A DNA stretch of 64,000 nucleotides, from the NCBI RefSeq assembly GCF_007752135.1, contig NZ_CP036298.1, positions 2,604,001-2,668,000 of the forward strand, written 5' to 3'. The translations under genes were made by a program, and so were the position numbers. Below are positions 1-64,000 of the stretch, in pieces. Source of the DNA: Aureliella helgolandensis. GTDB lineage: Bacteria; Planctomycetota; Planctomycetia; Pirellulales; Pirellulaceae. The notes beneath the pieces are model-generated. The model worked only from the letters and a program-made list of their open reading frames with translations, was not told the DNA's origin and searched no databases. Position 1 is the first letter of the stretch, and every line of letters starts with the position of its first letter.

Positions 1-619
1 TGGCTAGGGTCGTTCCACGAGGGATAAAGGCAACGCTCGCATTCGCTAATGGTTTTCCACTTCGCATGACTTGCAGTCGCAGCGGATGTCCAGCTGCCAA
101 TTCAGCCGGAGGTGTAGCCAATACCAATTCCAAGCCGAGTTGGTGGCAAGTGGAGTATTGCGTGCCCGATGCGGGAAGCTTATTCAGTGAGTCGGTTGAT
201 ACAAAGTAGGTCTTACCGCTCTTAACCGCTCGCGTTGTGTGGTGCAATGTATCCAGCGTATGCAGGACTTCGTGCAAGCCAGCTTCCTGCGGTATGTACT
301 TGGCGGTCCAATATCCTTCCTTTTCCGCGTTGCCGGTATCGGTGAGGGATGGTTTCAAGTCAATGCGTTGACCGCTGGGGCTGCTCACCTCAAGCGTGCA
401 GGGCGCGAGCGTAATCTGGCTGGCCAGTTTAAAATCGCGATGGTTGTTGCCATGATTCCCTAGTCGTAGGTCGACGTACAGCCAATCTCCCTGACGGTGT
501 GCCAAGGAGCCCGCTTCGACCCAGGTGTCATGAGCATGAGTTGGCTTCAATCCAGTGCATGTAGCCAGAATTAGCAGGCTGAGAGTTGTCAATTTTGCAA
601 AGTATTTAGGATGGTTCAT
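1..619 (-). CDS. DUF4198-like secreted protein, 3' end cut by window edge
   Basis: Reads from ATG at 619 to the left edge without a stop, giving 206 residues of an incomplete protein. Residues 1-30 form a signal peptide (Lys-poor start, TTLSLLILATC core, cleavage near THA). The mature protein opens with HDTWVE, the hallmark start of DUF4198 proteins, which are secreted beta-sandwich proteins often found beside nickel/cobalt uptake or metal-handling genes. A second beta-sandwich segment (LRLQVMRSGKPLANASV) resembles the carboxypeptidase-regulatory type fold seen at the C-terminus of that family. It lies downstream of a DUF1559 gene and a Cys-rich gene on the same strand, so the three may form one unit. 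The start codon sits about 15 bases after a 20-bp tandem repeat, so the 5' leader is unusual. Family membership is from motif recognition; the metal role is inference. Confidence 0.7.
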   Translation of the reverse strand, partial: MNHPKYFAKLTTLSLLILATCTGLKPTHAHDTWVEAGSLAHRQGDWLYVDLRLGNHGNNHRDFKLASQITLAPCTLEVSSPSGQRIDLKPSLTDTGNAEKEGYWTAKYIPQEAGLHEVLHTLDTLHHTTRAVKSGKTYFVSTDSLNKLPASGTQYSTCHQLGLELVLATPPAELAAGHPLRLQVMRSGKPLANASVAFIPRGTTLA

Positions 620-640
620 CTCGTGAGTCTTTTGAAAGTA

Positions 641-736
641 ATTGTGAGGTGCAGAAAGTAATTGTGAGGTGTAGAAGGTAGATGTGAGGCGTAGAAGGTA
701 GATGTGAGGTGTAGAAGGTAGATGTGAGGTGTAGAG
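641..736. repeat. 20-bp tandem repeat, about 5 copies
   Basis: Nearly five head-to-tail copies of a 20-base unit (consensus GATGTGAGGTGTAGAAGGTA) at 641-660, 661-680, 681-700, 701-720 and a partial copy at 721-736. The first two differ at the first base and at one or two others. It lies between the stop of the DUF1559 gene and the start of the DUF4198-like gene, so it falls in the latter's leader or promoter. Confidence 0.9.
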
Positions 737-801
737 GCAACGACGGACAGGGAGGCGGTCCTTTTGCGGGGCATCCCAGCTTGGTCGTGCGTGATGGTCT
801 G

Positions 802-1914
802 TTAGGGGGAAGTCACACTGGCGACCTCATTGCCGCCTCGGGTACCGACGGAGCGCCATGTGGCAAGATCAATGCTGTCGCTCACAAACTGGATGCTGCC
901 ATCACAGAGTGCCACGGTGACACCACCGGGATGATTGCTGCGCGACGCAAAGACGCCCCAACCACACGTTCCGACGTCTGGAGAATTGCTGTTCGGGGTG
1001 TGGTAGTGGGAGTAGCCGGTCCAGTACTCGCGCCCGTTGATCCAGCCAGCACCACGCTGTCCAGACCAGCCGCGGTGCAAACCACTGCCGTGCGTGTACT
1101 GTTCCAATAGAGTTGGGTCGGAGGGGAGTACATAGCCGGTCAGTCCGGGAACCGTCGGGGGCATTGAGCGATCGATAAAGGCGCAGGTGACGTTCATCAT
1201 CGTGCGATGCCGCTCTTGGTCGCTGGTCGGCTCCTGAGCAGTTTGGTCTTGCTGGCCAAGTAGGGATTCCGCAAAAGCGACGGTATTGCTGAGTCCATCT
1301 GAAATGCTGCCAAATTTGACGCTTGCATTGATCCATAGGATCCCGTCTGTTGGCTTGCGAGTGTCGTAGAGTGTGCCAACTCCAGTTCCAAAATTCATGT
1401 GATAGTTGGTACCGGTGTAGTACTGAGTGGGGCCCGAGCCACTTAAGGTAACTACGGAGTAGACGCGTTCCAAGCTTTCGCTGGGGCAACTCAGCACGGG
1501 AATGGGAGTGGCGGATGCGACGTCATGTGGAGGTACCAGTTTGCCCGGGCAACAACCCACGTGGAGCGGCTGTGAAAAATCGATGAGGTCGGCCAAGTTG
1601 CCTTGCTCGAAGTAAGGCGCTAACTGAGCAAACACCGAGAAGTTACCGCTAATGCCACTACCGTTGGTGTAGTTGGCTGGCAATCTGCGATGGGCGCTTT
1701 CGTAGTTGTGGAGGGACAGGCCCAGTTGCTTGAGATTGTTCGAACAAGACATGCGACGCGCTGCTTCGCGGGCTGCTTGTACGGCCGGAAGTAGCAAGCC
1801 GACGAGTATGCCGATGATCGCAATGACCACGAGCAGCTCGACCAGGGTGAATGCGCTCCGCTTGTGGTGGCGGGAGGTGCGCAGCGGTTGAAGGTATTTA
1901 GCAAGATATTTCAT
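802..1914 (-). CDS. DUF1559 family protein with type IV pilin-like N-terminus
   Basis: A 370-residue planctomycete DUF1559 protein. After a short basic leader, residues about 22-55 carry the prepilin-type methylation motif [19 protein letters not shown] followed by [17 protein letters not shown], so the product should be processed by a prepilin peptidase and held in or exported across the inner membrane. The family signature continues with [16 protein letters not shown] and, near the C-terminus, [20 protein letters not shown], the usual H-X9-DG tail of these proteins. These proteins are present in dozens of copies per planctomycete genome and their role is unknown. It is followed on the same strand by the DUF4198-like gene and preceded by a Cys-rich gene. 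Length is normal for the family. No defect is visible. Confidence 0.93.
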
Positions 1915-2271
1915 GGAGGGTTTCCTAATGTGTGGGGTAGTGGCAAGTTATTGTCATGCAGGGATCGCGCGCAGAGCCCTGGAGCTCGCGCTGGCGGCAG
2001 CTGATCAATTGCTGTTCTGGGAGCGCAGTTGCTCCCGCGTCGGATTCGTCCCTAGGCACCGGTGGATTGAGCTTGCGATGCGCGGCAGCGCACTTACCGA
2101 AAACACAGCGACCTGCAAATTGTGGAGAGCGAGCCAGTGGTGAATCAGTAAGTGCGCAGCAGCGCACCGAAAACAAACACAACGGATGGTCTAGCGTCGA
2201 GACAAGCCGCTACCGTCCGGTGGACGCCCTGTTGGGCGAACGGATTGAGGAGCAGTGCAGGCTTGGGGGAC
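1915..2271. other. Intergenic spacer, 357 bp
   Basis: No convincing coding frame. It should contain the promoter of the DUF1559 gene. A short imperfect direct repeat is visible (GCGGCAGCGCACTTACCGAA near 2081-2100 and GCAGCAGCGCACCGAA near 2156-2171). I see no RNA gene or insertion sequence. Confidence 0.5.
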
Positions 2272-3045
2272 TCAGGCGTTCCAGACGCGAGGCGGCGGCA
2301 GATCAGGCGCTCGAAAGAGGGTTGCTCGGCAGACATCGAACACGGTCAAGGTGTCGATCCACGGTGGCAACGGTGGTAAAGAAATGGTGGTGGATTCCAG
2401 CACGGCCCATGGTAGAAGCGTGAATTCGCTACTGCGACCTTGACACTTGAGGGCTAACCATGAAACGACGACTTTGTCCGCCGCTTCGGGAACCGTTGTC
2501 GACTCCACGGGTGACTCGTCCTGCAGTCCGCAGGTTGCTCGGTTGCAGCAGTCGCCAGTGGTGTAGGCCATGCTGGAAGTATTTGCCGGTTGGGCATCCG
2601 TCCCGCAAGCTGCTGTGACACAGTTGGGACACACGGCAGTTTCGCTACGGGTGGTTTCTCTGGATTGAACGGCTTTCTCGGAGCCGGCAGCGCAGCAACC
2701 TGTAGAACACCCGTTGGCCGTTGCTAGAGAGTTTGTCGAGCTCTCCACTTGAGGGGGCGATTCCGTGATGACGGCATACGCGGGCGGTGTCACGCCATTT
2801 TCCTGGGCCCACTGCAAACGCTCCGAGGGAGAGTAACAACAGCAGCTGGTCCAGCATTGTTCGGCAGTGACGCATCCACAAGCGCAAGATTGGCAAGGGA
2901 AGGGAACCGAGTCACCCGACAGAACTTGAACGCGAGCCAGCGGAATGGGCACCACGGACAGCAATAGAGCGATTAGCACCAGCCAAGTCGTAACTTGACG
3001 CGCTATCGAGCTGTTCAATTTGAGTGTCCGGAAAAACATTGGCAT
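2272..3045 (-). CDS. Cysteine-rich membrane-anchored protein, function unknown
   Basis: A 257-residue protein with a hydrophobic N-terminal segment (residues about 18-38, TTWLVLIALLLSVVPIPLA) that is either a signal peptide or a membrane anchor. After it come dense Cys clusters: CQSCACGCVTAEQCWTSCCC at about 51-70, CSTGCC at about 113-118, then CPNC, ACG, DCC and ATCG. The block PFPCQSCACGC..EQCW.SCCC..S..ERLQWAQENGVTPP recurs in planctomycete proteins that I recall near metal-efflux or metal-stress genes; that association is memory, not shown here. The clusters would fit binding of Cu, Zn or Cd, or disulfide cross-linking outside the cell. The C-terminal quarter is Pro-rich and ends PPPRVWNA. 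The neighbouring DUF4198-like gene also hints at metals. Coding is likely; the function is not known. Confidence 0.7.
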   Translation of the reverse strand: MPMFFRTLKLNSSIARQVTTWLVLIALLLSVVPIPLARVQVLSGDSVPFPCQSCACGCVTAEQCWTSCCCYSPSERLQWAQENGVTPPAYAVITESPPQVESSTNSLATANGCSTGCCAAGSEKAVQSRETTRSETAVCPNCVTAACGTDAQPANTSSMAYTTGDCCNRATCGLQDESPVESTTVPEAADKVVVSWLALKCQGRSSEFTLLPWAVLESTTISLPPLPPWIDTLTVFDVCRATLFRAPDLPPPRVWNA

Positions 3046-3192
3046 CCTAGCTTGGCCCGAAGGTAGCTAGCGTATTGGATCAAGTAAATGAACTGCGTTC
3101 CGGCTCACTCTCCACGTGCCTAACGATACTTTAAATGCTCCGTACGGCAAGTGCCGTTGTAGGTCTGCGACAATCGGCCACCAGCGACTCGG

Positions 3193-3972
3193 CTAGTGGG
3201 GCACCGTCAGGTCCCAGTTCTCCATGACGGCCAGAGTGGATCGATCGGTCATGTCGAAGCTTAGAGGCGTGACTGTGACGTGCCCATCGGCCAGCATGTT
3301 CAAATCGGTGGGGTGATCGGTCGGACGCGGTGGGGGATCATTGGTGGCCCAGTAGTAACTGCGACCTTTGGGGTCTTCGCGTCGAATAAAGTGCTCACCA
3401 TATCGTTCGACGCCCATGGGAACGATGTGCACATCGGGGGTGCCTCCACTACAGAAGAGTTCAACGGCAGCGGTAGGAATGTTGATATTGTAAAGCTGGG
3501 GGGCAGCATCTTTGAGCCCCAAGATCTGGCGAATCAAGGGTGTTGCGATCTTGGCCGCCGACGCAAAATCTGCGTGGATATCGTACTCCAAGGAGACGGC
3601 AAAGCTGTTCAGGCGGAAGAAGGCTCCCTCGATGGCCGCCGCTACCGTTCCAGAATAAAGTACGTTGATGCCAGCATTTAGACCGCCATTGATGCCACTC
3701 ACTACGGCATCGACGGGCGACTTTACCAGCTGGGAAACGCCGAGTTTGACGCAATCCGCCGGGCTTCCCTCGACAGCGATGCCATGCAACTCATCCCCCT
3801 GGAAGACTTGTTTGCAGACCAGGGGCTGTAAAAAGGTGATGGAATGTCCCACGCCACTCTGTTCCGTTGCTGGGGCAATCAAATCAACCTCCCCAAGTGA
3901 CCGTAGCTCGCCGCGTAGGGCGGCTAGTCCGGGTGCGTAGATTCCATCATCGTTCGTCAACAATATTCGCAC
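3193..3972 (-). CDS. surE: 5'/3'-nucleotidase SurE
   Basis: A 259-residue SurE, the divalent-metal-dependent phosphatase that removes phosphate from nucleoside monophosphates in the cytoplasm, often linked to stationary-phase survival. The N-terminus MRILLTNDDGIYAPGL contains the metal-binding Asp pair (NDDG) and starts directly at the ATG. Further family motifs are PATEQSGVGHSIT, where the Ser caps the metal site, EGSPADCVKLG, and VVSGINGGLNAG with the last metal-binding Asn, then YSGTVAAAIEG. The C-terminal YYWATNDPPP and the late TPLSFDMT segment match the dimerisation arm region. The length is typical (about 250). It reads alone, with 147 bases before the next gene on the same strand. No anomaly seen. 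Confidence 0.95.
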   Translation of the reverse strand: MRILLTNDDGIYAPGLAALRGELRSLGEVDLIAPATEQSGVGHSITFLQPLVCKQVFQGDELHGIAVEGSPADCVKLGVSQLVKSPVDAVVSGINGGLNAGINVLYSGTVAAAIEGAFFRLNSFAVSLEYDIHADFASAAKIATPLIRQILGLKDAAPQLYNINIPTAAVELFCSGGTPDVHIVPMGVERYGEHFIRREDPKGRSYYWATNDPPPRPTDHPTDLNMLADGHVTVTPLSFDMTDRSTLAVMENWDLTVPH

Positions 3973-4853
3973 TGAGGTCTCCAGGGGGGCGTTGGGATCT
4001 TGCTTCCATGACGCATGGACAATTATAGGTAGTCCATTGCATGGCCAAGCAGGGCTCTCTCGCCAGGGAAGGGAAGCGGGCGAGTGCCAGGTTGGAATCG
4101 GAAATTATTAGGGTTGGTCGGATAAGCCGCAAGGCGTTGGGCGAGTAGTTGAGAGGAAGCTGAGTCGCCCGGACCCTTAGTAGACCGCCCCAACTCGCAG
4201 AATGGGGGCCGTTGCATGAATGCAATAGACGCACCAGGCCGCGATGGAATCAGCCGCGAGGCGCCAGCGTTCGGCTCTCTTACGGTAGCCGTGGGGAGGA
4301 AGCATCCCTCGCCGTGCCCGTAGCAGCGGACCCTGCGGCTCGTTGATGTAGGAGCGTTTGGGGGGGACTGTGGAGTTCATTGTCGCAATCGTCCCTGTAG
4401 TGGGAGTCGATTCGGCCTTGCTCTCGCGGCGAGCTGCGAGCGCCCTGCGGGGGATGATGGATAGACGAGAAGCGACAAGTCGGCCTGGAACCGGCTCTGT
4501 GTCGCCGAGCTTGCCGGGCTGTTGAAATAGTAACCCGCCGCGTGAGCAAGGGAAGATAACCTCCGCTAAAAGTCAATTAAGGGTGCTGCCTCCGCATTAA
4601 AATTCAAATTGCGATTAAATCAACAGCCCGTTGCGCTCTGTGGACGTCGGGGATCGACCTCTTAGAATCGGCAAAGTGCGTTTCAGGAGTAAGCTAGGAT
4701 TAGCTATCGACTTGCGTTCATTGCAGGGGATAATTGCGTAATGTGGGGTAGGCTCGCACTTTGTGCTGAGCGGCCAGCGGACGCTGCCACTTGTTTCCCA
4801 TTGCCGGGACATCCCCCGGTTCTTCACTAGAATTCCTTGCAAAGCCACTCAAT
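3973..4853. other. Intergenic spacer, 881 bp, with one inverted-end repeat
   Basis: No frame here looks coding: the open stretches of 64-98 codons overlap each other in different frames and have composition unlike the neighbouring proteins. The spacer separates divergent surE and the U32 gene, so promoters for both should lie here. It holds an inverted-end element at 4515-4630, described separately. Confidence 0.6.
4515..4630. repeat. Interspersed palindrome-ended element, copy 1
   Basis: About 116 bp with inverted ends: CGGGCTGTTGA at 4515-4525 and its complement TCAACAGCCCG at 4620-4630. Directly inside the left arm is AGTAACCCGCCGCGTGAGC, which recurs in a second copy at 11840-11950 (AGTAAACCGCAACGTGAGC). 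Small size, inverted ends and intergenic position suggest a non-autonomous MITE-like or structured repeat. Confidence 0.65.
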
Positions 4854-7367
4854 ATGTCACACCCCCCTGTTGAGCTGTTGGCCCCTGCTGGAAATTGGGA
4901 GTGTGCCCGGGCGGCGGTCGAGAACGGTGCTGATGCGATCTATTTCGGTCTCGACGTGGGATTCAACGCGCGTGCTCGGGCGGACAACTTTCACGTCGAC
5001 GAACTTCCGTCGTTGATGGAGATGCTGCATCGGCAAGGCGTTAAAGGCTATGTAACACTAAATACGCTAGTGTTTACCGATGAGCTGCCCGCGCTGGAAG
5101 CCAATGTTCGGCAGTTGGCTGAGGCGGGAGTCGACGCGGTATTGGTGCAGGATCTGGGGGTGGCGCGATTCATTCACCGATTGTGTCCCGACTTGGCGCT
5201 ACATGCCAGTACGCAAATGACACTGACCAGCGCTGATGCTATCGAACGGGTGCGCGAACTGAATATTCAACGCGCTGTGCTGGCCCGCGAGTTGTCGTTG
5301 CAGGAAATTCAGAAAATCTCGCAGGCGACGACGATGCCGCTGGAGGCCTTTGTGCACGGGGCTTTGTGCGTTGCCTACAGCGGTCAATGCTTAACCAGTG
5401 AATCGCTCGGGGGACGGAGTGCCAATCGAGGGCAATGCGCCCAGGCTTGCCGGCTTCCCTATGACATCTTCCGGGATGGTGAACCGGTCGAGCTGGGAAG
5501 TCAGAAATATCTGCTGAGTCCGCAGGATTTGGCCGCGCACGACTACGTGCCTCAATTGATCGCGGCTGGGATCTGTTCTCTCAAGATTGAAGGTCGACTG
5601 AAGACACCTGAATATGTGGCCAACGTTTGTGGACACTATCGTCAGGCCATTGATGCAGCGCTTGAGAATCAGCACCGAAAACTTTCGGTCGAACAAAAGC
5701 GTGAACTTGAGTTGAGCTTCTCACGTGGCTTTTCGCCAGGTTGGCTCGAGGGGTGTGACCACAAGCGACTCGTGCCAGGACTGACCAGCGCCAAGCAAGG
5801 TGTTTTACTGGGCACGATTACGGAGATCCGGAAGGATTCCCTGTTTGCCGATTTGGTCGCGCCGGTGGCCATTGGAGATGGAATTGTCATCGAAGGGGAT
5901 CGTTTTGCCGGAACGGAGCTAGGGGGGCGTGTCTATCAAATGGCGCAAGGGGGAATGAGCGTCGATCGAGCGCAGCAGGGGGCGGTGGAACTGCGAATGC
6001 AACGAGGTTTGCTGCAGACCCAAAGCATTGAACCAGGTACACGCCTCTGGAAGACTGATGATCCACAATTGACAAAGCGTTTGCGACGCACCTATGACGG
6101 CGCCGATCCCGTGAAGCGAGTGGCGGTGCTTCTGCATGTTCAAGTGGCTGCCGGGGAACCGATTCGAATTGAGGCTCAGGTTTCTGACGGAGTTGTGATT
6201 CAGCTCACCAGCGAGCATGTTACTGAAGTGGCACGCAAACACCCCGTTACCATGGCCACGATGCAGGAGCAGTTTTCCCGATTGGGTGGAACCGTTTATC
6301 GTCTCGAAGAGTTAACGGCAGAGATCCGTGGCGAACCGATGATCCCCTTGAGCGTTATGGGGAGTCTCCGTAAGGAATTGATTGAAGCGTTGGACCAGGC
6401 TCGCGTGACGCAGCCACTGGCGTGTGCGCCAGAATCGATCACGGTCGCGATGTTGGAGCAGGTGCCGGCAGATTTGGAGGAAGATGACGAGCCAGCCGCA
6501 ACCGACGCTACGCTACGCGTGCTATGTCGATCGCTGCAACAACTGGAGTTTGTGTTGGAAGCCGGCGTGAAGGAAGTGATCGCCGATTTTCACGACCTGA
6601 GGCAGTACCGAGAGGCAGTGCAGATGGCCCACACGCAAGGAGCTCGGATTGAATTAGCGAGCCTGCGGATCCATAAGCCTGGCGAGGACGGATTGTTTCG
6701 AGCACTTGAGAAGAATGCTGCGGATGGTTGGTTGGTCCGAAATCTTTCGGCATTTCAATATTGCATTGCTCATGACATTCCGCGCGCCTGCGATTTTTCC
6801 TTGAATGTCACCAATCCACTCACCGCACAGCAATTCATTGAATGGGGGGCTAGCCGAATTACAGCATCCTACGATTTGAATCGCGATCAGCTTTGCGAGC
6901 TGGCTGCCTACTTGCCTGCGCAATGGTTGGAAGTGGTGATTCACCAGCACATGCCGATGTTCCATATGGAGCACTGTGTCTTTTGCAGTGTGCTCAGCCC
7001 GGGCAAGAACAAGTCAGACTGTGGCCGCCCGTGCGATCGACACGATGTTAAGCTGAAAGACCGAGTCGGAGCCGAACATGTATTGCATGCTGATATTGGT
7101 TGCCGCAATACACTGTACAACGGAACGGCCCAGAGTGGAGCGGAGGCCGTGACGCCACTGCAGGAGTTGGGGGTGCAGCAATTCCGCATCGAACTGTTGC
7201 GCGATGCACCGCAAGAGTTCACGCAAGAATTAATTCAGCTCTACCGCGACCTCGTATTGGGTCGTGTTGAAGGTGCGGAAGTGTGGCGCAAGTTGAATGC
7301 CGATAATCGTATCGGCGTGACTCGCGGGACGCTCGAGCAGCCACGCAATCCTCTAGCGATCCTTTGA
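4854..7367 (+). CDS. U32 family protein related to RlhA/YdcP
   Basis: Peptidase family U32 by name, but characterised members such as E. coli RlhA (YdcP) are needed for hydroxylation of 23S rRNA C2501, and others for ubiquinone synthesis or tRNA modification. I chose ATG 4854 because family similarity begins at once (ELLAPAGNWECARAAVENGA), giving 837 residues; an open frame runs 21 codons further upstream without family character. The U32 signature is clear near residue 180: EAFVHGALCVAYSGQC, followed by SANRGQCAQACRLPY with the Fe-S-type cysteines, and ICSLKIEGRLKTPEYV. A DUF3656-like beta region follows. A C-terminal second part carries CVFCSVLSPG and DCGRPCDRHDV, another Cys group. It is longer than RlhA (about 650). 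Exact substrate is not inferable. Confidence 0.9.
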   Translation: MSHPPVELLAPAGNWECARAAVENGADAIYFGLDVGFNARARADNFHVDELPSLMEMLHRQGVKGYVTLNTLVFTDELPALEANVRQLAEAGVDAVLVQDLGVARFIHRLCPDLALHASTQMTLTSADAIERVRELNIQRAVLARELSLQEIQKISQATTMPLEAFVHGALCVAYSGQCLTSESLGGRSANRGQCAQACRLPYDIFRDGEPVELGSQKYLLSPQDLAAHDYVPQLIAAGICSLKIEGRLKTPEYVANVCGHYRQAIDAALENQHRKLSVEQKRELELSFSRGFSPGWLEGCDHKRLVPGLTSAKQGVLLGTITEIRKDSLFADLVAPVAIGDGIVIEGDRFAGTELGGRVYQMAQGGMSVDRAQQGAVELRMQRGLLQTQSIEPGTRLWKTDDPQLTKRLRRTYDGADPVKRVAVLLHVQVAAGEPIRIEAQVSDGVVIQLTSEHVTEVARKHPVTMATMQEQFSRLGGTVYRLEELTAEIRGEPMIPLSVMGSLRKELIEALDQARVTQPLACAPESITVAMLEQVPADLEEDDEPAATDATLRVLCRSLQQLEFVLEAGVKEVIADFHDLRQYREAVQMAHTQGARIELASLRIHKPGEDGLFRALEKNAADGWLVRNLSAFQYCIAHDIPRACDFSLNVTNPLTAQQFIEWGASRITASYDLNRDQLCELAAYLPAQWLEVVIHQHMPMFHMEHCVFCSVLSPGKNKSDCGRPCDRHDVKLKDRVGAEHVLHADIGCRNTLYNGTAQSGAEAVTPLQELGVQQFRIELLRDAPQEFTQELIQLYRDLVLGRVEGAEVWRKLNADNRIGVTRGTLEQPRNPLAIL

Positions 7368-7553
7368 GCAGGGGCTTCGCGGAGCTTGGGCATGTTTAGT
7401 TAAGTGGCACTCACCAGGCCAGAGTTTTGCTACTTGGGTAGCCTGGCCGTTCGCGTAAGTCCGGAGATTCACCTAAGTCTGGGAGAAAGTGTCGGATAAC
7501 GGTCCCCAGTGGATGCTCACCTTTTCGCTGGGCTACTAATCTTCCCTGGGCTG

Positions 7554-9518
7554 CTAATCGATATCTGCAGGCTCAAGTTGAAGTTGCATCACAAGCTGCC
7601 GATCCTCGGGGAGCCCCTGGGCCAGTACTTGTCCCTCGTTCCCTTCCAGGATGATCTGGTAGATCGTTGATAACTCTTGGTCAGTTAGCCAACCATTGGT
7701 GTGATAGAGGCGTGCTTCGAAGAGTTTCTCGAAGCGTGAAGCGTCCTGGGTGGACAGTAGTTGGACCATGCGTTTGCGGGCGATGTCCGCAGGCAGAGTT
7801 GGAAGGCTGTCCAGTTTGAAGGCGGTGTCGAACTGGGCGAACATGCGGTCGATATTCTTTTCCACATCGTCGCTCGGGTTACCGCGTCGCTCGGCCATTT
7901 CAATTTCGGTGTTCTTGAGCGTGCGAGTGGCACCGACGGGTTTACCTGTGGGAGTGCCATCGATTTGGAAAACTCGGAGCCGAGTTTCATTGTTGGTCAA
8001 GCGAGTTACGCGATTGACGCTGGCAGTAACCTCAAAGAGGAACAGTCCGGTTGCACCCACCTCGGCAGCTTTAGCCATCATTTCGACGTGGGAGCCGGTA
8101 CCGACATAGATCAGCCCTGGCGTTATTTGTTGGTCTGGGAGCGTGGGGCCCTTTTTCCCTGGAGATCCAGCAGGGGTGCCTGCACCCATGGGGCTGCCAC
8201 TTCCGTAACCTCCGCCTCCGTAGCTGCTGCCGCCGCTACTATACATCTCTTCGCTCATGCCATAGGACCCGTTCATGCCGCCGGCATTCATTCCGCCGCG
8301 AGTTGGAGTGGCTGGGGCTTTGACGACAACTTCATTGAACACCGTACCGAGGGCGCCCGAGGTCCAGCGATCGGAGAAGTCGGAAACGAGCTCCTCGCCA
8401 AACTCTCCGGTCAGTGATTCGAAGGAGCGTGCGGTGTTTCCGCCAGCTCCGCCGCCGGAGCCCGATCCACCATAGCCGCCTTCGTAGCCACCACCGCCAC
8501 CTCCTCCGCTAGCTTGCTTCACGCCGATGGGTTTGACGTCCGTCAAATCGGAAGGGGCCGACAGTTCGATTCCTACCGCGAAACGCAGGGTTGTAACTGG
8601 GCGTTTGCCGGTTACATACCATCGCGCTTGTTGGAAGAGTTCTTCCGCTTGAGCATCATCTGCAGCTAGCATGTGCGCGTACGAGTAGTCGAGTCCCTTT
8701 TTCTCATGTCCGGTAGAAAAATAGAATTCGGCTAAGGTTTGGTAGTCTTGCTCGGCGCGCTCGTCCAGGGTTTGTTCCAACCAGGCGATCATTTTTTGTT
8801 GTTGATCGGGTTGCGGTCGACGCTGTACCGCGGCGGGGGGCATTGTCCCTGCCTCCAGTTGTTCGAGGACTTGTTCCCAGAGCTTCGCGTTGAGCGGATT
8901 CTCGAAATCGCCGGAAAGGCTGTCGAGCCGGATATTTCCCTCGGCTTTCTGAGGGCCATGGCAGAAGATGCAGTTCTGGCCGATCAGCTGGGTGGCGGCG
9001 TTGATGGCGAATGGTGCGCCGGCGCCCGCCCCGCCTGAACCGTACATGCCACCGCCGGAGCCATACATGGAGCTGCCAGAGCCGTAACCCGATCCGCTCC
9101 CGGAGTTGTACATCTCTTCGTTGTAGTTGTTGTAGCTTTCGTTATACATCTGCTCTTCGCTCATTGAGCTGCCGCTACCTTCATAATTTTCGTAGGACAT
9201 TTGCTCTTCTGAGCTCATTCCAGCGTACATATCTTCGCTAGAACCGTACCCGCTACTGCTACCGCTACCTCCGCCAGAATTGGAGCCACTACCGTACGAT
9301 CCACCTCCATAGGTTTCGCCGCCACCATAGCTGGCAGAAGACTCGGATTCGCTCTCGGATGGCGGGTTGTAATTCGCCTCCGCTGCCGTTGCTGCGGCGG
9401 CATCGTTGCTTGCGGTCGTGTTGGCAGCTTCTTCACCCCCGCCACAACCGGCCATACAGACCAAGCCAAAGAGTAGGATGCTGACGCAAGTGTTTTGAAA
9501 CAAATGACGAGCGATCAT
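7554..9518 (-). CDS. Lipoprotein with planctomycete-type cytochrome c motif and Gly/Ser/Tyr-rich regions
   Basis: A 654-residue lipoprotein. The N-terminus MIARHLFQNTCVSILLFGLV ends in a lipobox, CMAGC. Residues about 45-170 are a low-complexity Gly/Ser/Tyr/Glu tract built of units such as YGSGSS and SEEQMY. Next comes CIFCHGPQKAEGNIRLDSL, a CxxCH haem site in the context of the planctomycete cytochrome c domain (PSCyt1), with NIRLDS matching the family. More Gly-rich stretches occur near 345-365 and 420-450. The C-terminal part (PDQQITPGLIYVGTGSHVEM onward) is a conserved-looking globular region of unknown role. Convergent with the U32 gene across a 186-bp spacer. A periplasmic electron-transfer or structural role is inference. 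Confidence 0.8.
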   Translation of the reverse strand: MIARHLFQNTCVSILLFGLVCMAGCGGGEEAANTTASNDAAAATAAEANYNPPSESESESSASYGGGETYGGGSYGSGSNSGGGSGSSSGYGSSEDMYAGMSSEEQMSYENYEGSGSSMSEEQMYNESYNNYNEEMYNSGSGSGYGSGSSMYGSGGGMYGSGGAGAGAPFAINAATQLIGQNCIFCHGPQKAEGNIRLDSLSGDFENPLNAKLWEQVLEQLEAGTMPPAAVQRRPQPDQQQKMIAWLEQTLDERAEQDYQTLAEFYFSTGHEKKGLDYSYAHMLAADDAQAEELFQQARWYVTGKRPVTTLRFAVGIELSAPSDLTDVKPIGVKQASGGGGGGGYEGGYGGSGSGGGAGGNTARSFESLTGEFGEELVSDFSDRWTSGALGTVFNEVVVKAPATPTRGGMNAGGMNGSYGMSEEMYSSGGSSYGGGGYGSGSPMGAGTPAGSPGKKGPTLPDQQITPGLIYVGTGSHVEMMAKAAEVGATGLFLFEVTASVNRVTRLTNNETRLRVFQIDGTPTGKPVGATRTLKNTEIEMAERRGNPSDDVEKNIDRMFAQFDTAFKLDSLPTLPADIARKRMVQLLSTQDASRFEKLFEARLYHTNGWLTDQELSTIYQIILEGNEGQVLAQGLPEDRQLVMQLQLEPADID

Positions 9519-9954
9519 AATTGGGAGAGCCTTGACTATTGCGGAGCGGTCTTTGTTCTAGCTGTTCGGAAAAGCCTTGTACGTTGCGGTGATTGCGGCA
9601 GCGTACGCCTCAACTCTTGTCCGTGTGGCAGATACGCTTGCATTATGGACGCTCCGGAGTTGAATGTCGAGCGAATCAAGTCAATAATCACCTACTCAAT
9701 ACTGCGAACCAAATTGGAGCGTGGCGCTTGCCTGCTGGCTCTAGATGCTCTTTTCGCAGCCTAGAGGAGGCCCTTTTCGGCAGCGGACCATTTGGCGAGC
9801 AAGATTGGGAGGTACGCTATAGCGTGATTGTGGGGGGCTCCCGATCGTGGTAGGTCTGAAAGTGCGCTCCGACTCCCTCAGCCGCTTAGCCCCCCCCGGG
9901 CCAAGCAGCTGGCCTTTATCGTTTACCCATTCATCGTTTTCCCAGAACTGAGCT
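9519..9954. other. Divergent intergenic region, 436 bp
   Basis: Lies between the starts of the cytochrome lipoprotein (minus) and the propeller protein (plus), so it should hold both promoters. An 89-codon open stretch (9495-9764) overlaps the 5' end of the lipoprotein gene and has no recognisable similarity, so I do not call it. No repeat or RNA recognised. Confidence 0.4.
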
Positions 9955-11781
9955 ATGCGTTATCTGAATAGGAAGTCTCTCTTGCAATCCCTGTTGCCCG
10001 TTGCTCTTGCGCTGTGGGGCGCGGTTCTCGGCGGAGGTTGGGGCCATGCGCAAGAGGGAAAGGTCTTGATTCCTCGGAAGCAAACTAGCCCACCAGGACC
10101 TCCACTCTCTCCCCAAGAGTCGCTGGCCAAGATGGTGGTGCCGCCTGGATTTCATGTCGAATTGGTGGCTTCGGAGCCCGCTTTACTCAACCCCGTGGCA
10201 ATGGCATTCGATGAACGAGGGCGGATTTGGGTTACGGAGAGTTTTGAATATCCGCGCCACGAGCCGGGGCCCGGCCGCGACCGGATCAAGATCCTCGAAG
10301 ATACCACCGGCGACGGAAAGATCGATTCGGTCAAAATTTTTGCCGATGGGCTCAATATCCCCTCGGGAATTGCGGTCGGTCATGGGGGTGTGTGGGTTGC
10401 CAACGCGCCAGACCTCCTGTTCCTGCAAGATACCGATGGAGACGATAAGGCTGATAAGCAGGAAGTCGTCGTCACCGGTTTTGGGCGGGCGGATACTCAC
10501 GAATTGCCCAACAGTCTGACATGGGGACCGGACGGTTGCCTGTATGGCTTGAACGGAGTGTTTAACCCCTGTCGAGTTGAGGCTAATGGTAAGGTCCATG
10601 AGTTTACTTGTGCGATGTTCCGCATCGATCCCAAGACGCGTGAGTTTTCGTTGTTTTGCGAAGGGACGAGCAACCCTTGGGGGATTGCCTTCGATCCGTG
10701 GGGCGAGGCCTTTATCAGCGCATGTGTCATCGATCACTTGTGGCACCTGACCGAGACGGGCTACTACCACCGCCAAGGAGGTCCCTACCCACCGCATACC
10801 TGGAAGTTAGAGTCGATTGTTAAGCACAAGCACCAAATGGCGGCCTACTGCGGGATTACATACTTCGATTCACCCGCGTTTCCAGCCGAGTATCGCAATA
10901 AACTGCTGATGGGGAATATTCACGGCAATTGCTTGAACGTTGATCGCGTTGAGCAGCGTGGCGCAACTTACGCTGGATTTGGAGAGGACGATTTTCTGTC
11001 TGGCAACGACGTCTGGTTCATGCCAGTTGCCCAAAAGGTTGGCCCTGATGGCTGCCTGTACGTCCTAGATTGGTACGATCGTTATCATTGCTATCAAGAC
11101 GCCAGTGCTGACCCGGAGGGGGTGGATCGCGGGCATGGCCGGCTTTACCGCGTAGTCCATACCGCGACGGGACGCCCCGCAGTTGTGTCGTTGGCGGAAG
11201 CAAGTTCCGAGGAGCTGGTGCGGCGTTTGGCCGATCCCAATATCTTTCTCCGGGAAACGGCCCAACGCCTGCTGGCCGAGCGGAACTGCGAAGGAGTCGT
11301 CGACAAGCTAGAGGCTATCGCGTTGGGGACGCAAGCTGCCCCACAGCGGTTATCCGCCGTGTGGGCCTTGCAAGCCGGTAAGCAGATTCGCTCAGCCTTC
11401 TTAGCTCAACTGCTGGAAGAGGAAGATGAGCATCTTCGAAGCTGGGGAGTGCGGATTGCTGGGGATCAGTTTGCAGGCGACTCTAAGGTGCAGCAACTGA
11501 CCTTGGGTCTGCTGGAGGGGGCTTCGCCCAAAGTGCAATTGCAACTTGCGATTGCCTTGGGGAAGTACACCGGCATGGACCCCATTGCCCATTGGGTTCA
11601 ATTGGCCGCAGAGTGCGGCAGCGATCCAATTATCCCCAGCATCATTTGGCAAAACCTCCATCCTAAATTGGATGGAGAGGCGGCGGCCAATCTGTTGACC
11701 GCGGTCGAGCAACTGGATTTAGAGAATGCGCCTGGGTTGGCTGAGTTGCTAACCAAAGTCGCCGAAAAACTGCAGTTCTAA
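9955..11781 (+). CDS. PVC-type membrane-bound dehydrogenase-like protein: beta-propeller plus HEAT repeats, no haem domain
   Basis: A 608-residue secreted protein. A signal peptide (residues 1-31, LPVALALWGAVLGGGWGHA) precedes the family entry motif MVVPPGFHVELVASEPALLNPVAMAFDERGRIWVTES. The propeller repeats contain DxDGD-type loops (DTTGDGKIDS, DTDGDDKADK) and GPDGCLYGLNGVF, as in the PVC-type membrane-bound dehydrogenase (TIGR02604-like, SGL/GSDH fold). LDWYDRYHCYQD closes the propeller. Residues about 415-600 form alpha-helical HEAT-like repeats (LADPNIFLRETAQRLLAER). Many homologues continue with a C-terminal CxxCH domain; this one stops at QF without it. A separate gene at 16830-18152 carries such a haem domain. 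The substrate is unknown; sugars are likely by fold. Confidence 0.88.
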   Translation: MRYLNRKSLLQSLLPVALALWGAVLGGGWGHAQEGKVLIPRKQTSPPGPPLSPQESLAKMVVPPGFHVELVASEPALLNPVAMAFDERGRIWVTESFEYPRHEPGPGRDRIKILEDTTGDGKIDSVKIFADGLNIPSGIAVGHGGVWVANAPDLLFLQDTDGDDKADKQEVVVTGFGRADTHELPNSLTWGPDGCLYGLNGVFNPCRVEANGKVHEFTCAMFRIDPKTREFSLFCEGTSNPWGIAFDPWGEAFISACVIDHLWHLTETGYYHRQGGPYPPHTWKLESIVKHKHQMAAYCGITYFDSPAFPAEYRNKLLMGNIHGNCLNVDRVEQRGATYAGFGEDDFLSGNDVWFMPVAQKVGPDGCLYVLDWYDRYHCYQDASADPEGVDRGHGRLYRVVHTATGRPAVVSLAEASSEELVRRLADPNIFLRETAQRLLAERNCEGVVDKLEAIALGTQAAPQRLSAVWALQAGKQIRSAFLAQLLEEEDEHLRSWGVRIAGDQFAGDSKVQQLTLGLLEGASPKVQLQLAIALGKYTGMDPIAHWVQLAAECGSDPIIPSIIWQNLHPKLDGEAAANLLTAVEQLDLENAPGLAELLTKVAEKLQF

Positions 11782-11839
11782 TTCCGGCAGCTTTCCAACC
11801 AGGCTTCAGGGATCGTTGAAAGCGTTACCCACCGCATTG

Positions 11840-11950
11840 CGGCTTGCTCAAGTAGTAAACCGCAACGTGAGCAAGGATGGGGACGCTACAAGGGAGTGGG
11901 AGGTGCTGGCTTCCCGGAAGAACTGAAAATGCTCTTAAATCAACAAGCCG
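11840..11950. repeat. Interspersed palindrome-ended element, copy 2
   Basis: About 111 bp, related to the element at 4515-4630. The left end is CGGCTTGCTCAAGTAGTAAA and the right end TTAAATCAACAAGCCG, inverted and imperfectly matched. The internal box CGTGAGCAAGG is shared with copy 1. It sits between two convergent genes, where it could also act as a hairpin at transcript ends. Confidence 0.6.
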
Positions 11951-11967
11951 TTCAGGTTGGCACGAAG

Positions 11968-12156
11968 TTAGTTTTCCGCAATGCACACCATGCCATCGAC
12001 TTGGATCACGAACCAATCGTGTCCCACGACACTCTGCACAACCGCTTCCTCTAGGTCGCGGGAGTTGGCCAATTGAGCTACGGAGCGAGGGCCTGCGCGA
12101 TAGATCTCGTCCCATACTTCATTGCGTAGTTGTTCGAGGTCTAATTCCGAGTGCAT
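11968..12156 (-). CDS. Small acidic protein, 62 aa, unknown function
   Basis: Reads MHSELDLEQLRNEVWDEIYR... to ...MVCIAEN. Codon-like composition, a tidy amphipathic first half (two helices, ending LANSRDLEEAVVQSVVGHD) and a beta-like tail (WFVIQVDGMVCIAEN) suggest a real small helix-turn-helix-like or regulatory protein. I do not recognise a named family. It is convergent with the propeller gene and partly follows the inverted-end repeat. Alternative: a chance frame, less likely given its even hydrophobic pattern. Confidence 0.6.
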   Translation of the reverse strand: MHSELDLEQLRNEVWDEIYRAGPRSVAQLANSRDLEEAVVQSVVGHDWFVIQVDGMVCIAEN

Positions 12157-12854
12157 GGTTGACTAACCTTGAGAAATGGCTGGAAGTATTGGAATTCGCG
12201 TGTGGCAAGCGCTTGGCCAGTCCCGCTAGGGCTGGCGGGCATTGAAACGTCAGGCTTGGTGCTAGCGAATTCAATTCAGGACGGCACGCACCCGCAGGTA
12301 GATGAATGGAAGCTCAGACTATCCGCTGGATGTCACTTCGGTCAACGCATATTCGACAGTGCTGGGACAATTAGCGGATGTTTTTTTGTCGGGTCCTTTG
12401 GCATCAACTCAGGGAGTTGGGGAAACAGCCCAGGAGCAAAAACGGGAGCCGCTGGTGGCATCGTTAGGCCGGCCATGGATTCGTGATTTGCCGAGCGAAG
12501 AGAATCGTTGGGCACGACGCGGCGGCTGGCTTCACGCCTGGTTGGGCACCGCAACTCTCCGCGTAAGCAAGGTAGGGGGGCGATATCGTGTGATTTAAGG
12601 GGGCTACCGCTTCCGTTAAGTCTAAATAGGCTCGCAAAGCCATGCGCCATTAGGCCCTGAGGCGTCGGGTCCTGCGAACGCCCATGCTCGCTTTCTAGAG
12701 CGCAAGAGGGTAGAATGATGCCACTCCATAATTTACCAATCAATGGAAACTGATGCGCCTCATCTCTTCGTCTGACAGCGACTAGCCGCGGCAACTCTTG
12801 CAATTTGGTTGATTTTCGACTCTACAAATCCTACCTAAGAAGAGAAACAACGGC
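12157..12854. other. Intergenic region, 698 bp
   Basis: Three overlapping frames are open for 98-153 codons in different phases (for example plus 12302-12598), but none has recognisable similarity and none is clearly better than the others. The last 150 bases should carry the promoter and long leader of the cold-shock gene. A weak echo of the repeat box (CCGCGTAAGCAAGG at 12559-12572) is present. Confidence 0.4.
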
Positions 12855-13064
12855 ATGGCACACGGTGTAATTAAGAAGCTCGTAACAGATAAAGGGTTTG
12901 GTTTCCTGAAAGCGGATGGTGGCGAAATCTTCTTCCACCACTCAGCTGTCCAGGGAGTTCCCTTTGAGTCTCTCCGCGAAGGCCAATCAGTATCCTTTAC
13001 TGCGGGCAGTGGTCCCAAGGGGCCGCGCGCCGAAGACGTGCATCTGCTGGATGCTCCTGAGTAG
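12855..13064 (+). CDS. Cold-shock protein, CspA family
   Basis: A 69-residue single cold-shock domain, which binds single-stranded RNA or DNA and melts RNA structure in the cytoplasm. RNP1 appears as DKGFGFLKA (usual KGFGFI) and RNP2 as EIFFHHSAV (usual DVFVHFS), separated by the normal spacing. The C-terminus GPKGPRAEDVHLL matches the family's KGPQAANV end. Start ATG is preceded by AAGAAGAGAAA at a good distance for ribosome binding. It stands alone, with a long upstream region in which cold-shock leaders are usually found, although I cannot show a thermosensor. Aromatic residues replace a few usual ones in RNP2, which is within family variation. Confidence 0.93.
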   Translation: MAHGVIKKLVTDKGFGFLKADGGEIFFHHSAVQGVPFESLREGQSVSFTAGSGPKGPRAEDVHLLDAPE

Positions 13065-13238
13065 AGTCGGCAATATTGAGTGAAGGCGTACTCTGAAGAG
13101 GGCAGCGAGTCTATTGCTCCCTCTTGGGGCGTCTGTTTCGGTGGCTTAGAAGTGTCTAAGTGGACCGATTTTGCCAGCCAGTTGAGAAGCAATGCTTCGA
13201 TCGAGATATTTGAAAGAAAGCGGAAGTAGCTACGGGCC

Positions 13239-13523
13239 ATGACTCAAAAAAAGAAATCGAATCCTAAGAAGACATCAGCTCCAGTGCTCTCGGCTCCCAC
13301 CGCACAGGGTGACCTTAGCCAGACAGAAATGAAAGTGCTCAAAATCTTTCGCGAATATCTTATGACACCAGGTCAAATGCTCTGTTTGGGCAATGCGGAT
13401 ATCGATTCCATGAAGGCTGCCCTGGAAAAGATGACTGCCGAAGGGTTGCTCATTCCAGATTCTTTTAAGGGGTCATATTCCTTAACTAAGGCTGGTTTTC
13501 AAGCAATGAATGAAGCGAAATAG
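13239..13523 (+). CDS. Small winged-helix-like protein, 94 aa
   Basis: Begins with a Lys-rich disordered tail (MTQKKKSNPKKTSAPV), followed from about residue 28 by LSQTEMKVLKIFREYLMTPGQMLCL, DSMKAALEKMTAEGLLI and SFKGSYSLTKAGFQAM. This order of helix, helix and a hairpin ending in YSLTKAG is typical of winged-helix DNA-binding domains of the MarR/PadR kind. The basic tail could add non-specific nucleic-acid contact. No named family was recognised. It follows the cold-shock gene by 174 bp on the same strand and may or may not be co-transcribed. The stop codon leads straight into a strong hairpin. Confidence 0.72.
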   Translation: MTQKKKSNPKKTSAPVLSAPTAQGDLSQTEMKVLKIFREYLMTPGQMLCLGNADIDSMKAALEKMTAEGLLIPDSFKGSYSLTKAGFQAMNEAK

Positions 13524-13548
13524 CTTGCGCCGCGCTCGGCGAGCAAGC
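13523..13548 (+). terminator. Strong hairpin at gene end, terminator-like
   Basis: GCTTGC pairs with GCAAGC and GCCG with CGGC (two-base bulge), loop of four, starting at the last base of the stop codon of the 94-aa gene. No T-run follows, so intrinsic termination is uncertain; it may instead protect the 3' end. Confidence 0.4.
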
Positions 13549-14017
13549 AGTGCTTAGCAGCGTGTCTGTTTCGGCGCCCCCAAATTTGCGATTCTAAGAT
13601 CTCCAGCCCGGTTGACCATAAGTTGTGCGGTCCACGCGACTCCAGTCAAGCATTTGCCTAGGTCGCAATTCGCCGCGTGAACGGGGCCGTGTGCGTGCTT
13701 AGTGGTTTGCGCCGAGGCCTGTCTCCGCAACAACGAGAGCTAGGGGGGCCACCGTTAGCCTCCAGCCACATTGTGCCGGCAGGTGAGCCGGGGCGATGCG
13801 ATTCCTGAGACAGTCCGCTGGCCCTACTACCCCGCTTGGCTTCGACCTTGTAATCTGATGGGCACGCCGGGCTGGCCGAGAACCAACCCTCACAAGGCCG
13901 ATTGCGAAATCCCAAGGAAGTGAAGGGCATGTGTCCGTTGTGCGGTGCGTGTTCAGCATGCATGCCGGATTTCGTTAGGAAAGTTGTCCACAGTCAGAAG
14001 CACAGGAGTTTATTAAT
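13549..14017. other. Intergenic region, 469 bp
   Basis: No coding frame that I trust. A box CTGAGA at about 13806 raised the idea of a thiamine riboswitch because thiS and thiG lie downstream, but the rest of that motif is absent. It should contain the promoter for the sugar-isomerase/thiS/thiG group. Confidence 0.4.
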
Positions 14018-15013
14018 ATGGCACGTCCCGTCACGTTGTTTACTGGTCAGTGGGCCGATCTACCAATCGATCATATGGTGAAGCTAACAAGTCAATTCGG
14101 ATACGACGGTATCGAATTGGCATGTTGGGGAGACCACTTTGAAGTCGACAAGGCGATGAGTGACGACAGCTACTGCACCCAGAAGCGTGCTTTGCTGGAA
14201 GCCAATGGATTGCAGTGTCTGGCGATCAGCGCACACCTTGTCGGTCAAGCGGTTTGTGATGTCATTGACGAACGGCACAAGCAGATATTGCCCGACTACG
14301 TATGGGGCGATGGTGATCCAGCAGGCGTAAATGCGCGGGCCATCGAGGAGCTAAAGCAGACGGCGCGAGCTGCTCAGCGCTTTGGTGTCGACGTGGTGAA
14401 TGGTTTCACCGGTTCGAGCATCTGGCACTTGCTCTACTCCTTTCCGCCCGTCTCCGAAAAGATGGTGGAGGACGGTTTCAAGTTGTTTGCGGAGCGTTTC
14501 AATCCTATTTTGGACGTGTTCGGTGAGTGCGGAGTGAAATTCGCCTTGGAAGTCCATCCCACTGAAATTGCATTCGATATCTACACTGCCCAGCGTGCCC
14601 TAGAGGCCTTGGGGAACCGTGAAGAGTTTGGATTCAATTTCGATCCTAGCCACCTGATCTGGCAAGGAATCGATCCTGTCGAGTTCATTCGCGCTTTTCC
14701 CGATCGCATCTACCACGTGCATATCAAAGACGCGATCCAAACCTTGAACGGAAAGTCTGGCATTCTCTCCAGCCACCTCAACTTTGGTGATCCACGGCGC
14801 GGCTGGGACTTCCGCAGTCCAGGACGAGGCGGAGTGAATTTCGAAGAAATCATTCGTGCGTTGAACGTTGCTAATTACCAAGGTCCCCTCAGTATCGAGT
14901 GGGAAGATAGCGGAATGAATCGTGAGTTCGGAGCGGCAGAGGCCTGCAGCTTTACCAAACGCATGGATTTCAGTCCAAGCGATCGCGCCTTTGATGCAGC
15001 TTTCGACGAGTAA
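14018..15013 (+). CDS. Sugar phosphate isomerase/epimerase-like TIM-barrel protein
   Basis: A 331-residue member of the AP-endonuclease family 2 / xylose isomerase-like TIM-barrel superfamily. Motifs include [16 protein letters not shown] early in the barrel, [18 protein letters not shown], a central [15 protein letters not shown] with the metal-binding Glu, [15 protein letters not shown] with Asp and His, [10 protein letters not shown] with the next His pair, and [10 protein letters not shown] with a late Glu. Those residues form the usual divalent-metal site, so the enzyme should be active. Such proteins act on sugars, inositols or hydroxypyruvate; the actual substrate is not readable here. 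No signal peptide is seen, so it is cytoplasmic. Its stop is five bases before thiS, so the genes are probably co-transcribed although a thiamine role is not obvious. Confidence 0.88.
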
Positions 15014-15018
15014 TCGAC

Positions 15019-15237
15019 GTGAACTCTCCTGAACAGATTGCAATCCAGTTGAATGGCCAAGCGATGGATGTCCCGGATGGCACGTCCATCGTGCAGTTGT
15101 TGGAACTGGCCAAGATCCGCAGTCAGCTAGTTGCGGTGGAGGTCAATTTGGAAATTGTCCCCCGCGAGTCGCACGCGCAGCATGTGTTGGCTGCCGGAGA
15201 TGTGATTGAAGCGGTCACCCTTGTGGGAGGTGGGTAG
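15019..15237 (+). CDS. thiS: Sulfur carrier protein ThiS
   Basis: A 72-residue ubiquitin-like protein that carries sulfur as a C-terminal thiocarboxylate for assembly of the thiamine thiazole ring. The end ALTLVGGG-type tail is present (EAVTLVGGG), with the terminal Gly-Gly required for adenylation and sulfur transfer. The first half IQLNGQAMDVPDGTSIVQLL and the middle VAVEVNLEIVPRE are standard ThiS segments. It begins with GTG, five bases after the preceding stop, and ends six bases before thiG, so translation of the three genes may be coupled. Its partner ThiF or MoeB for activation is not in this window. Confidence 0.93.
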   Translation: MNSPEQIAIQLNGQAMDVPDGTSIVQLLELAKIRSQLVAVEVNLEIVPRESHAQHVLAAGDVIEAVTLVGGG

Positions 15238-15243
15238 TCCTCG

Positions 15244-16095
15244 ATGACCACTGAACCTTCCTTTAAAACACCGGCCGCGGATTCGACTCTCAAAGTTGGC
15301 GGGTTTGAACTGCCCAGTCGATTGATTGTGGGGACCGGCAAGTACGATACTTTGGAATTAATGCGGGATTCCCTGACGGCGTCAGGCTCCACGGCAATTA
15401 CTGTCGCGATACGCCGCGAGAAAATGTACGATCGCAGCGGGCAAAATATTCTCGATTACATCGACCCCTCGCGGTACGTGCTGCTTCCCAATACGGCGGG
15501 CTGCTACAACGCCGCCGATGCGGTACGGGTCGCTAAATTAGGGAGAGAAATCCTGCGGGCGCTTGAGAATCCAGGTGCCGACTGGGTCAAGCTCGAAGTT
15601 CTCGGCGATACCAAGACTCTCTTGCCCGATCCAGTGGCTACGCTCGAAGCCTGCAAGACGCTCGTAGACGCTCAGTTTCAGGTCTTGTGTTACACCAGCG
15701 ACGATCCCATTCTGGCCAGACGTCTCAAAGAGGCTGGAGCCACCAGCGTGATGCCAGCGGGCAGCCCCATTGGCAGTGGGCAGGGGATTCTCAATCCCAA
15801 CAATCTGAAGATCATTCTGGAGTACCTGAAGGAAGACGACCCGGACTATCCGGTGATCGTGGATGCCGGTGTCGGAACGGCCAGTGATGTTTCCATCGCA
15901 TTTGAATTGGGTGCGGATGGGGTTTTGTTGAATTCAGCCATCGCCCATGCACGCGATCCGGTGCGTATGTCGATCGCTATGAAGCATGCGGCCATTGCGG
16001 GCCGCGAAGCATTCCTTTCTGGCCGCATTCCCAAACGCCTCTACGCCCAAGCCAGCAGCCCCGAAGAGGGTGTGATCACGACTCGTCCCTGGTAG
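15244..16095 (+). CDS. thiG: Thiazole synthase ThiG
   Basis: A 283-residue TIM-barrel enzyme that condenses 1-deoxy-D-xylulose 5-phosphate, dehydroglycine and the ThiS thiocarboxylate into the thiazole phosphate of thiamine. The family pattern is complete: [55 protein letters not shown] with the Schiff-base Lys, [17 protein letters not shown] for phosphate binding, [33 protein letters not shown], and the C-terminal ASSPEEG. An N-terminal extension of about 15 residues precedes the core. ThiG needs ThiS, encoded just upstream. ThiH or ThiO, which supply dehydroglycine, are not in the window. Confidence 0.96.
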
Positions 16096-16183
16096 TTGTG
16101 TTCTGAAAAGGGGGGCGGGAACTGATCAATACGCCTGTGAAATCTGTCTAAGCCCGTTTGTTCTCGATGAGTAAGAAGCAAGC

Positions 16184-16825
16184 ATGATGAAATCAACTCA
16201 ACTTTTCTCCAGCATGGCTGTGGGGCTTTTAAGCTTGGTAACCTTGGGGTGTTCGGGCCCAACAGCCGACGAATCTTCCATGCCCGACGCGTCCCCAGTG
16301 GAGGCACCAGCGGTTGCCAGCCAACCACCTGCGGATCCCGCAAGTAGCGCGCAAGGGCAGGCCGCCGCCGAGGTTGCTCTTGCCGATTTTGCAGGCGTCA
16401 TGGAATCGATTCAACAGCACGCGGGCAAAGTTGTGGTACTCGATATTTGGAGCCGGTCTTGCATTCCCTGCATGCGAGAATTTCCTCATCTCGTCGACTT
16501 GAGTCAACAGCACGCAGACGAGGTCGTCTGCCTATCCCTCAACGTTGATTATCTGGGACTCAAAAGCAAGCCAGCGGAAAGCTATGTGCCGGATGTGTTG
16601 AAGTTCCTCAATCAGCAGGGAGCATCAACCCTCGTGAATTTTGTGTCTTCGGAGCCTGACGAAATCGTCTTCACCAAAGCGGAGATCGATTCGATTCCCG
16701 CCATTCTCGTCTTCGATGCGGCGGGGGAGTTGGTTCATCGCTTTACCGAAGGAAACGCAGGCGGTGACGGATTGACCTACGCCCAAGATGTGGTGCCCGC
16801 TATCGAAAAATTGTTGGCCGAATAA
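16184..16825 (+). CDS. Thioredoxin-like lipoprotein (TlpA/ResA type)
   Basis: A 213-residue exported protein. Residues 1-23 are a signal peptide ending in the lipobox LVTLGC, so it is probably membrane-anchored. A disordered Ala/Pro/Ser linker (about 24-65) is followed by a thioredoxin fold: VVVLDIWSRSCIPCMREFPHL, in which CIPC is the redox motif, and SIPAILVFDAAGELVHRF with the cis-Pro. TlpA/ResA proteins reduce disulfides in the periplasm, often for cytochrome c maturation. Its stop is four bases before a gene for a CxxCH haem protein, which supports that role. An AAGAAG ribosome-binding site lies upstream of the ATGATG start. The tryptophan usual before CxxC (WCxxC) is replaced by Ser here, a departure worth noting. 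Confidence 0.85.
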   Translation: MMKSTQLFSSMAVGLLSLVTLGCSGPTADESSMPDASPVEAPAVASQPPADPASSAQGQAAAEVALADFAGVMESIQQHAGKVVVLDIWSRSCIPCMREFPHLVDLSQQHADEVVCLSLNVDYLGLKSKPAESYVPDVLKFLNQQGASTLVNFVSSEPDEIVFTKAEIDSIPAILVFDAAGELVHRFTEGNAGGDGLTYAQDVVPAIEKLLAE

Positions 16826-16829
16826 TAGC

Positions 16830-18152
16830 ATGAGACTTGTAAGATTTGATCTGCGGTGGATGCCGGTGTGCTTGGTGTTCTTCTTGGCAGTCCTGCTGGT
16901 CTCACCCAGCATGGGGCAATCGCCCGCTGCATCGGCGGTCGACATCAACTTGAGTGGACCAGTCCGCATCGCCAAACTGCTGTGGAAGGCGAATCCTCAG
17001 GCGGCCTCCAGTTCGTTGGCCAAGACGATCAATACAGCGCTTGAACGCAAGATGGTGGAAGAGCTGCGCGTCGCTCTGTTGCCGCTCGAGACCTCCGCCA
17101 GGCAAGTTGTCGAAGTGGATTCGGATTCAGAGGTGCGGCAAGCAGTTGCACTTGCAGCGATCTTGATGATTGATGGTCAAGAGGGCGAATGGTCGACGGT
17201 TGAATTGACGAACCGTCTCAAGCGAATTGCTGAACTAGACCAGCGTGAACTGGTTTTGAAGAGTTGGTTCAGCGTCCAGCCAGACAGGTCAAAGGAGTAT
17301 TTCGAGCACTTGCTGGCCAGCGAACAAGCAGATGAAGCTTGGATCGGCAAAGTGGTACAAACTGGTCTGACCTACGATCGTGCGCGATACGAAGAGGCCA
17401 TCCTCGCCAACTGGGCCAACCTGCCTGCCAGCGTCCAGTTGTCGGCAATCGAACCGTTGACGCGCCAAGCGGGGTCGATGCGCCGCTTGGTTCAAGCGGT
17501 AGCGGATGGGAAGATTCAGCGGGATTTGATCAATACCAATCAACTGCAGAAGTGGGCCAGTTCGTCTCAGCAGGAGTTGAAAGAGGAATTGGAACAGGTG
17601 TGGGGGAAGGTGCGCGTCGCTCAAAATGTCGCACGGCAGAAAGTGGTTCAAAGCGCGCTTCAGAACCTGCGAGCTGGCAGCCCGGGAAGCGCTTCGAGAG
17701 GTGCCCTGGTATTCGAACGGGTTTGTTCCCAATGCCATCGATTCCGTGGCAAGGGGTTTGAAGTGGGGCCGGACATTACGAATAATGGTCGCGGCAACTT
17801 AGAGCAACTCGCCTCCAATATTCTGGATCCAAGCCTGGTTATCGGCCCCGCGTTTCAGGCCCGGATGTTGCTAACCGTCGACGGAGACCTGCTATCGGGC
17901 ATTCTGGTGGGGGAATCGGAACGCTACATTCAATTGAAGCTCCAGGGTGGGAAGATTGTCGAATTTGACCGCGAGCAAGAGATTGAAGAGTTGAAGGTGA
18001 GCGATAAGAGCATGATGCCCGAGGGGCTCGAAGCCCAGATGACGGAACAAGAACTGCGAGATCTGTTCGCCTACCTGTGTTTGCTAAAACCGCTCGGCGC
18101 CGAGGATAATGAACTCATTCCCGGTACGCCGGATGGCTTCGTGCAGCCCTAA
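16830..18152 (+). CDS. PVC-type haem-binding protein with CxxCH domain
   Basis: I chose ATG 16830 (440 aa) because it gives a proper signal peptide, MRLVRFDLRWMPVCLVFFLA..SPSMGQ, whereas the open frame reaches further up into the previous gene. The middle (about 60-270) is helical and HEAT/TPR-like. The C-terminal haem domain follows the planctomycete haem-binding family (TIGR02603-like): GALVFERVCSQCHRFRGKG, with CSQCH as the covalent haem site, VGPDITNNGRGN, ILDPSLVIGPAFQARML, then a beta-rich DGDLLSGILVGESE segment and the end MTEQELRDLFAYLCLL. It is four bases after the thioredoxin-like gene, so they likely form an operon. An electron-transfer role next to propeller dehydrogenases is inference. 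Confidence 0.87.
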   Translation: MRLVRFDLRWMPVCLVFFLAVLLVSPSMGQSPAASAVDINLSGPVRIAKLLWKANPQAASSSLAKTINTALERKMVEELRVALLPLETSARQVVEVDSDSEVRQAVALAAILMIDGQEGEWSTVELTNRLKRIAELDQRELVLKSWFSVQPDRSKEYFEHLLASEQADEAWIGKVVQTGLTYDRARYEEAILANWANLPASVQLSAIEPLTRQAGSMRRLVQAVADGKIQRDLINTNQLQKWASSSQQELKEELEQVWGKVRVAQNVARQKVVQSALQNLRAGSPGSASRGALVFERVCSQCHRFRGKGFEVGPDITNNGRGNLEQLASNILDPSLVIGPAFQARMLLTVDGDLLSGILVGESERYIQLKLQGGKIVEFDREQEIEELKVSDKSMMPEGLEAQMTEQELRDLFAYLCLLKPLGAEDNELIPGTPDGFVQP

Positions 18153-18167
18153 GGCCTAACCGCGTTT

Positions 18168-19761
18168 GTGTCTGACCAAAGTTTCTGGACAACTTTTAGG
18201 CAGCATTTTTTGCATGATTTCCCCAGTAATTGTCCCAGAGGTTACTCGCTTCGAGTGCAGCGAGGTTCATCATGCACTCGGCATTGGCGAAATCCCACCG
18301 GCGACCTCGGCCTTTGACCCGTTGTGTGGTAGTTTTGCATTGGGCCTCGGTCGGACCACTGCCGATCTGAATGCCGCGAGCGCGAAGTTCGCGATAACGA
18401 ATGATTTCACGACGCTCCGAAATATATCCGATCAATTGCTCCAAGGCTTGAAGGCGTCGACCTGAGCACGTGAGTTTCTGAGTAAGCAGCTCACTCAGCA
18501 GTGCGTCGACTCCCTGTTCCATCAGGATGTTGGTCAATGCCGTTAACCATGTGGCTCCCGATTCATCCTCGCCGAACATCTCGCGACGCGCCTTTTGTGC
18601 GTTGTCTTTCATGTGGTAGTAATCCAAGTTGATTTTATCCACAATGTTGTGAAACTCCAATTGGTTGCGTATCCATGGAGCGCCATCGATATTTGCAATG
18701 GACTCAGTCGCTTCATCTAGTTTGATGGTCGTCGCCATACTTCGCATCAAGCGCCCAGTGACTTCGCAATCACCGCGGGTAGCTATCACAAGCCGGAGCG
18801 TCTGAGATTCGTTGTAAGCAACTACGATTCTTGCTTCCTTGTACTGTTGATCCGAACCTGCTCGAGCTGCTGGCAACGGCCGACATTTCTTTCCACTACG
18901 TCGACGTTTCAGTTTGATCGTAGTGCGACGCTTAGTCTTCTCGGCTTGAGTAACGACCGGTACCTTCACTCCGTCGCAGCCGACATAAACCCGAGTTGGG
19001 GTTGGTTTTTGTTGATCATTCACTGCGCCAGATGCGGCTGATGAACTGGCCGACGACTTCTGGGGAACATTTTCCAACGTGCAGTCTGCCGACGACCAGC
19101 CAATATCAATGCCCCCTCGCGTTAGCTGGTTGGTTACCTTGCGACCTTCGTACTCGACCAATTGCCGTACGCTTTCGCCGCTAATGTCGATCGATGATAA
19201 ACGAGCGATATTGGCCGCAGTCTTTACAAAGCTGGAGGAACTTTGATTCAAACGACAAAGCATCTCACGTATCCCGCACGTGAAGCTTTTCTCTGCTTCA
19301 TCCAGCAAGGCATCGATCGGTGTGCTGCTGGTTTCGTCTTGAACTGCCCACCGAACACGCTTTAGTTGCACACGGCCGTTCTCAGTCAAGAGGCTACGTA
19401 GTTGGCGTCCCTTGTTCCGTGCTCGAACTCCCGTCGCGCTCTTCGGAGGGGGAAAAAGCGGCTTCCACCGCATTAATCTTCGCTTGTAAGGCTGCCTCAT
19501 AGACCTGTTGCCGGAAACGATCCAAAGCCTGACGACTGAGTCCTTCGCTGTCTTCGATCCAAGCACCATCGCGAGCGTTATCAATCGAATCAACTACCGC
19601 ATTGAGCGTCGCTTCGAATTCGGCTTGCAGCGTAGCTTTCAAACCTTCGCGATCCACTTTCGAACTTCCCATGGCATTCACTCCTCACTAAACGGGGAAA
19701 AAGGAACACCCTATATTATGCCCCCTGCCCATCTTTCGCGCCATAGGTATTTGTCAGACAC
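18168..19761. mobile_element. ISKra4-type insertion sequence
   Basis: About 1.6 kb. Inverted ends GTGTCTGAC at 18168-18176 and, as complement, GTCAGACAC at 19753-19761; two more bases agree imperfectly inside. It encodes one ISKra4-like transposase in two overlapping frames. It lies 15 bases downstream of the stop of the haem-protein gene. I cannot see a target-site duplication, so the exact ends may be off by a few bases. Confidence 0.75.
18196..19681 (-). CDS. ISKra4-family transposase, two frames joined by an apparent +1 frameshift
   Basis: The upstream frame starts at ATG 19681 and reads 95 codons (MNAMGSSKVDREGLK...) to a stop at 19394. The downstream frame, open to 18196, carries the catalytic body. 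They overlap, and the switch falls at TTTTTCCCCCTCC (complement of about 19445-19457), where reading CCC then skipping T moves to the +1 frame. Downstream frame motifs: ARNKGRQLRSLLTENGRV at the entry, VYVGCDGVKV and NIDGAPW as the two DDE aspartates, and IQIGSGPTEAQCKTTTQRVKGRGRRW with the Glu, a strong ISKra4 signature. Programmed frameshifting is known in parts of that family. Alternatively one base was lost and the copy is dead. The two fused frames would give roughly 490 residues. Confidence 0.8.
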
Positions 19762-19891
19762 AGAAGTCATTTCGCCAAGAAGGCGACGGCGAGGGGGAAA
19801 GGCGTCTTCCAGCAAACCAGTGGAAACAGGTGCCCCGCCGCGCTGCTTACCTTACCTCAAAAGCATCCCCCCGAAGGCCAGCCAGACTCCC

Positions 19892-22537
19892 CTACGACTT
19901 ACCGCTTCCCTTCACCGGCGTTCGTTGGCTGAGCGGATCCTCCGGCCAAGCGTGCTTGGGGTACCGGCCACGGAGTTCTTTTCGAACCGTGGCATAGGTG
20001 TTTGCCCAGAAACTCGCTAAATCATCTGTAATCTGATGCACTCGGCCATTGGGAGCCAGCAGATGGAGAAGTACCTGGCTCTTGCCGCCAGCAAGTCGCG
20101 GGGTATCCTGCCAACCAAAGAATTCTTGGATTCGGGCTGCTAAGATGGGCGGTTTGCCCGGTTCATAGGTCAATAGTACGCGTCGGCCAGTCGGCAGAGT
20201 CATCGCCTCAGGGGCTTGCCCATCGAGCAACTTCCGCTGCTGAGCATTCAATTCTCCAGGGAGCAAACTGCTCCATGGCAGTTGCCGCACCTCCTCAAGG
20301 TTCCGCAGGCCGTAAAGCCACTTTTCAAGCATGGGAACCAAGGAATCGCCAGTAAACGTGGGTAAATTTTCCTCTGGCAATGCTTGGGCCAACCACCGTA
20401 CTCGAGCTAACCAACTCTGCAGCACACGGTCCTTGGCAGGCAGGAGTTTGTCAAATTGACCAGCCGCAGCTTGAGAGAGAAGCCTCGCGGTCTCCGCATC
20501 CAAGGGAGTCTCGGCAGTCGTTTCGGTGAGCATTAGGTCGCACCAGTACAACCGCCGCCGGGACACTACCGATCCGAGCGTTGGATTCATGAAGCGTTCG
20601 GTGCGTGTCTGCAGATTGGCACCGGTCAGCCAAGCCTGCTCCACTGCACTAGCCATGCGGACGTTCGCTTCGGTCCCTGCGGCATCAACATCGAGGCACA
20701 AAAAAAGCTCTGCTGCGGTTACCGCCGATTTCCCATCGAGCTTGATACCGCGACCACCCACCATCACCCCACGGGGCGTGTTGGCAGATCGGCGGCGAGC
20801 AACTCGATCCGGGAATCCTGCCAAGAGTGCTTCGGACAATTGCGTCTCCAGTGGCTCTTCTGCAGTGGAGGAAAGCTGGCTGTCTACGACGGTACGCAAT
20901 TGCTCCGCTACCCGCTGGACCTGCTGCACGGCGGCCAGATTGATTCCACCTAGTGAAAACTCAGCAGCCACCCGCTCAACGGAGATTCGATTGCCAGCCT
21001 GCAGTCGCTGCAGGGCTTGTACCCGACGGGTTACATCGCAGTGATACGGCAGCTTCACTTGCTGGATGGTCGGCACTCCTCCACGACTGCGTGGCGCATA
21101 GGCTCCCGCCTGACGGTCCACAATGTCCCGCTCGCTCAAGATGGCTGCCGCCAACGTAGCAGCGTGTGGAATGCGTAGGGCATGCCCTGCGACCACCACT
21201 CTTGCCAGCCGAGGATGGAGGGGGAAATGCAGGAGCTGCCGCCCCAATTCCGTCGGACGCCCTTCCTGCACCGCGCCGATCCACTCCAAAACTTGCAGGG
21301 CTCCAGCAATCGCCGCTGTCGGAGGCGGGGTAATCCAAGGGAAGGCAGCAATATCGCTTTCGCCCCAGCACAGCAATTGCAAGACAGCACCGGCGATGTC
21401 GACCCGCAGTACTTCGGGGTCGAGTTGCTGAGGGCGACTCCGCGCGGACACTTCATCCCACAAGCGGTAGCAGAAACCGGGTGCAGTTCGCCCCGCCCGT
21501 CCAGCCCGCTGGGTCGCCGATGCAGTTGAGATTGGTTCCAGTAGCAAGCGATTCAACCCCAGGGCGGGATCAACGCGTTGGACGCGCGCCCAACCACTAT
21601 CGATGACCGTCGTGACACCATCGATCGTCAACGACGTTTCTGCCACATTGGTCGCCAGAATAATCTTGCGTTGCGGACTCGTGGCTAGCACCGCGTCTTG
21701 ATCGGCAGGCCGCATGTCGCCAAAGAGCGTCAACAAATTCCAGCCCTGTTTGGCAGCTTCCGGCGCAAGTTGTCTTTCCACCTGGCGAATCTCGCCGACT
21801 CCAGGCAAGAAGACGAGCATGTCTCCATCGCCCTCGGCCGCACTGTCGCTTCCCCGCCTGGCCTGCGCATACTTCAGCACAGCAGCGGTCGTCTGCTCGA
21901 CGATCCGGCGACTGGGATGCTGCGGGCGGCCACCAGACATCGAACCGAATTTGGCATGTTCAATGCGGACCGGATAGCTCTGCGCAGCAACAGCAATGCG
22001 TGGTGCGTCCCCCAAGTAGTGGCAAACGCTCGCGCCATCTAGCGTCGCTGACATCACCAACAACCTAAGATCGGGTCGTAGCTCAGTTTGAATGCGTTGC
22101 AACATTCCCAACAATAAATCGTACTCAAGCGACCGTTCGTGGAATTCGTCTAGGAGAATGAGGGAGACATCTTCCAGCACGGAGTCCAACTGGAGGCGGC
22201 GAAGCAAAATCCCCGGGGTTAAACTCGTTAGACGCGTAGCGGGCCCAGTCCGATTGTCAAACCGAACTTGATAGCCCACCTCCCTCCCCAGCTGATACCC
22301 CTGCTCGCTTGCGATCCGCGCGGCCGCGGCACGCGCCGCGATTCTACGAGGTTGGACCAACAGAATTTTCGAAGGCGCATTCCAGCCGGCTGAATTCCGG
22401 CTGCCTGGCAAAAATGCGGGGGCGACTCGCGTCGTCTTCCCCGTGCCCGGGGGCGCTTCCAGCACCACCGATGGATGACCAGCCAAGGCGTGAGCCAACG
22501 CATCGAGGTGCGAATCAATCGGTAGCGGTTGGAGCAT
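19892..22537 (-). CDS. hrpB: ATP-dependent RNA helicase HrpB
   Basis: I chose ATG 22537 (881 aa) because HrpB proteins begin with LPID....L; an open frame of 42 more codons upstream has no family character. It is a DEAH/RHA-type helicase. Walker A is EAPPGTGKTTR near residue 28, the DEAH box appears as LLDEFHERS (DEFH, usual for HrpB), then VMSATLD (motif III), FLPGVGEIRQVE, ATNVAETSLTIDGVTTVID (motif V) and TQRAGRAGRTAPG (motif VI). The C-terminal HrpB domain follows, with LPTGRRVLLTYEPGKPPILA and HAWPEDP near the end, all as in E. coli HrpB (about 810-820 aa). The biological substrate of HrpB is not known. It stands alone next to the IS. Confidence 0.95.
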   Translation of the reverse strand: MLQPLPIDSHLDALAHALAGHPSVVLEAPPGTGKTTRVAPAFLPGSRNSAGWNAPSKILLVQPRRIAARAAAARIASEQGYQLGREVGYQVRFDNRTGPATRLTSLTPGILLRRLQLDSVLEDVSLILLDEFHERSLEYDLLLGMLQRIQTELRPDLRLLVMSATLDGASVCHYLGDAPRIAVAAQSYPVRIEHAKFGSMSGGRPQHPSRRIVEQTTAAVLKYAQARRGSDSAAEGDGDMLVFLPGVGEIRQVERQLAPEAAKQGWNLLTLFGDMRPADQDAVLATSPQRKIILATNVAETSLTIDGVTTVIDSGWARVQRVDPALGLNRLLLEPISTASATQRAGRAGRTAPGFCYRLWDEVSARSRPQQLDPEVLRVDIAGAVLQLLCWGESDIAAFPWITPPPTAAIAGALQVLEWIGAVQEGRPTELGRQLLHFPLHPRLARVVVAGHALRIPHAATLAAAILSERDIVDRQAGAYAPRSRGGVPTIQQVKLPYHCDVTRRVQALQRLQAGNRISVERVAAEFSLGGINLAAVQQVQRVAEQLRTVVDSQLSSTAEEPLETQLSEALLAGFPDRVARRRSANTPRGVMVGGRGIKLDGKSAVTAAELFLCLDVDAAGTEANVRMASAVEQAWLTGANLQTRTERFMNPTLGSVVSRRRLYWCDLMLTETTAETPLDAETARLLSQAAAGQFDKLLPAKDRVLQSWLARVRWLAQALPEENLPTFTGDSLVPMLEKWLYGLRNLEEVRQLPWSSLLPGELNAQQRKLLDGQAPEAMTLPTGRRVLLTYEPGKPPILAARIQEFFGWQDTPRLAGGKSQVLLHLLAPNGRVHQITDDLASFWANTYATVRKELRGRYPKHAWPEDPLSQRTPVKGSGKS

Positions 22538-23128
22538 AAAATCGGACTGTGGTGGAGTAAAGGTCGCGCGGTTGATCCCCTGCAGGCCAGCGGTGGAAGC
22601 TAGCAGTGGGCAGCCTTCCATGGTACCCCGCGCGTGCAGCAGGCAAAAGCGACGCCCGAACACGGACCGGTTCGCGTTCTAGTAACGCATATCGAGTGGT
22701 GCCTACTGACGGACCAGAGACTGTCCAGCGTTTCCATGCTTACGGGTCGACGCCTTGGTTTCGTAGAGGCCTTGGTTCGTAGAGGCTTACTGGAGAAGGC
22801 TGCACTGCAAAAATCGAGTGGTGGTGGCCAACGCCTCTGACTTGCTCCTGTTGGGTATTTATGGCTTCCACAAGATGGTATCGCATCCAGGTTCGATCGC
22901 CAGAGCCGATGGCGGGAAGTCACCAAAAGTAAGCTTCCAATTCTTTCCTTTTTTTGACTTGGGCATCGCGGCTAGATTTCAGGTGGGTTGGCGTGGGAAA
23001 TTGGAGCCATTAGATTGAGGTGCTGTCGAGAAAGCCACGTTGCTGCGACAATGAGCCCAGTCCGTTATTTCTTGCGTGATTGAGCAAGTCCCTCCAGTTA
23101 CACGAACCCCTTCAGAGCAACCTGCACA
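22538..23128. other. Divergent intergenic region, 591 bp
   Basis: Between divergent hrpB and the MoxR-like gene. Several frames of 60-110 codons overlap in different phases, none convincing. It should contain promoters for both genes. No RNA gene or repeat recognised. Confidence 0.4.
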
Positions 23129-24100
23129 ATGTCCCAGGATTTCCAAGAAATTGGCGGCGTACGACTAAAACTTGGTGCACCACTCACCAACGGCAGCGAG
23201 TGGATCGGACAGCGTGAAGTTCTGAAGCAGTTGCTCGCTTGCTGGATCACGGTGGATGACGCCGATCTGCCCTTAACGCCGCGACTTGTAGGCGTTCCCG
23301 GCATCGGAAAAACGGCCCTGGCCATGTCAGCAGCGGCCATGCGAGACCAAGAACTGTACGTCTTCCAGTGCACGGCCGATACGCGACCCGAAGACTTGCT
23401 CGTCACCCCAGTGTTAAGCCAGAGTGGGCAGATCGCCTACCACGCTTCCCCGTTGGTCACTGCCATGCTTCGCGGCGCGGTGTGCGTACTGGACGAGGGG
23501 AATCGCATGAACGAAAAATCATGGGCTAGCTTGGCGCCCCTTTTCGATCAGCGGCGGTACGTTGAGTCGATCGTGGCCGGAATCGTCATCCCCGCCGATA
23601 AGGAGTTCCGGTGCGCGGTGACCATGAACCAAGACGATTCCACCTACGAGATCCCCGACTACATCCTCAGTCGGCTGCAGCCCACGCTGCCACTTGGCTT
23701 TCCCAATCGTCAGGACGAATTGGCAATCCTCCAATACCACCTCCCCTTCGCCGAGCCAGAGATGCTGGCCATGACCGTCGAATTCTTGCAGCGTTCCCAC
23801 GAACTGCGACTCGATTTCTCAGCCCGCGATGGCCTCAATCTATTGAGATTCGCACTCAAGCGACTAGCTCAAGATCCGGAGCATCCGGTTGCTAAAGATG
23901 CAGCTTGGAGAGAGGCCCTGGAATTTTGCCTCGGCGAGGATGCGTTAAATCTGGAAGCTTTGGCGGAACGCCAAACACGCGATCTGCGTGGAAATTCCAT
24001 TCCACTGGGACTCGGCGACTTTTTCTTCGATCCCGACGATCCCTTGCATCCCGATTTTGATGGCGAGGAAGATGATGATGATGAAGACGACGATCGCTAA
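23129..24100 (+). CDS. MoxR-like AAA+ ATPase with acidic C-terminal tail
   Basis: A 323-residue AAA+ protein. Walker A is [10 protein letters not shown] near residue 54, Walker [12 protein letters not shown] near 114, then AVTMNQDDS as the sensor 1 Asn and [19 protein letters not shown] with the Arg finger region. The order and the DEGNRM box resemble the MoxR/CbbQ/NorQ group, chaperone-like ATPases that work with VWA-domain partners to load metals or activate enzymes. No VWA or DUF58 gene is next to it; a DUF58-DUF4129 pair lies 31 kb away. The last 20 residues are almost all Asp and Glu ([12 protein letters not shown]), a tail unusual for the group. It is followed 67 bases later by a metallo-hydrolase on the same strand. 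Confidence 0.82.
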
Positions 24101-24167
24101 GACATCACAAGGCATTCCCATGGTTTCCTAGGGGCAATCCCCCCTTCCTCCAGGCAGGTAAAACGCA

Positions 24168-24980
24168 TTGCCCCACGAATTTAAAACACGCGACATTTCC
24201 GGACAATTCATCCTACTGGGTACAGGGACGTCGGTGGGAGTGCCAGTTATTGGATGCGCTTGCCAAGTCTGCCGCAGTGACAACCCACGCAACAAGCGGA
24301 CGCGTTCATCGGCCATCGTGGGGCTGCCCGAGGGGAATTTGTTGATCGACACCTCCCCGGAACTGCGCATACAATTGCTCCGAGAAGAAATTGGAATTGT
24401 GCATTCCGTTGCCTACACCCACGAGCACGCAGACCATATTTTCGGGTTGGATGATCTGCGTCTGTTCCCCTTTCAACTCCATGCACCGGTTCCATTATTC
24501 TGTGAGCCCAATGTAGAATCTCGCATCCGCCAGAGTTTCGACTACGCCTTCAAAACCGGTCCGCAAACTCATCCTGGGGCAATTCCTGCGCTGGAGCCAC
24601 GCACTATTTCCACAGCCCCCTTTGATGCGCTCGGAGCAACGATTCGCCCCCTCCGCTTACAACATGGCCCCAATTATCGAGTATTGGGTTTTCGAATTGG
24701 CAATATTGCCTATTGCACCGATACCAGCTGTATTCCAGAAGAGAGTTTTGAGACATTGGCTGGCTGCGAAGTCTTGATCGTGGACGCGCTAAGACTCGAA
24801 CCGCATCCAACCCACTTTAATGTGGAACAGGCCTTGGCGGCAATTGAGAGAATCCAACCGCAAAAAGCCTATCTAACGCATGTGAGCCATGAACTCGAAT
24901 ACGTGGCCACCAATGCGATCCTACCGGGTGGTGTTGAATTGGCCTACGACGGCCTCAGCCTCGACCTCAAGTTGGGGTAG
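24168..24980 (+). CDS. PhnP-like MBL-fold metallo-hydrolase
   Basis: A 270-residue metallo-beta-lactamase fold protein of the PhnP/phosphodiesterase kind. The metal site is read from YTHEHADHIFGLDDL (HxHxDH), with further metal-ligand candidates in TDTSCI and LTHVSHELE. Near the N-terminus GTGTSVGVPVIGCACQVC matches PhnP-type proteins, in which the CxCxxC group binds an extra structural zinc, followed by NKRTRSSAIV. PhnP hydrolyses cyclic ribose phosphates and related proteins act on nucleotides; the substrate here is unproven. The start is TTG, chosen because no ATG exists in frame upstream of the first motif, and CAGGCAGGT precedes it. It follows the MoxR-like gene by 67 bp. Confidence 0.85.
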   Translation: MPHEFKTRDISGQFILLGTGTSVGVPVIGCACQVCRSDNPRNKRTRSSAIVGLPEGNLLIDTSPELRIQLLREEIGIVHSVAYTHEHADHIFGLDDLRLFPFQLHAPVPLFCEPNVESRIRQSFDYAFKTGPQTHPGAIPALEPRTISTAPFDALGATIRPLRLQHGPNYRVLGFRIGNIAYCTDTSCIPEESFETLAGCEVLIVDALRLEPHPTHFNVEQALAAIERIQPQKAYLTHVSHELEYVATNAILPGGVELAYDGLSLDLKLG

Positions 24981-25201
24981 GGGCATCGATGACCGGCCTC
25001 AAGAAGGCACGGTACGGAACAGGCAGAAGCACCACTCGTGCAGAGTTGCACAAACTAAACAGCGACTTGGCCGCGAATTTCATTGCGATCTCCTAGCCGG
25101 ACTGCTAGGTTGAATCGCACTCTCCATGGACGCGTTTCATGGATGCGGGGCGCCGTGACGTGCCGCAAGCTCTTCTCTGCCGCTCTACAGGAGTTTGACC
25201 T

Positions 25202-25684
25202 ATGACTGGTGCAGTCGTTCTCGCACGAGAAATGATGACTCAGAATCTAGTGACACTCTCTCCCGATCTCGATGTATTCGCTGCCATCGATGTCTTGCTT
25301 CGCAAGCGGATTTCGGGAGCGCCCGTCGTTGATTTCGACGGGTCATTCCTCGGAGTCTTCTCGGAGAGCTCATGTATGCGTGTGATTGTCAACGCGGCCT
25401 ACGACAATCTGCCTGACGCAGGACTCATGCCCTTTGTCGATCGCCAAGCTCCCACCATTTCACCTGACACCGAATTGCTAGAGATCTGCCAAACCTTTCT
25501 GAATCAAGCCACCAGACGCCTACCGGTGCTCGACGAAGGTCGACTCGTGGGGCAGATCAGCCGCCGAGACGTAATGCGGAAGGTGAACTCGATGGCGCGC
25601 GGCAAGCAGTGCGGACGCGCCGAATTGCTGTATATCTCAGCGCTGTTCCACGATGGCGAATGTGTAGCCGGACGCATTGGTTGA
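25202..25684 (+). CDS. CBS-pair domain protein
   Basis: A 160-residue protein made almost only of two CBS domains: MMTQNLVTLSPDLDVFAAIDVLLRKRISGAPVVD.DGSFLGVFSES, then DRQAPTISPDTELLEICQTFLNQATRRLPVLDEGRLVGQISRRDVMR. Such stand-alone pairs bind adenine nucleotides (AMP, ATP, SAM) and act as energy sensors. No partner domain is fused to it. There is no signal peptide. It is followed by a hexanucleotide repeat and a convergent hydrolase gene, so it is probably a single-gene unit. The ligand cannot be told from sequence. Confidence 0.9.
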   Translation: MTGAVVLAREMMTQNLVTLSPDLDVFAAIDVLLRKRISGAPVVDFDGSFLGVFSESSCMRVIVNAAYDNLPDAGLMPFVDRQAPTISPDTELLEICQTFLNQATRRLPVLDEGRLVGQISRRDVMRKVNSMARGKQCGRAELLYISALFHDGECVAGRIG

Positions 25685-25730
25685 TGCGGTGGGGGGTGAG
25701 TCTGGGGTTGGCGCGAATTCGAGTTGGGTT

Positions 25731-25770
<40 letters not shown>

Positions 25771-25788
25771 GAAGAGGAAGAGGCTGGG

Positions 25789-26709
25789 TCATTGCAAATC
25801 GCGCACTGTCTGCTGCGTTACATGGACTTCTTGTCGCATGATTTGGTTTGCCAATTTCTCTGCAAGCGGGGCAATCACGCTAAAGTGGTCATGCCCAGAA
25901 ACCTTGAGAAAGTGAATATTCGGGTTTGAATTCTCGGCAGCCATTACTTCCACAGCACCATCCCAATTCCCATTTTCAGCCCCTTCAATAACATACATAG
26001 GATTCTTGACGCAGTGCAGCCAGTAACGAGGGGAACGGAGTCGCATTTCGTCTTGGTCATTCGGGTCGCAGTACACGTAGTCACCACCATACTGGCTGGC
26101 AACTGCGACGGGGCCCAATGAGAAAATCGCGCGATAGCGATCGGAGCACGCCCCGACTAACATGGCCAGGGTCCCTCCTGTGCTATGGCCACCAAGATAG
26201 ATTTGTTCCGCGTCCACGTAAGGCAATTGGGAAAGATGCTCCGTGGCAGCGAGGATATCATCGACTTCGCCGTAGAACCCCTCTCGCTTGCCGGGATTGT
26301 CGTTTCCCCCTCGTTGTGACGGAAACATGACGACCACGCCAGCCTCCCGAAACGCACGTACCGACTGGTCGTTGCTCCGATCCTGCGGTGACCACACGTC
26401 ACCGATGGAATTGTTGTCCCCACCAGTAATCCATACGATGGCCGGATGCTTCTCGCCATCCCCCGGATCGATCGTGACATACGCCGCCAATCGACCGACG
26501 GGGGACGGATATTCAATCAATTCCAACTCGGTTCCCACTGGAGAATTCGGTGGTCCAAAGTGCTCGCCCGATTTGACGATAGTAGTCTCGAACCCACCTC
26601 TCGCATCGAGGAGTGTTTGCGACGCAGTAGGTCGTGACGAGAATGGTGCATTTGCAGCAATGTCGCAGCCAAACAGTGTAAGCACGACTAGTGGAATAAA
26701 TCTTCGCAT
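25789..26709 (-). CDS. Alpha/beta hydrolase lipoprotein
   Basis: A 306-residue exported hydrolase. The start MRRFIPLVVLTLFGCDIAANA has a lipobox-like LTLFGC. The alpha/beta hydrolase core shows HPAIVWITGGDNNS at the oxyanion strand, VVMFPSQRGG, and LGGHSTGGTLAM, where GHSTGG is the nucleophile elbow. The catalytic His is probably in KVSGHDHFSVI and the acid in EGAENGNWDGA. The layout is like the prolyl-oligopeptidase/dienelactone hydrolase group. Substrate unknown. It is convergent with the CBS gene; the 3' ends lie only about 100 bp apart with the microsatellite in between. Confidence 0.8.
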   Translation of the reverse strand: MRRFIPLVVLTLFGCDIAANAPFSSRPTASQTLLDARGGFETTIVKSGEHFGPPNSPVGTELELIEYPSPVGRLAAYVTIDPGDGEKHPAIVWITGGDNNSIGDVWSPQDRSNDQSVRAFREAGVVVMFPSQRGGNDNPGKREGFYGEVDDILAATEHLSQLPYVDAEQIYLGGHSTGGTLAMLVGACSDRYRAIFSLGPVAVASQYGGDYVYCDPNDQDEMRLRSPRYWLHCVKNPMYVIEGAENGNWDGAVEVMAAENSNPNIHFLKVSGHDHFSVIAPLAEKLANQIMRQEVHVTQQTVRDLQ

Positions 26710-26917
26710 GGCGTCTCCGGAGGAAAGTGAAACTGGTTGCGGTCATTTTGTCTCATTAATCGGTTCACCTACACTAGACAGATTATTGCACCAACCCGCA
26801 GTCCCCGGTTCAGCCATTGTGACAAAACGAGTCCATTCGGCAGTTGTATTCCGAACGATTTCAAGTTAATAAGAAGCATACGTCCGAATTTGAATAGATA
26901 CTCGATGGGAAACTGCC

Positions 26918-27292
26918 GTGGCAAAAAATGTGCTCGGAACCGATTTGGAAACCTGTAGCTCTGAGCCGATGACCGGTTTTTTCCGTGATGGCTGCTGCAA
27001 TACAGGTGCGGAAGACTCTGGCATGCACACCGTCTGTGTCGAGGTTACCGACGACTTCCTGCGATTTTCTAAGCTGCGGGGAAACGACTTGTCGACTCCC
27101 ATTCCCCAATTCGAGTTTCCTGGTCTCAAGGAAGGTGATCGCTGGTGCCTGTGCCTCCTGCGTTGGCGCGAAGCGTATGAGGCAGGAATGGCTCCGCTGG
27201 TCAATTTGCGTGCTACCCACATATCCGCCCTCGAGTTCTTCGACCTCGAATTGTTGCAAGAGTACGCCACCGGCGACTCCTTAGACGACTAG
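26918..27292 (+). CDS. DUF2237 family protein
   Basis: A 124-residue DUF2237 (COG3651) protein, conserved in many bacteria, of unknown function. It begins with GTG and MAKNVLGTDLETCSSEPMTGFFRDGCCNTG; the PMTGF.RDGCC block is the family hallmark. The middle LSTPIPQFEFPGLKEGDRWCLCLLRWREA and the end RATHISALEFFDLELLQEYA match the family fully. Conserved cysteines and histidines suggest metal binding. Divergent from the hydrolase gene and followed 150 bp later by a PhoD phosphatase. Confidence 0.9.
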   Translation: MAKNVLGTDLETCSSEPMTGFFRDGCCNTGAEDSGMHTVCVEVTDDFLRFSKLRGNDLSTPIPQFEFPGLKEGDRWCLCLLRWREAYEAGMAPLVNLRATHISALEFFDLELLQEYATGDSLDD

Positions 27293-27442
27293 CATCCGGC
27301 CGTCCATGGCCCTCCGGTCAGGTCACTGCGCCCACCGGTCAGCTTAACGCAATTCACATCGTTGGCTCGGCATCTCCCTCAGGAGACTTGCTAGAATCGG
27401 GACGTTGTTTTCGTCGCCATTCAATCGAGGGATCCCCAGCCG

Positions 27443-29035
27443 ATGCGAGAGCATTTTCATCTCAACCAATTGCTGCGAGCCACCAAGAGCGGTCTTTCGC
27501 GGCGTGATTTTTTGAGTTTCACGACCGCGCTAACAGCCATTCCTTGTCTTTCACGGGCGAGTTGGGCCCGCAACAATCCAAGTTTTGCCAGCGACCCATT
27601 CACGCTCGGTGTCGCCTCGGGCGATCCGGACAGCACCGGAATGGTGCTGTGGACCCGTTTGGCCCCCCAGCCACTGGAGCCGTTTGGCGGAATGCCTAAC
27701 GAAGCCGTAAATGTGCACTGGGAAATCGCCGAGGACGAGCATTTCCGCAGCATTGTCGCGTCGGGAACCGCCACAGCAACTCCTCAACTGGGGCACTCCG
27801 TCCATGTGGAAGTTGCCAGTCTCAAGCCAGATCGCTGGTACTGGTATCGCTTTACGGCCGGCGATGCGCAGAGTCCCGTGGGACGGACGCGCACCACTCC
27901 AGCTCCCGACACTCTTCCCCCGCAACTCAAATTCGCCTTCGCGTCTTGTCAAAACTACGAACAAGGGTACTTCACCGCCTACGAGCAGATGGCGCAGGAT
28001 GACCTGGATTTGGTAGTTCACCTCGGCGATTACATCTACGAATATGGTGGGAAAGAGAATCGAGTTCGCAAGCATTTGGGGGAAGAGATCGAATCGCTAA
28101 CCGATTACCGTGTCCGCCACTCCCAGTATCGTGCAGACAAGCTGTTGCAGAACATGCATGCGCAGTGTCCTTGGCTAGTTACCTGGGACGACCATGAGTT
28201 CGACAACAATTGTGCAGCAGACATTTCCGAACAACAGGCGGTGCATCCCGATGTCTTCCTGATGCGTCGTGCCAATGCCTATCAAGCCTATTATGAGATG
28301 ATGCCGCTACGGGCCAGCTCCATGCCACGCGGTGCGGATATGACCATCTACCGTCGAGCCCCCTTTGGAAGACTTGCCGACTTTATGGTGCTCGATACTC
28401 GCCAGTATCGCAGCGACCAACCGAACCAAGATCGACACTCGGACCTCAACGAATCGGCCATGTCTCCCACCAATTCTCTCCTTGGACACGAGCAACGCAA
28501 CTGGCTATGTTCCTCCCTGATCCAAAACACGGCGCAGTGGAATATCCTGGCGCAACAGGTCATGATGGGAATGGTCGATCGCTCGGGTGATTCCCCCGAT
28601 CCGGTGTACTCCATGGACCAATGGCCCGGTTGCAGCTTCGAGCGAATGGAGCTGTTGAAATTCCTAGCCGATCGCCGCGTTTCCAATCCGGTGGTTTTGA
28701 CCGGAGACATCCACTCCAACTGGGTCAATGACCTGCGTGTCGACGATCGAGATCAAACGACTGAGGTGATTGCCACCGAGTTTGTCGGCACCTCCATCTC
28801 TAGTGGTGGCAATGGGCGTCCCGAGCCCGATTCCCATCCGGCAATCATGGCCGACAATCCCTGCGTTCAATTCCACAATACCGAACGCGGATACGTGCGC
28901 TGCACCGTAACGCCCGAACAATGGCAGAGCGATTATGTGGTCATTGACGATATCACGAAGCCTGGTGGGAAGGCATCCACCCGAGCTCAATTCTTAGTTG
29001 AAACGGGACATCCGGGGGCACACCGCATCGGATAA
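27443..29035 (+). CDS. Alkaline phosphatase D family protein, Tat-exported
   Basis: A 530-residue PhoD-type phosphatase, secreted by the Tat system: the twin-arginine motif is in LSRRDFLSFTTALTAIP. Next comes the N-terminal Fn3-like PhoD domain (FTLGVASGDPDSTGMVLWTRLAP, YWYRFTAGDAQSPVGRTRT). The calcineurin-like catalytic part shows FAFASCQNYEQGYFTAY, VVHLGDYIYEYG with metal ligands, WDDHEFDNN, and VVLTGDIHSNW near the end, as in Bacillus PhoD, which uses Fe and Ca and cleaves phosphodiesters and monoesters. Length matches the family. This supports phosphate scavenging from outside the cell. Regulation is not visible; I did not find a convincing Pho box. Confidence 0.93.
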   Translation: MREHFHLNQLLRATKSGLSRRDFLSFTTALTAIPCLSRASWARNNPSFASDPFTLGVASGDPDSTGMVLWTRLAPQPLEPFGGMPNEAVNVHWEIAEDEHFRSIVASGTATATPQLGHSVHVEVASLKPDRWYWYRFTAGDAQSPVGRTRTTPAPDTLPPQLKFAFASCQNYEQGYFTAYEQMAQDDLDLVVHLGDYIYEYGGKENRVRKHLGEEIESLTDYRVRHSQYRADKLLQNMHAQCPWLVTWDDHEFDNNCAADISEQQAVHPDVFLMRRANAYQAYYEMMPLRASSMPRGADMTIYRRAPFGRLADFMVLDTRQYRSDQPNQDRHSDLNESAMSPTNSLLGHEQRNWLCSSLIQNTAQWNILAQQVMMGMVDRSGDSPDPVYSMDQWPGCSFERMELLKFLADRRVSNPVVLTGDIHSNWVNDLRVDDRDQTTEVIATEFVGTSISSGGNGRPEPDSHPAIMADNPCVQFHNTERGYVRCTVTPEQWQSDYVVIDDITKPGGKASTRAQFLVETGHPGAHRIG

Positions 29036-29208
29036 CCGCTCCCGCGGCACTCATCCACCAGGGGGACATGCACTTCACTGCCAACCACACCTCGATCAAC
29101 CTTGCATTGTGCGGTAAAAAAGGGGCTGAACACCTGATTGCCGCACCTTGCAGAGTTGCTGAGTACTATGTGGTTTTCGGATCTAGCTGCAGGCAAAGTG
29201 GGGGACTC

Positions 29209-29682
29209 GTGAATTTACCGGAAGAGAAGTGGCCGAACCAAGGGCGGGCCGCGGGGATCGATTTTGGCACTGTCCGCATTGGCGTCGCGCTCAGCGACCC
29301 TAGCCAAACTTGGGTAACCCCCCTGGAAACCTATACTCGCCGCACCCCTCGTCTCGACGCTCAGTACTTCCAACGGCTGGTCGCATCCGAGGCATTGGTG
29401 GGTTTCGTGGTTGGCCTTCCCTTGCACTGCGATGGCCAGGAAAGTCAAAAATCGAAGGAAGTTCGCCTATTTGTCACTTGGCTTGAACAACAGACGCAGC
29501 TCCCCGTCGCCCTCTTCGACGAGCGATTTACGACTGCCGAGGCTCGACGCCTGCTAAACGAAACCCAGCTCAGTCCTCAAAAACGCAAGGCCAAGCTCGA
29601 CGGACTTGCTGCTCATCTCATTTTGAGTCACTTTCTAGATTCTCAAAAGCATTTCGAGTCTCAAAATGAGTCGCTGGACTGA
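29209..29682 (+). CDS. ruvX: Putative pre-16S rRNA nuclease / Holliday junction resolvase-like RuvX (YqgF)
   Basis: I chose GTG 29209 because it gives a 157-residue protein, near the family length of 140-150, and has a GTGGGGG-rich ribosome-binding region just upstream; the frame is open 47 codons further with no family character. RNase H-like fold: AAGIDFGTVRIGVALSD carries the catalytic Asp, VGFVVGLPLHCDG the second strand with the usual GLP, LPVALFDERFTTAEA with the catalytic Glu, and KLDGLAAHLILSHFL with the last Asp. YqgF proteins mature the 5' end of 16S rRNA or cleave Holliday junctions. The divergence from other YqgF is modest. Confidence 0.88.
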   Translation: MNLPEEKWPNQGRAAGIDFGTVRIGVALSDPSQTWVTPLETYTRRTPRLDAQYFQRLVASEALVGFVVGLPLHCDGQESQKSKEVRLFVTWLEQQTQLPVALFDERFTTAEARRLLNETQLSPQKRKAKLDGLAAHLILSHFLDSQKHFESQNESLD

Positions 29683-29757
29683 CCCCTGCAGATCCTGCGT
29701 TGCGATTTGTACCTTCAATTCTCGGTATTTTCCGCAATTTTTTGGCGGAACATCGGT

Positions 29758-29898
29758 ATGTGGGGAACAAACCCCTATCGTGTATCATCCGAGATTACAG
29801 TCCATTCAGCTTTGAGGTGCATTACCTGCGGGCAGCCATGGCAGATCTTCCGTAAGAACGAAGATTGGCATTTGGTGGAGTTCGCAGAACTGGATTGA
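29758..29898 (+). CDS. Possible small protein, 46 aa
   Basis: Reads from ATG 29758: MWGTNPYRVSSEITVHSALR then CITCGQPWQIFRKNEDWHLVEFAELD. The single CxxC and the regular alternating hydrophobic pattern in the second half argue for a real coding region, but no family is recognised. A small hairpin (TTCCGC/GCGGAA at 29730-29750) lies just upstream. It could be a chance frame. Confidence 0.4.
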   Translation: MWGTNPYRVSSEITVHSALRCITCGQPWQIFRKNEDWHLVEFAELD

Positions 29899-30148
29899 GT
29901 TTAGGTAGACGCTAGGTTGGGCCCCCAATTTCGCGTCGCTTCTCGGTCTTTTTCAGTGCAGTGCTGCAATGGATTTCGGCACCCTAGGGAATTTAACGTA
30001 GCTTCAGCCTGACCAAGTCGTCCTATATCCGAGAGACGACTCTCACAGCCACTAGTGGCGAACAGAGTAGGTTGAGCGGTTGGTTAGTTCCCGTAGCAAG
30101 CGATGCTTTCCGGCAAGTCAGGCCACAATGAGGTGGCCTCTTGGAGTC

Positions 30149-31273
30149 ATGAGTATGCCAGTTGACGGCCCAAATCGAGACGAACTACTTAGCGCACTGG
30201 TGGATGACCAGCTCACACCAGAGGAACTAGAAGAGGTCAACGCTGCGCTCCGTTCCGATGCTGCGGCCCAAGGCACGCTGGCCGCATTTCGCAAGAATCG
30301 CGCCGCGTTAGGCGAATTGGCCCAGCGTCATTCCAGCGGTCCGCTGCCCGAGGGCTTTGCAGACCGCGTGGTGGCAGCGGCGCTGCAAGCTAAGTCCCAG
30401 TCGGATTCCGAACCGAATGCTCGCTCCGCGGCGACGAGCGTGGAGCTGCCCACCATGGAGGCGGGCCCAGGTAGCCTGCGATCGATTCGCAGCCACAAAC
30501 TTTGGGCAATGGGATTGTTGGCGGGCGCGGCGGCGGTCGTAGTGTTCTTTAGCCTTCCGCGGCCAGCGGATCAGGGCCAGCAATTGGTGCACCAACCCTC
30601 AGCCCCCTCCCTGCCAGACCAATTGACACCTAGCGGAATACCCAATCCCGCTGGCTTGCCTGGAGCTTCCGCCACCGATGCGACCGTTCGCTACGTGAGT
30701 GATCAAAGGTTCGAGGTACTCTATGCCTTAGTTGTCGATATCCAGATTACATCAGACGCCCTGGCTGCAGGACAATTCGAAAATACGTTGGCTCAAGCGG
30801 GCATCGCGACGTCGGCTCCCATTTTGATGACTCCCGAAGTCGAGTCCGCTGTCGAGAATAGCAAGATGATCGTGGCCTCTCCAACCGACTCGGCCGCTGA
30901 TGGACTGGTCTACTTTGTGCGTGCGGAGACGAAACAGATTGACTTGGCTCTCCAACAGGTGTGGCAAACCCCCGATTATTTTCCCCAAGTCGTATACAAC
31001 ATCGCCATGAACAATCCGCAGACCAGGCTATTGAATCGGATTGCGGAGAGCACAGGAAAGCGTTTCGCTCTGAATGCTTCCTTTGCGGCCAGCATTGCCG
31101 ATGCTGAGGAGCCAATCGTTTCCAACAAGCAGGTTTTGCGAGGGGTGCGCCCACCGACGAAATACGTGGGGGCTTACGAACGACAACAGGGATGGGCTGC
31201 AGGCGGAGTTCTGCCCAGCTCAGATACCGAAGACATGTCGACGGTACTGCTGATTCTACATCCCACACACTAA
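30149..31273 (+). CDS. RseA-like anti-sigma factor with large periplasmic domain
   Basis: I chose ATG 30149 (374 aa; the nearby ATG 30155 is also possible) because similarity starts at once: NRDELLSALVDDQLTPEELEEVNAALRSDAAAQ, the N-terminal RseA/anti-sigma fold that holds a sigma factor at the membrane. A single membrane helix follows near residues 115-135 (KLWAMGLLAGAAAVVVFFSL), preceded by a disordered stretch. The outer domain of about 240 residues contains FEVLYALVVDIQITSDALAAGQFENTL and a late PTKYVGAYERQQGW and is not of a named family. Extracytoplasmic sigma factors are normally encoded just upstream; none is here, so this is an orphan anti-sigma or its partner lies elsewhere. Confidence 0.75.
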   Translation: MSMPVDGPNRDELLSALVDDQLTPEELEEVNAALRSDAAAQGTLAAFRKNRAALGELAQRHSSGPLPEGFADRVVAAALQAKSQSDSEPNARSAATSVELPTMEAGPGSLRSIRSHKLWAMGLLAGAAAVVVFFSLPRPADQGQQLVHQPSAPSLPDQLTPSGIPNPAGLPGASATDATVRYVSDQRFEVLYALVVDIQITSDALAAGQFENTLAQAGIATSAPILMTPEVESAVENSKMIVASPTDSAADGLVYFVRAETKQIDLALQQVWQTPDYFPQVVYNIAMNNPQTRLLNRIAESTGKRFALNASFAASIADAEEPIVSNKQVLRGVRPPTKYVGAYERQQGWAAGGVLPSSDTEDMSTVLLILHPTH

Positions 31274-34200
31274 GCTCCTCGCCCATGGAACTAGGGTTCC
31301 CACCGCTTAAATTGCTCTAAATACCCAAGCATGCGGGGACGGTTCAGTTCGAAGTATCCCAACAGGGCGATCAACGTGACACCCGTGGCGATTCCGAACG
31401 CCCACCAAGGCCAACTCTGGCCAATCGCTTGCTGTGCGTGCCAAACCATTCCCAATAGAGCGACCATGCTGAAAGTGAGTCCGCAGTAGAGAAACGCTTT
31501 CACCCGGGCCAGCATGCCACAGGCAATCCCCAGCAACGCGGTTACCAGTAGAAGGAGTGGAGGCCACATATCTCCGGCAAACGCCGGCAGAAACAACTCA
31601 GCCGTGCTACTCAGATACCCCACCAGGATCGCCAGATAGCGGGTGGCCAACACCACGGGCTTGTTGAGGCGGTTGCGGTGGAGCTCTACAAAGATCAGGC
31701 TGGCCACCGCGGGTAGGAGCAACCATAACTGCGGATGCTGAAAGAGATTTTGCGAGGTCTGTCCTGCTAGCATCGCCCAAAATGCGCCGAGGGCCAGTGC
31801 GGCCGAACAAGTGCGGATCGCCAGTGAATCGCGCCACCAGCTCTGCAATCCGAAGTGCACCGCAGCGGTGGCGAGCACCCAAGCATAGTTCTCCCAGGCA
31901 TACCACTGGGCGCCGACAGAAGTGGGCTCAAAGCCCCACACGCCAGCCAGTGCAATCACGGGCAACAGCAAACTCGTCTGATGCACGGGGTCCGCAACGA
32001 TGGGTTGCCGCCTGCGTCGCAAGTATTCTCCCAGTCCACCACTGAGCAATGCGATGCCCAGCGCGATCATTGGCCACCACTGAAGAACCAGCCCATCGAA
32101 CAACGCTGGAAAGTGAAAGTAGCCTGCAGCAACACCGCAGGCTAAGCACAATTCTCCCGCAAAAACCGCTCCCTTCCTCTGCTGGTCCGTCACCCACTGT
32201 TCGCAGCGTAGCGGAGTTATTGCGAACTGCAGCAACCGCACAGTGCAGGCCGTCCAAGCGATCAACGTGAGCCCCTTGGTCGCGATGTCGGCGTTCAAGG
32301 CTGCAGCTCGCCAGGGATCATACAGCTGTCCCGCTAGCAACGCGCCTCCGCACATGCACCCCATGGCGAATGCAACGCGGCCAAGATTTGCCAGGGGCCT
32401 CTCCCAATCCGTACGGCGGGAAAGAACAGAGGCCAACAGCGGATACCCGGCACCCATTGACACCATTGCCACGAACATTCGCTGGAGAAACATCCAGCTC
32501 TCCACCGCGTCCGACACGGCCCATGCTCCCGGCAGATCGGCCCACCAAACTAGACAGTAGGCCAATGAGATTAAGAGCAGCCCCAGGTAGCGTCCCTTGA
32601 GATGAAGCCGACCTGTGGCGATAGGCAAGATCGCTAGTGCACCTAGAAACGGAATCGCGGTAGCCGCAATCCGCAACGACTGCTCTTCGAACGCCAGCAC
32701 CAATAGTACGCTGGGTATGGCAGCAGCCAGAGCAGCCAGCATATGCGCCTGCGGCATCCACACCAACGCACGGCTCAGCCCCGTGGACTCAACCACGGCG
32801 TGCCATTGCAAGCGTTGGGCCAAGACCGAAGCTTCCCGATTGAATTCGCGCATCAAGCCCGCCATGACTGCCATCGCGCCGAGTCCGGTTGCTAACCAAA
32901 TCAACCAAACCTGCAGCATGGGTAACTCTCCGACTGCCGCCAACGCAGTGCATCCGATGAGCGCACAAGCAATCAGATTCAAGTAGACGGCCAAGCCGCG
33001 CTGGGCGGGTAACCGCTCCCAGAGACGCCCAACCGCCAAGCCGAGTGTGGTCAGGCCTGAAGCCCAGATCGCCCAAGTCCCGGCATTGGGAGGCGACATG
33101 TGCCCGCGTTGTAGCATCAACCCGAAGAAGCCTAGCAGAGTCAACACCACCGGAACCGTAAGACTGACTGCCCATTCGATCGATCGCGGATTTTCGCAGC
33201 GTTCCTCCCACAAATGCTCAGCGTCTTTTCCAACGACTTCGGCTTCATTCATGAGCGGTACGGTAAATCCCCTAGAGGTGTATTCCCTCGAGGTGCATCC
33301 CCGAGAAATGTGACCAGCCGCAAACCCAACCGGAAATACCACGACTCTCTGAGCCACCTGAACCAACAGACTCAACCAAGCGATCCCAATCGGGCCCCAC
33401 AAGAGAAAGCTCACTTGTTGCAGAAAAGTTCGGGAAGGAGAAAAGTCGATCCAGTTCAGCAGAGCCAAACCAGCGAGGCAAGCAGCCAAGTATCCCTTCC
33501 AACGATGTCCGTCCCATGCCCCCGTAGCGGCCCAAAGCAGAGCCAATACAGTCAGTTCAAACCAAGACCAAAATGGGCTCGACTCGAAGGCGATCCCCGC
33601 GATGCCCACAGCCCCTACCAGACCGCTCAAGACGAAGCAGTTAACCGTTGTAAGCTGCACGGACAGAGATGTACCCGCCGGGCGACGCACGCTTGCGTAA
33701 AGCCCTGTAGCCAACCCGCCAAGCCATAAAACGCACAGCCACCGCGCGGGATTGAATCGCGGAACGCTCCCCGCCCCCTGCAACCATTCTTGAAAGAGTA
33801 GATCTGCTGACTGGGCAGAGATGAACGGAGCGAGGCATCCCAGCGCTAAAGAACCTAGCGTTAGATAGCCGAAGCCGACGCGACGCCCTAGCCAATAACT
33901 AAGCCCCACTGTTGCGAGGAGAGTCACAGCCAGCGGCCCGTTGCTCAGGTAGTGCAGCACCACTGGATACTCTACCGAATTCCGCCCCAGACCGACGAAG
34001 GGTAGGCTCAGGGATGCCATGGTTGCAGCCATCGCCAAGACTACGCAGCTACCGCACGCGTAAAGCGTAAGCCCGTGACAGACCTTCACCGTCCTACTGT
34101 AGTTGGCGCCCCCAGCCAGCCCAACTGACACGAATGCCGAGGTTTGCAAGAAAACGATCCCTAAAACCACAGGTGGAACTTGCAGTAATAGCGAAAGTGC

Positions 34201-35146
34201 CGCTACAGCACCAACGAGTGTCGCACAGGAAAGCCCGCTGAGTGTTTGCCAATTCCCCGAATCTTGCGTGAGGATTCCCCGAGTCCACCGAACTGCGGCA
34301 ACGAGTAAGAGTGGCCCTAGGGCACAGCCCAGCGGTATCAGATTCCCCCACCAACTTGGCTCACCTATCGCCAAGGCGGTCAGAGGCCTCCCTAACACTT
34401 GACTCAACAAAAGTGAAAAGCTGCCGAGCAGCAAACACAACAGGGTGATTGCGTAAGCCAACTCACCCCAGTCAGGTTTAGGGGAGTCGTTCGAATCGTT
34501 GCCCCCGGAGTGTTGTTGGAATGGAAGCAGAGCTCGGTACTCGACCGGGAAGCCTACGGAGGAGATATAGCCGGTTGATTGCCCCACGAGAAGCACTTCG
34601 CCGAGCACGATCCAGAAAGCAAGAACAAACAATCCGAGGGGTAACGCGTATGGGAGAGGGAGAAATGCGATGCTAATAGCAGCCGTGATGCACGGCGCCA
34701 GCACCACAGCTCGCAAGCCCCACTTAAGATGCTGTCGGAGGGTCATCCACCTGCTTCCCACACAAAGTGCAATCAGGGTGCTCAGTGCAAGACCGAGTGT
34801 GAGAGTTTCGAAATGCAGGAGCGATGGCAGCACGCGCAACAGACTCGGTGGTAGGCTCAACCAACCACTCCACCCCTGAGCGATCGCTGACGATTCAGTC
34901 GTCACCGTCGAATCCAACGCGTGGGGCCCCAAGGCCACTGTGGAACTGGTCAGACTCTGCAGAATGTGGTCACTAGCAGGCAGAATACAGACCAACGGCA
35001 AAGCGCCCCAGCCTAGGACGACCAATAGGCACGCTGCCCAGTGCGTCCCCGAATGAACCCAGGAAGCCTCACGCCAAAGAGAGAGTGCCCCCAATTTCTT
35101 AAGCATGAATTCCCATAGCAGGGCAATGCTCAGAAGCCCTAGCAGC

Positions 35147-35152
35147 CCTAGT
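35147..35152. repeat. Target-site duplication, left copy (CCTAGT)
   Basis: CCTAGT immediately before the left end of the IS1380 element, matching 36994-36999. IS1380 duplications are normally 4-5 bp, so the outer base may agree by chance. Confidence 0.75.
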
Positions 35153-36993
35153 CCTTAAATAAGTATATGCCGGATGTGTTTTGGGCAGTTGGTGGAGGCG
35201 CAGCGGCGATCTGCTGGCGGGACCAGCGGGGGATTTTTCGGTCGTGAATTTCAGGCATCGGTCGGTCAGGTGCCCTGCGGGCGGTTTGAGGCTGGCGGCG
35301 GTACTGAGGCTTACATACCTCAGCTTCGTGATTTCGGCACTCACTCAAGCGCGAAGCGAACCCAGCGATTGAACACATGCAGAGATTCGCTCCATGACAA
35401 CAGACGGACCACCAACTGCCGTCCACTGCGAACGATCTGTGCCGGAAGTCGCACGAACTGTTCTACGAATTGTTTGAACTCCATGCGGATCACAGCCCGA
35501 CCTTCTTGCTTGTGTTGCTCACGCCAGCGTCCGTTTATCGGAACGCTCAATCCGATCCACGCTTTCAAGTTCCACGACAGGGCCGTCATCACCATGTAAG
35601 CCCAATTCGATTCCAGGTTGTCCACCGGCGCGTGGAGCGCCCGGCACTGATTTAACTGAGCCAAGATGTTCTCTTGGTCACAGCGATCGTTGCTGGCATA
35701 CACAACGTCATTGGTGCTGAGCACATCGCCCGCTTCGTTGGTCAGGTAGAAGAAGTACAGACAGTCGTCGAACAATCGACCCTGCTTGGTGACTTCTAGT
35801 TCTTTGCAAAGGATCACTAAGCGGTAGGTCTCTTTGCAATCGGTGGGGCTGTAAGGAACCTCGGTGACCCACTCTGAAGTCAGACGCTTGTTGGGGTAGC
35901 CACGCAGCTGGACAATCTGTTCTTTCACGTTCTCAGGACGGTCTCGGTCAGGTGTATTCGGGGCGTATTTGGGCGAGCGAGGCAACTGCTTCCAAGCGTC
36001 AATTTGCACGTTTTCCGCGATATCGACGAGTCCCGGGTAGGCCTTCATGCCAAAGGTGAACTTCACGCCTGCCCGGTGCCAGCGGTCCAGATGAATCGTT
36101 TGAGTGAACGCGGTGTCGCCTCGCAGAACGATTCGGCGAAAGCCTGCCTGGCGACAAAGCGAGATCGCCGTGTCGGCTTGCTCGGCTGCGCCTTCTTGGC
36201 TGGGACGATTGCCGCTACGGTTGACCAGGCGTAAAGCTTCGCCCGTTTCGGCCAACGTTATCACCAACGGATGGTAACCCCAGATGCCTTTGTAGCTGAT
36301 GTCCATTCCCTCTTTGCACTGACCGGTTGTTTCGACGATCGTGCCATCCATCTCGATGGTCGCTTGATCGAAGAACGCATTGTCTTGTTGTTGCCAGATA
36401 TCCAAGCGAACTTGATCGAAGGCATCTTGCAAACGATTAATATGATAGGGATCGAATCGGCGACAGAAGTCTCCTGCGGTGGTTGGATCGGGGATCCTTT
36501 CGGCTCCGATCGAATCGAGAAATGACTCATCGTTGCGGCGCAGTTCAATGTCCTCCAAGCAAGTTCCTCCGCAGAGCGCGTTATAAGCCAAATTCAAAAC
36601 ATGATCGGATTCATGATAGGGGCGATGGATTTTGAACAAGTGCAAGGCATCGTCGATCCGTTTCGGCAGTCCGATCTTCTTTGCGAATCGATGGATGGCG
36701 GCGACGCCCCCGTAGGCGGTCCCGCCTGCTTTTTGTGCCAGCTCATACGCAATCTTGTCCCCTTTGAGCATGGGGTGTCCGCGATCGTGAGCAGCCGAAT
36801 TCTGTAACCTGTTCTTGATACGTCGTTTGCGTTTTCGAATCAAATCTGCTTTAATCGTCTTCACTCGAAATCTCCATCGTGGTTAGCGAGCGGCTTGTTG
36901 GGCTGGTGAAAAAAGACCAACAAACTGCAGGATATTTCGAGTTTTTTTATGCGCAAATGCTCCGCCAAGCAAGTGGAGTACGCTTGTTTAAGG
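35153..36993. mobile_element. IS1380-family insertion sequence, 1,841 bp
   Basis: The ends are inverted: CCTTAAATAAGTATATGCC on the left and, as complement of the right end, CCTTAAACAAGCGTACTCC; 14 of 19 positions agree. One transposase gene fills most of the element, running minus. A 188-bp non-coding end sits on the left. It has inserted in the giant membrane-protein gene, same direction as its transposase. Confidence 0.92.
35341..36864 (-). CDS. IS1380-family transposase
   Basis: A 507-residue DDE transposase. The N-terminal basic stretch KTIKADLIRKRKRRIKNRL may be start-proximal or part of the real protein. The catalytic domain has IEMDGTIVETTGQCKEG with the first Asp, GFRRIVLRGDTAFTQ with the second Asp, and DRCDQENILAQLNQCRAL with the Glu, followed by NWAYMVMTALSWNLKAW, which is characteristic of IS1380 proteins. 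No frameshift or internal stop is seen, so it may be active. It begins at GTG 36864, overlapping by two bases the TGA that ends the chimeric host reading frame, so translation may be coupled to the host gene. An internal ATG is an alternative start. Confidence 0.92.
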   Translation of the reverse strand: MKTIKADLIRKRKRRIKNRLQNSAAHDRGHPMLKGDKIAYELAQKAGGTAYGGVAAIHRFAKKIGLPKRIDDALHLFKIHRPYHESDHVLNLAYNALCGGTCLEDIELRRNDESFLDSIGAERIPDPTTAGDFCRRFDPYHINRLQDAFDQVRLDIWQQQDNAFFDQATIEMDGTIVETTGQCKEGMDISYKGIWGYHPLVITLAETGEALRLVNRSGNRPSQEGAAEQADTAISLCRQAGFRRIVLRGDTAFTQTIHLDRWHRAGVKFTFGMKAYPGLVDIAENVQIDAWKQLPRSPKYAPNTPDRDRPENVKEQIVQLRGYPNKRLTSEWVTEVPYSPTDCKETYRLVILCKELEVTKQGRLFDDCLYFFYLTNEAGDVLSTNDVVYASNDRCDQENILAQLNQCRALHAPVDNLESNWAYMVMTALSWNLKAWIGLSVPINGRWREQHKQEGRAVIRMEFKQFVEQFVRLPAQIVRSGRQLVVRLLSWSESLHVFNRWVRFALE

Positions 36994-36999
36994 CCTAGT
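36994..36999. repeat. Target-site duplication, right copy (CCTAGT)
   Basis: CCTAGT directly after the right end of the IS1380 element, matching 35147-35152; together they mark the original insertion site in codon 897 of the host gene. Confidence 0.75.
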
Positions 37000-39999
37000 A
37001 GAATACAACTCGGCAATCCTAATTGCGACCACCACCGATGCGACAGGACGAGCTCCAAGAATATCGTCCCGCCCCACGTGCAAGTCCCCAGCAGCGCTAA
37101 TTCTCTCCAGCGGGACTGGCGCGATGCAAACCAGGTCGCCAGACAGGTGAGCGGTAACATCCATCCTAGCCAACTGGGCCACAGCAAACCGTCTGGGTCG
37201 GTCCACAACGCAACTGCGCTCGCGAGAGCCAACACCAGCGAGAAATGACAGACCCACGCTGCATAGTTTCGCCAGCTGCTCTCGGAAATCTCGGCACGGC
37301 CTGCGCTGGCATCACTGGGGCGCCAACCTGCCAACCCCAATCGAATCCAAGCTGCCCCCCAGGTCGATAGCACACCAACGCAAAGGATTCCGACGGCCCA
37401 AGCACGCTCCGGTCGGAGGTCTGAAAAGAGGAAGGCTGCCATGGGACTCGTTTGGCAAACCCCAATTGCTCCCAGAAGCAGCAAGAGGTGTGAAGCAAAG
37501 GCGAAACCGACTAAGAGATTTGCCCGAGAGGTTTGAGAGTGAACCGGCGGCGGATTATGCGCCCAGAACACGGCAATCAACAATCCGAACATTCCGTAGA
37601 CGACTGCGGCACTAGGTGCCCAATTGCCACCGTAGGGAGTTGTCCCCAGCGAAGTTAGCAAAGCAGCCACAATCATCAAGATTGTCATTGCCAAGCATCC
37701 CAAGCCAGCGAAAAACAGCTGGCGTAGGAGTTGATTTCCCACTGCCGCAGGAGCTTCATTGTTCCGGGCAAGCGAAACCGCCCGCGCCCCCATGGAAAGT
37801 CGCTGAGTTCCATAAATTAGGCAGGGAACCAGTCCAGCCACGGTGAAACTCGCCACCCGCGTGAACTCCACCCAACTCGCAACGGCCGCGATGGGCAGGG
37901 GGTTCACAGCAAGTTCGATTCCCAAGCCTAGCGCAGCAATCGCGGCGGTGCAGCCAGCCAGTAGAATCTCCGAACGCTGGCACCAGTATCCTTGCATAAT
38001 CCAGCAGACGCCCACACTGGCTAGCATGCAAAGCACCCAAGGAGTCGCATCGAGGACTTGGAAAACAGCCCCGAGCAACAACAGCCAGCCCACGATGCCA
38101 ACCGCAACTCCCGCCACTTGCAACCAACTCGCCGTAGCGGAGTTCGATTTAGCTTGGCTTGAGCTCGGCGGGTTGCTGACGGACCATCCCCAAGCAATCC
38201 AGCCAGCTAAAATACTGCTGAGCGCAATCCACCAGGGGCCCGTCAGAGCGTGGACACTCCCCGCCTTCGCTATCCAAAACACCACCGCCACAAGGCTGGC
38301 AAATAAGACTTGAGTCACCATGCCACCGAGTCGTCGAATGCGCCATGGACTCATGGCAACCTCCGATGCCATGCGAATTGTCACCACTACAGTCCTCCAA
38401 TTGAGGGCGCACAGCGGAATTAGCAGTACCGCGAGGACACCTCGATGCATCAGACTCCAGTCCCATGCGTATTGGAACAGGACTAGTGTGACGCTTGCGG
38501 TGATCGTAGACGCCGCCACCAACTTCCAGTTGCGGTGGAAAAGCTTTCTGGCTGCGGTACACGCCAATGCTCCATACGCTCCCGCTCCCAGCAACAGCAT
38601 CAGACCCGTCAACATATTCAGCGGCGGTAGTTGCCCGTCGCGTCTCGAGAGCAGTATTCCCACAAGCACGGCCAGTGGAATCAGCATCAGTCCGATGTGC
38701 AGCATTCCTCGGGACGTCGTGCGTAGCTTCCACCGCCGGATGGTGTAGTGCCCTGCCCCATGAATTGCCAAAGTGGCCATCAGAAATACGAGCGACGGAA
38801 AGAAGCGACTCGTTTGAGACAACGTGTTCCATAAGCTAATAACGAGTCCCACCGAACAGGTAACAATCAGCGTAGCGCTAATGAGTTCAATCCAACGGAT
38901 ATTGGACTGCAACATGAATGCTTCGAGAAAGCCAGAGCGGAGATGGAAGAATCCCGAGGCCCTCGGGGAGGCATCCCAGTCCTCTCTACTTGGCAGAGAG
39001 GACGAGGAAGCAAACTTAGGTGAAACTTCCCGCGACAAGGCCCGCGAAGAAGGACGGGATAAATCTGCAGTGCCATCTTCGTCATAAGTCAGATCGAGTG
39101 GATGCATGGCTTTCGGCCGGTCGGTTCCCCCTTCCTTCGATTCTTCGTTGGGAGCCCCACCTTCCGATTTACGAACGAGCTCCGCGTGGAGCGGTGGACC
39201 AACTGCTGCGTGAGGGGTGACTAACGCGTTCACAATCCCCCTAGGCGAGTCCCCCGCTTCAGGCGCTGTCCGACGATTGAGTTCGTGCTCTCCAGAACGG
39301 ATTGTTGGCGATTGGTCCACCCGCTGCACTGGCGGAACCAACTTTTCTCCAGTCGGGCTTCGCAGCCAGGTTTGCAACTGAGTGATTAATTGCTCCAGCT
39401 GCTCAGATTGCGTGGGGTCTAGCCACCGGTGATGCAGCGCCAGTGCTTTTAACCGCAGCAAGCCCTGCATGTCATCCTCTGGCGTAAATGTCCGCGGTGG
39501 GCTGACGGATCTTGAGCAGGTCGAGCAAGCGGCTTGAAAAGTCAATCGCCCGCACTGAGCACAGCGAATTCCAAGCAGCGCCTTGAGGAGGGCGATTGTC
39601 CCCATCCAGATTAAATGCCCCAGTGCAGCCCAAGCGAAGAGAACGACAATAAAAACAAGGATTCCCAATATCAGATCATCCATCGCACCATTTTCTCCGC
39701 TCTCGCAAGTGCCTGGGCTACTCCAGAAGCCCGTTCTGTTGTTCATTTCTAAGCAACGACAATTGGCCACCATTCCTTAGGACCCGCGCCGCAGAAATCC
39801 ATGCGCCAAAAGTTGAGAAATGGGAAAATTTTGGCAAGTCGTAGCTGGGAGCGCCCGTCCGGGGCGAAGCGCTCAGAATGCCTTTCCCCCTAGCTTGCAT
39901 TGACAGGTTACTCCCCTGAGAATGGGGGCACTACATCGTCGCATGCTGTTGGACCAGCTGCATAGAACCGATGCCTTCCAACTCACGGATTTGTTAGAC

Positions 40000-40521
40000 A
40001 TGGAACAACCCAACCCCTACGCGCCTACTTCAATCGATACCTCCATTCCTCCCAGCCTGGCTGTTGGTGAATTGGGACAGGATGCCACCCGAAGTGAAAG
40101 ATTTGCGGGAGCATTCATTGATGGCATTCTTCAACTTTTGCTCGTCATACCCTGCGCTGTTGTGTTTGGCCTCGCAATGGGCGCGTTATTGGGGGATGGT
40201 TTTCTAAGCGGGATTGTCTCGCAAGTGGGAGGAGGGATTCTAGGAATTGGTGGTTTCTTATTGATCAATGGCTATTTATTAGCCACGCAGGGCCGGACCG
40301 TAGGCAAGCTGGTCATGAAAACCCGCATCGTGAGTCGAGAGACCGGAGAACTAGTCCCCTTCGCTCCACTTGTTCTCAAACGCTATCTTTGGCTGTGGCT
40401 GTTGGCGATGATTCCCTATATAGGAGGCGTGGTCGGCTTAATCGACTCAGTCCTGATCTTCCGTGCCAACCGCGCTTGTTTGCACGACGACTTTGCGGGC
40501 ACGCGAGTGATCAAAGGTTAG
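40000..40521 (+). CDS. RDD family membrane protein
   Basis: I chose ATG 40000 (MEQPNPYAPTS, 173 aa) because the NPYAPT start is common in such proteins; the frame is open 26 codons further up. RDD proteins are small membrane proteins with an early Arg-Asp-Asp-type motif and two to three helices. The motif appears here as ERFAGAFIDGILQLLLVIP; then a glycine-rich helix region, GRTVGKLVMKTRIVSRETGE (the typical loop of the family), and VLKRYLWLWLLAMIPYIGGV. The function is not known, though some are linked to ion transport. Followed by an amidohydrolase gene 34 bases later, so they may share a transcript. Confidence 0.88.
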   Translation: MEQPNPYAPTSIDTSIPPSLAVGELGQDATRSERFAGAFIDGILQLLLVIPCAVVFGLAMGALLGDGFLSGIVSQVGGGILGIGGFLLINGYLLATQGRTVGKLVMKTRIVSRETGELVPFAPLVLKRYLWLWLLAMIPYIGGVVGLIDSVLIFRANRACLHDDFAGTRVIKG

Positions 40522-40555
40522 TGACAAATAGGTTCGAGGCATTTTGGGAGCTGCA

Positions 40556-41782
40556 ATGACGGTCAACTTGGAGAGAATCAAACGGGATATTTTGACTCTG
40601 GCAGAGATTGGACGCAATCAAGCGGATCGCGGCATCTACCGCATGGCGTTTACCGACGCGGATATGGAAGGCAAACGCTGGTTGAAAGAGCAGATTGCTG
40701 CAGCGGATTTACCCTGCGAGGTAGATGGTGCCGCCAACATCTCAGCCATTCTTGAGGGGCACAGCGACGCACCGCGTTTGATCGTGGGATCGCACATTGA
40801 CACCGTCCCCTGTGCCGGAGCACTCGACGGAACCTTGGGGGTGGTCGTCGGCTTGGAGTGTTTGCGGTGCATGCACGAAAACGGCTTCCAACCGCAGCAG
40901 ACCATTGAGTTGATCGCCTTCAGCGATGAAGAGGGGCGGTTTGGTGGAATGTTTGGTTCGCAATCGGTTTGCGGACTGATCAATCCCGAAAAATTAGCCA
41001 CGATGAAGGATCTCAATGGCATTTTGCTGAAAGACGAATTGGAACGGCAAGGATTTGATCCGCTCGCCGCACTCGATGCTGCTCGTGATCCTGAATCGAT
41101 CGCGGGCTATCTAGAACTGCACATCGAACAGGGCCCCGTGCTCGACAGTCTCGGCAAATCGGTTGGGGTCGTTGATGAAATAACAGGACTCTTCACCTGG
41201 ACAGTGCGACTTCGCGGTGAAGCCAATCATGCGGGCACGACCCCCATGGAAATGCGCAACGATGCATTTATGGGACTGGCGGACTTCGCGCATGAAATTC
41301 CCCGGATCCTCGCTGAAAACGGCAGTGAGCGCAGTCGTGCAACAATTGGAAAAGCTCAGATTCTCCCGGGAGCGGCCAATACCGTGCCGGGGCTGGTCGA
41401 ATTTTCGCTTGACTGCCGCGACACCTCCGAAGAAACCCTCGAGGAACTTTCCGCCGCGTTTCGCAAAGCCCTTTCCGCCATCGCACGGCGGCGCAACTTG
41501 ATGTTTGAGTTCGAGCAGAAAAGCTACATCCACCCCGTTCAGTGCAGCCTTCCACTGGTAGAACGGTTATGCCATCAGGCACGAGCCCTGGGACTGGACT
41601 ACCAGCAGATGCACAGTGGTGCGGCCCACGATGCTCAAATCATGGGCCGAATGGTTCCGACGGGGATGATCTTTGTCCCCAGCAAAGGCGGGCAAAGCCA
41701 TTCTCCCGCAGAATGGACCGCTTGGTCCGATATCGAGGCTGGGGCCAATTTGATGCTCAGCACCTTGCGGGACTTTGGATGA
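40556..41782 (+). CDS. M20-family amidohydrolase (allantoate amidohydrolase / N-carbamoyl-amino-acid hydrolase type)
   Basis: I chose ATG 40556, with GGGAG shortly upstream, giving 408 residues. The dinuclear metal site is fully visible: GSHIDTVPCAGALDGTLG (His, then the bridging Asp), AFSDEEGRFGG (Glu), LELHIEQGPVLD (His) and GGQSHSPAEW (last His). The lid and dimer domain shows RGEANHAGTTPMEMRNDAF, the hallmark of the allantoate amidohydrolase / beta-ureidopropionase / L-N-carbamoylase subgroup. These split a carbamoyl or ureido group from the substrate. The next gene is an isochorismatase-type hydrolase, a common partner in ureide breakdown. It is cytoplasmic. Which ureido substrate is used cannot be read from sequence. 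Confidence 0.9.
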   Translation: MTVNLERIKRDILTLAEIGRNQADRGIYRMAFTDADMEGKRWLKEQIAAADLPCEVDGAANISAILEGHSDAPRLIVGSHIDTVPCAGALDGTLGVVVGLECLRCMHENGFQPQQTIELIAFSDEEGRFGGMFGSQSVCGLINPEKLATMKDLNGILLKDELERQGFDPLAALDAARDPESIAGYLELHIEQGPVLDSLGKSVGVVDEITGLFTWTVRLRGEANHAGTTPMEMRNDAFMGLADFAHEIPRILAENGSERSRATIGKAQILPGAANTVPGLVEFSLDCRDTSEETLEELSAAFRKALSAIARRRNLMFEFEQKSYIHPVQCSLPLVERLCHQARALGLDYQQMHSGAAHDAQIMGRMVPTGMIFVPSKGGQSHSPAEWTAWSDIEAGANLMLSTLRDFG

Positions 41783-41846
41783 TCCACTCAAACGATTAAG
41801 ATGGCGTCTTCACCATCCGCTTTTCGCTCCTAGTTCAACATTACCT

Positions 41847-42599
41847 ATGCATTCCGATCCAACAGCTGAAGAACACATTGATCCGCTTCGCGATGTCTAT
41901 TTCGACTCCTTTGTCGACACTCCAGGACATCGCGAATATATGATTTCAGGGAAAACCGCCCTGCTCTGCATCGATCTGCAGTATCTGGATGCCAAACCGG
42001 GCGTGGGGGTCTTCGGTCCCGACCAATCCAGCGGTGTCGAACCGGACGCGCAAGCCTACTACTTCGGGCGTCTAGAATCCACCGTGTTGCCCAACGTCCG
42101 AAAGCTTCAAGACGCCTTCCGTAGCCGAGAACTGGAAGTCATTCACACTCGCATCCAGTCCTTAACCCGCGACGGACGCGATCGTGGAAAGGGGCACAAA
42201 CGACTGAACCTGCTGGCCGCTCCAGGATCACAGGAGGCTGAGTTCCTCGAAGAGATCGCGCCGGACCCCAGCCGCGACGAAATCGTCATCAACAAAACGG
42301 CTAGTGGAGTCTTCTCCTCCACCAACTTTCATTACGTTCTCAAGAACTTGGGAATCGAAGCACTGTTCATCGTCGGGGTCTATACCAACGAATGTGTGGA
42401 AACGACCGTTCGCGATGCCTGCGACCTGGGCTATCTGGTAACCGTCGTGGAAGACTGCTGCGCTACAGTAACACCGGAGCTGCACGAGGCTTCTTTGGCT
42501 ACACTCCGGGATCGATACGCCAGAGTGATTGCGGTTGACGAAGCCATTGCCGCCGTGCAACATCGCCAGCCAAATTCTGTTTCAGCAGCCGCGAATTAG
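41847..42599 (+). CDS. Isochorismatase-family cysteine hydrolase
   Basis: I chose ATG 41847 (250 aa). The catalytic triad of the family is visible: Asp in ALLCIDLQYLD, Lys in EIVINKTASGVFSSTNF, Cys in GVYTNECVETTVRDACDLGY. These enzymes hydrolyse isochorismate, nicotinamide, N-carbamoylsarcosine or ureidoacrylate. An N-terminal stretch of about 35 residues (DPLRDVYFDSFVDTPGHREYM) precedes the core. It follows the M20 amidohydrolase closely, which suggests a shared pathway for ureido or carbamoyl compounds. Its 3' end overlaps by 18 bases that of the convergent DUF1697 gene. Confidence 0.88.
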   Translation: MHSDPTAEEHIDPLRDVYFDSFVDTPGHREYMISGKTALLCIDLQYLDAKPGVGVFGPDQSSGVEPDAQAYYFGRLESTVLPNVRKLQDAFRSRELEVIHTRIQSLTRDGRDRGKGHKRLNLLAAPGSQEAEFLEEIAPDPSRDEIVINKTASGVFSSTNFHYVLKNLGIEALFIVGVYTNECVETTVRDACDLGYLVTVVEDCCATVTPELHEASLATLRDRYARVIAVDEAIAAVQHRQPNSVSAAAN

Positions 42600-43121
42600 T
42601 TCAGCCAGCTTGTGAGTTGTTCGCCAGTTCCGCGCCGTGGCCGGAACGCCCAACAATCGCTCAATCCTGGCCGCCAGCTTCGATTTGCCAAAACCTTCGG
42701 GCGTATGGAGATAGAGAAAGCGGTCGGTTAAGTGGAATTGCTCGGAAGGCTGTTGGATCAAGGCCATCTTCGCGAGATCCGGACGCGTAGCTGGAGCAGA
42801 CAGGAAATAGACGTGCAGCGTTTTGGCAGATTCCTCTGCCACGACAAAAGGATTTTCCGCAATCGCAGCTTCGATGATACTCGCGTCAGCAACCAACACA
42901 TACGGTTTGAATCCACGACGCACCTCGATTAGTTTCGCGAGCCGTTCGCCAAAGGTCACGCCTAGCGGACGGGAGGACTGAAAGACTGCATTTCCGCTCT
43001 GGATGTAGGTGGAGATATTTTTGACTTTTAGCGTCTCGAGCGCTTCGACCAGCTCTTGCATGGGCAGCTGATTTCGCCCCAACATATTGATGCCACGCAG
43101 CAATGCAATGGATGTACGCAT
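42582..43121 (-). CDS. DUF1697 family protein
   Basis: I chose ATG 43121 because the family starts right there (MRTSIALLRGINMLGRNQLPM, LLRGINVGG in most members); the frame is open 60 codons upstream. It gives 179 residues, the usual length. Other family blocks: LKVKNISTYIQSGNAVFQS, EERLAKLIE-like helix, and KSKLAARIERLLGVPATARNWRTTHKLAEL at the C-terminus. Function of the family is unknown. It is convergent with the isochorismatase gene, overlapping by 18 bases at the 3' ends. Confidence 0.9.
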   Translation of the reverse strand: MRTSIALLRGINMLGRNQLPMQELVEALETLKVKNISTYIQSGNAVFQSSRPLGVTFGERLAKLIEVRRGFKPYVLVADASIIEAAIAENPFVVAEESAKTLHVYFLSAPATRPDLAKMALIQQPSEQFHLTDRFLYLHTPEGFGKSKLAARIERLLGVPATARNWRTTHKLAELIRGC

Positions 43122-43290
43122 GCAATCTCCAGGTGCATTTCCATGCAGCCTTTTAAAGTCAACGTGGTCGAATGGTGCCAATAACCCTCCCGCCAAACCG
43201 CACCCTCCAGATTCGGCGAACCGTAATTCGAACCGCCGAACGCCCAGTCGATTCCTTAGACGGAGCTGTGGAATCAGCAGCCATTGGCAG

Positions 43291-45048
43291 CTAAGCCACA
43301 CTTTGGGCTGGCAAAATGCTCGAGTCCAAGAGTTTGGCGATCTGCAGATTCAGCTCAGCCTGCCAGCGCGGCAGCGTCATTCCGAACTTGACCGCGATGG
43401 CGGACGAGTCCAGTCGACAGTTGAGTGGACACGGCGTCGGTGTAGGAAGCTCAGCTTGCTTGGCGGAATGGAATTTTTGCAGCACCACAGGCAGGGTGAG
43501 CTGCTTGCAAGTGGCAATGATTTGATCTCCCACCTCAACGCGACTAGCGAACCCAAGATTGGAAAGATGGTAGAGCCCGCCGAACTGCGCCAACCAACCC
43601 ACGAGATCGTTTGTTCCAGACGACAGCAATTCGGTCAAGGTGCGAGCCAGCCAATCGGTACTGGTGGGCGAACCGAAATGATCCGACGCCAGTGTAATCG
43701 AGCTTCGGTAAGTGCAAAGATCTACAATGCTCTTGACGTAGTTTTCACCATGTGTCGAATAGAGCCATCCCGTTCTTAGGATAAGATGGGGCACGCCACT
43801 AGCGCGAATCGCTTCGGTTCCCAGCAACTTGGTGCGTCCGTATTGATTCAAGGGATTGGGCCGGTCGCGTTCATTCCACGGCCGCTCACCACTGCCATCG
43901 AATACCATGTCGGTGCAAAAGTGGATCATGCCGGCGCCCACCTCACGAGCCTCTTCCGCCATGATGGCCGGCGCTGCTGCATTGACCAATTGGGCGATGC
44001 GGGGATCTTTCTCGGCCCGGTCTACATTCGTTAAACCAGTGGCGTTGACGATGAGTTTGGGACGCACCTTTCGAATCGCCGTCCGAATGCTGGCCGGACG
44101 GCTAATGTCCACAAAGGTCGGAACCGGTAGCAAACCGTGCTTCTCAGGATCTCGGCATGCACCAACGACCGTCCCTAGTTGACGTAGATAGCGACACAAA
44201 TCATGTCCCAGCTGACCGCTACTACCGATCACGAGGATTACATCCTTAGCAGTGGTTGGCTCCATCGCAGACGTCGCTCGACTTGTGATTCCCGCAGCTG
44301 CTCCAGGCTGACGTGCTCCGACCACTCCAGGTGCGTTCGACAGTTCGTTCGGAAGCTGCAACGGCGTGCGCGAAGCATCAACTTGAACTTTCGCGAATTG
44401 TATTTGAGTTCGAGTCTTCTCTTGGCGATGCAATGTGCGGCGTATCGCCGCAGCGGGATACCACACGCTACACTTGGCCTGAGGTACCTTGGTGCGTCGG
44501 ACTTGAGCCAGGCAGGGCAAATCTGGATTCGCAATCTCCTCCAGATCCAATGCGGTGGCTGGTTGCTCCAGCAAGTCTTGGGGGATACTTGGCCAACCAA
44601 TGGCCAGCTGCGGATCATCCCATCGCAACCACCCCTGTTGAGAGCGGCCTTGGCACAGTCGTTGGCTGAACGCCAGTTGCGCCCGCGGCGAGACCGTTTG
44701 CCAGCCGACAGCCACTCCCGCAGGAATCCAGAGCCCACGTGCGTTGTCGCTGGAGAGCAGGAAACTATGCCATTGTGCAAAGGTTGGACTGTCATGGCGA
44801 GTGTCGATCACCACCACGACCATCTCACCCGACAGGCAGCGCAAGGTTCGATCGGTACCTCCCAGTCGATAGTAGCTGGGGGCCGTCAATTGGCCTGCTC
44901 GCGTGCATACAACGCGTTCCCTGCGTGGCCCGCCAAACTGCTGGGAAATTGCAGAAAACCACGCTGACGCCTCCTTGCTTGAAGTGCCAGTGGCCTGGCT
45001 GCGCAAAATTTCAACGCCAGAAATGCGAGTTGGAAGAGTGTGGATCAT
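43291..45048 (-). CDS. RmlC-like / RmlD fusion protein (dTDP-rhamnose pathway type)
   Basis: A 585-residue fusion. Residues about 45-153 follow dTDP-4-dehydrorhamnose 3,5-epimerase (RmlC): LRCLSGEMVVVVIDTRHDSPTFAQW, LSSDNARGLWIPAGVAVGW, LRWDDPQLAIGWP. However the catalytic positions are lost: GLHYQ is PSYYR, AHGF is AVGW, and the tyrosine strand is QLAFSQR. A variable linker (about 165-262) leads to an RmlD/GDP-type reductase: VIGSSGQLGHDL at 273-284 (NAD(P)-binding), VNATGLTNVDRAEKD, FCTDMVFDGSG, NQYGRTKLLGTEA with the YxxxK catalytic pair, and DHFGSPTSTDWLA. The reductase makes dTDP-L-rhamnose, a cell-surface sugar donor. Met 262 could be a second start giving the reductase alone. The RmlC part probably no longer catalyses. 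Confidence 0.85.
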   Translation of the reverse strand: MIHTLPTRISGVEILRSQATGTSSKEASAWFSAISQQFGGPRRERVVCTRAGQLTAPSYYRLGGTDRTLRCLSGEMVVVVIDTRHDSPTFAQWHSFLLSSDNARGLWIPAGVAVGWQTVSPRAQLAFSQRLCQGRSQQGWLRWDDPQLAIGWPSIPQDLLEQPATALDLEEIANPDLPCLAQVRRTKVPQAKCSVWYPAAAIRRTLHRQEKTRTQIQFAKVQVDASRTPLQLPNELSNAPGVVGARQPGAAAGITSRATSAMEPTTAKDVILVIGSSGQLGHDLCRYLRQLGTVVGACRDPEKHGLLPVPTFVDISRPASIRTAIRKVRPKLIVNATGLTNVDRAEKDPRIAQLVNAAAPAIMAEEAREVGAGMIHFCTDMVFDGSGERPWNERDRPNPLNQYGRTKLLGTEAIRASGVPHLILRTGWLYSTHGENYVKSIVDLCTYRSSITLASDHFGSPTSTDWLARTLTELLSSGTNDLVGWLAQFGGLYHLSNLGFASRVEVGDQIIATCKQLTLPVVLQKFHSAKQAELPTPTPCPLNCRLDSSAIAVKFGMTLPRWQAELNLQIAKLLDSSILPAQSVA

Positions 45049-45277
45049 CTGACTGTTCCTCCATGAACAAGTCGCTATCTATTGGAACTGAGCCAATTTG
45101 AATATGGGGCAAATTAGCAAATCAACATCTACCTCAACTGCACCGCTAAGTAGCATAACACCACGAACTGGGATTCCCCAACGCCGTTTGTTCGAAAACG
45201 CCAAATTCGGTTACTTCAAAGTGAATTTCGGCTGGTTTCCCAGAGCATTGAACTGAGCCAGTAATGCTAGCAATTCA

Positions 45278-48200
45278 CTAGTGACTCCCCGGTATGGCAA
45301 CCTGGGCCATGTAGATCGCAGAAAGAAAGTCGTTGTCCTGCGACTCATGGGATGAGTAATAGCTCACCCACAAGCGATCCTCGTGCCAATACAAGCCGGG
45401 ATAACTGGTATCTCCTCCCGATGGCAATTCCATAAACTCGGTCAAAGCCCCTGCTTGCAAGTCGACCCAGCACAGCGAAGTTCGCACACGTCCGTCATAC
45501 AGACGAACCGCCGCTACCACGCGTCCATCCGGAATTCGAATCATATGAGGTCCGCCGATGCGAATCTCCAAATCGCTCCATGTCCATTCCGTATACGGTG
45601 CAGAAGCTCTTCCTAGTACACCACTCTGGCTCCCCGCGCCACGGCGCAGCAAACAGTAGCAAGTGCCATCTTGGTCAAACAGCATCGATGATTCGTTGGG
45701 GTTATCCTCTACGCCCAAATCATCCATGAGCGTCTCATAATTGCGGCCGTCAGCACTGCGGTACAAGCGCGCCTGGGGCCCATCAGCCTTTCCAGTTGCG
45801 TACCCCACGTTATAGACCATGGCTGCCCCCTCACCGCTGGGGCCCCAAGTGGCGCGCCACATCCAGTAGTCGGGATCGCCTATCTCAATTGCATCCGACC
45901 AATCCGTCCCATTGCCGGAGAACCAGCTCATTGATTGGTGCGAGTGCTGGGATCTATCGTGCCAGGCCGCTGCACCGGACAACATCAGTTGTTGATCGGG
46001 AGTTACCGTGAGTTTGGCGTCGCGCAGGTCGGCGGTGGCGTGAGTTAGCACGGCAGAACTCTGCCAACTCTGACCATCGACGGAGGAGATTACGCGGAGT
46101 GCACCATCGGGTGAGACATGCGATGCTCCCTCGCGGAACACGCCAAACCACTGCCCCTGAAAGCGGACTAAATCGGTAAACGCACTATGCTTGGGCACAT
46201 CCCAAATCCTTCGGGATTCAAGCAGCCAAGGCAATCCGCAGCGTCGATACAGTTCAGCGATGGACAAGCGTTTCATCTGGGTGGTGGCTAGATGCTGTCC
46301 CGCTTGCTGCCTGCCAGCGACGTGCGCTAACAACACGGATTCCACTTGTTTTTCCTGGACAGAACGATCGTGCCCCGCCAATGGCTCGGAAACGAAATCG
46401 ATAGCCGTGTAGCAATACCAGCCCTGGGGATCACTGGCGATGGGCTGTGGCGTTGTCCAGCTTTGTCCCTCGTCTTGCGAGATCGCGACCGCCAACGGAG
46501 TTCGCAATTTCCGTTGCTCCACTTCCAAATGCGAAAGGTCGTTCCAAACGGCTAGCAAATCGCCCGTAGAGGGAATCCGTTCGATGGAAGCAGGCGAGGT
46601 GGGGGAGGCTAATCCCATCGGCTGAGTCGCACCCCACGTCTCCCCCTCATCGTCGGAAAAGCATTGATATTGCTCGCCCGCGTTGGTGCGAAACCACATC
46701 ATCAGCCGTCCCGAATTCAATTCGAGGATGCCCGGCTCCTGTGCGTGGACGCGACTTCCATCGGGTGCGTGAGCAGGCTGCAGGGTTTGGGAGGCGTGCC
46801 ACTGCACTCCCCCATCGTCCGATTGGTAGGTCGTCAACTTGCCCGCCCAATCGGTTTGGGATTTCTCTCCCACGTTTCCATGCAAGGCCACAGGGACAAC
46901 GATGCGGCCACTGGACAGTTGCACCACGCGATCATTGTTGAGCACATAGTAGGCGACGTGTTCGGCTGGAATGATCTCAGCTGGTGGCGTCCAAGTCTTG
47001 GCTTCATCACTCGAGTAGCAAACGACCGGTCGACAGTCGGCCAGGGAAGTCTTCTTCAAATAGAACAACGCAATGCGTCCATCCTGCAATCGCAAAAGTG
47101 ACACCGACATGACGTTCAGCGCCTCGCCTCGATCGACCAGCAAGCGTTCGGTATCAGACCAAGTGCGGCCTCCGTCAGAACTACTGCGACTGACAAGCTG
47201 TGCAGCTGCGTGATCGCTCATTCCACCCGTAAAACGCGAATAGACAAACAGGATCTTACCGCTCTTGAGCTGAATGAAATCCCCTTCACTATTGCGAGTA
47301 TTTTCTTGACTGGGTGCCAGAGTCAGGGTGGGTTGAAGCATCTGCTCCCACTTAAATGCTTGATAGTAGCGTTGCCCAAACACTCGTGCGGAGGGGGAGG
47401 CGAAATGCGTTTGATCTCCTTTATCGACTAGCCCCGCACTCGATACGAATTGCGTGTGGTTGGCGAGACGCGGGATTTCCTTATGGGAGGCATCCACTAG
47501 ATAGCGTCCCTCATTCCACTCCTTCCCAGGGAAACGGCCTAGTTGCCCGATGATGACAGGCACGTCCGGCGCCGCCAACTCCTGGCGAAAGCGTCCGATG
47601 AGTTCGAGCAAGTTGGACTTGTAGGTGGCCGAGGGTCCCGGACCTGAGTCTGATTCGCCTTGATGCCACAGTATCCCCTGAAGCACACCATCCTGCATCG
47701 CCAACTTGGTACGTGACAGTGCATCATCATAGGGATGCGACTTGGTTTGAGGGTGGTAGCCGCCTGGAGTCCATGAGCTGATCGCCGAACCGCCAGCCGC
47801 ACATGGCACCAATCCCACAATCACTTCCGGATGATCCTTGGCGTACTGCAAGGCGAAGGCGCGTCCGAGCCCCACGCCGACCATCCCTGGCTTGTCAAAG
47901 TGCAATGGCGCCACGGCGGGTTGCCACTCTCCACCAGCGTTGAGAGACAGCACTCTTGGGTGCGTCACCAAGTCTTCGGGAGCGATGGGTCCACGGCCCG
48001 CCATATTCGATTGCCCCGCCAGCAGGAAGAGATGAAACTGCTCCTTGTCACTCGGCAGCAAAACCTGCGGTGCAACTTCGACGACCGCAACGGCTGGCGA
48101 ACCTGCGTCCACTCCTCCAGTTGTCGCAGCATCTTGGGAGTCCGCGTTCGGAACGTTTGCAGGAGATGTATCAGAAATCGGCAAGTCCGCATCGGAACTT

Positions 48201-48286
48201 AAATCTTGCGCACTCAGGTGCATCTGGGCCGTTAAAATTGTAAACACGCACCAGAAAATTCTGGTAGAGAAGCATGAATCTTTCAC
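45278..48286 (-). CDS. Secreted sialate O-acetylesterase fused to two sialidase-like beta-propellers
   Basis: A 1,002-residue secreted protein. The signal peptide is residues 1-26 (WCVFTILTAQMHLSAQ). Residues about 83-320 are a carbohydrate esterase of the SASA/SGNH type: LFLLAGQSNMAGRGP, with the nucleophile Ser in GQSNM at 91-97, HQGESDSG and, late, DQTHFA as the Asp-x-x-His pair. Next a sialidase-type propeller with Asp-box repeats: SSSDGGRTWSD, SDEAKTWTP, SDDGGVQWHA, SDDEGETWG and SQDEGQSWTT. A second beta-rich repeat region (about 680-1000) has further SSVDGQSWQ and RSADGRNYE units. Fusing deacetylation with glycosidase-like domains suggests degradation of O-acetylated glycans, but true sialidase arginines were not identified, so hydrolysis is unproven. 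Confidence 0.83.
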   Translation of the reverse strand: MKDSCFSTRIFWCVFTILTAQMHLSAQDLSSDADLPISDTSPANVPNADSQDAATTGGVDAGSPAVAVVEVAPQVLLPSDKEQFHLFLLAGQSNMAGRGPIAPEDLVTHPRVLSLNAGGEWQPAVAPLHFDKPGMVGVGLGRAFALQYAKDHPEVIVGLVPCAAGGSAISSWTPGGYHPQTKSHPYDDALSRTKLAMQDGVLQGILWHQGESDSGPGPSATYKSNLLELIGRFRQELAAPDVPVIIGQLGRFPGKEWNEGRYLVDASHKEIPRLANHTQFVSSAGLVDKGDQTHFASPSARVFGQRYYQAFKWEQMLQPTLTLAPSQENTRNSEGDFIQLKSGKILFVYSRFTGGMSDHAAAQLVSRSSSDGGRTWSDTERLLVDRGEALNVMSVSLLRLQDGRIALFYLKKTSLADCRPVVCYSSDEAKTWTPPAEIIPAEHVAYYVLNNDRVVQLSSGRIVVPVALHGNVGEKSQTDWAGKLTTYQSDDGGVQWHASQTLQPAHAPDGSRVHAQEPGILELNSGRLMMWFRTNAGEQYQCFSDDEGETWGATQPMGLASPTSPASIERIPSTGDLLAVWNDLSHLEVEQRKLRTPLAVAISQDEGQSWTTPQPIASDPQGWYCYTAIDFVSEPLAGHDRSVQEKQVESVLLAHVAGRQQAGQHLATTQMKRLSIAELYRRCGLPWLLESRRIWDVPKHSAFTDLVRFQGQWFGVFREGASHVSPDGALRVISSVDGQSWQSSAVLTHATADLRDAKLTVTPDQQLMLSGAAAWHDRSQHSHQSMSWFSGNGTDWSDAIEIGDPDYWMWRATWGPSGEGAAMVYNVGYATGKADGPQARLYRSADGRNYETLMDDLGVEDNPNESSMLFDQDGTCYCLLRRGAGSQSGVLGRASAPYTEWTWSDLEIRIGGPHMIRIPDGRVVAAVRLYDGRVRTSLCWVDLQAGALTEFMELPSGGDTSYPGLYWHEDRLWVSYYSSHESQDNDFLSAIYMAQVAIPGSH

Positions 48287-48674
48287 TTTTCACTCCAAGC
48301 GCAGGAAGGATGGTTTCAAGGAGGGTAGGCTGGCTGGACTGGGCCCCACTTTCTGCACCCCACCGAATTCAAGCGGGAAGCGAATAATGTGCCCCAGGAT
48401 AAAGCGTTGCAATTCGGTAGCAACCTGCAATCCTCAGCCTGTGTGGGTTGGGCCTCTACCGTAGCACAACCCAAGCGTTTATGCGTGTTCAGACCTCGAT
48501 TTTTGCCACAAATCGTCTTCCGGCTTCCGGCTTCCGGCCGGGCTTGCCCCGGCGGAGCCAACAACTGCCAACTACCAGCCAACTACCAGCCAACTACCAG
48601 CCAACTACCAGATAGATATCCTAAAGCGGCTATGCAGTGCTCCGCTTCGGGCTTGCCCCGGCGGACACGGCGAC
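48287..48674. other. Intergenic region with left copy of repeat, 388 bp
   Basis: No gene. From 48518 on it is filled by the left copy of the direct repeat that brackets the transposase gene; the first 230 bases look like ordinary promoter-containing spacer for the esterase gene. Confidence 0.6.
48518..48672. repeat. Left direct repeat with REP-like palindromes (RAYT-associated)
   Basis: About 150 bp matching 49758-49897 in the same direction. It contains three CTTCCGG units, palindrome CCGGGCTTGCCCCGG at 48538-48552 (stem CCGGG/CCCGG), four copies of the 11-mer CAACTACCAGC at about 48567-48610 (two in the other copy), the block ATCCTAAAGCGGCTATGCAG, and a second palindrome at 48648-48661. 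Confidence 0.85.
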
Positions 48675-49463
48675 TCACCGCTCGTGCAAGCCCATTGCGC
48701 CGCGATTATAGCTGCCGAATGTCCCCGCATAGTAGCTATACTTCAGAACCGGCTTCATGCCGTACACAAATGCAATATTATTCATCAGGGACAACGCAAT
48801 CGACTGCGGTGATTCGGTCACTGAGGCACTGAGCAACACATGGACATGGTTGCTTAACAGACCAATCCTCGACAATCTCCACTTCTTTTTGCCGGCAGTT
48901 CGAACGATCATATCGCGTACACGTCGCAATTGCGTTTCCCGGATTTCATGCCAAGCTCCTGCATTTTCCACTACAATTTGCAACGCATTCAGGTATTGGC
49001 CATAAGTACCAACCACAGGTCGGGAAACATCGATCGTTACATCTTCAAACTGGATTGCTTCGAGGCAAGTTTGAACCGATGCATCGGCCATCGGATGTTT
49101 AGCTGTCTGTCCCGCGACGTACCGATCGAGAACCTTCGAAGTTGCGGCCCCTGTGCTCTGAACGTGATAATTTCGCCGGAACGCATGGGGAAGACAGTCG
49201 CGAACCAAGTACTGCAAGCGTCCTTTCACGACACGGACGATTTCTGCAGGTGAGGTATGGGGGAGGGTGCTTATTAGGAATTGGAGAACATTGGTGGAAC
49301 GTCGATGGTAGGAGAGTACTCGCACTCGGTCCTTCTCCGTGGCCCCCCGCAAGCTATCCAGCCAAAGGGCTGGATCTGGAAGCTCGCTTTTGCCAAACAA
49401 TGCAAGTGACCAATTTAGCTGGTACGCTGCGTACGTATTTTCAGCGGTGTAGATCGGTTCCAT
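48675..49463 (-). CDS. REP-associated tyrosine transposase-like protein (Y1), two-domain form
   Basis: A 262-residue relative of IS200/REP-type Y1 transposases with an internal duplication. In the first half (about 8-120), DRVRVLSYHRRSTNVLQFLI stands where HUH should be, so both His are lost, but the tail LPHAFRRNYHVQSTGAATSK then VLDRYVAGQ keeps the IS200 C-terminal helix with candidate catalytic Tyr 115. In the second half (about 145-262) IGLLSNHVHVLLSASV holds an intact His-x-His at 206-208, then SIALSLMNNIAFVYG and YYAGTFGSYNRGAMG, but the chain ends without the Tyr helix. One HUH and one Tyr, on different halves, would form a single composite site. REP repeats bracket the gene, as for RAYTs, which are host genes that cut and spread REPs. 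Confidence 0.78.
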   Translation of the reverse strand: MEPIYTAENTYAAYQLNWSLALFGKSELPDPALWLDSLRGATEKDRVRVLSYHRRSTNVLQFLISTLPHTSPAEIVRVVKGRLQYLVRDCLPHAFRRNYHVQSTGAATSKVLDRYVAGQTAKHPMADASVQTCLEAIQFEDVTIDVSRPVVGTYGQYLNALQIVVENAGAWHEIRETQLRRVRDMIVRTAGKKKWRLSRIGLLSNHVHVLLSASVTESPQSIALSLMNNIAFVYGMKPVLKYSYYAGTFGSYNRGAMGLHER

Positions 49464-49683
49464 GCCAGTGTGCCCAACCGAGTCGCTGATCCCGCCGGGA
49501 CGAGCCCGGGACGGAGATCCGGAGAAAGAAGTTGTCCGATTGATTTCATTCTAGCCAACGGTAGCCGCCAGTTGTTGGCTCCGCCGGGGCAAGCCCGGAA
49601 CGGAAGCAAGCAGCACCAACGAATTGAATAACAATCGCAACTCTCTCCCCCAGTCAGCCCTCCACAGCCATACTCCCTGCTTT

Positions 49684-49785
49684 CTTGCTTCTTGCTTCTT
49701 GCTTCTTGCTTCTTGCTTCTTGCTTCTTGCTTCCTGCTTCCTGCTTCCTGCTTCCTGCTTCCGGCTTCCGGCTTCCTGCTTCCGG
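49684..49785. repeat. 7-bp VNTR (CTTGCTT / CCTGCTT / CCGGCTT)
   Basis: About 14 consecutive 7-base units changing from CTTGCTT through CCTGCTT to CCGGCTT. The last units are shared with the left direct repeat, which has only three CTTCCGG units, so the array has expanded on this side. Confidence 0.9.
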
Positions 49786-49900
49786 CCGGGCTTGCCCCGG
49801 CGGAGCCAACAACTGCCAACTACCAGCCAACTACCAGACAAATATCCTAAAGCGGCTATGCAGTGCTCCGCTCCGGGCTTGCCCCGGCGGACACGACGAC
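49758..49900. repeat. Right direct repeat with REP-like palindromes (RAYT-associated)
   Basis: Same order and direction as 48518-48672: palindrome CCGGGCTTGCCCCGG at 49786-49800, two copies of the 11-mer CAACTACCAGC, the block ATCCTAAAGCGGCTATGCAG, and a second palindrome at 49873-49887. Together the two repeats bracket the transposase gene. Confidence 0.85.
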
Positions 49901-49997
49901 TCACCCAAGCCTGAATTGCCGAGCAGCCCGTCTCGCCAACTGGGCTCATCTGCCCTCCCAGCATTCGTAGCTCATCCCTTAGATGCTTTGAGGCGTT

Positions 49998-50981
49998 TCA
50001 CGGCGAGTCACAAGTCGCGCATTGCAAGAGTTTGGAGCTGAAACTTTGTGATAGATTTGCTTGGTACAACGCCTCCCGTCTTAGCGGTGAGCAAGCGGGA
50101 CAGTGTCCAGAAAGCTTGTCCCAATCCCACAGGTCCACCGTCAGAATCGCTTGGGAATTAGCGACATGTCGCTGCATCACCAACTCGAGAGAGCGGGCCG
50201 TGGGCGGCGTGAACATACCACGCTGCTGGAGCATTTCCAGTGCGCCATTGCCGCCACGAACTGGTATGACGCTAATATGTCGCACTCCCGCTTCATTGGC
50301 GAAGTCAATCGAGCGGCTGCACCATTGAACTCCCTCCTCTTCACTCAAGCCTGGTGGTCGTAAGAGAATAAACGTGCGGATGTCAATCTGATGCGACAGC
50401 AGCCACTGGCACGCGCGTTGGAAATCGGCAGTCGTCATCTGCTTATTGAGCGCTGGCAAGACCTCCGGATGAATGGTCTCAAGCCCCATGGCAACCTCCA
50501 GCTGGCCATTGATTTGTTGTGCAAACTCGGCCACCGGACGACCGATCAAACGCGGGTGGTTTTCGACGACGACCCGGTGAAACGGCGCCACTTGCTCAGC
50601 GATCCGCGGGAGATCGTCCTGCGGAACGTTGAAGGTGGAGAAGAAATTGCTAGCGTTGTACAGCTTGACCCACTGTTCCGATGTTGGAGTTCCCTGCATG
50701 TCCGCTTGCAATTGTGCCATTGCTGTGTCGATTTGCGCTGGCAACACACCAGTCGGTGTCGCCTGCTCGTGGGTGAATTTCCAAAGATCGCACATCAGGC
50801 ATCGAAATTGGCATTCACTGCCACGCAGGAAGATCGTTTGCACATCGACCTGCTTCCCGAGTTTATCGGCGGCCTCACGCTCCCAAACCGCATCCAGGGG
50901 CGTTGCACCGGCGGCAGGACGCAGGACACTCGGCCGCAAGCTCTCGATGGAACGACGATCAAGTTGCGGAAGAGATTGCAT
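49998..50981 (-). CDS. Radical SAM protein, function unknown
   Basis: I chose ATG 50981 (327 aa). The Fe-S site CxxxCxxC appears as GSECQFRCLMCDLW, with the arrangement DVQTIFLRGSECQFRC that recalls the TIGR01210/RaSEA-like and Elp3-type radical SAM proteins, some of which modify tRNA. A SAM-binding region follows (VKLYNASNFF, VVVENHPRLIGRP, LEVAMGLETIHPEVLPALNK), then ILLRPPGLSEEEGVQW and VIPVRGGNGALE. The C-terminal CPACSPLRREALYQANLSQ adds two Cys and could hold a second metal. Pathway unknown. The divergent comF-like gene starts 98 bases away on the other strand, so they share a promoter region. Confidence 0.82.
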   Translation of the reverse strand: MQSLPQLDRRSIESLRPSVLRPAAGATPLDAVWEREAADKLGKQVDVQTIFLRGSECQFRCLMCDLWKFTHEQATPTGVLPAQIDTAMAQLQADMQGTPTSEQWVKLYNASNFFSTFNVPQDDLPRIAEQVAPFHRVVVENHPRLIGRPVAEFAQQINGQLEVAMGLETIHPEVLPALNKQMTTADFQRACQWLLSHQIDIRTFILLRPPGLSEEEGVQWCSRSIDFANEAGVRHISVIPVRGGNGALEMLQQRGMFTPPTARSLELVMQRHVANSQAILTVDLWDWDKLSGHCPACSPLRREALYQANLSQSFSSKLLQCATCDSP

Positions 50982-51078
50982 AGAATTGAAGTGAATGCTG
51001 ACGGCAGAAAGGTACAATACGGTCCGGCGATCGAATAACCTGTACTGCACAGAGGCTGGAAATTATAGCGAGTCCTGT

Positions 51079-51894
51079 ATGCAACCGACATCCAATGCAA
51101 CTTGGAAAACTCTGCAAGTGGGCTGGCAAGCTCTAACCGGTCTGATCTGTCCGCCAGAATGCCACTGGTGCCAATGCCCCGTACCTAGTGGCGATGGGCT
51201 GTGTAGCGAGTGCCGGCAACGTCTGGTCGCGGAGTACTACCATTGCCAACGCTGTGCGACCCCCCTGCCGAGCGTGGTCCCCAATCGAGACTGTTTTCGC
51301 TGTCGCAACATGGACTGGAAATTCAGAAAGATCATCGCCTTGGGCCCCTACCGAGGTAGATTGCGCGAGGCGGCGATCCTGATGAAAAAGAACAGCGCGG
51401 AACGCTTTCGGCAATATGCAGGCCGCCTGCTGGCTGAGCGTCTCAGGCAGGTCGAACTGGTGGCTGCGCAACCGAAGGGGAAACTGGCAAATGGACTCGC
51501 CGCCCCCTTAGTCGTTCCAGTTCCCAACTACTGGAGTCACCCCTTCGCCCGAACGGCCAATACCGCCGCTTCGCTGGCCCAAGCCATTTCGGACCGCCTG
51601 GACTGGCCGCTCAACACCCGGGCGGTCAGTCGCGTGCGCAAAACCGCCAAGCAGGGGATGCTGTCCTGGACCGAGCGCAAATTGAATGTGCGAGGGGCGT
51701 TCAAGCTACGAACGGCGGATGCCTTCGCTGGCAAACATGTGTTTCTAATCGATGATGTGCTAACCAGCGGAGCTACGGCAGCGGAATTGGCTAGAATCAT
51801 ACTCAAAGGGGGGGCACGTCAAGTCGATGTGGCGGTCGTGGCGCGGGGAACAGGGGCCCGAGAGGTTCCCCAGGCACCGCTTCCAGCAGGCTAG
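51079..51894 (+). CDS. ComF-type phosphoribosyltransferase family protein
   Basis: I chose ATG 51079 (271 aa). An N-terminal double zinc-finger-like part, CPPECHWCQCPVPSGDGLCSEC and CQRCATPLPSVVPNRDCFRC, is typical of ComF/amidophosphoribosyltransferase-like proteins, linked to DNA uptake. The PRT domain follows: LVVPVPNYWSHPFARTANTA, RVRKTAKQGMLSWTERKLNVRGAFKL (KTxxQ..L....R..N..GAF is the ComF signature), and VFLIDDVLTSGATAAELARI, the PRPP-binding loop with DDVLTSGAT. Many bacteria use it in competence, but the rest of a competence set is not in the window. Confidence 0.9.
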   Translation: MQPTSNATWKTLQVGWQALTGLICPPECHWCQCPVPSGDGLCSECRQRLVAEYYHCQRCATPLPSVVPNRDCFRCRNMDWKFRKIIALGPYRGRLREAAILMKKNSAERFRQYAGRLLAERLRQVELVAAQPKGKLANGLAAPLVVPVPNYWSHPFARTANTAASLAQAISDRLDWPLNTRAVSRVRKTAKQGMLSWTERKLNVRGAFKLRTADAFAGKHVFLIDDVLTSGATAAELARIILKGGARQVDVAVVARGTGAREVPQAPLPAG

Positions 51895-51979
51895 CGACTT
51901 CGGTATTTTCGCCTATGCTACTTGCTTGAAACTTGTTCAGTGGGCCCCATACACAGAAATTGCTTGAGCCGAGAACGCC

Positions 51980-52948
51980 ATGGATAGCGACAATTTATTG
52001 GATGAAGCCATTCCCAAACCACGCTCAAGCTGGCAGCGAGCCATCTGGCGCGGTTCGAGCATTATTGCCCCGCCACTGGTCACCCTATTGCTGCTGATCT
52101 GGATTGCCAGTGCGGTGGAGCAGTATGTACTGCTTCCCCTTGAATCGGGTGCCCGCACACTCCTGGTGTGGACAACTAGCGACGTCTTGCTGAGCCCTCC
52201 GGAGCCCTCGCAACTGGCCGTGGAGGATCAACCTGAAAAAGGGTTCGAGTATGGCGGCCTGGACTACGTGCAAGCCCCCCTGGGTGGTAAGTTCTTGCCA
52301 GAATATGTGGTGCAGTGGGTAAACCACCGCCTCGATATGCTGCCGATCGAAATGCAGAATCCAAGATCGGCTCAGAACTATTACCATGCCTACATCAAAC
52401 TCAGGTACATGCCGCGATGGTTTACCATTCCCCTACTACTGCTGGTACTCCTGAGCGTTCTGTATTTTGTGGGGCGATTTCTGGCTGCGGGAGTTGGCCG
52501 CTTTTTCGTCACTGCGTTTGAACGCATCATTCATCAGTTGCCCATCGTTCGCAATCTCTATTCGTCCGTCAAGCAAGTTACCGACTTCGTACTCAGCGAA
52601 CGGGAAATCGAGTTTACGCGAGTGGTCGCGGTCGAATACCCACGCGTAGGCATCTGGTCGCTAGGCTTTGTGACCAGCGACAGCCTGCCACAACTCAAAG
52701 ACGCCCTCAATGAGGAAATGGTCGCCATCTTCATTCCGACCTCTCCCATGCCGATGACAGGCTTCACTATCAATGTGCGCAAGCGAGACGTTGTGGATCT
52801 AGAGCTAACCATTGACCAGGCGATTCAATTCATTGTCAGCTGCGGCGTAGTATGCCCGCCCACTGCCGCAGCTCGTCTGCGGTCTGGTGGCCGTCCACTC
52901 CTGAAACAATCCTCTGGAACTCCCCCTGTTTCCAAACAGGAGGACTAG
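51980..52948 (+). CDS. DUF502 family membrane protein
   Basis: A 322-residue DUF502 protein. Two membrane helices: residues about 27-48 (SSIIAPPLVTLLLLIWIASAV) and about 150-175 (IPLLLLVLLSVLYFVGRFLA). A cytoplasmic C-terminal domain follows with the family blocks RIIHQLPIVRNLYSSVKQVTDF, EFTRVVAVEYPRVGIWSLGFVTSD and EEMVAIFIPTSPMPMTGFTINVRKRDVVDLELTIDQAIQFIVSCG. The function of the family is not known. A large insertion between the two helices (about 60-140) is longer than in most DUF502 proteins. The protein is probably an inner-membrane protein of its own operon. Confidence 0.92.
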   Translation: MDSDNLLDEAIPKPRSSWQRAIWRGSSIIAPPLVTLLLLIWIASAVEQYVLLPLESGARTLLVWTTSDVLLSPPEPSQLAVEDQPEKGFEYGGLDYVQAPLGGKFLPEYVVQWVNHRLDMLPIEMQNPRSAQNYYHAYIKLRYMPRWFTIPLLLLVLLSVLYFVGRFLAAGVGRFFVTAFERIIHQLPIVRNLYSSVKQVTDFVLSEREIEFTRVVAVEYPRVGIWSLGFVTSDSLPQLKDALNEEMVAIFIPTSPMPMTGFTINVRKRDVVDLELTIDQAIQFIVSCGVVCPPTAAARLRSGGRPLLKQSSGTPPVSKQED

Positions 52949-53116
52949 GACTTGTGTTAGAATCGAGCCCCTCAGAGCTAGCCTAGGGAAAGGCATCCCC
53001 CGGCGATGCGGTGCGTGCTGCCAAGCGTAGTGCACTGCCCCAATCATTGAGCTACAGCTCCATTTCCGGAGCGTTTCCCAATTACCTGCCCCTAATCAAC
53101 AGAGCCCACGTCCAAT

Positions 53117-54247
53117 ATGCACAGAATGTTAACCGCTATTGCACTAGCACTTGGAACTTGTTCCCTAACCCTAGCTGCCAAACCAACGGCCACGAGCTTT
53201 GGCAAAACCGAGTCGGGGAAGGATGTAGAACTGTACACATTGACCAACGACGCTGGCGCAATCGTCAAAGTCATGACGCATGGCGCCACGCTGGTGCAGC
53301 TCCAGGTACCCGATCGCGAGGGGCAAGTTGAGGACATCATCTTCGGTTTTGATGATGTGACGGGATACGAAAGTGCCGCCAATCAGTATTTCGGCTGCAC
53401 CGCAGGGCGCGTGGCGAATCGGATTGCCAAGGGAATGTTTACTCTGGATGGCAAAGATTACACCTTAGCTGTTAACAATGAGCCCAATGCGCTGCACGGT
53501 GGTGTAGAACGAAGTCTGGACAAAGTGGAATGGGCGGCTCAACCGTTTGAAAACGAACGCGGTCAAGGCGTCGCGTTCAGCTACAGTAGTCCCGATGGTG
53601 AAGAGGGCTATCCTGGCAAGCTCGACTTGGTCGTGACCTACGCGTTGGCCAAGGACAAAAATGCGTTGACGATTCGCTACACCGCCGAAACCGACGCAGC
53701 CACTCCCATCAATCTAACCAATCATGCTTACTTCAATTTGGCAGGGCAAGGCAGCCCCACGATTCTGGACCACCGCATTCGCATCAATGCAGACAGTTAC
53801 ACTCCAGTTGATGAGACGCTGATTCCCACAGGTGAGATCAAGTCGGTAGAAGGCTCTCCCTTTGACCTCCGCAAGCCAATCAAGATCGGCAAGCACATTG
53901 GCGAGCTCGTCGAGACGCCCGCCCTGGGGTACGACCACAATTTCGTACTCAACGCTCCCGAGGGAGACAAGAAACAACGCTTGGCTGCCGTTCTAACCGA
54001 CAAGCAGTCGGGACGCTCCCTGCGGATCATGACCACCGAACCGGGCATTCAATTCTACTCGGGAAACTTTCTGCGAGGCGACGTGGGTAAAGGGGGTGCT
54101 GTCTACGCTCACCAGAGTGCCTGCTGTCTAGAGACTCAGCATTTCCCCGATTCGATCCATCACCCCAACTTCCCCAATACGGTGCTTAAGCCGGGTGAAA
54201 AATTCCGTTCGGCCACCGTACTCATCTTCTCGACGGTCAAGGAGTAG
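53117..54247 (+). CDS. Aldose 1-epimerase (mutarotase), exported
   Basis: A 376-residue GalM-type protein with a signal peptide (MHRMLTAIALALGTCSLTLA). Mutarotases interconvert alpha and beta forms of aldoses. Family marks: VKVMTHGATLVQLQVPDREG, GFDDVTGYESAANQYFGCTAGRVANRI, NEPNALHGGVERSLDKVEW with the catalytic His, TPINLTNHAYFNLAG with the second His, DETLIPTGEIKSVEGSPFDLR, YDHNFVLN and late TTEPGIQFYSGN with the catalytic Glu-region. Export suggests it acts on sugars released outside the cytoplasm. A rhodanese gene follows six bases later, so they are probably co-transcribed. Confidence 0.93.
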   Translation: MHRMLTAIALALGTCSLTLAAKPTATSFGKTESGKDVELYTLTNDAGAIVKVMTHGATLVQLQVPDREGQVEDIIFGFDDVTGYESAANQYFGCTAGRVANRIAKGMFTLDGKDYTLAVNNEPNALHGGVERSLDKVEWAAQPFENERGQGVAFSYSSPDGEEGYPGKLDLVVTYALAKDKNALTIRYTAETDAATPINLTNHAYFNLAGQGSPTILDHRIRINADSYTPVDETLIPTGEIKSVEGSPFDLRKPIKIGKHIGELVETPALGYDHNFVLNAPEGDKKQRLAAVLTDKQSGRSLRIMTTEPGIQFYSGNFLRGDVGKGGAVYAHQSACCLETQHFPDSIHHPNFPNTVLKPGEKFRSATVLIFSTVKE

Positions 54248-54253
54248 TTAACC

Positions 54254-54589
54254 ATGACAGAGTCGACACCGATTGAAATCAGCGTCTCCGACGTACATCA
54301 GCAGTTGTCCGCCAATGACATCGTCCTGATCGATTGCCGCGAACCCGACGAATGGGACGCCGCACACATTGAAGGGGCGATACTGCTGCCGATGAGCCAA
54401 TGGCAACAGGCTGGGGAAAAGCTCGCAGAACTTTCCGGCAAGCCTGTCGTCGTCCATTGCCATCACGGCGGACGCAGCCTGCGTGTCACCCACTGGTTGC
54501 GCGAGAACGGATTCCCCGAAGCTCGCAATATGACTGGCGGTATCGACGCTTGGAGCCAGGAAATCGACCCTAGCGTCGCACGCTATTGA
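54254..54589 (+). CDS. Rhodanese-like domain protein
   Basis: A 111-residue single rhodanese domain. ISVSDVHQQLSANDIVLIDCREPDEWDAAHIEGAILLPM is the classic first half, and the active loop is VVVHCHHGGRSLRVTHWLRENG, with Cys in HCHHGGRS as catalytic residue. The final GGIDAWSQEIDP completes the fold. It moves sulfane sulfur between thiols. The start ATG is seven bases after the epimerase stop. Cytoplasmic, no signal peptide. A role with ThiS or other sulfur carriers is possible but not shown by position. Confidence 0.92.
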   Translation: MTESTPIEISVSDVHQQLSANDIVLIDCREPDEWDAAHIEGAILLPMSQWQQAGEKLAELSGKPVVVHCHHGGRSLRVTHWLRENGFPEARNMTGGIDAWSQEIDPSVARY

Positions 54590-54912
54590 CTTCCTCCAAG
54601 CATGGCCGAGGCGGGGAACTTGCGGTCAGAAAAGGGGGGAGGACGATGACTCGAGACGCTGTGCCGTACCCGCGGGAGGGCCTCCATCCGCTTTGGAGTA
54701 CGATCCGGTCCGATCTGGAGTAACGCACAGGCTGGAGAGTCCATGAACTTTCGCATCCCCAGCAACGCACGCGCACCCTCATGCACTTCGGTTGCCGTGC
54801 AGTACGATCACGTCTGCTACAATTATTGTTAGCTGGTGCAGCCACCTCGCATTCTTGCTGGTGTTGCCACGCGGCTGGAAATCAATTTTGCCTCTAACGG
54901 AGTACGATTCGC
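54590..54912. other. Intergenic region, 323 bp
   Basis: No coding frame convincing. Near 54818 a TACAAT box could serve as the -10 of a promoter for the next gene, but I see no -35 at the right distance. No repeat or RNA recognised. Confidence 0.35.
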
Positions 54913-55629
54913 ATGTTTGCTGGTATCACCTTCCCCCGCCTGTTGCTCATCGGGTGCATCATCGCCAGTAGCCACACCGCCCGCGCCTTCGATGAGACGC
55001 CGACGACCTCTCCTCAGATCGAAGCCGCAGATGAGCAATCACTAGGCATGCCGTTGGTATTTAGCGAAGATTTTGAGCATGGATCCGATCGCTGGGAGAC
55101 CACCGACGCGACAGCTTGGACACTCAACGAATACAAGCCAGGCAACCATTCCTTCGGCCTGAATCGTCGTCAGAGCAATTACGAACCCAAGGTGCGTAGC
55201 CCTTACAATATTGCGTTGATCAAGGATATTGAGCTGGAGGATGTGGTACTGATCTATGACGTTCGAAGCACTAAGGACACTGGAAATCACCGAGATTGCT
55301 GTACGTTTTTCTGTCATCAAGATGCGGAACATTTCTATTACGTCCACATGGGCGCCAAACCGGACCCGGCCAGCGGGCAGATCATGATTGTGAACGCGGA
55401 GCCGCGCCGCCCTTTAACGGAAAACAAGAAGCTCGTCGCTTGGGATGACCAGTGGCATACAATTAAGCTTGTTCGCAAGAGTGCAGAAGGAACCATCGAG
55501 ATCTACTTTGATGACATGGAAACACCGCACATGAAAGCTACCGATACAACTTTTGGCAAAGGACGCATTGGCATCGGTTCGTTCGATGACATGAACGAGT
55601 TCGACAACATTCGTCTTTATGGTCAGTGA
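54913..55629 (+). CDS. Secreted protein with jelly-roll/LamG-like domain
   Basis: A 238-residue protein with a signal peptide (residues 1-26, MFAGITFPRLLLIGCIIASS). The mature part has FSEDFEHGSDRWETTDATAW, FGLNRRQSNYEPKVRSPYNI, ELEDVVLIYDVRSTKDTG, FFCHQDAEHFYYVHMG and KGRIGIGSFDDMNEFDNIRLYG, which together look like the concanavalin-like DUF1080 / 3-keto-disaccharide hydrolase group common in planctomycetes. The enzymatic activity is unproven; such domains also only bind sugars. Its stop overlaps by one base the start of the DUF58 gene (TGATG), although the two products have no obvious link. Confidence 0.75.
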   Translation: MFAGITFPRLLLIGCIIASSHTARAFDETPTTSPQIEAADEQSLGMPLVFSEDFEHGSDRWETTDATAWTLNEYKPGNHSFGLNRRQSNYEPKVRSPYNIALIKDIELEDVVLIYDVRSTKDTGNHRDCCTFFCHQDAEHFYYVHMGAKPDPASGQIMIVNAEPRRPLTENKKLVAWDDQWHTIKLVRKSAEGTIEIYFDDMETPHMKATDTTFGKGRIGIGSFDDMNEFDNIRLYGQ

Positions 55630-56954
55630 TGCGAACCCTAGTTGGGCTCGCACTTCTGTTGATCGTTGGTCTGCTGTTTGGGGCCAGCTTGCTGGTTTAC
55701 GCGGCCTACGTCATGTTCGCCGTATTTTGGATTAGCCGCTACCTGACGCAACGCTGGACTCAAGCACTCGTAGCAACCCGGACCGTATCCGCTCAGCAAA
55801 TTGATGTGGAGCAAACGATCTCGGTTCAGCTCCGAATCGATAACCGCGATTCTTGGTCGGTATTTTGGGTACTGCTGGAGGAGATTCTACCAGCGGCAGC
55901 ACTGCTGGGTCCGCCACCGGCGCTGAAAGTCGAAGGCAGCCCACTCCGCCTGTCGAATGTGCCCGCGCATAGCAGCCGTGTCATGTCCTACCGCATTCAA
56001 GGCTTGCGGCGAGGCTACTTCCCCATTGGACCGGCAGTTGCAGAGACGGGAGATTTGCTCGGCTTGCACCGTCGCTTCCGGACATTGGCTGAGCCCTTTT
56101 ACCTGCTGGTGCTCCCCAAGTTGATCCCCTTGGATGGCTATGACGTTGCCTCTCGACGCCCTGTCGGGGAAGTGAAGGTTAGCTATCGATTGCTAGAGGA
56201 CTCGACCATGATATCGGGGATTCGCAAGTACCAGACAGGAGATCCTCTCCGCAGTATTCATTGGCGGGCTACCGCTCGCACCGGACAACTGCAGTCCAAG
56301 CAGTATCAGCCCACCAGCGTGGCCGGCGCTAACCTTGTGCTGGACATGCACGTTGAATCGAATCCAGACCACCATGAGCCCGTGCGCACTGATTTAGCGG
56401 TGACGGCTGCGGCCTCCATTTGCCATACACTGCTCCAAGTGCAGCAGCAATTCGGAGTCGTCTCCAATGGACGCGATGCAGTCGATCGCCTAGCACAGCG
56501 TACCCCCTTACTCAAATCCCAGTCCCAGGAGTTCGAAAGTATTGCTGCTGCCCGCAGCAGTGTGGTGATGCGACGCAAGAGCGAGAGGCTGCGTCCAGTA
56601 GTCCTGCCCGCCGCTCGTGGGCCAGAGCACTTTACGCAATGCCACCAAACACTCGCTCGGCTTGAGCGGACCGACGGACTGCCCCTGGAAGATTTGCTGA
56701 TCGAAACCCAGAGTCGTCTGGCGCGTGACGCAACCGTGTTTGTCATACTGCAGGAAGTTACCGAAACGGCTGCCCTCGCTTTAGGATTGCTCGTTCGGCA
56801 GGGCTATTCCGTGGCAGCCATCGTGAACAACTACGAGAATGATGCTTTTGAAATTGCCTTATCGCGATTGCTCGCCCAACGCATTGCGGTCTACCATTTA
56901 CTCAACGAAGAATCCATTCCATCGATTTGCAAAGATTTGGTGTTGCGGTACTAG
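55629..56954 (+). CDS. DUF58 family membrane protein
   Basis: A 441-residue DUF58 protein, starting at ATG 55629, which overlaps the preceding stop (TGATG), so translation may be coupled. Two N-terminal membrane helices (about 2-35) are followed by a beta-rich part (VEQTISVQLRIDNRDSW) and the DUF58 signature: GEVKVSYRLLEDSTMISGIRKYQTGDPLRSIHWRATARTGQLQSKQY, where the YQTGDPLRSIHWRATAR block is the hallmark. The C-terminal half has a VWA-like fold (ANLVLDMHVE). In many bacteria DUF58 is next to moxR, a transglutaminase and DUF4129; here the DUF4129-like gene follows, but no moxR is beside it. The function is thought to concern cell envelope or protein assembly. Confidence 0.9.
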   Translation: MRTLVGLALLLIVGLLFGASLLVYAAYVMFAVFWISRYLTQRWTQALVATRTVSAQQIDVEQTISVQLRIDNRDSWSVFWVLLEEILPAAALLGPPPALKVEGSPLRLSNVPAHSSRVMSYRIQGLRRGYFPIGPAVAETGDLLGLHRRFRTLAEPFYLLVLPKLIPLDGYDVASRRPVGEVKVSYRLLEDSTMISGIRKYQTGDPLRSIHWRATARTGQLQSKQYQPTSVAGANLVLDMHVESNPDHHEPVRTDLAVTAAASICHTLLQVQQQFGVVSNGRDAVDRLAQRTPLLKSQSQEFESIAAARSSVVMRRKSERLRPVVLPAARGPEHFTQCHQTLARLERTDGLPLEDLLIETQSRLARDATVFVILQEVTETAALALGLLVRQGYSVAAIVNNYENDAFEIALSRLLAQRIAVYHLLNEESIPSICKDLVLRY

Positions 56955-56957
56955 CAG

Positions 56958-58919
56958 ATGACAACAAGTCGCAAAACAATAGAAAAACAGCACCCCACTG
57001 CGATTGACGCCTGCGTCGTAGCCTTGGCTCCCGCGTTGATTATTGGCATGATTGCCTGCCTCGCATTCTTCCTGGTCATCGCCTTCTATCGAGGTGCTTA
57101 CGATATCCGGCTGATGTACCTTCTGGGGTTGTTCACGGTGGCGACGGTGTTGATCGCCCGCATCGCGATCGAAAGTGGTCGGCGATATGCCTTTCTGTTT
57201 AGTGCTCCACTCGCCCTGGTTGCCAGCTTGGCCATCTTTCGCTTTGTGCACGTGAGCGGCCCATTGGCTCCCATCGGATGGCTACTCAACCTCGGCTTGC
57301 TGGCCCTGGTGTGGTACTTGGCCGACCGCATCACCTTCGACTGCACTCTGGTCGATGATCGCGACGCAAGTCAGCAAGAAGGTCTGCTACAGTCGCTGGG
57401 AATGCTCCGCAAAGATCCGGCTCAGCGTACGACCAGCGTGAATCTCCCTGCCCCTAGCAACGCCCTATCCACCGCTACGGCCAGCAAGTCCAAATCGAAG
57501 CGCCGCAAGCACAATCCGGGAGTCTGGGTGCTCTATTTCGCATTGCTCGCCTTTCCCTTATTTGGCATTGGCCAGCTAGCCATCCCCGAAGCGGGGCCGC
57601 GACAGGCCGCTTTCTATTTCCTGGTGGGCTACTTGGGCTGTGCACTATGCCTGTTGGTCACCACTTCGTTTCTGGGTATGCGACGATATCTTCGGCAAAA
57701 GGGAGTGGAAATGCCCGCCGCAATGAACGCCAATTGGTTGGGTGCGGGCTTCCTGGGGATTGCGACGATTCTGGCAGTCGCCTCGCTTTTACCACTGCCG
57801 GGCTACTCGTTAGGCCTGGTCGGATGGCCGCTGCACTTCACGTCGGCAGAGAACCTGCAAACCAATCGCTGGGGATGGGGAAAAGAGGGACAGACTAAGG
57901 ATTCGCAAACCGAACAGAATGCCCAAACAACCGGGCAAGATGGACCACCCACCGGCTCTGCGGATCCCGAGGGGAAAGGAAATCCGGAGGCTAGCGACCA
58001 AGCCAGTCAAGATTCCCCCAAGCAAGCGGGGGAGTCCAGTGACCAATCCTCATCCCCCTCAGAGCCCAGCTCAAGCTCAAGCTCCTCCGACTCTCCACCG
58101 CCGTCCGCCTCCGACACGCAACCGTCAGCGGCTGAGAAGTCTTCCAACACTCAAAATCCTCGCGAACAATCCTCATCACCGGACAAATCTCCCACCCAGG
58201 CAACAAACGACGGCGATGCGCCGTCGGACGACCGGGCTGCCCGTGACTCCAACTCTCCAGCGGAACCGCAAGACTCCGCCTCTCAAGAAACTCCCAACTC
58301 TCCCCAGACCGATGCACCGCAAGAGACCTCTCGGACTCCCGATCAACACACCGGTTCTTCTTCACCCCTGTCGTGGCCCGACTGGATGGGCCTCGATCCA
58401 AATCTTTTCAAATGGATTGCGATCGCCATACTTGCGGCGCTCATCCTACTCTATCTGATTACGCATCCAGGAGAATTGCGTAAGCTTTGGCAAGAAATAC
58501 TAAGACTCTGGGGCAGTCTATTCGGAAGGGGCGACCGAGCCTTCCCTGCCGACGAAGATCCTCAAGTCGAAAAAAACTTCAAGCCCCGCACTCCACCGCG
58601 TCCGTTTGCAACCTACGTTGATCCCTTTTCGACTTCAAGTCAAAGGCTGTCGCCTGCACAGATCGTCACGCATTCGTTCGCAGCCTTGGAAGCTTGGGGA
58701 GCCGAGCATGGCATGCGGCGTCAAGAGGAACAAACGGCTGCCGAGTTCGCCCGTATTCTGAGTCGTCGAGCAGCCAGCCTAGGAGACTCCCCCGTCCAAG
58801 CCGCTCAATTTCTAGACCGTCTGATGTTCGCCGATTGGCAACCCCAAATCGGTGAAGTTCAGCCGTTGAAAGACTTGTGGGTAAAGCTTAGGAAAGGCAT
58901 GCCGCCGCCACAGGAATGA
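56958..58919 (+). CDS. Multi-spanning membrane protein with C-terminal DUF4129 domain
   Basis: A 653-residue protein. Four membrane helices lie at the N-terminus (LIIGMIACLAFFLVIAFY, LYLLGLFTVATVLIARIAI, YAFLFSAPLALVASLAIF, IGWLLNLGLLALVWYLA), then three more around residues 190-290. A long Ser/Pro/Gln/Asp-rich disordered stretch (about 310-465) follows. One membrane helix (WIAIAILAALILLYLI) precedes the cytoplasmic DUF4129 domain (FATYVDPFSTSSQRLSPAQIVTHSFAALEAWGAEHGMRR, EQTAAEFARILSRRAASLG). DUF4129 is the end piece of many transglutaminase proteins; here no transglutaminase core is present. It starts three bases after the DUF58 stop, so the two are an operon. Confidence 0.85.
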   Translation: MTTSRKTIEKQHPTAIDACVVALAPALIIGMIACLAFFLVIAFYRGAYDIRLMYLLGLFTVATVLIARIAIESGRRYAFLFSAPLALVASLAIFRFVHVSGPLAPIGWLLNLGLLALVWYLADRITFDCTLVDDRDASQQEGLLQSLGMLRKDPAQRTTSVNLPAPSNALSTATASKSKSKRRKHNPGVWVLYFALLAFPLFGIGQLAIPEAGPRQAAFYFLVGYLGCALCLLVTTSFLGMRRYLRQKGVEMPAAMNANWLGAGFLGIATILAVASLLPLPGYSLGLVGWPLHFTSAENLQTNRWGWGKEGQTKDSQTEQNAQTTGQDGPPTGSADPEGKGNPEASDQASQDSPKQAGESSDQSSSPSEPSSSSSSSDSPPPSASDTQPSAAEKSSNTQNPREQSSSPDKSPTQATNDGDAPSDDRAARDSNSPAEPQDSASQETPNSPQTDAPQETSRTPDQHTGSSSPLSWPDWMGLDPNLFKWIAIAILAALILLYLITHPGELRKLWQEILRLWGSLFGRGDRAFPADEDPQVEKNFKPRTPPRPFATYVDPFSTSSQRLSPAQIVTHSFAALEAWGAEHGMRRQEEQTAAEFARILSRRAASLGDSPVQAAQFLDRLMFADWQPQIGEVQPLKDLWVKLRKGMPPPQE

Positions 58920-59016
58920 CTGTAAGTCGGAATCACGGTGCTCTCTAGCGTGGCACTGGCTCGCCAGTGTTTTCAATACTTAACAGCTTGACCGTGCATG
59001 CTAAGCGAACATCAAC

Positions 59017-59105
59017 GTAACCGTTCACGGTTGTCTGCAACTTAAGCTCAAACCTGAAGCAACGGATGAAGCTGTAAGTGGACAAGGAAGGTCGTGAACG
59101 GTTAC
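59017..59105. repeat. Palindrome-ended element, copy 1 (89 bp)
   Basis: The best preserved copy: GTAACCGTTCACG at 59017-59029 and its complement CGTGAACGGTTAC at 59093-59105. Inside: TTGTCTGCAACTTAAG, ACCTGAAGCAACGG and AAGGAAGGT. Copies 2-5 follow the same order with variants. Confidence 0.8.
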
Positions 59106-59352
59106 TTTTTCTTTTCGCGTATTTGGCGTCTTTCGCGGTTATCTATCCTGGGACTGGGAAGGTTCAGAGGGGGGGCGAGTGATATTGTCTGTGCAAGTTT
59201 CGATTTGCTTGAGCTTGCTTGTGGGAGTGTTGGTCAGGCGTGGTGTGTCCGGCTGGCCAGCTGGAGAGCAGATTGACAACCGCGAATTAAACGAAAGAAG
59301 CGAATGGAGGAGGCTGGAAGTGAGGCCAGAGTTTGGTCTCGCGTCTTACCTT

Positions 59353-59441
59353 GTAACCGTTCACGGTTGTCTGCAACTTAAGATCGAACCTGAAGCAACG
59401 GTTGAAGCTGCCTGGTGGATGAGGAAGGTCGCGAACGACCG
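59353..59441. repeat. Palindrome-ended element, copy 2
   Basis: Left end GTAACCGTTCACG intact; right end degenerate (CGCGAACGACC). Same inner boxes as copy 1, with GCCTGGTGGATG inserted before AGGAAGGTC. Confidence 0.7.
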
Positions 59442-59619
59442 ACTAAATGCTTCGCGGCGGTGAGCTTGCTTAGTATTACTCCGCGCTGTTGAGCTTGGCT
59501 CGGGGCGAGTCGGGTGCAGCAGAGAATGTATTTGGCAGCAAGATGTTGGCAGGAAGATAGCCAGAGCAATTCATCTTCCTGCCCCCATCTTCCTGTCAAA
59601 ACGTCCGCCTGGATGCTTT

Positions 59620-59711
59620 GAAACCGTTCGCCGTTGTTGTCAACGACTTAAACTCCAACCTGAAGCAACGGTTGAAATTGTAAGTGGATAAGGAAGGTCG
59701 TGAACAGTTAC
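59620..59711. repeat. Palindrome-ended element, copy 3
   Basis: Left end GAAACCGTTCGCCGTT variant; right end CGTGAACAGTTAC with one mismatch. Inner box CAACGACTTAAACTCCAACC, then CTGAAGCAACGGTTGAAATT. Confidence 0.7.
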
Positions 59712-59958
59712 TTTTTCTTTTCGCATATTTGGCTTCTTTCGCGGTTATCTATCCTGGGACTAGGGAAGTTCAGGGGGGGGCGAATGACATTTGTCTGCGC
59801 AAGTTTTGATTTGCTTGAGCTTGCTTGTGGGAGTGTTGGTCAGGCGTAGTGTGACCGGCTGGCCAACAGGACAGCCGATTAACAACCGCGAAATACACGA
59901 AAGAAGCGAAAGGAGGGGGCTGGAAGTGAGGCCAGAGTTTGGTCTCGCGTCTTACCTT

Positions 59959-60047
59959 GTAACCGTTCACGGTTGTCTGCAACTTAAGATCGAACCTGAA
60001 GCAATGGTTGAAGCTGCCTGGTGGATGAGGAAGGTCGCGAACGACCG
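59959..60047. repeat. Palindrome-ended element, copy 4
   Basis: Like copy 2: left end GTAACCGTTCACG intact and right end degenerate. Lies in the second tandem unit at the equivalent place to copy 2. Confidence 0.7.
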
Positions 60048-60211
60048 ACTAAATGCTTCGCAGCGGTGAGCTTGCTTAGTATTACTCCGCGCTGTTGAGC
60101 TTGGCTCGGGGCGAGTCGGGTGCAGCAGAGAATGTTGTTGGCAGGAAAATAGCCAGAGCAATTCATCTTCCTGCCCCCATCTTCATGTCAAAACGTCCGC
60201 CTGGATGCTTC

Positions 60212-60303
60212 GAAACCGTTCGCCGTTGTTGTCAACGACTTAAACTCCAACCTGAAGCAACGGTTGAAATTGTAAGTGGATAAGGAAGGTCGTGAACGGT
60301 TAC
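60212..60303. repeat. Palindrome-ended element, copy 5
   Basis: Like copy 3 but with the right end CGTGAACGGTTAC intact (60291-60303). It closes the tandem array. Confidence 0.75.
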
Positions 60304-60452
60304 ACATCCACCAAGGGCCAATGGCATTGCTCCCCCAAGAGCACTTCGATCTCAAGAGATCAGCTGCTCCTCATGCTAGCTCATAACGCGCTAGCTCACA
60401 ACGCGACCTAAACATGGGCTGAGCCCCGCGCCAAATAGGCTCCCCACACGAC

Positions 60453-61907
60453 TCATCGTTTGCCGCCGTTGCCCGTGAGTTGAGCATGCAGTCGTTCCGA
60501 GTCCTCGAGCTTTATCGGGCGAATACTGCTATCAAAATATGCTGCCAGCACACTCTCCCGGCCTGCAAAAACCGCGTCCACCAACCCTTCGCGACTCACT
60601 TCAAAATCGGCGGGCTGACTCCACACGACCGATCTATCTTCGGGTGCCACCAGAAAGAAGACCGTGTTCGAGTTTCCATCGGTGATATCCTGAAACTGGA
60701 GCAAACGATCATCGTTGCCATCCCAGACACTTCCGTCCGTCAGCACTACTTGCAGACGAGTGTGGCCAGACGGAAGATTGGAATTCCCCACGTCGGCGAA
60801 CACCGCAGGCATCTTGTCGACCAAAGTACGATTGTGGGGACTGTCCCACGGTTCATTCAAGCGGAACTGCTTGTACAACGCTTCTTCGCCCAGGTAAGGC
60901 AATAAAAAGACTCGCCAACTCAACAGCTCACGGCCGCTCTCGTCGACGGTCATCCGAGGTGGACACGCTTCAAAAGCACTGTGAAAATTGTGGAGAGCCA
61001 TGGCAATCCTCTTCATATTATTGCTGACTTGCATCCGAGGCGTACTAAGTTTTCCAGAATGGAAGAGTGGCCTCAGCAGTTTGTTCAACCATTCTTGATC
61101 AATGTCGACCGACAGGGAGGAGTCTACTTGCTTGAGCTCTAGTCCAGCGGATTGCAGCACGGGTTGCAATTCGCTCGTCATCTGTGCTGCCGAAGTTGCA
61201 TCGCGACAAGCTGCCACGACTGATAGCGAAAACTGCGACCGCATCTCGCACACCAGACTGAGAGCATCAACGTCTCGCATTAACCTGCGTGGCGAAAGTG
61301 GAAGCCTCAATTCCGCTGGCAATTGGTCGGGCCATACGTCAACCACGGCATCTTTCACGTCTTGGTTGAAACCTAGCGTGGCGTTCATCGTGGCATCAGA
61401 GTAGTCTTGATAGTGCGATCTGAGCCCACTGGCTTGCACATTGGCTTGAGCAACCATTCGTTGCCACGTTTTTGATTGAGCGACGACCACTCCGAGCGGG
61501 TGTTGGTGCAGGTGCAGTTCTAGTTCAGGCGGCACCATAGCTAACAACGACTCCACAACCTCCTGCACTCGAGCGGGCTGTGAACTGGGAATAATCAAGG
61601 CCGGAAAGGAGTCACTCAGGTCCTGCGTGGCAAGACTGACGTACAGTTCTTCGACTTTTGCATCGCGCAGGGATTGCAGTACACCAGCAAGGAGCACTTG
61701 TGCGGACAACATCTGCGGTTTGTTTTGCTCTCCCACAATGGGATTCACAACTTCGAACAATTGCGGGACCTCAATCTTGGCAACGTCGATGCGCAACAAC
61801 AGGCAGGCGTTGGGATCGAGGAGCGACGTCAGATCCGCGGCTCGCAGAGGGACTGTAGACATACAGAGGAAGGTGATGGCAATCGCGGTTCTTTTTAAGT
61901 GATCCAT
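60453..61907 (-). CDS. Secreted protein with C-terminal DUF1559-like domain
   Basis: A 484-residue protein with signal peptide (MDHLKRTAIAITFLCMSTVP, cleaved near LRA). Residues about 30-290 are a lipoprotein-like or dehydrogenase-like part of unknown family (DPNACLLLRIDVAKIEVPQLFEVV), followed by a DUF1559-type segment: NNMKRIAMALHNFHSAFEACP, LSWRVFLLPYLGEEALYKQFRLNEPWDSPHN, VVLTDGSVWDGNDDRLL and ITDGNSNTVFFLVA, all standard for the DUF1559 tail. Unlike the gene at 802-1914 it lacks the pilin-like start, so it is a DUF1559 domain in a different protein context. Function unknown. Confidence 0.82.
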   Translation of the reverse strand: MDHLKRTAIAITFLCMSTVPLRAADLTSLLDPNACLLLRIDVAKIEVPQLFEVVNPIVGEQNKPQMLSAQVLLAGVLQSLRDAKVEELYVSLATQDLSDSFPALIIPSSQPARVQEVVESLLAMVPPELELHLHQHPLGVVVAQSKTWQRMVAQANVQASGLRSHYQDYSDATMNATLGFNQDVKDAVVDVWPDQLPAELRLPLSPRRLMRDVDALSLVCEMRSQFSLSVVAACRDATSAAQMTSELQPVLQSAGLELKQVDSSLSVDIDQEWLNKLLRPLFHSGKLSTPRMQVSNNMKRIAMALHNFHSAFEACPPRMTVDESGRELLSWRVFLLPYLGEEALYKQFRLNEPWDSPHNRTLVDKMPAVFADVGNSNLPSGHTRLQVVLTDGSVWDGNDDRLLQFQDITDGNSNTVFFLVAPEDRSVVWSQPADFEVSREGLVDAVFAGRESVLAAYFDSSIRPIKLEDSERLHAQLTGNGGKR

Positions 61908-61977
61908 AAGAATTTAAACTCCCAATTCGGTTGTATTGTCTGAACAATGCTCGTCGTTTACGAAGTGTTGAACGCGA

Positions 61978-63483
61978 CTATTCCCTTCGTAGGGAAACAA
62001 CGGTTTCTGTCTGTTGATCGCCTGGATACAGAGGAAGATTTCGGATGGTCGCTTCGTGTGTCGAGGAGCGGTTGTATTCGAACAATTGCCCAGTCTGTGG
62101 ATTGATGGGAGCTGGCAACGGCTCCAAGTTCTCAAGTGACACTGGCAGCTCTCTCGCTTGTGCTGCATACGCACGCAGAGCCTCGATAAGCATGGCACGA
62201 CGATGAATCGTGAAACCTCTGCGGCTAGCGTTTTGAACCGCTTGAATGCTGGGAAGAAGTCCTCCCAACAAAACCTTGCCGGGGCTTAGAAATGCTCGCG
62301 GATTAGAAAATTGTGGAAACGACTCCATCATTTCCTCTTCCGCGTTCGGCAGCAGGGCCCATTTGAATACAGCGTCTCGCGATTCGGCAAAGCCGATCCG
62401 CGTGCTTTCAAGAACCACCGCCGCGGGCAACATTTCGCCGACCTGCCTGGGATCAATCCCGTGGTCAATCAATTCTTCTCGTCCTTTGTCGGTAAAAAGC
62501 AACACCGTTGCTCCAGCCATCAACTCTGCTTGGGGACGTTCTAACTGAGATTCATCCATGAGTACCTCAGGCACAATGGAAACAGCTTGGATCAGTCGTT
62601 CGTTGACATCCTCGCGGCCGACGTCGGAGTCCAAGGGCTCCATCAGTGGCCCCAGCTGTTCATTCTGATAAACCAGTTCACCATCCAAGCTGTCGGCAGG
62701 ATTCCAGTACGAATCTGGGACAGACGCCAAAGCCCAATACAGGTTGGGGCAAGCAGGTTGCTGAACAAGTTCCTCAACCGCAGATAGCATCAGACCGCGG
62801 ATGGCGATTTCGACCAGTTTGGAAATTACGCTGGGTTTCTGAAATTCGAGAATTTCCGCCAATCGGAAGCCGGTCCCCACGCATTCAATCGCTTCATCAA
62901 AACGATCGTTTGCCAGCTCCCATCTCGCTTGAAGAAATAGCAGGCGGGCAAAATGACGATAATCCTGGACTAGGCTAAGATCGATCGCTTCACCAACTTC
63001 GGCATCGAGTTCGACATCCTGTCTCAGTTCAATTCGCGCACGTCGAGTTGCTGCACGGACCAATTTGATTACCTGAGCGTTGGCTGCAAGATAGTCGCTC
63101 AGGTCGGAATCCAGCAATTCTGCTAAGGGAGCTTCATGCCATTGAGCCGAATTGGCAGTGTACTGCTGCTGCAAGTCCGCGGCGTCGGGAATTTGAAGAC
63201 TGGCGTATCGAGCGCGGGAAAGAATTTCACCGGCGGAGCCCGGTTGGCGAAGGACCGCTGATTCACGGAAACGATACTTAAGACTCGGCTGGGGTTCAGC
63301 TGTCGCGCTGATCGTGAGCAAATGCGGCTCCGCAGCCGCGGCTGGTGCTGGTGCTGGAAATTCGGTTTGATTCGGCTTCCAGATCATGATCTGTGCGTTG
63401 CACGGAGCACTGAGCCACAGCATGCAGCAGATAGTAGTACATGCACGTAGGACGCGCCCAAGATTACCGTACTGAAATAACAT
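61978..63483 (-). CDS. Exported protein, helical, function unknown
   Basis: I chose ATG 63483 (501 aa) because it gives a signal peptide (MLFQYGNLGRVLRACTTICC to APCNAQ). A Pro/Ala/Glu-rich linker follows (PAPAPAAAAEPH). The remainder is mostly helical: SRARYASLQIPDAADLQQQY, YRHFARLLFLQARWELANDRFDEAIECVGTGFRLAEIL (TPR-like), MLIEALRAYAAQARELPVSLENLEPLPAPINPQTGQLFEY. The segment RELPVSLENLEPLP..INP.TG..FEY resembles the end of planctomycete proteins that I cannot name more precisely. Lies 70 bases upstream of the DUF1559-like gene on the same strand, probably one operon with it. Unknown function. Confidence 0.7.
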   Translation of the reverse strand: MLFQYGNLGRVLRACTTICCMLWLSAPCNAQIMIWKPNQTEFPAPAPAAAAEPHLLTISATAEPQPSLKYRFRESAVLRQPGSAGEILSRARYASLQIPDAADLQQQYTANSAQWHEAPLAELLDSDLSDYLAANAQVIKLVRAATRRARIELRQDVELDAEVGEAIDLSLVQDYRHFARLLFLQARWELANDRFDEAIECVGTGFRLAEILEFQKPSVISKLVEIAIRGLMLSAVEELVQQPACPNLYWALASVPDSYWNPADSLDGELVYQNEQLGPLMEPLDSDVGREDVNERLIQAVSIVPEVLMDESQLERPQAELMAGATVLLFTDKGREELIDHGIDPRQVGEMLPAAVVLESTRIGFAESRDAVFKWALLPNAEEEMMESFPQFSNPRAFLSPGKVLLGGLLPSIQAVQNASRRGFTIHRRAMLIEALRAYAAQARELPVSLENLEPLPAPINPQTGQLFEYNRSSTHEATIRNLPLYPGDQQTETVVSLRRE

Positions 63484-63543
63484 CGCAACACTCCTAATAT
63501 TGAATTCTGGCCCCCACACGTTGAACGTGAGTTGCAGCTGCCT

Positions 63544-64000
63544 TTAGTCGTTTGAAAACCATTCGGTCCAACTGGATGAAAAATTTTTGGAAGACCTGCT
63601 AACAGGGCCTGGGACGATTTCGGAAAGCAATTCTGCTCGTGAAGCCAGACGTCTAGCACTCGGCATAGCTGCTCGGGTAGGTTCTGGAACCCAATAAGTC
63701 AAAGGGTCTCGCTGGTCGTACACAAACCGAGGAGACGAGTTTGCACCGACCAGCCAGGCCACAGCCGCGTGATTGATTGCGTCGAAACTTGCCGAACTCA
63801 CAGCAGACGTCTCTTCCAGCGATGAGCTCGTCTTAGCGGAAGCCTCATCGACCGGCATACTGGGATTCTTTGAATCAAACGACATTTGGCTGATCGGTGA
63901 CTGGTCGTCCACTGGCGATGTCGCCGACCGGTGCGTCCAGAGTCCCGTACAAAACGCTATTCCAACAGTCGCCACCCAAGCATAGCGTTCCCAGGGAATC
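63544..64000 (-). CDS. Partial membrane protein, 5' end cut by window edge
   Basis: The frame is open to the right edge: upstream of GTG 63975 it reads IPWERYAW, then VATVGIAFCTGLWTHRSA, a membrane helix, so the real start lies beyond 64000. After the helix come a Ser/Glu-rich acidic stretch (MPVDEASAKTSSSLEETSAV), AAVAWLVGANSSPRFVYDQRDPLTYWVPEPTRAA and a basic end. One membrane helix plus a short outer tail recalls an anti-sigma factor, but nothing conserved is visible to support that. It is followed on the same strand by the exported helical protein and the DUF1559-like protein, so it may be the first visible gene of that operon. Confidence 0.55.
   Translation of the reverse strand, partial: IPWERYAWVATVGIAFCTGLWTHRSATSPVDDQSPISQMSFDSKNPSMPVDEASAKTSSSLEETSAVSSASFDAINHAAVAWLVGANSSPRFVYDQRDPLTYWVPEPTRAAMPSARRLASRAELLSEIVPGPVSRSSKNFSSSWTEWFSND

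Follow-up and report, generated by a model that had tools for sequence, protein, structure and literature searches.

IS200/IS605 enzymes are a standard example of subunits that share an active site. Laboratory heterodimers of IS608 with complementary mutations were reportedly used to show this sharing in trans, and a trans/cis switch (reset) of helix alphaD about a hinge glycine has been proposed for IS608 strand transfer. RAYTs, in contrast, use a Tyr in cis. For IS608, passages of PMC5934647 describe the alphaD Tyr of one chain as working in trans with the HUH motif of the other; the metal ligands are D61, H64 and H66 from one chain and Q131 from its partner. In the parts drawn on here, a 2018 survey sorts Y1 proteins into 12 subclasses within three classes, describes E. 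coli TnpAREP as apparently monomeric, and sets over-long Y1 proteins aside as fusions or annotation errors (Quentin 2018, PMC6006769).

The window analysed here is a 64,000-nucleotide stretch of the Aureliella helgolandensis genome. One of its ORFs has Y1_Tnp (PF01797) as its sole Pfam domain, matched in two stretches (E = 1.1e-9), the best of which covers residues 41–119 and reaches the end of the profile. The IS200 model of NCBIfam scored 35.6 bits against a cut-off of 55 and is thus below threshold. On one side the gene is neighboured by a sialic-acid esterase/BNR gene and on the other by a gene whose radical-SAM match is below threshold. The gene and its parts are as follows:

48675..49463, minus strand: double-Y1 transposase gene, 262 codons (262 aa) from an ATG start in the ORF listing, with Pfam Y1_Tnp in two stretches
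49086..49463, minus strand: half 1, residues 1–126, Tyr helix kept and HUH lost (AlphaFold of half 1 alone, PDB matches)
49281..49289, minus strand: degenerate HUH position V59-L60-Q61 (H.H absent here in 75 of 75 members, Q61 in 60 of 75)
49107..49121, minus strand: YVAGQ with the putative catalytic Tyr115 and Gln119, Y---Q motif (invariant in 75 of 75, Y115 aligned with ISDra2 Y132)
48675..49016, minus strand: half 2, residues 150–262 plus stop, HUH kept and without a Tyr helix (profile matches, DSSP)
48840..48848, minus strand: HUH motif H206-V207-H208 (each His invariant in 75 of 75)

Both halves resemble single-domain Y1 proteins. A profile of 24 such sequences (26 loci, less four without a clean ORF, plus two proteins from the host's own genome) matched half 1 of the window protein at E = 7e-9 and half 2 at E = 8e-6; across the family described below, with E ≤ 0.01 for 75 sequences as the limit, it matched half 1 in 64 of the 75 members and half 2 in 73. 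At E ≤ 0.001 a family profile built from 28 proteins, A1, retrieved eight distinct sequences of solved structure, every one of them IS200-type. Among the five alignments shown, four fall in two stretches in crossed order, and that with 2xm3 is a single stretch on half 1. In the case of 2ec2, residues 4–77, which include HUH, lie on half 2 and residues 88–133, which include the Tyr, lie on half 1, each stretch being weak alone. Positions 150–224 of the family profile, in half 2, match PDB chains 2ec2 and 2f4f. The alignment of the half-1 profile with ISDra2 (2xm3) starts at residue 22 and runs through to the end, and the column of Y115 holds Tyr in 2xm3 and Phe in 2xo6, which is titled 'ISDra2 Y132F mutant', with Q119 corresponding to the Gln four residues on. 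Since this column is the residue altered in the Y132F mutant, Y115 occupies the catalytic position, and the alignment to 2xm3 and 2xo6 is direct evidence of this.

The full chain was modelled with AlphaFold on A1 (mean pLDDT 90.2, pTM 0.88), which predicted for each half the secondary structure, strands as well as helices, of a Y1 domain. In this model Y115 sits on a helix, residues 109–122, that follows the last strand and so takes the alphaD position, while the last eight residues (255–262) fall below a pLDDT of 50. When half 1 was modelled alone (residues 1–126, 25 sequences), residues 21–100 stayed at pLDDT 92–96 with a pTM of 0.71, and confidence fell from 87 to 68 for residues 101–110, from 83 to 58 for residues 111–120, from 94 to 77 for residues 1–10 and from 96 to 81 for residues 11–20. 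As the confidence of these blocks falls without half 2, half 2 contributes, in the prediction, to the placing of both the Tyr helix and the strand at the N-terminus; an end effect of the cut at residue 126 could account for part of the drop at the Tyr helix. In a Foldseek search with half 1 alone, all 29 PDB chains at E ≤ 0.001 were IS200/IS605-type transposases. The best true matches of the full chain were IS200-type, with the E. coli RAYT 4er8 at rank 47; matches of the full chain over 240 columns to designed cages and shell proteins, at an rmsd near 18, were discarded as meaningless. An earlier note on this DNA, made from the sequence alone, had proposed that half 1 ends in an IS200-like helix with a candidate Tyr at 115, and would have been contradicted had half 1 not been a Y1 fold or had the Tyr belonged to some other helix. 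The predicted fold of half 1, the predicted position of helix 109–122 and the alignment with ISDra2 Y132 all agree with that proposal.

One alternative places the active sites between chains: two double-Y1 chains would dimerise, with Y115 and Q119 of each serving the HUH motif of the other, giving two composite sites. This arrangement predicts the same set of invariant residues, and the helix is swapped between chains in IS608 dimers according to the passages cited above (PMC5934647). However, the single chain is itself predicted well (pTM 0.88), and it is a half 2 in the same chain that raises the confidence of the helix in the models; we regard sites between chains as unlikely. Coevolution between the Tyr helix and half 2 was dominated by subfamily signal (Neff 56).

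The earlier note had suggested looking for the same split in other planctomycetes, and it was found in all 75 distinct members, which come from the host's phylum. ORFs counted as members when their coverage of the profile began no later than position 50 and reached at least position 225, residue identity being no criterion. This coverage was found in 82 ORFs, of which 75 are distinct, the window's included; three of the 75 (L029, L087 and L096) are cut or lesioned near one end. Pairwise identity ranges from 14 to 98% with a median of 33%, and there are 55 clusters at 70% identity; a relative from Rhodopirellula sallentina is 64% identical to the window protein. In the host family, 47 of 241 genomes contained a match at E ≤ 0.001, a count that includes fragments (e.g. 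G093) and at least one genome with a single-domain IS200 match only (G608, L115). Three wider searches at the phylum/class level matched 37 of 392 genomes, only four of which span both halves (G000, G259, G312 and G327); 37 of 297 genomes, many of these matches being single-domain IS200 proteins; and seven of 392 genomes, only G327 being double. The one search of cellular genomes that reached beyond the phylum used the single sequence from the window and confirmed two loci, both in records with planctomycete titles; more distant members may occur elsewhere. For carriage by mobile elements, 54 stretches of viral contigs fit a pattern with none confirmed as a relative, and no confirmed relative was found on plasmids or phages.

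In the host genome, a single contig of 8.44 Mb, a Pfam search gave seven matches to Y1_Tnp, of which five lie outside the two double-Y1 genes; L129 and L130, two of the host's Y1 proteins among those read, are single-domain with Y---Q and HH. As for near-identical copies, the host genome holds one intact and one interrupted double-Y1 gene, the interrupted copy being 63–64% identical to the window protein. Genome G096 carries two double-Y1 copies, L032 and L093, that are 98% identical, along with three further matches, and this identity argues for recent duplication or movement in places; the pair is a candidate for recent movement. A separate locus, L116:684-1457, encodes a fusion of a Y1 domain, in which HUH reads H-V-V, with the DNA-binding domain of LexA, possibly a regulator derived from a dead transposase.

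Of the 262 columns, only five are invariant in all 75 members: G105, Y115, Q119, H206 and H208. G105 stands at Tyr minus 10, which we take to be the spacing of the IS608 hinge glycine, and the catalytic residues make up the other four. At the HUH position of half 1, Q61 occupies the place of the second His and H.H is present in none of the 75; an H-x-H pair occurs elsewhere in half 1 in five of the 75. Half 2 stops 12 residues past its own hinge glycine, G250. The earlier reading of a degenerate HUH in half 1, an intact one at 206–208 and a half 2 that ends before any Tyr helix is thus borne out, and Q119, which that note overlooked, is equally invariant and completes the active-site set. With four catalytic residues among five invariant columns of 262, the complementary split goes beyond chance. 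A domesticated, non-catalytic protein that binds hairpins would account for the loss of one of two ancestral sites and for the REP-like neighbours described below; yet lost catalysis predicts the opposite of a family in which four of the five exceptionless residues are catalytic, and we consider this reading highly improbable.

A second set of comparisons concerns the tail of half 2. In half 1, the Tyr and Gln at hinge +10 and +14 are present in 75 of 75. In a deep branch of seven proteins, the helix after half 2 is retained, and the residue at hinge +10 is Tyr in four, Phe in one and His in two, with Gln at +14 in none. The main group (n = 68) has a short tail; 24 of its members stop short of +10, L029 and L087 among them owing to a cut ORF, and one, L052, has a Tyr at +10 by count. 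From these sequences the second Tyr helix looks to have been lost by stepwise decay. L043, L058 and L132 and, by count, L108 keep the half 2 Tyr at +10; with HUH and a correctly spaced Tyr in the one half, these four may have a cis site. Extended to the family, a cis site would pair the HUH motif of half 2 with a Tyr in its own tail, Y252, and leave half 1 as a mere binding or scaffold domain. Position 252 is indeed Tyr in 63 of 75 members, and a cis Tyr at +10 is possible in the four proteins just named. Y252 itself, however, lies at hinge +2 rather than +10 and is A, L or I in seven members, and it was rejected as the nucleophile on the grounds of this spacing and its variation. Half 1 would, moreover, not need Y115 or Q119 in a cis enzyme, yet both are present in 75 of 75; we therefore hold a cis site in half 2 to be very unlikely as the general arrangement. 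The fused dimer with one active site that the earlier note proposed thus stands as the best reading of the sequences, which combine complementary residue loss with a composite set invariant in 75 of 75.

To place the two halves relative to each other, a domain tree was built by a quick method over 130 columns from 72 domains, namely 24 half 1s and 24 half 2s (from 24 of the 75 proteins) and 24 single-domain sequences. Each half formed one side of a branch with an SH-aLRT of 97, and the inner order was similar, as expected if the two-domain chain arose once, long ago. Constraining the halves as sisters was neither favoured nor rejected (AU p 0.52), and fusion of two different class-1 enzymes is for this reason possible. 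The domain tree cannot separate internal duplication from fusion, and we dropped duplication as a fact: two Y1 domains in one chain, as the earlier note had it, are found, while duplication as their origin is not established. In the 24 closest pairs, some of which share members, dN/dS was 0.05–0.34 for half 1 and 0.05–0.29 for half 2, with dS above 1 in several pairs. Each half is under purifying selection in these close pairs.

Some copies in the family are broken, and part of the family is on this evidence decaying. Among 24 partial or broken loci inspected, several of them cut by contig ends, seven are nearly whole with a single frame lesion. In five of the seven (L035, L036, L037, L038 and L044) the lesion falls at about residues 146–159, the junction of the halves, a clustering that was noted post hoc. 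An enzyme split over two genes was considered for these loci and set aside, since the lesions are unrelated and no convincing start of half 2 was seen, and they are treated as decay. In the second copy of the host genome (L038; G000:C1:6192963-6194051), an insertion of ~290 bases between the halves has imperfect inverted terminal repeats of ~16 bases and a short target repeat on both sides. Several broken relatives and an interrupted second copy in the host are what would be expected if decaying IS200 copies had been fused by accident or if the gene were an annotation artefact. Against this, the family comprises 75 distinct long ORFs in 55 clusters at 70% identity, dN/dS is well under 1 in each half, and each half has a single origin; accident or artefact is the least probable of the readings weighed here, and barely credible.

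The gene lies amid REP-like hairpins and repeats, two overlapping families of which are termed D2 and D3:

48540..48556, plus strand: REP-like hairpin core GGGCTTGCCCCGGCGGA, downstream of the gene
48649..48665, plus strand: REP-like hairpin core, adjoining the stop codon
49580..49596, minus strand: REP-like hairpin core, upstream of the gene
49788..49804, plus strand: REP-like hairpin core, upstream of the gene
49875..49891, plus strand: REP-like hairpin core, upstream of the gene
48514..48679: direct repeat block with REP-like hairpins, downstream copy (identity with the upstream copy 96% for D2 and 95% for D3)
49762..49905: direct repeat block, upstream copy, families D2 and D3

The GGGCTTGCCCCGGCGGA core occurs 17 times in the host genome with at most one mismatch, versus 0 for the reversed control, and seven of the 17 copies lie at the two double-Y1 loci. 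Elsewhere in this genome, three REP-like cores at L164 (G000:C1:500444, 501125 and 501806) are spaced exactly 681 bases apart, suggesting a tandem block away from both double-Y1 loci.

Repeats common to both flanks were scored at the 61 of 75 loci with at least 500 bases on either side, using 120 cross-locus matches as the reference. The best match between upstream and downstream flanks exceeded the 95th percentile of the cross-locus matches at 60 of 61 loci and exceeded all 120 at 41. In a control within the window, comprising 29 non-overlapping ORFs of at least 200 aa, the focal gene scored 85 and the next 16, with a median of 11. A further control took 23 loci with single-domain Y1 genes; 20 were scorable, and the nine of class 1.1 scored 9–14. 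The single-domain loci with Y---Q--HH behave differently: 10 of 11 (L062, L064, L066, L067, L069, L072, L073, L076, L124 and L130) have shared flank repeats and score 28–109, and L063 scores 12. Shared flank repeats are therefore not peculiar to the double enzyme. For subclass 1.2, the REP column of a table in the 2018 survey reads 'no' (PMC6006769). Folding of the shared repeats at the double-Y1 loci against shuffles gave a median z of -2.06, with values below -2 in 30 of 60 and below -1 in 47 of 60. REP hairpins flanking the gene, which serve as the RAYT criterion (REPtron), are thus found in the double-Y1 family.

Across genomes, the window-type core GGGCTTGYCCCGGNGGA was present in 20 of the 47 matching genomes versus 15 of 194 others (Fisher p 6e-8, kinship ignored), and five or more copies were present in 11 of 47 versus 2 of 194. 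The count covers one REP type, and by it 27 of the 47 gene-bearing genomes are without a window-type core. Two genomes, G106 and G083, have 16 and 10 window-type cores, yet are without a match at E ≤ 0.001; their cores may be served by another enzyme, or the gene may have been lost.

Taking these data together, we consider it likely that the window protein is a single-chain pseudo-dimer of two class-1 (IS200-type) Y1 domains with one composite site that processes REP-like hairpins. With somewhat less assurance, though still on the favourable side of even, we read it as two complementarily dead IS200-type domains fused into a natural, obligately trans, single-site Y1 enzyme. The Tyr helix of half 1, carrying the presumed nucleophile Y115 and metal ligand Q119, would dock onto half 2, whose H206 and H208 would give the remaining metal ligands, so that the trans arrangement of the IS608 dimer would be built into one polypeptide. 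The HUH motif of half 1 and the Tyr helix of half 2 would have been lost by complementary decay, and this complementary loss would mean that one site of the IS200 dimer is gone and the other fixed in trans. REP-like single-strand hairpins beside the gene would be bound, nicked via a 5'-phosphotyrosine and rejoined, as by RAYT/TnpAREP but with a fused dimer. We infer in this the proximity of Tyr and HUH in space, their pairing within the chain, catalysis, and REPs as the substrate.

Among titles and the beginnings of abstracts in the open-licence literature, no description of a double-Y1 transposase was found, also when tandem or composite HUH enzymes were looked for, in keeping with the earlier note, which knew no described Y1 enzyme of fused form. 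The family may have been missed through the exclusion of over-long Y1 proteins, and our guess is that double-Y1 proteins were themselves among those excluded. If the pseudo-dimer reading is true, the second site for the trans/cis reset of IS608 strand transfer is absent, and a lineage with a fused pair and one site deleted is a direct test of where single-strand transposition depends on a second site. The family would also show that a dimeric IS transposase can turn into a REP-processing enzyme with one site independently of the monomeric RAYTs, a second path to REP-associated enzymes. It would offer, in addition, a one-site Y1 nuclease with covalently joined halves, each of which can be mutated independently.

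Compared with TnpA of IS200/IS605 elements (IS608, ISDra2; subclass 1.1), the double-Y1 proteins share the Y1 fold, HUH and Y---Q and, as the split of the residues implies, a Tyr and HUH from different domains. TnpA, however, is a domain of ~150 aa with HUH and Y---Q together and has two sites, whereas here 262 aa hold HUH in half 2 and Y---Q in half 1, leaving one site, with half 1 lacking HUH and half 2 lacking the Tyr helix; the nine loci of the subclass-1.1 type are also without the repeats common to both flanks that double-Y1 loci have. Subclass 1.2 (Y---Q--HH) shares Y---Q, present in 75 of 75, and in part the following His residues (at 122 in 30 of 75 and at 123 in 50 of 75), and its single-domain loci in these genomes share the flank repeats (10 of 11), but its HUH and Tyr lie together in a single domain rather than being split over two. 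Class 3 likewise occurs in Planctomycetes with atypical REP-like structures but, in the passages of the survey used here, has Y----Q (Gln at +5), a median length of 178 aa, and HUH and Tyr in one core domain (Quentin 2018, PMC6006769); the Gln of the double-Y1 proteins is at +4, not +5, in 75 of 75. With RAYT/TnpAREP (class 2, E. coli 4ER8), the family has in common a gene amid REP-like hairpins and, as expected, one site per chain. It differs from RAYTs in its two Y1 domains, with the Tyr coming from the other domain, and in having Y115-x3-Q119 in 75 of 75 where RAYTs have Y---NP, and the similarity of 4er8 to the family profile is weaker (E = 0.78). By the features compared, the double-Y1 protein belongs neither with the standard IS200 transposases nor with the RAYTs, though its expected mode of action is that of a trans IS200 site in the setting of a RAYT.
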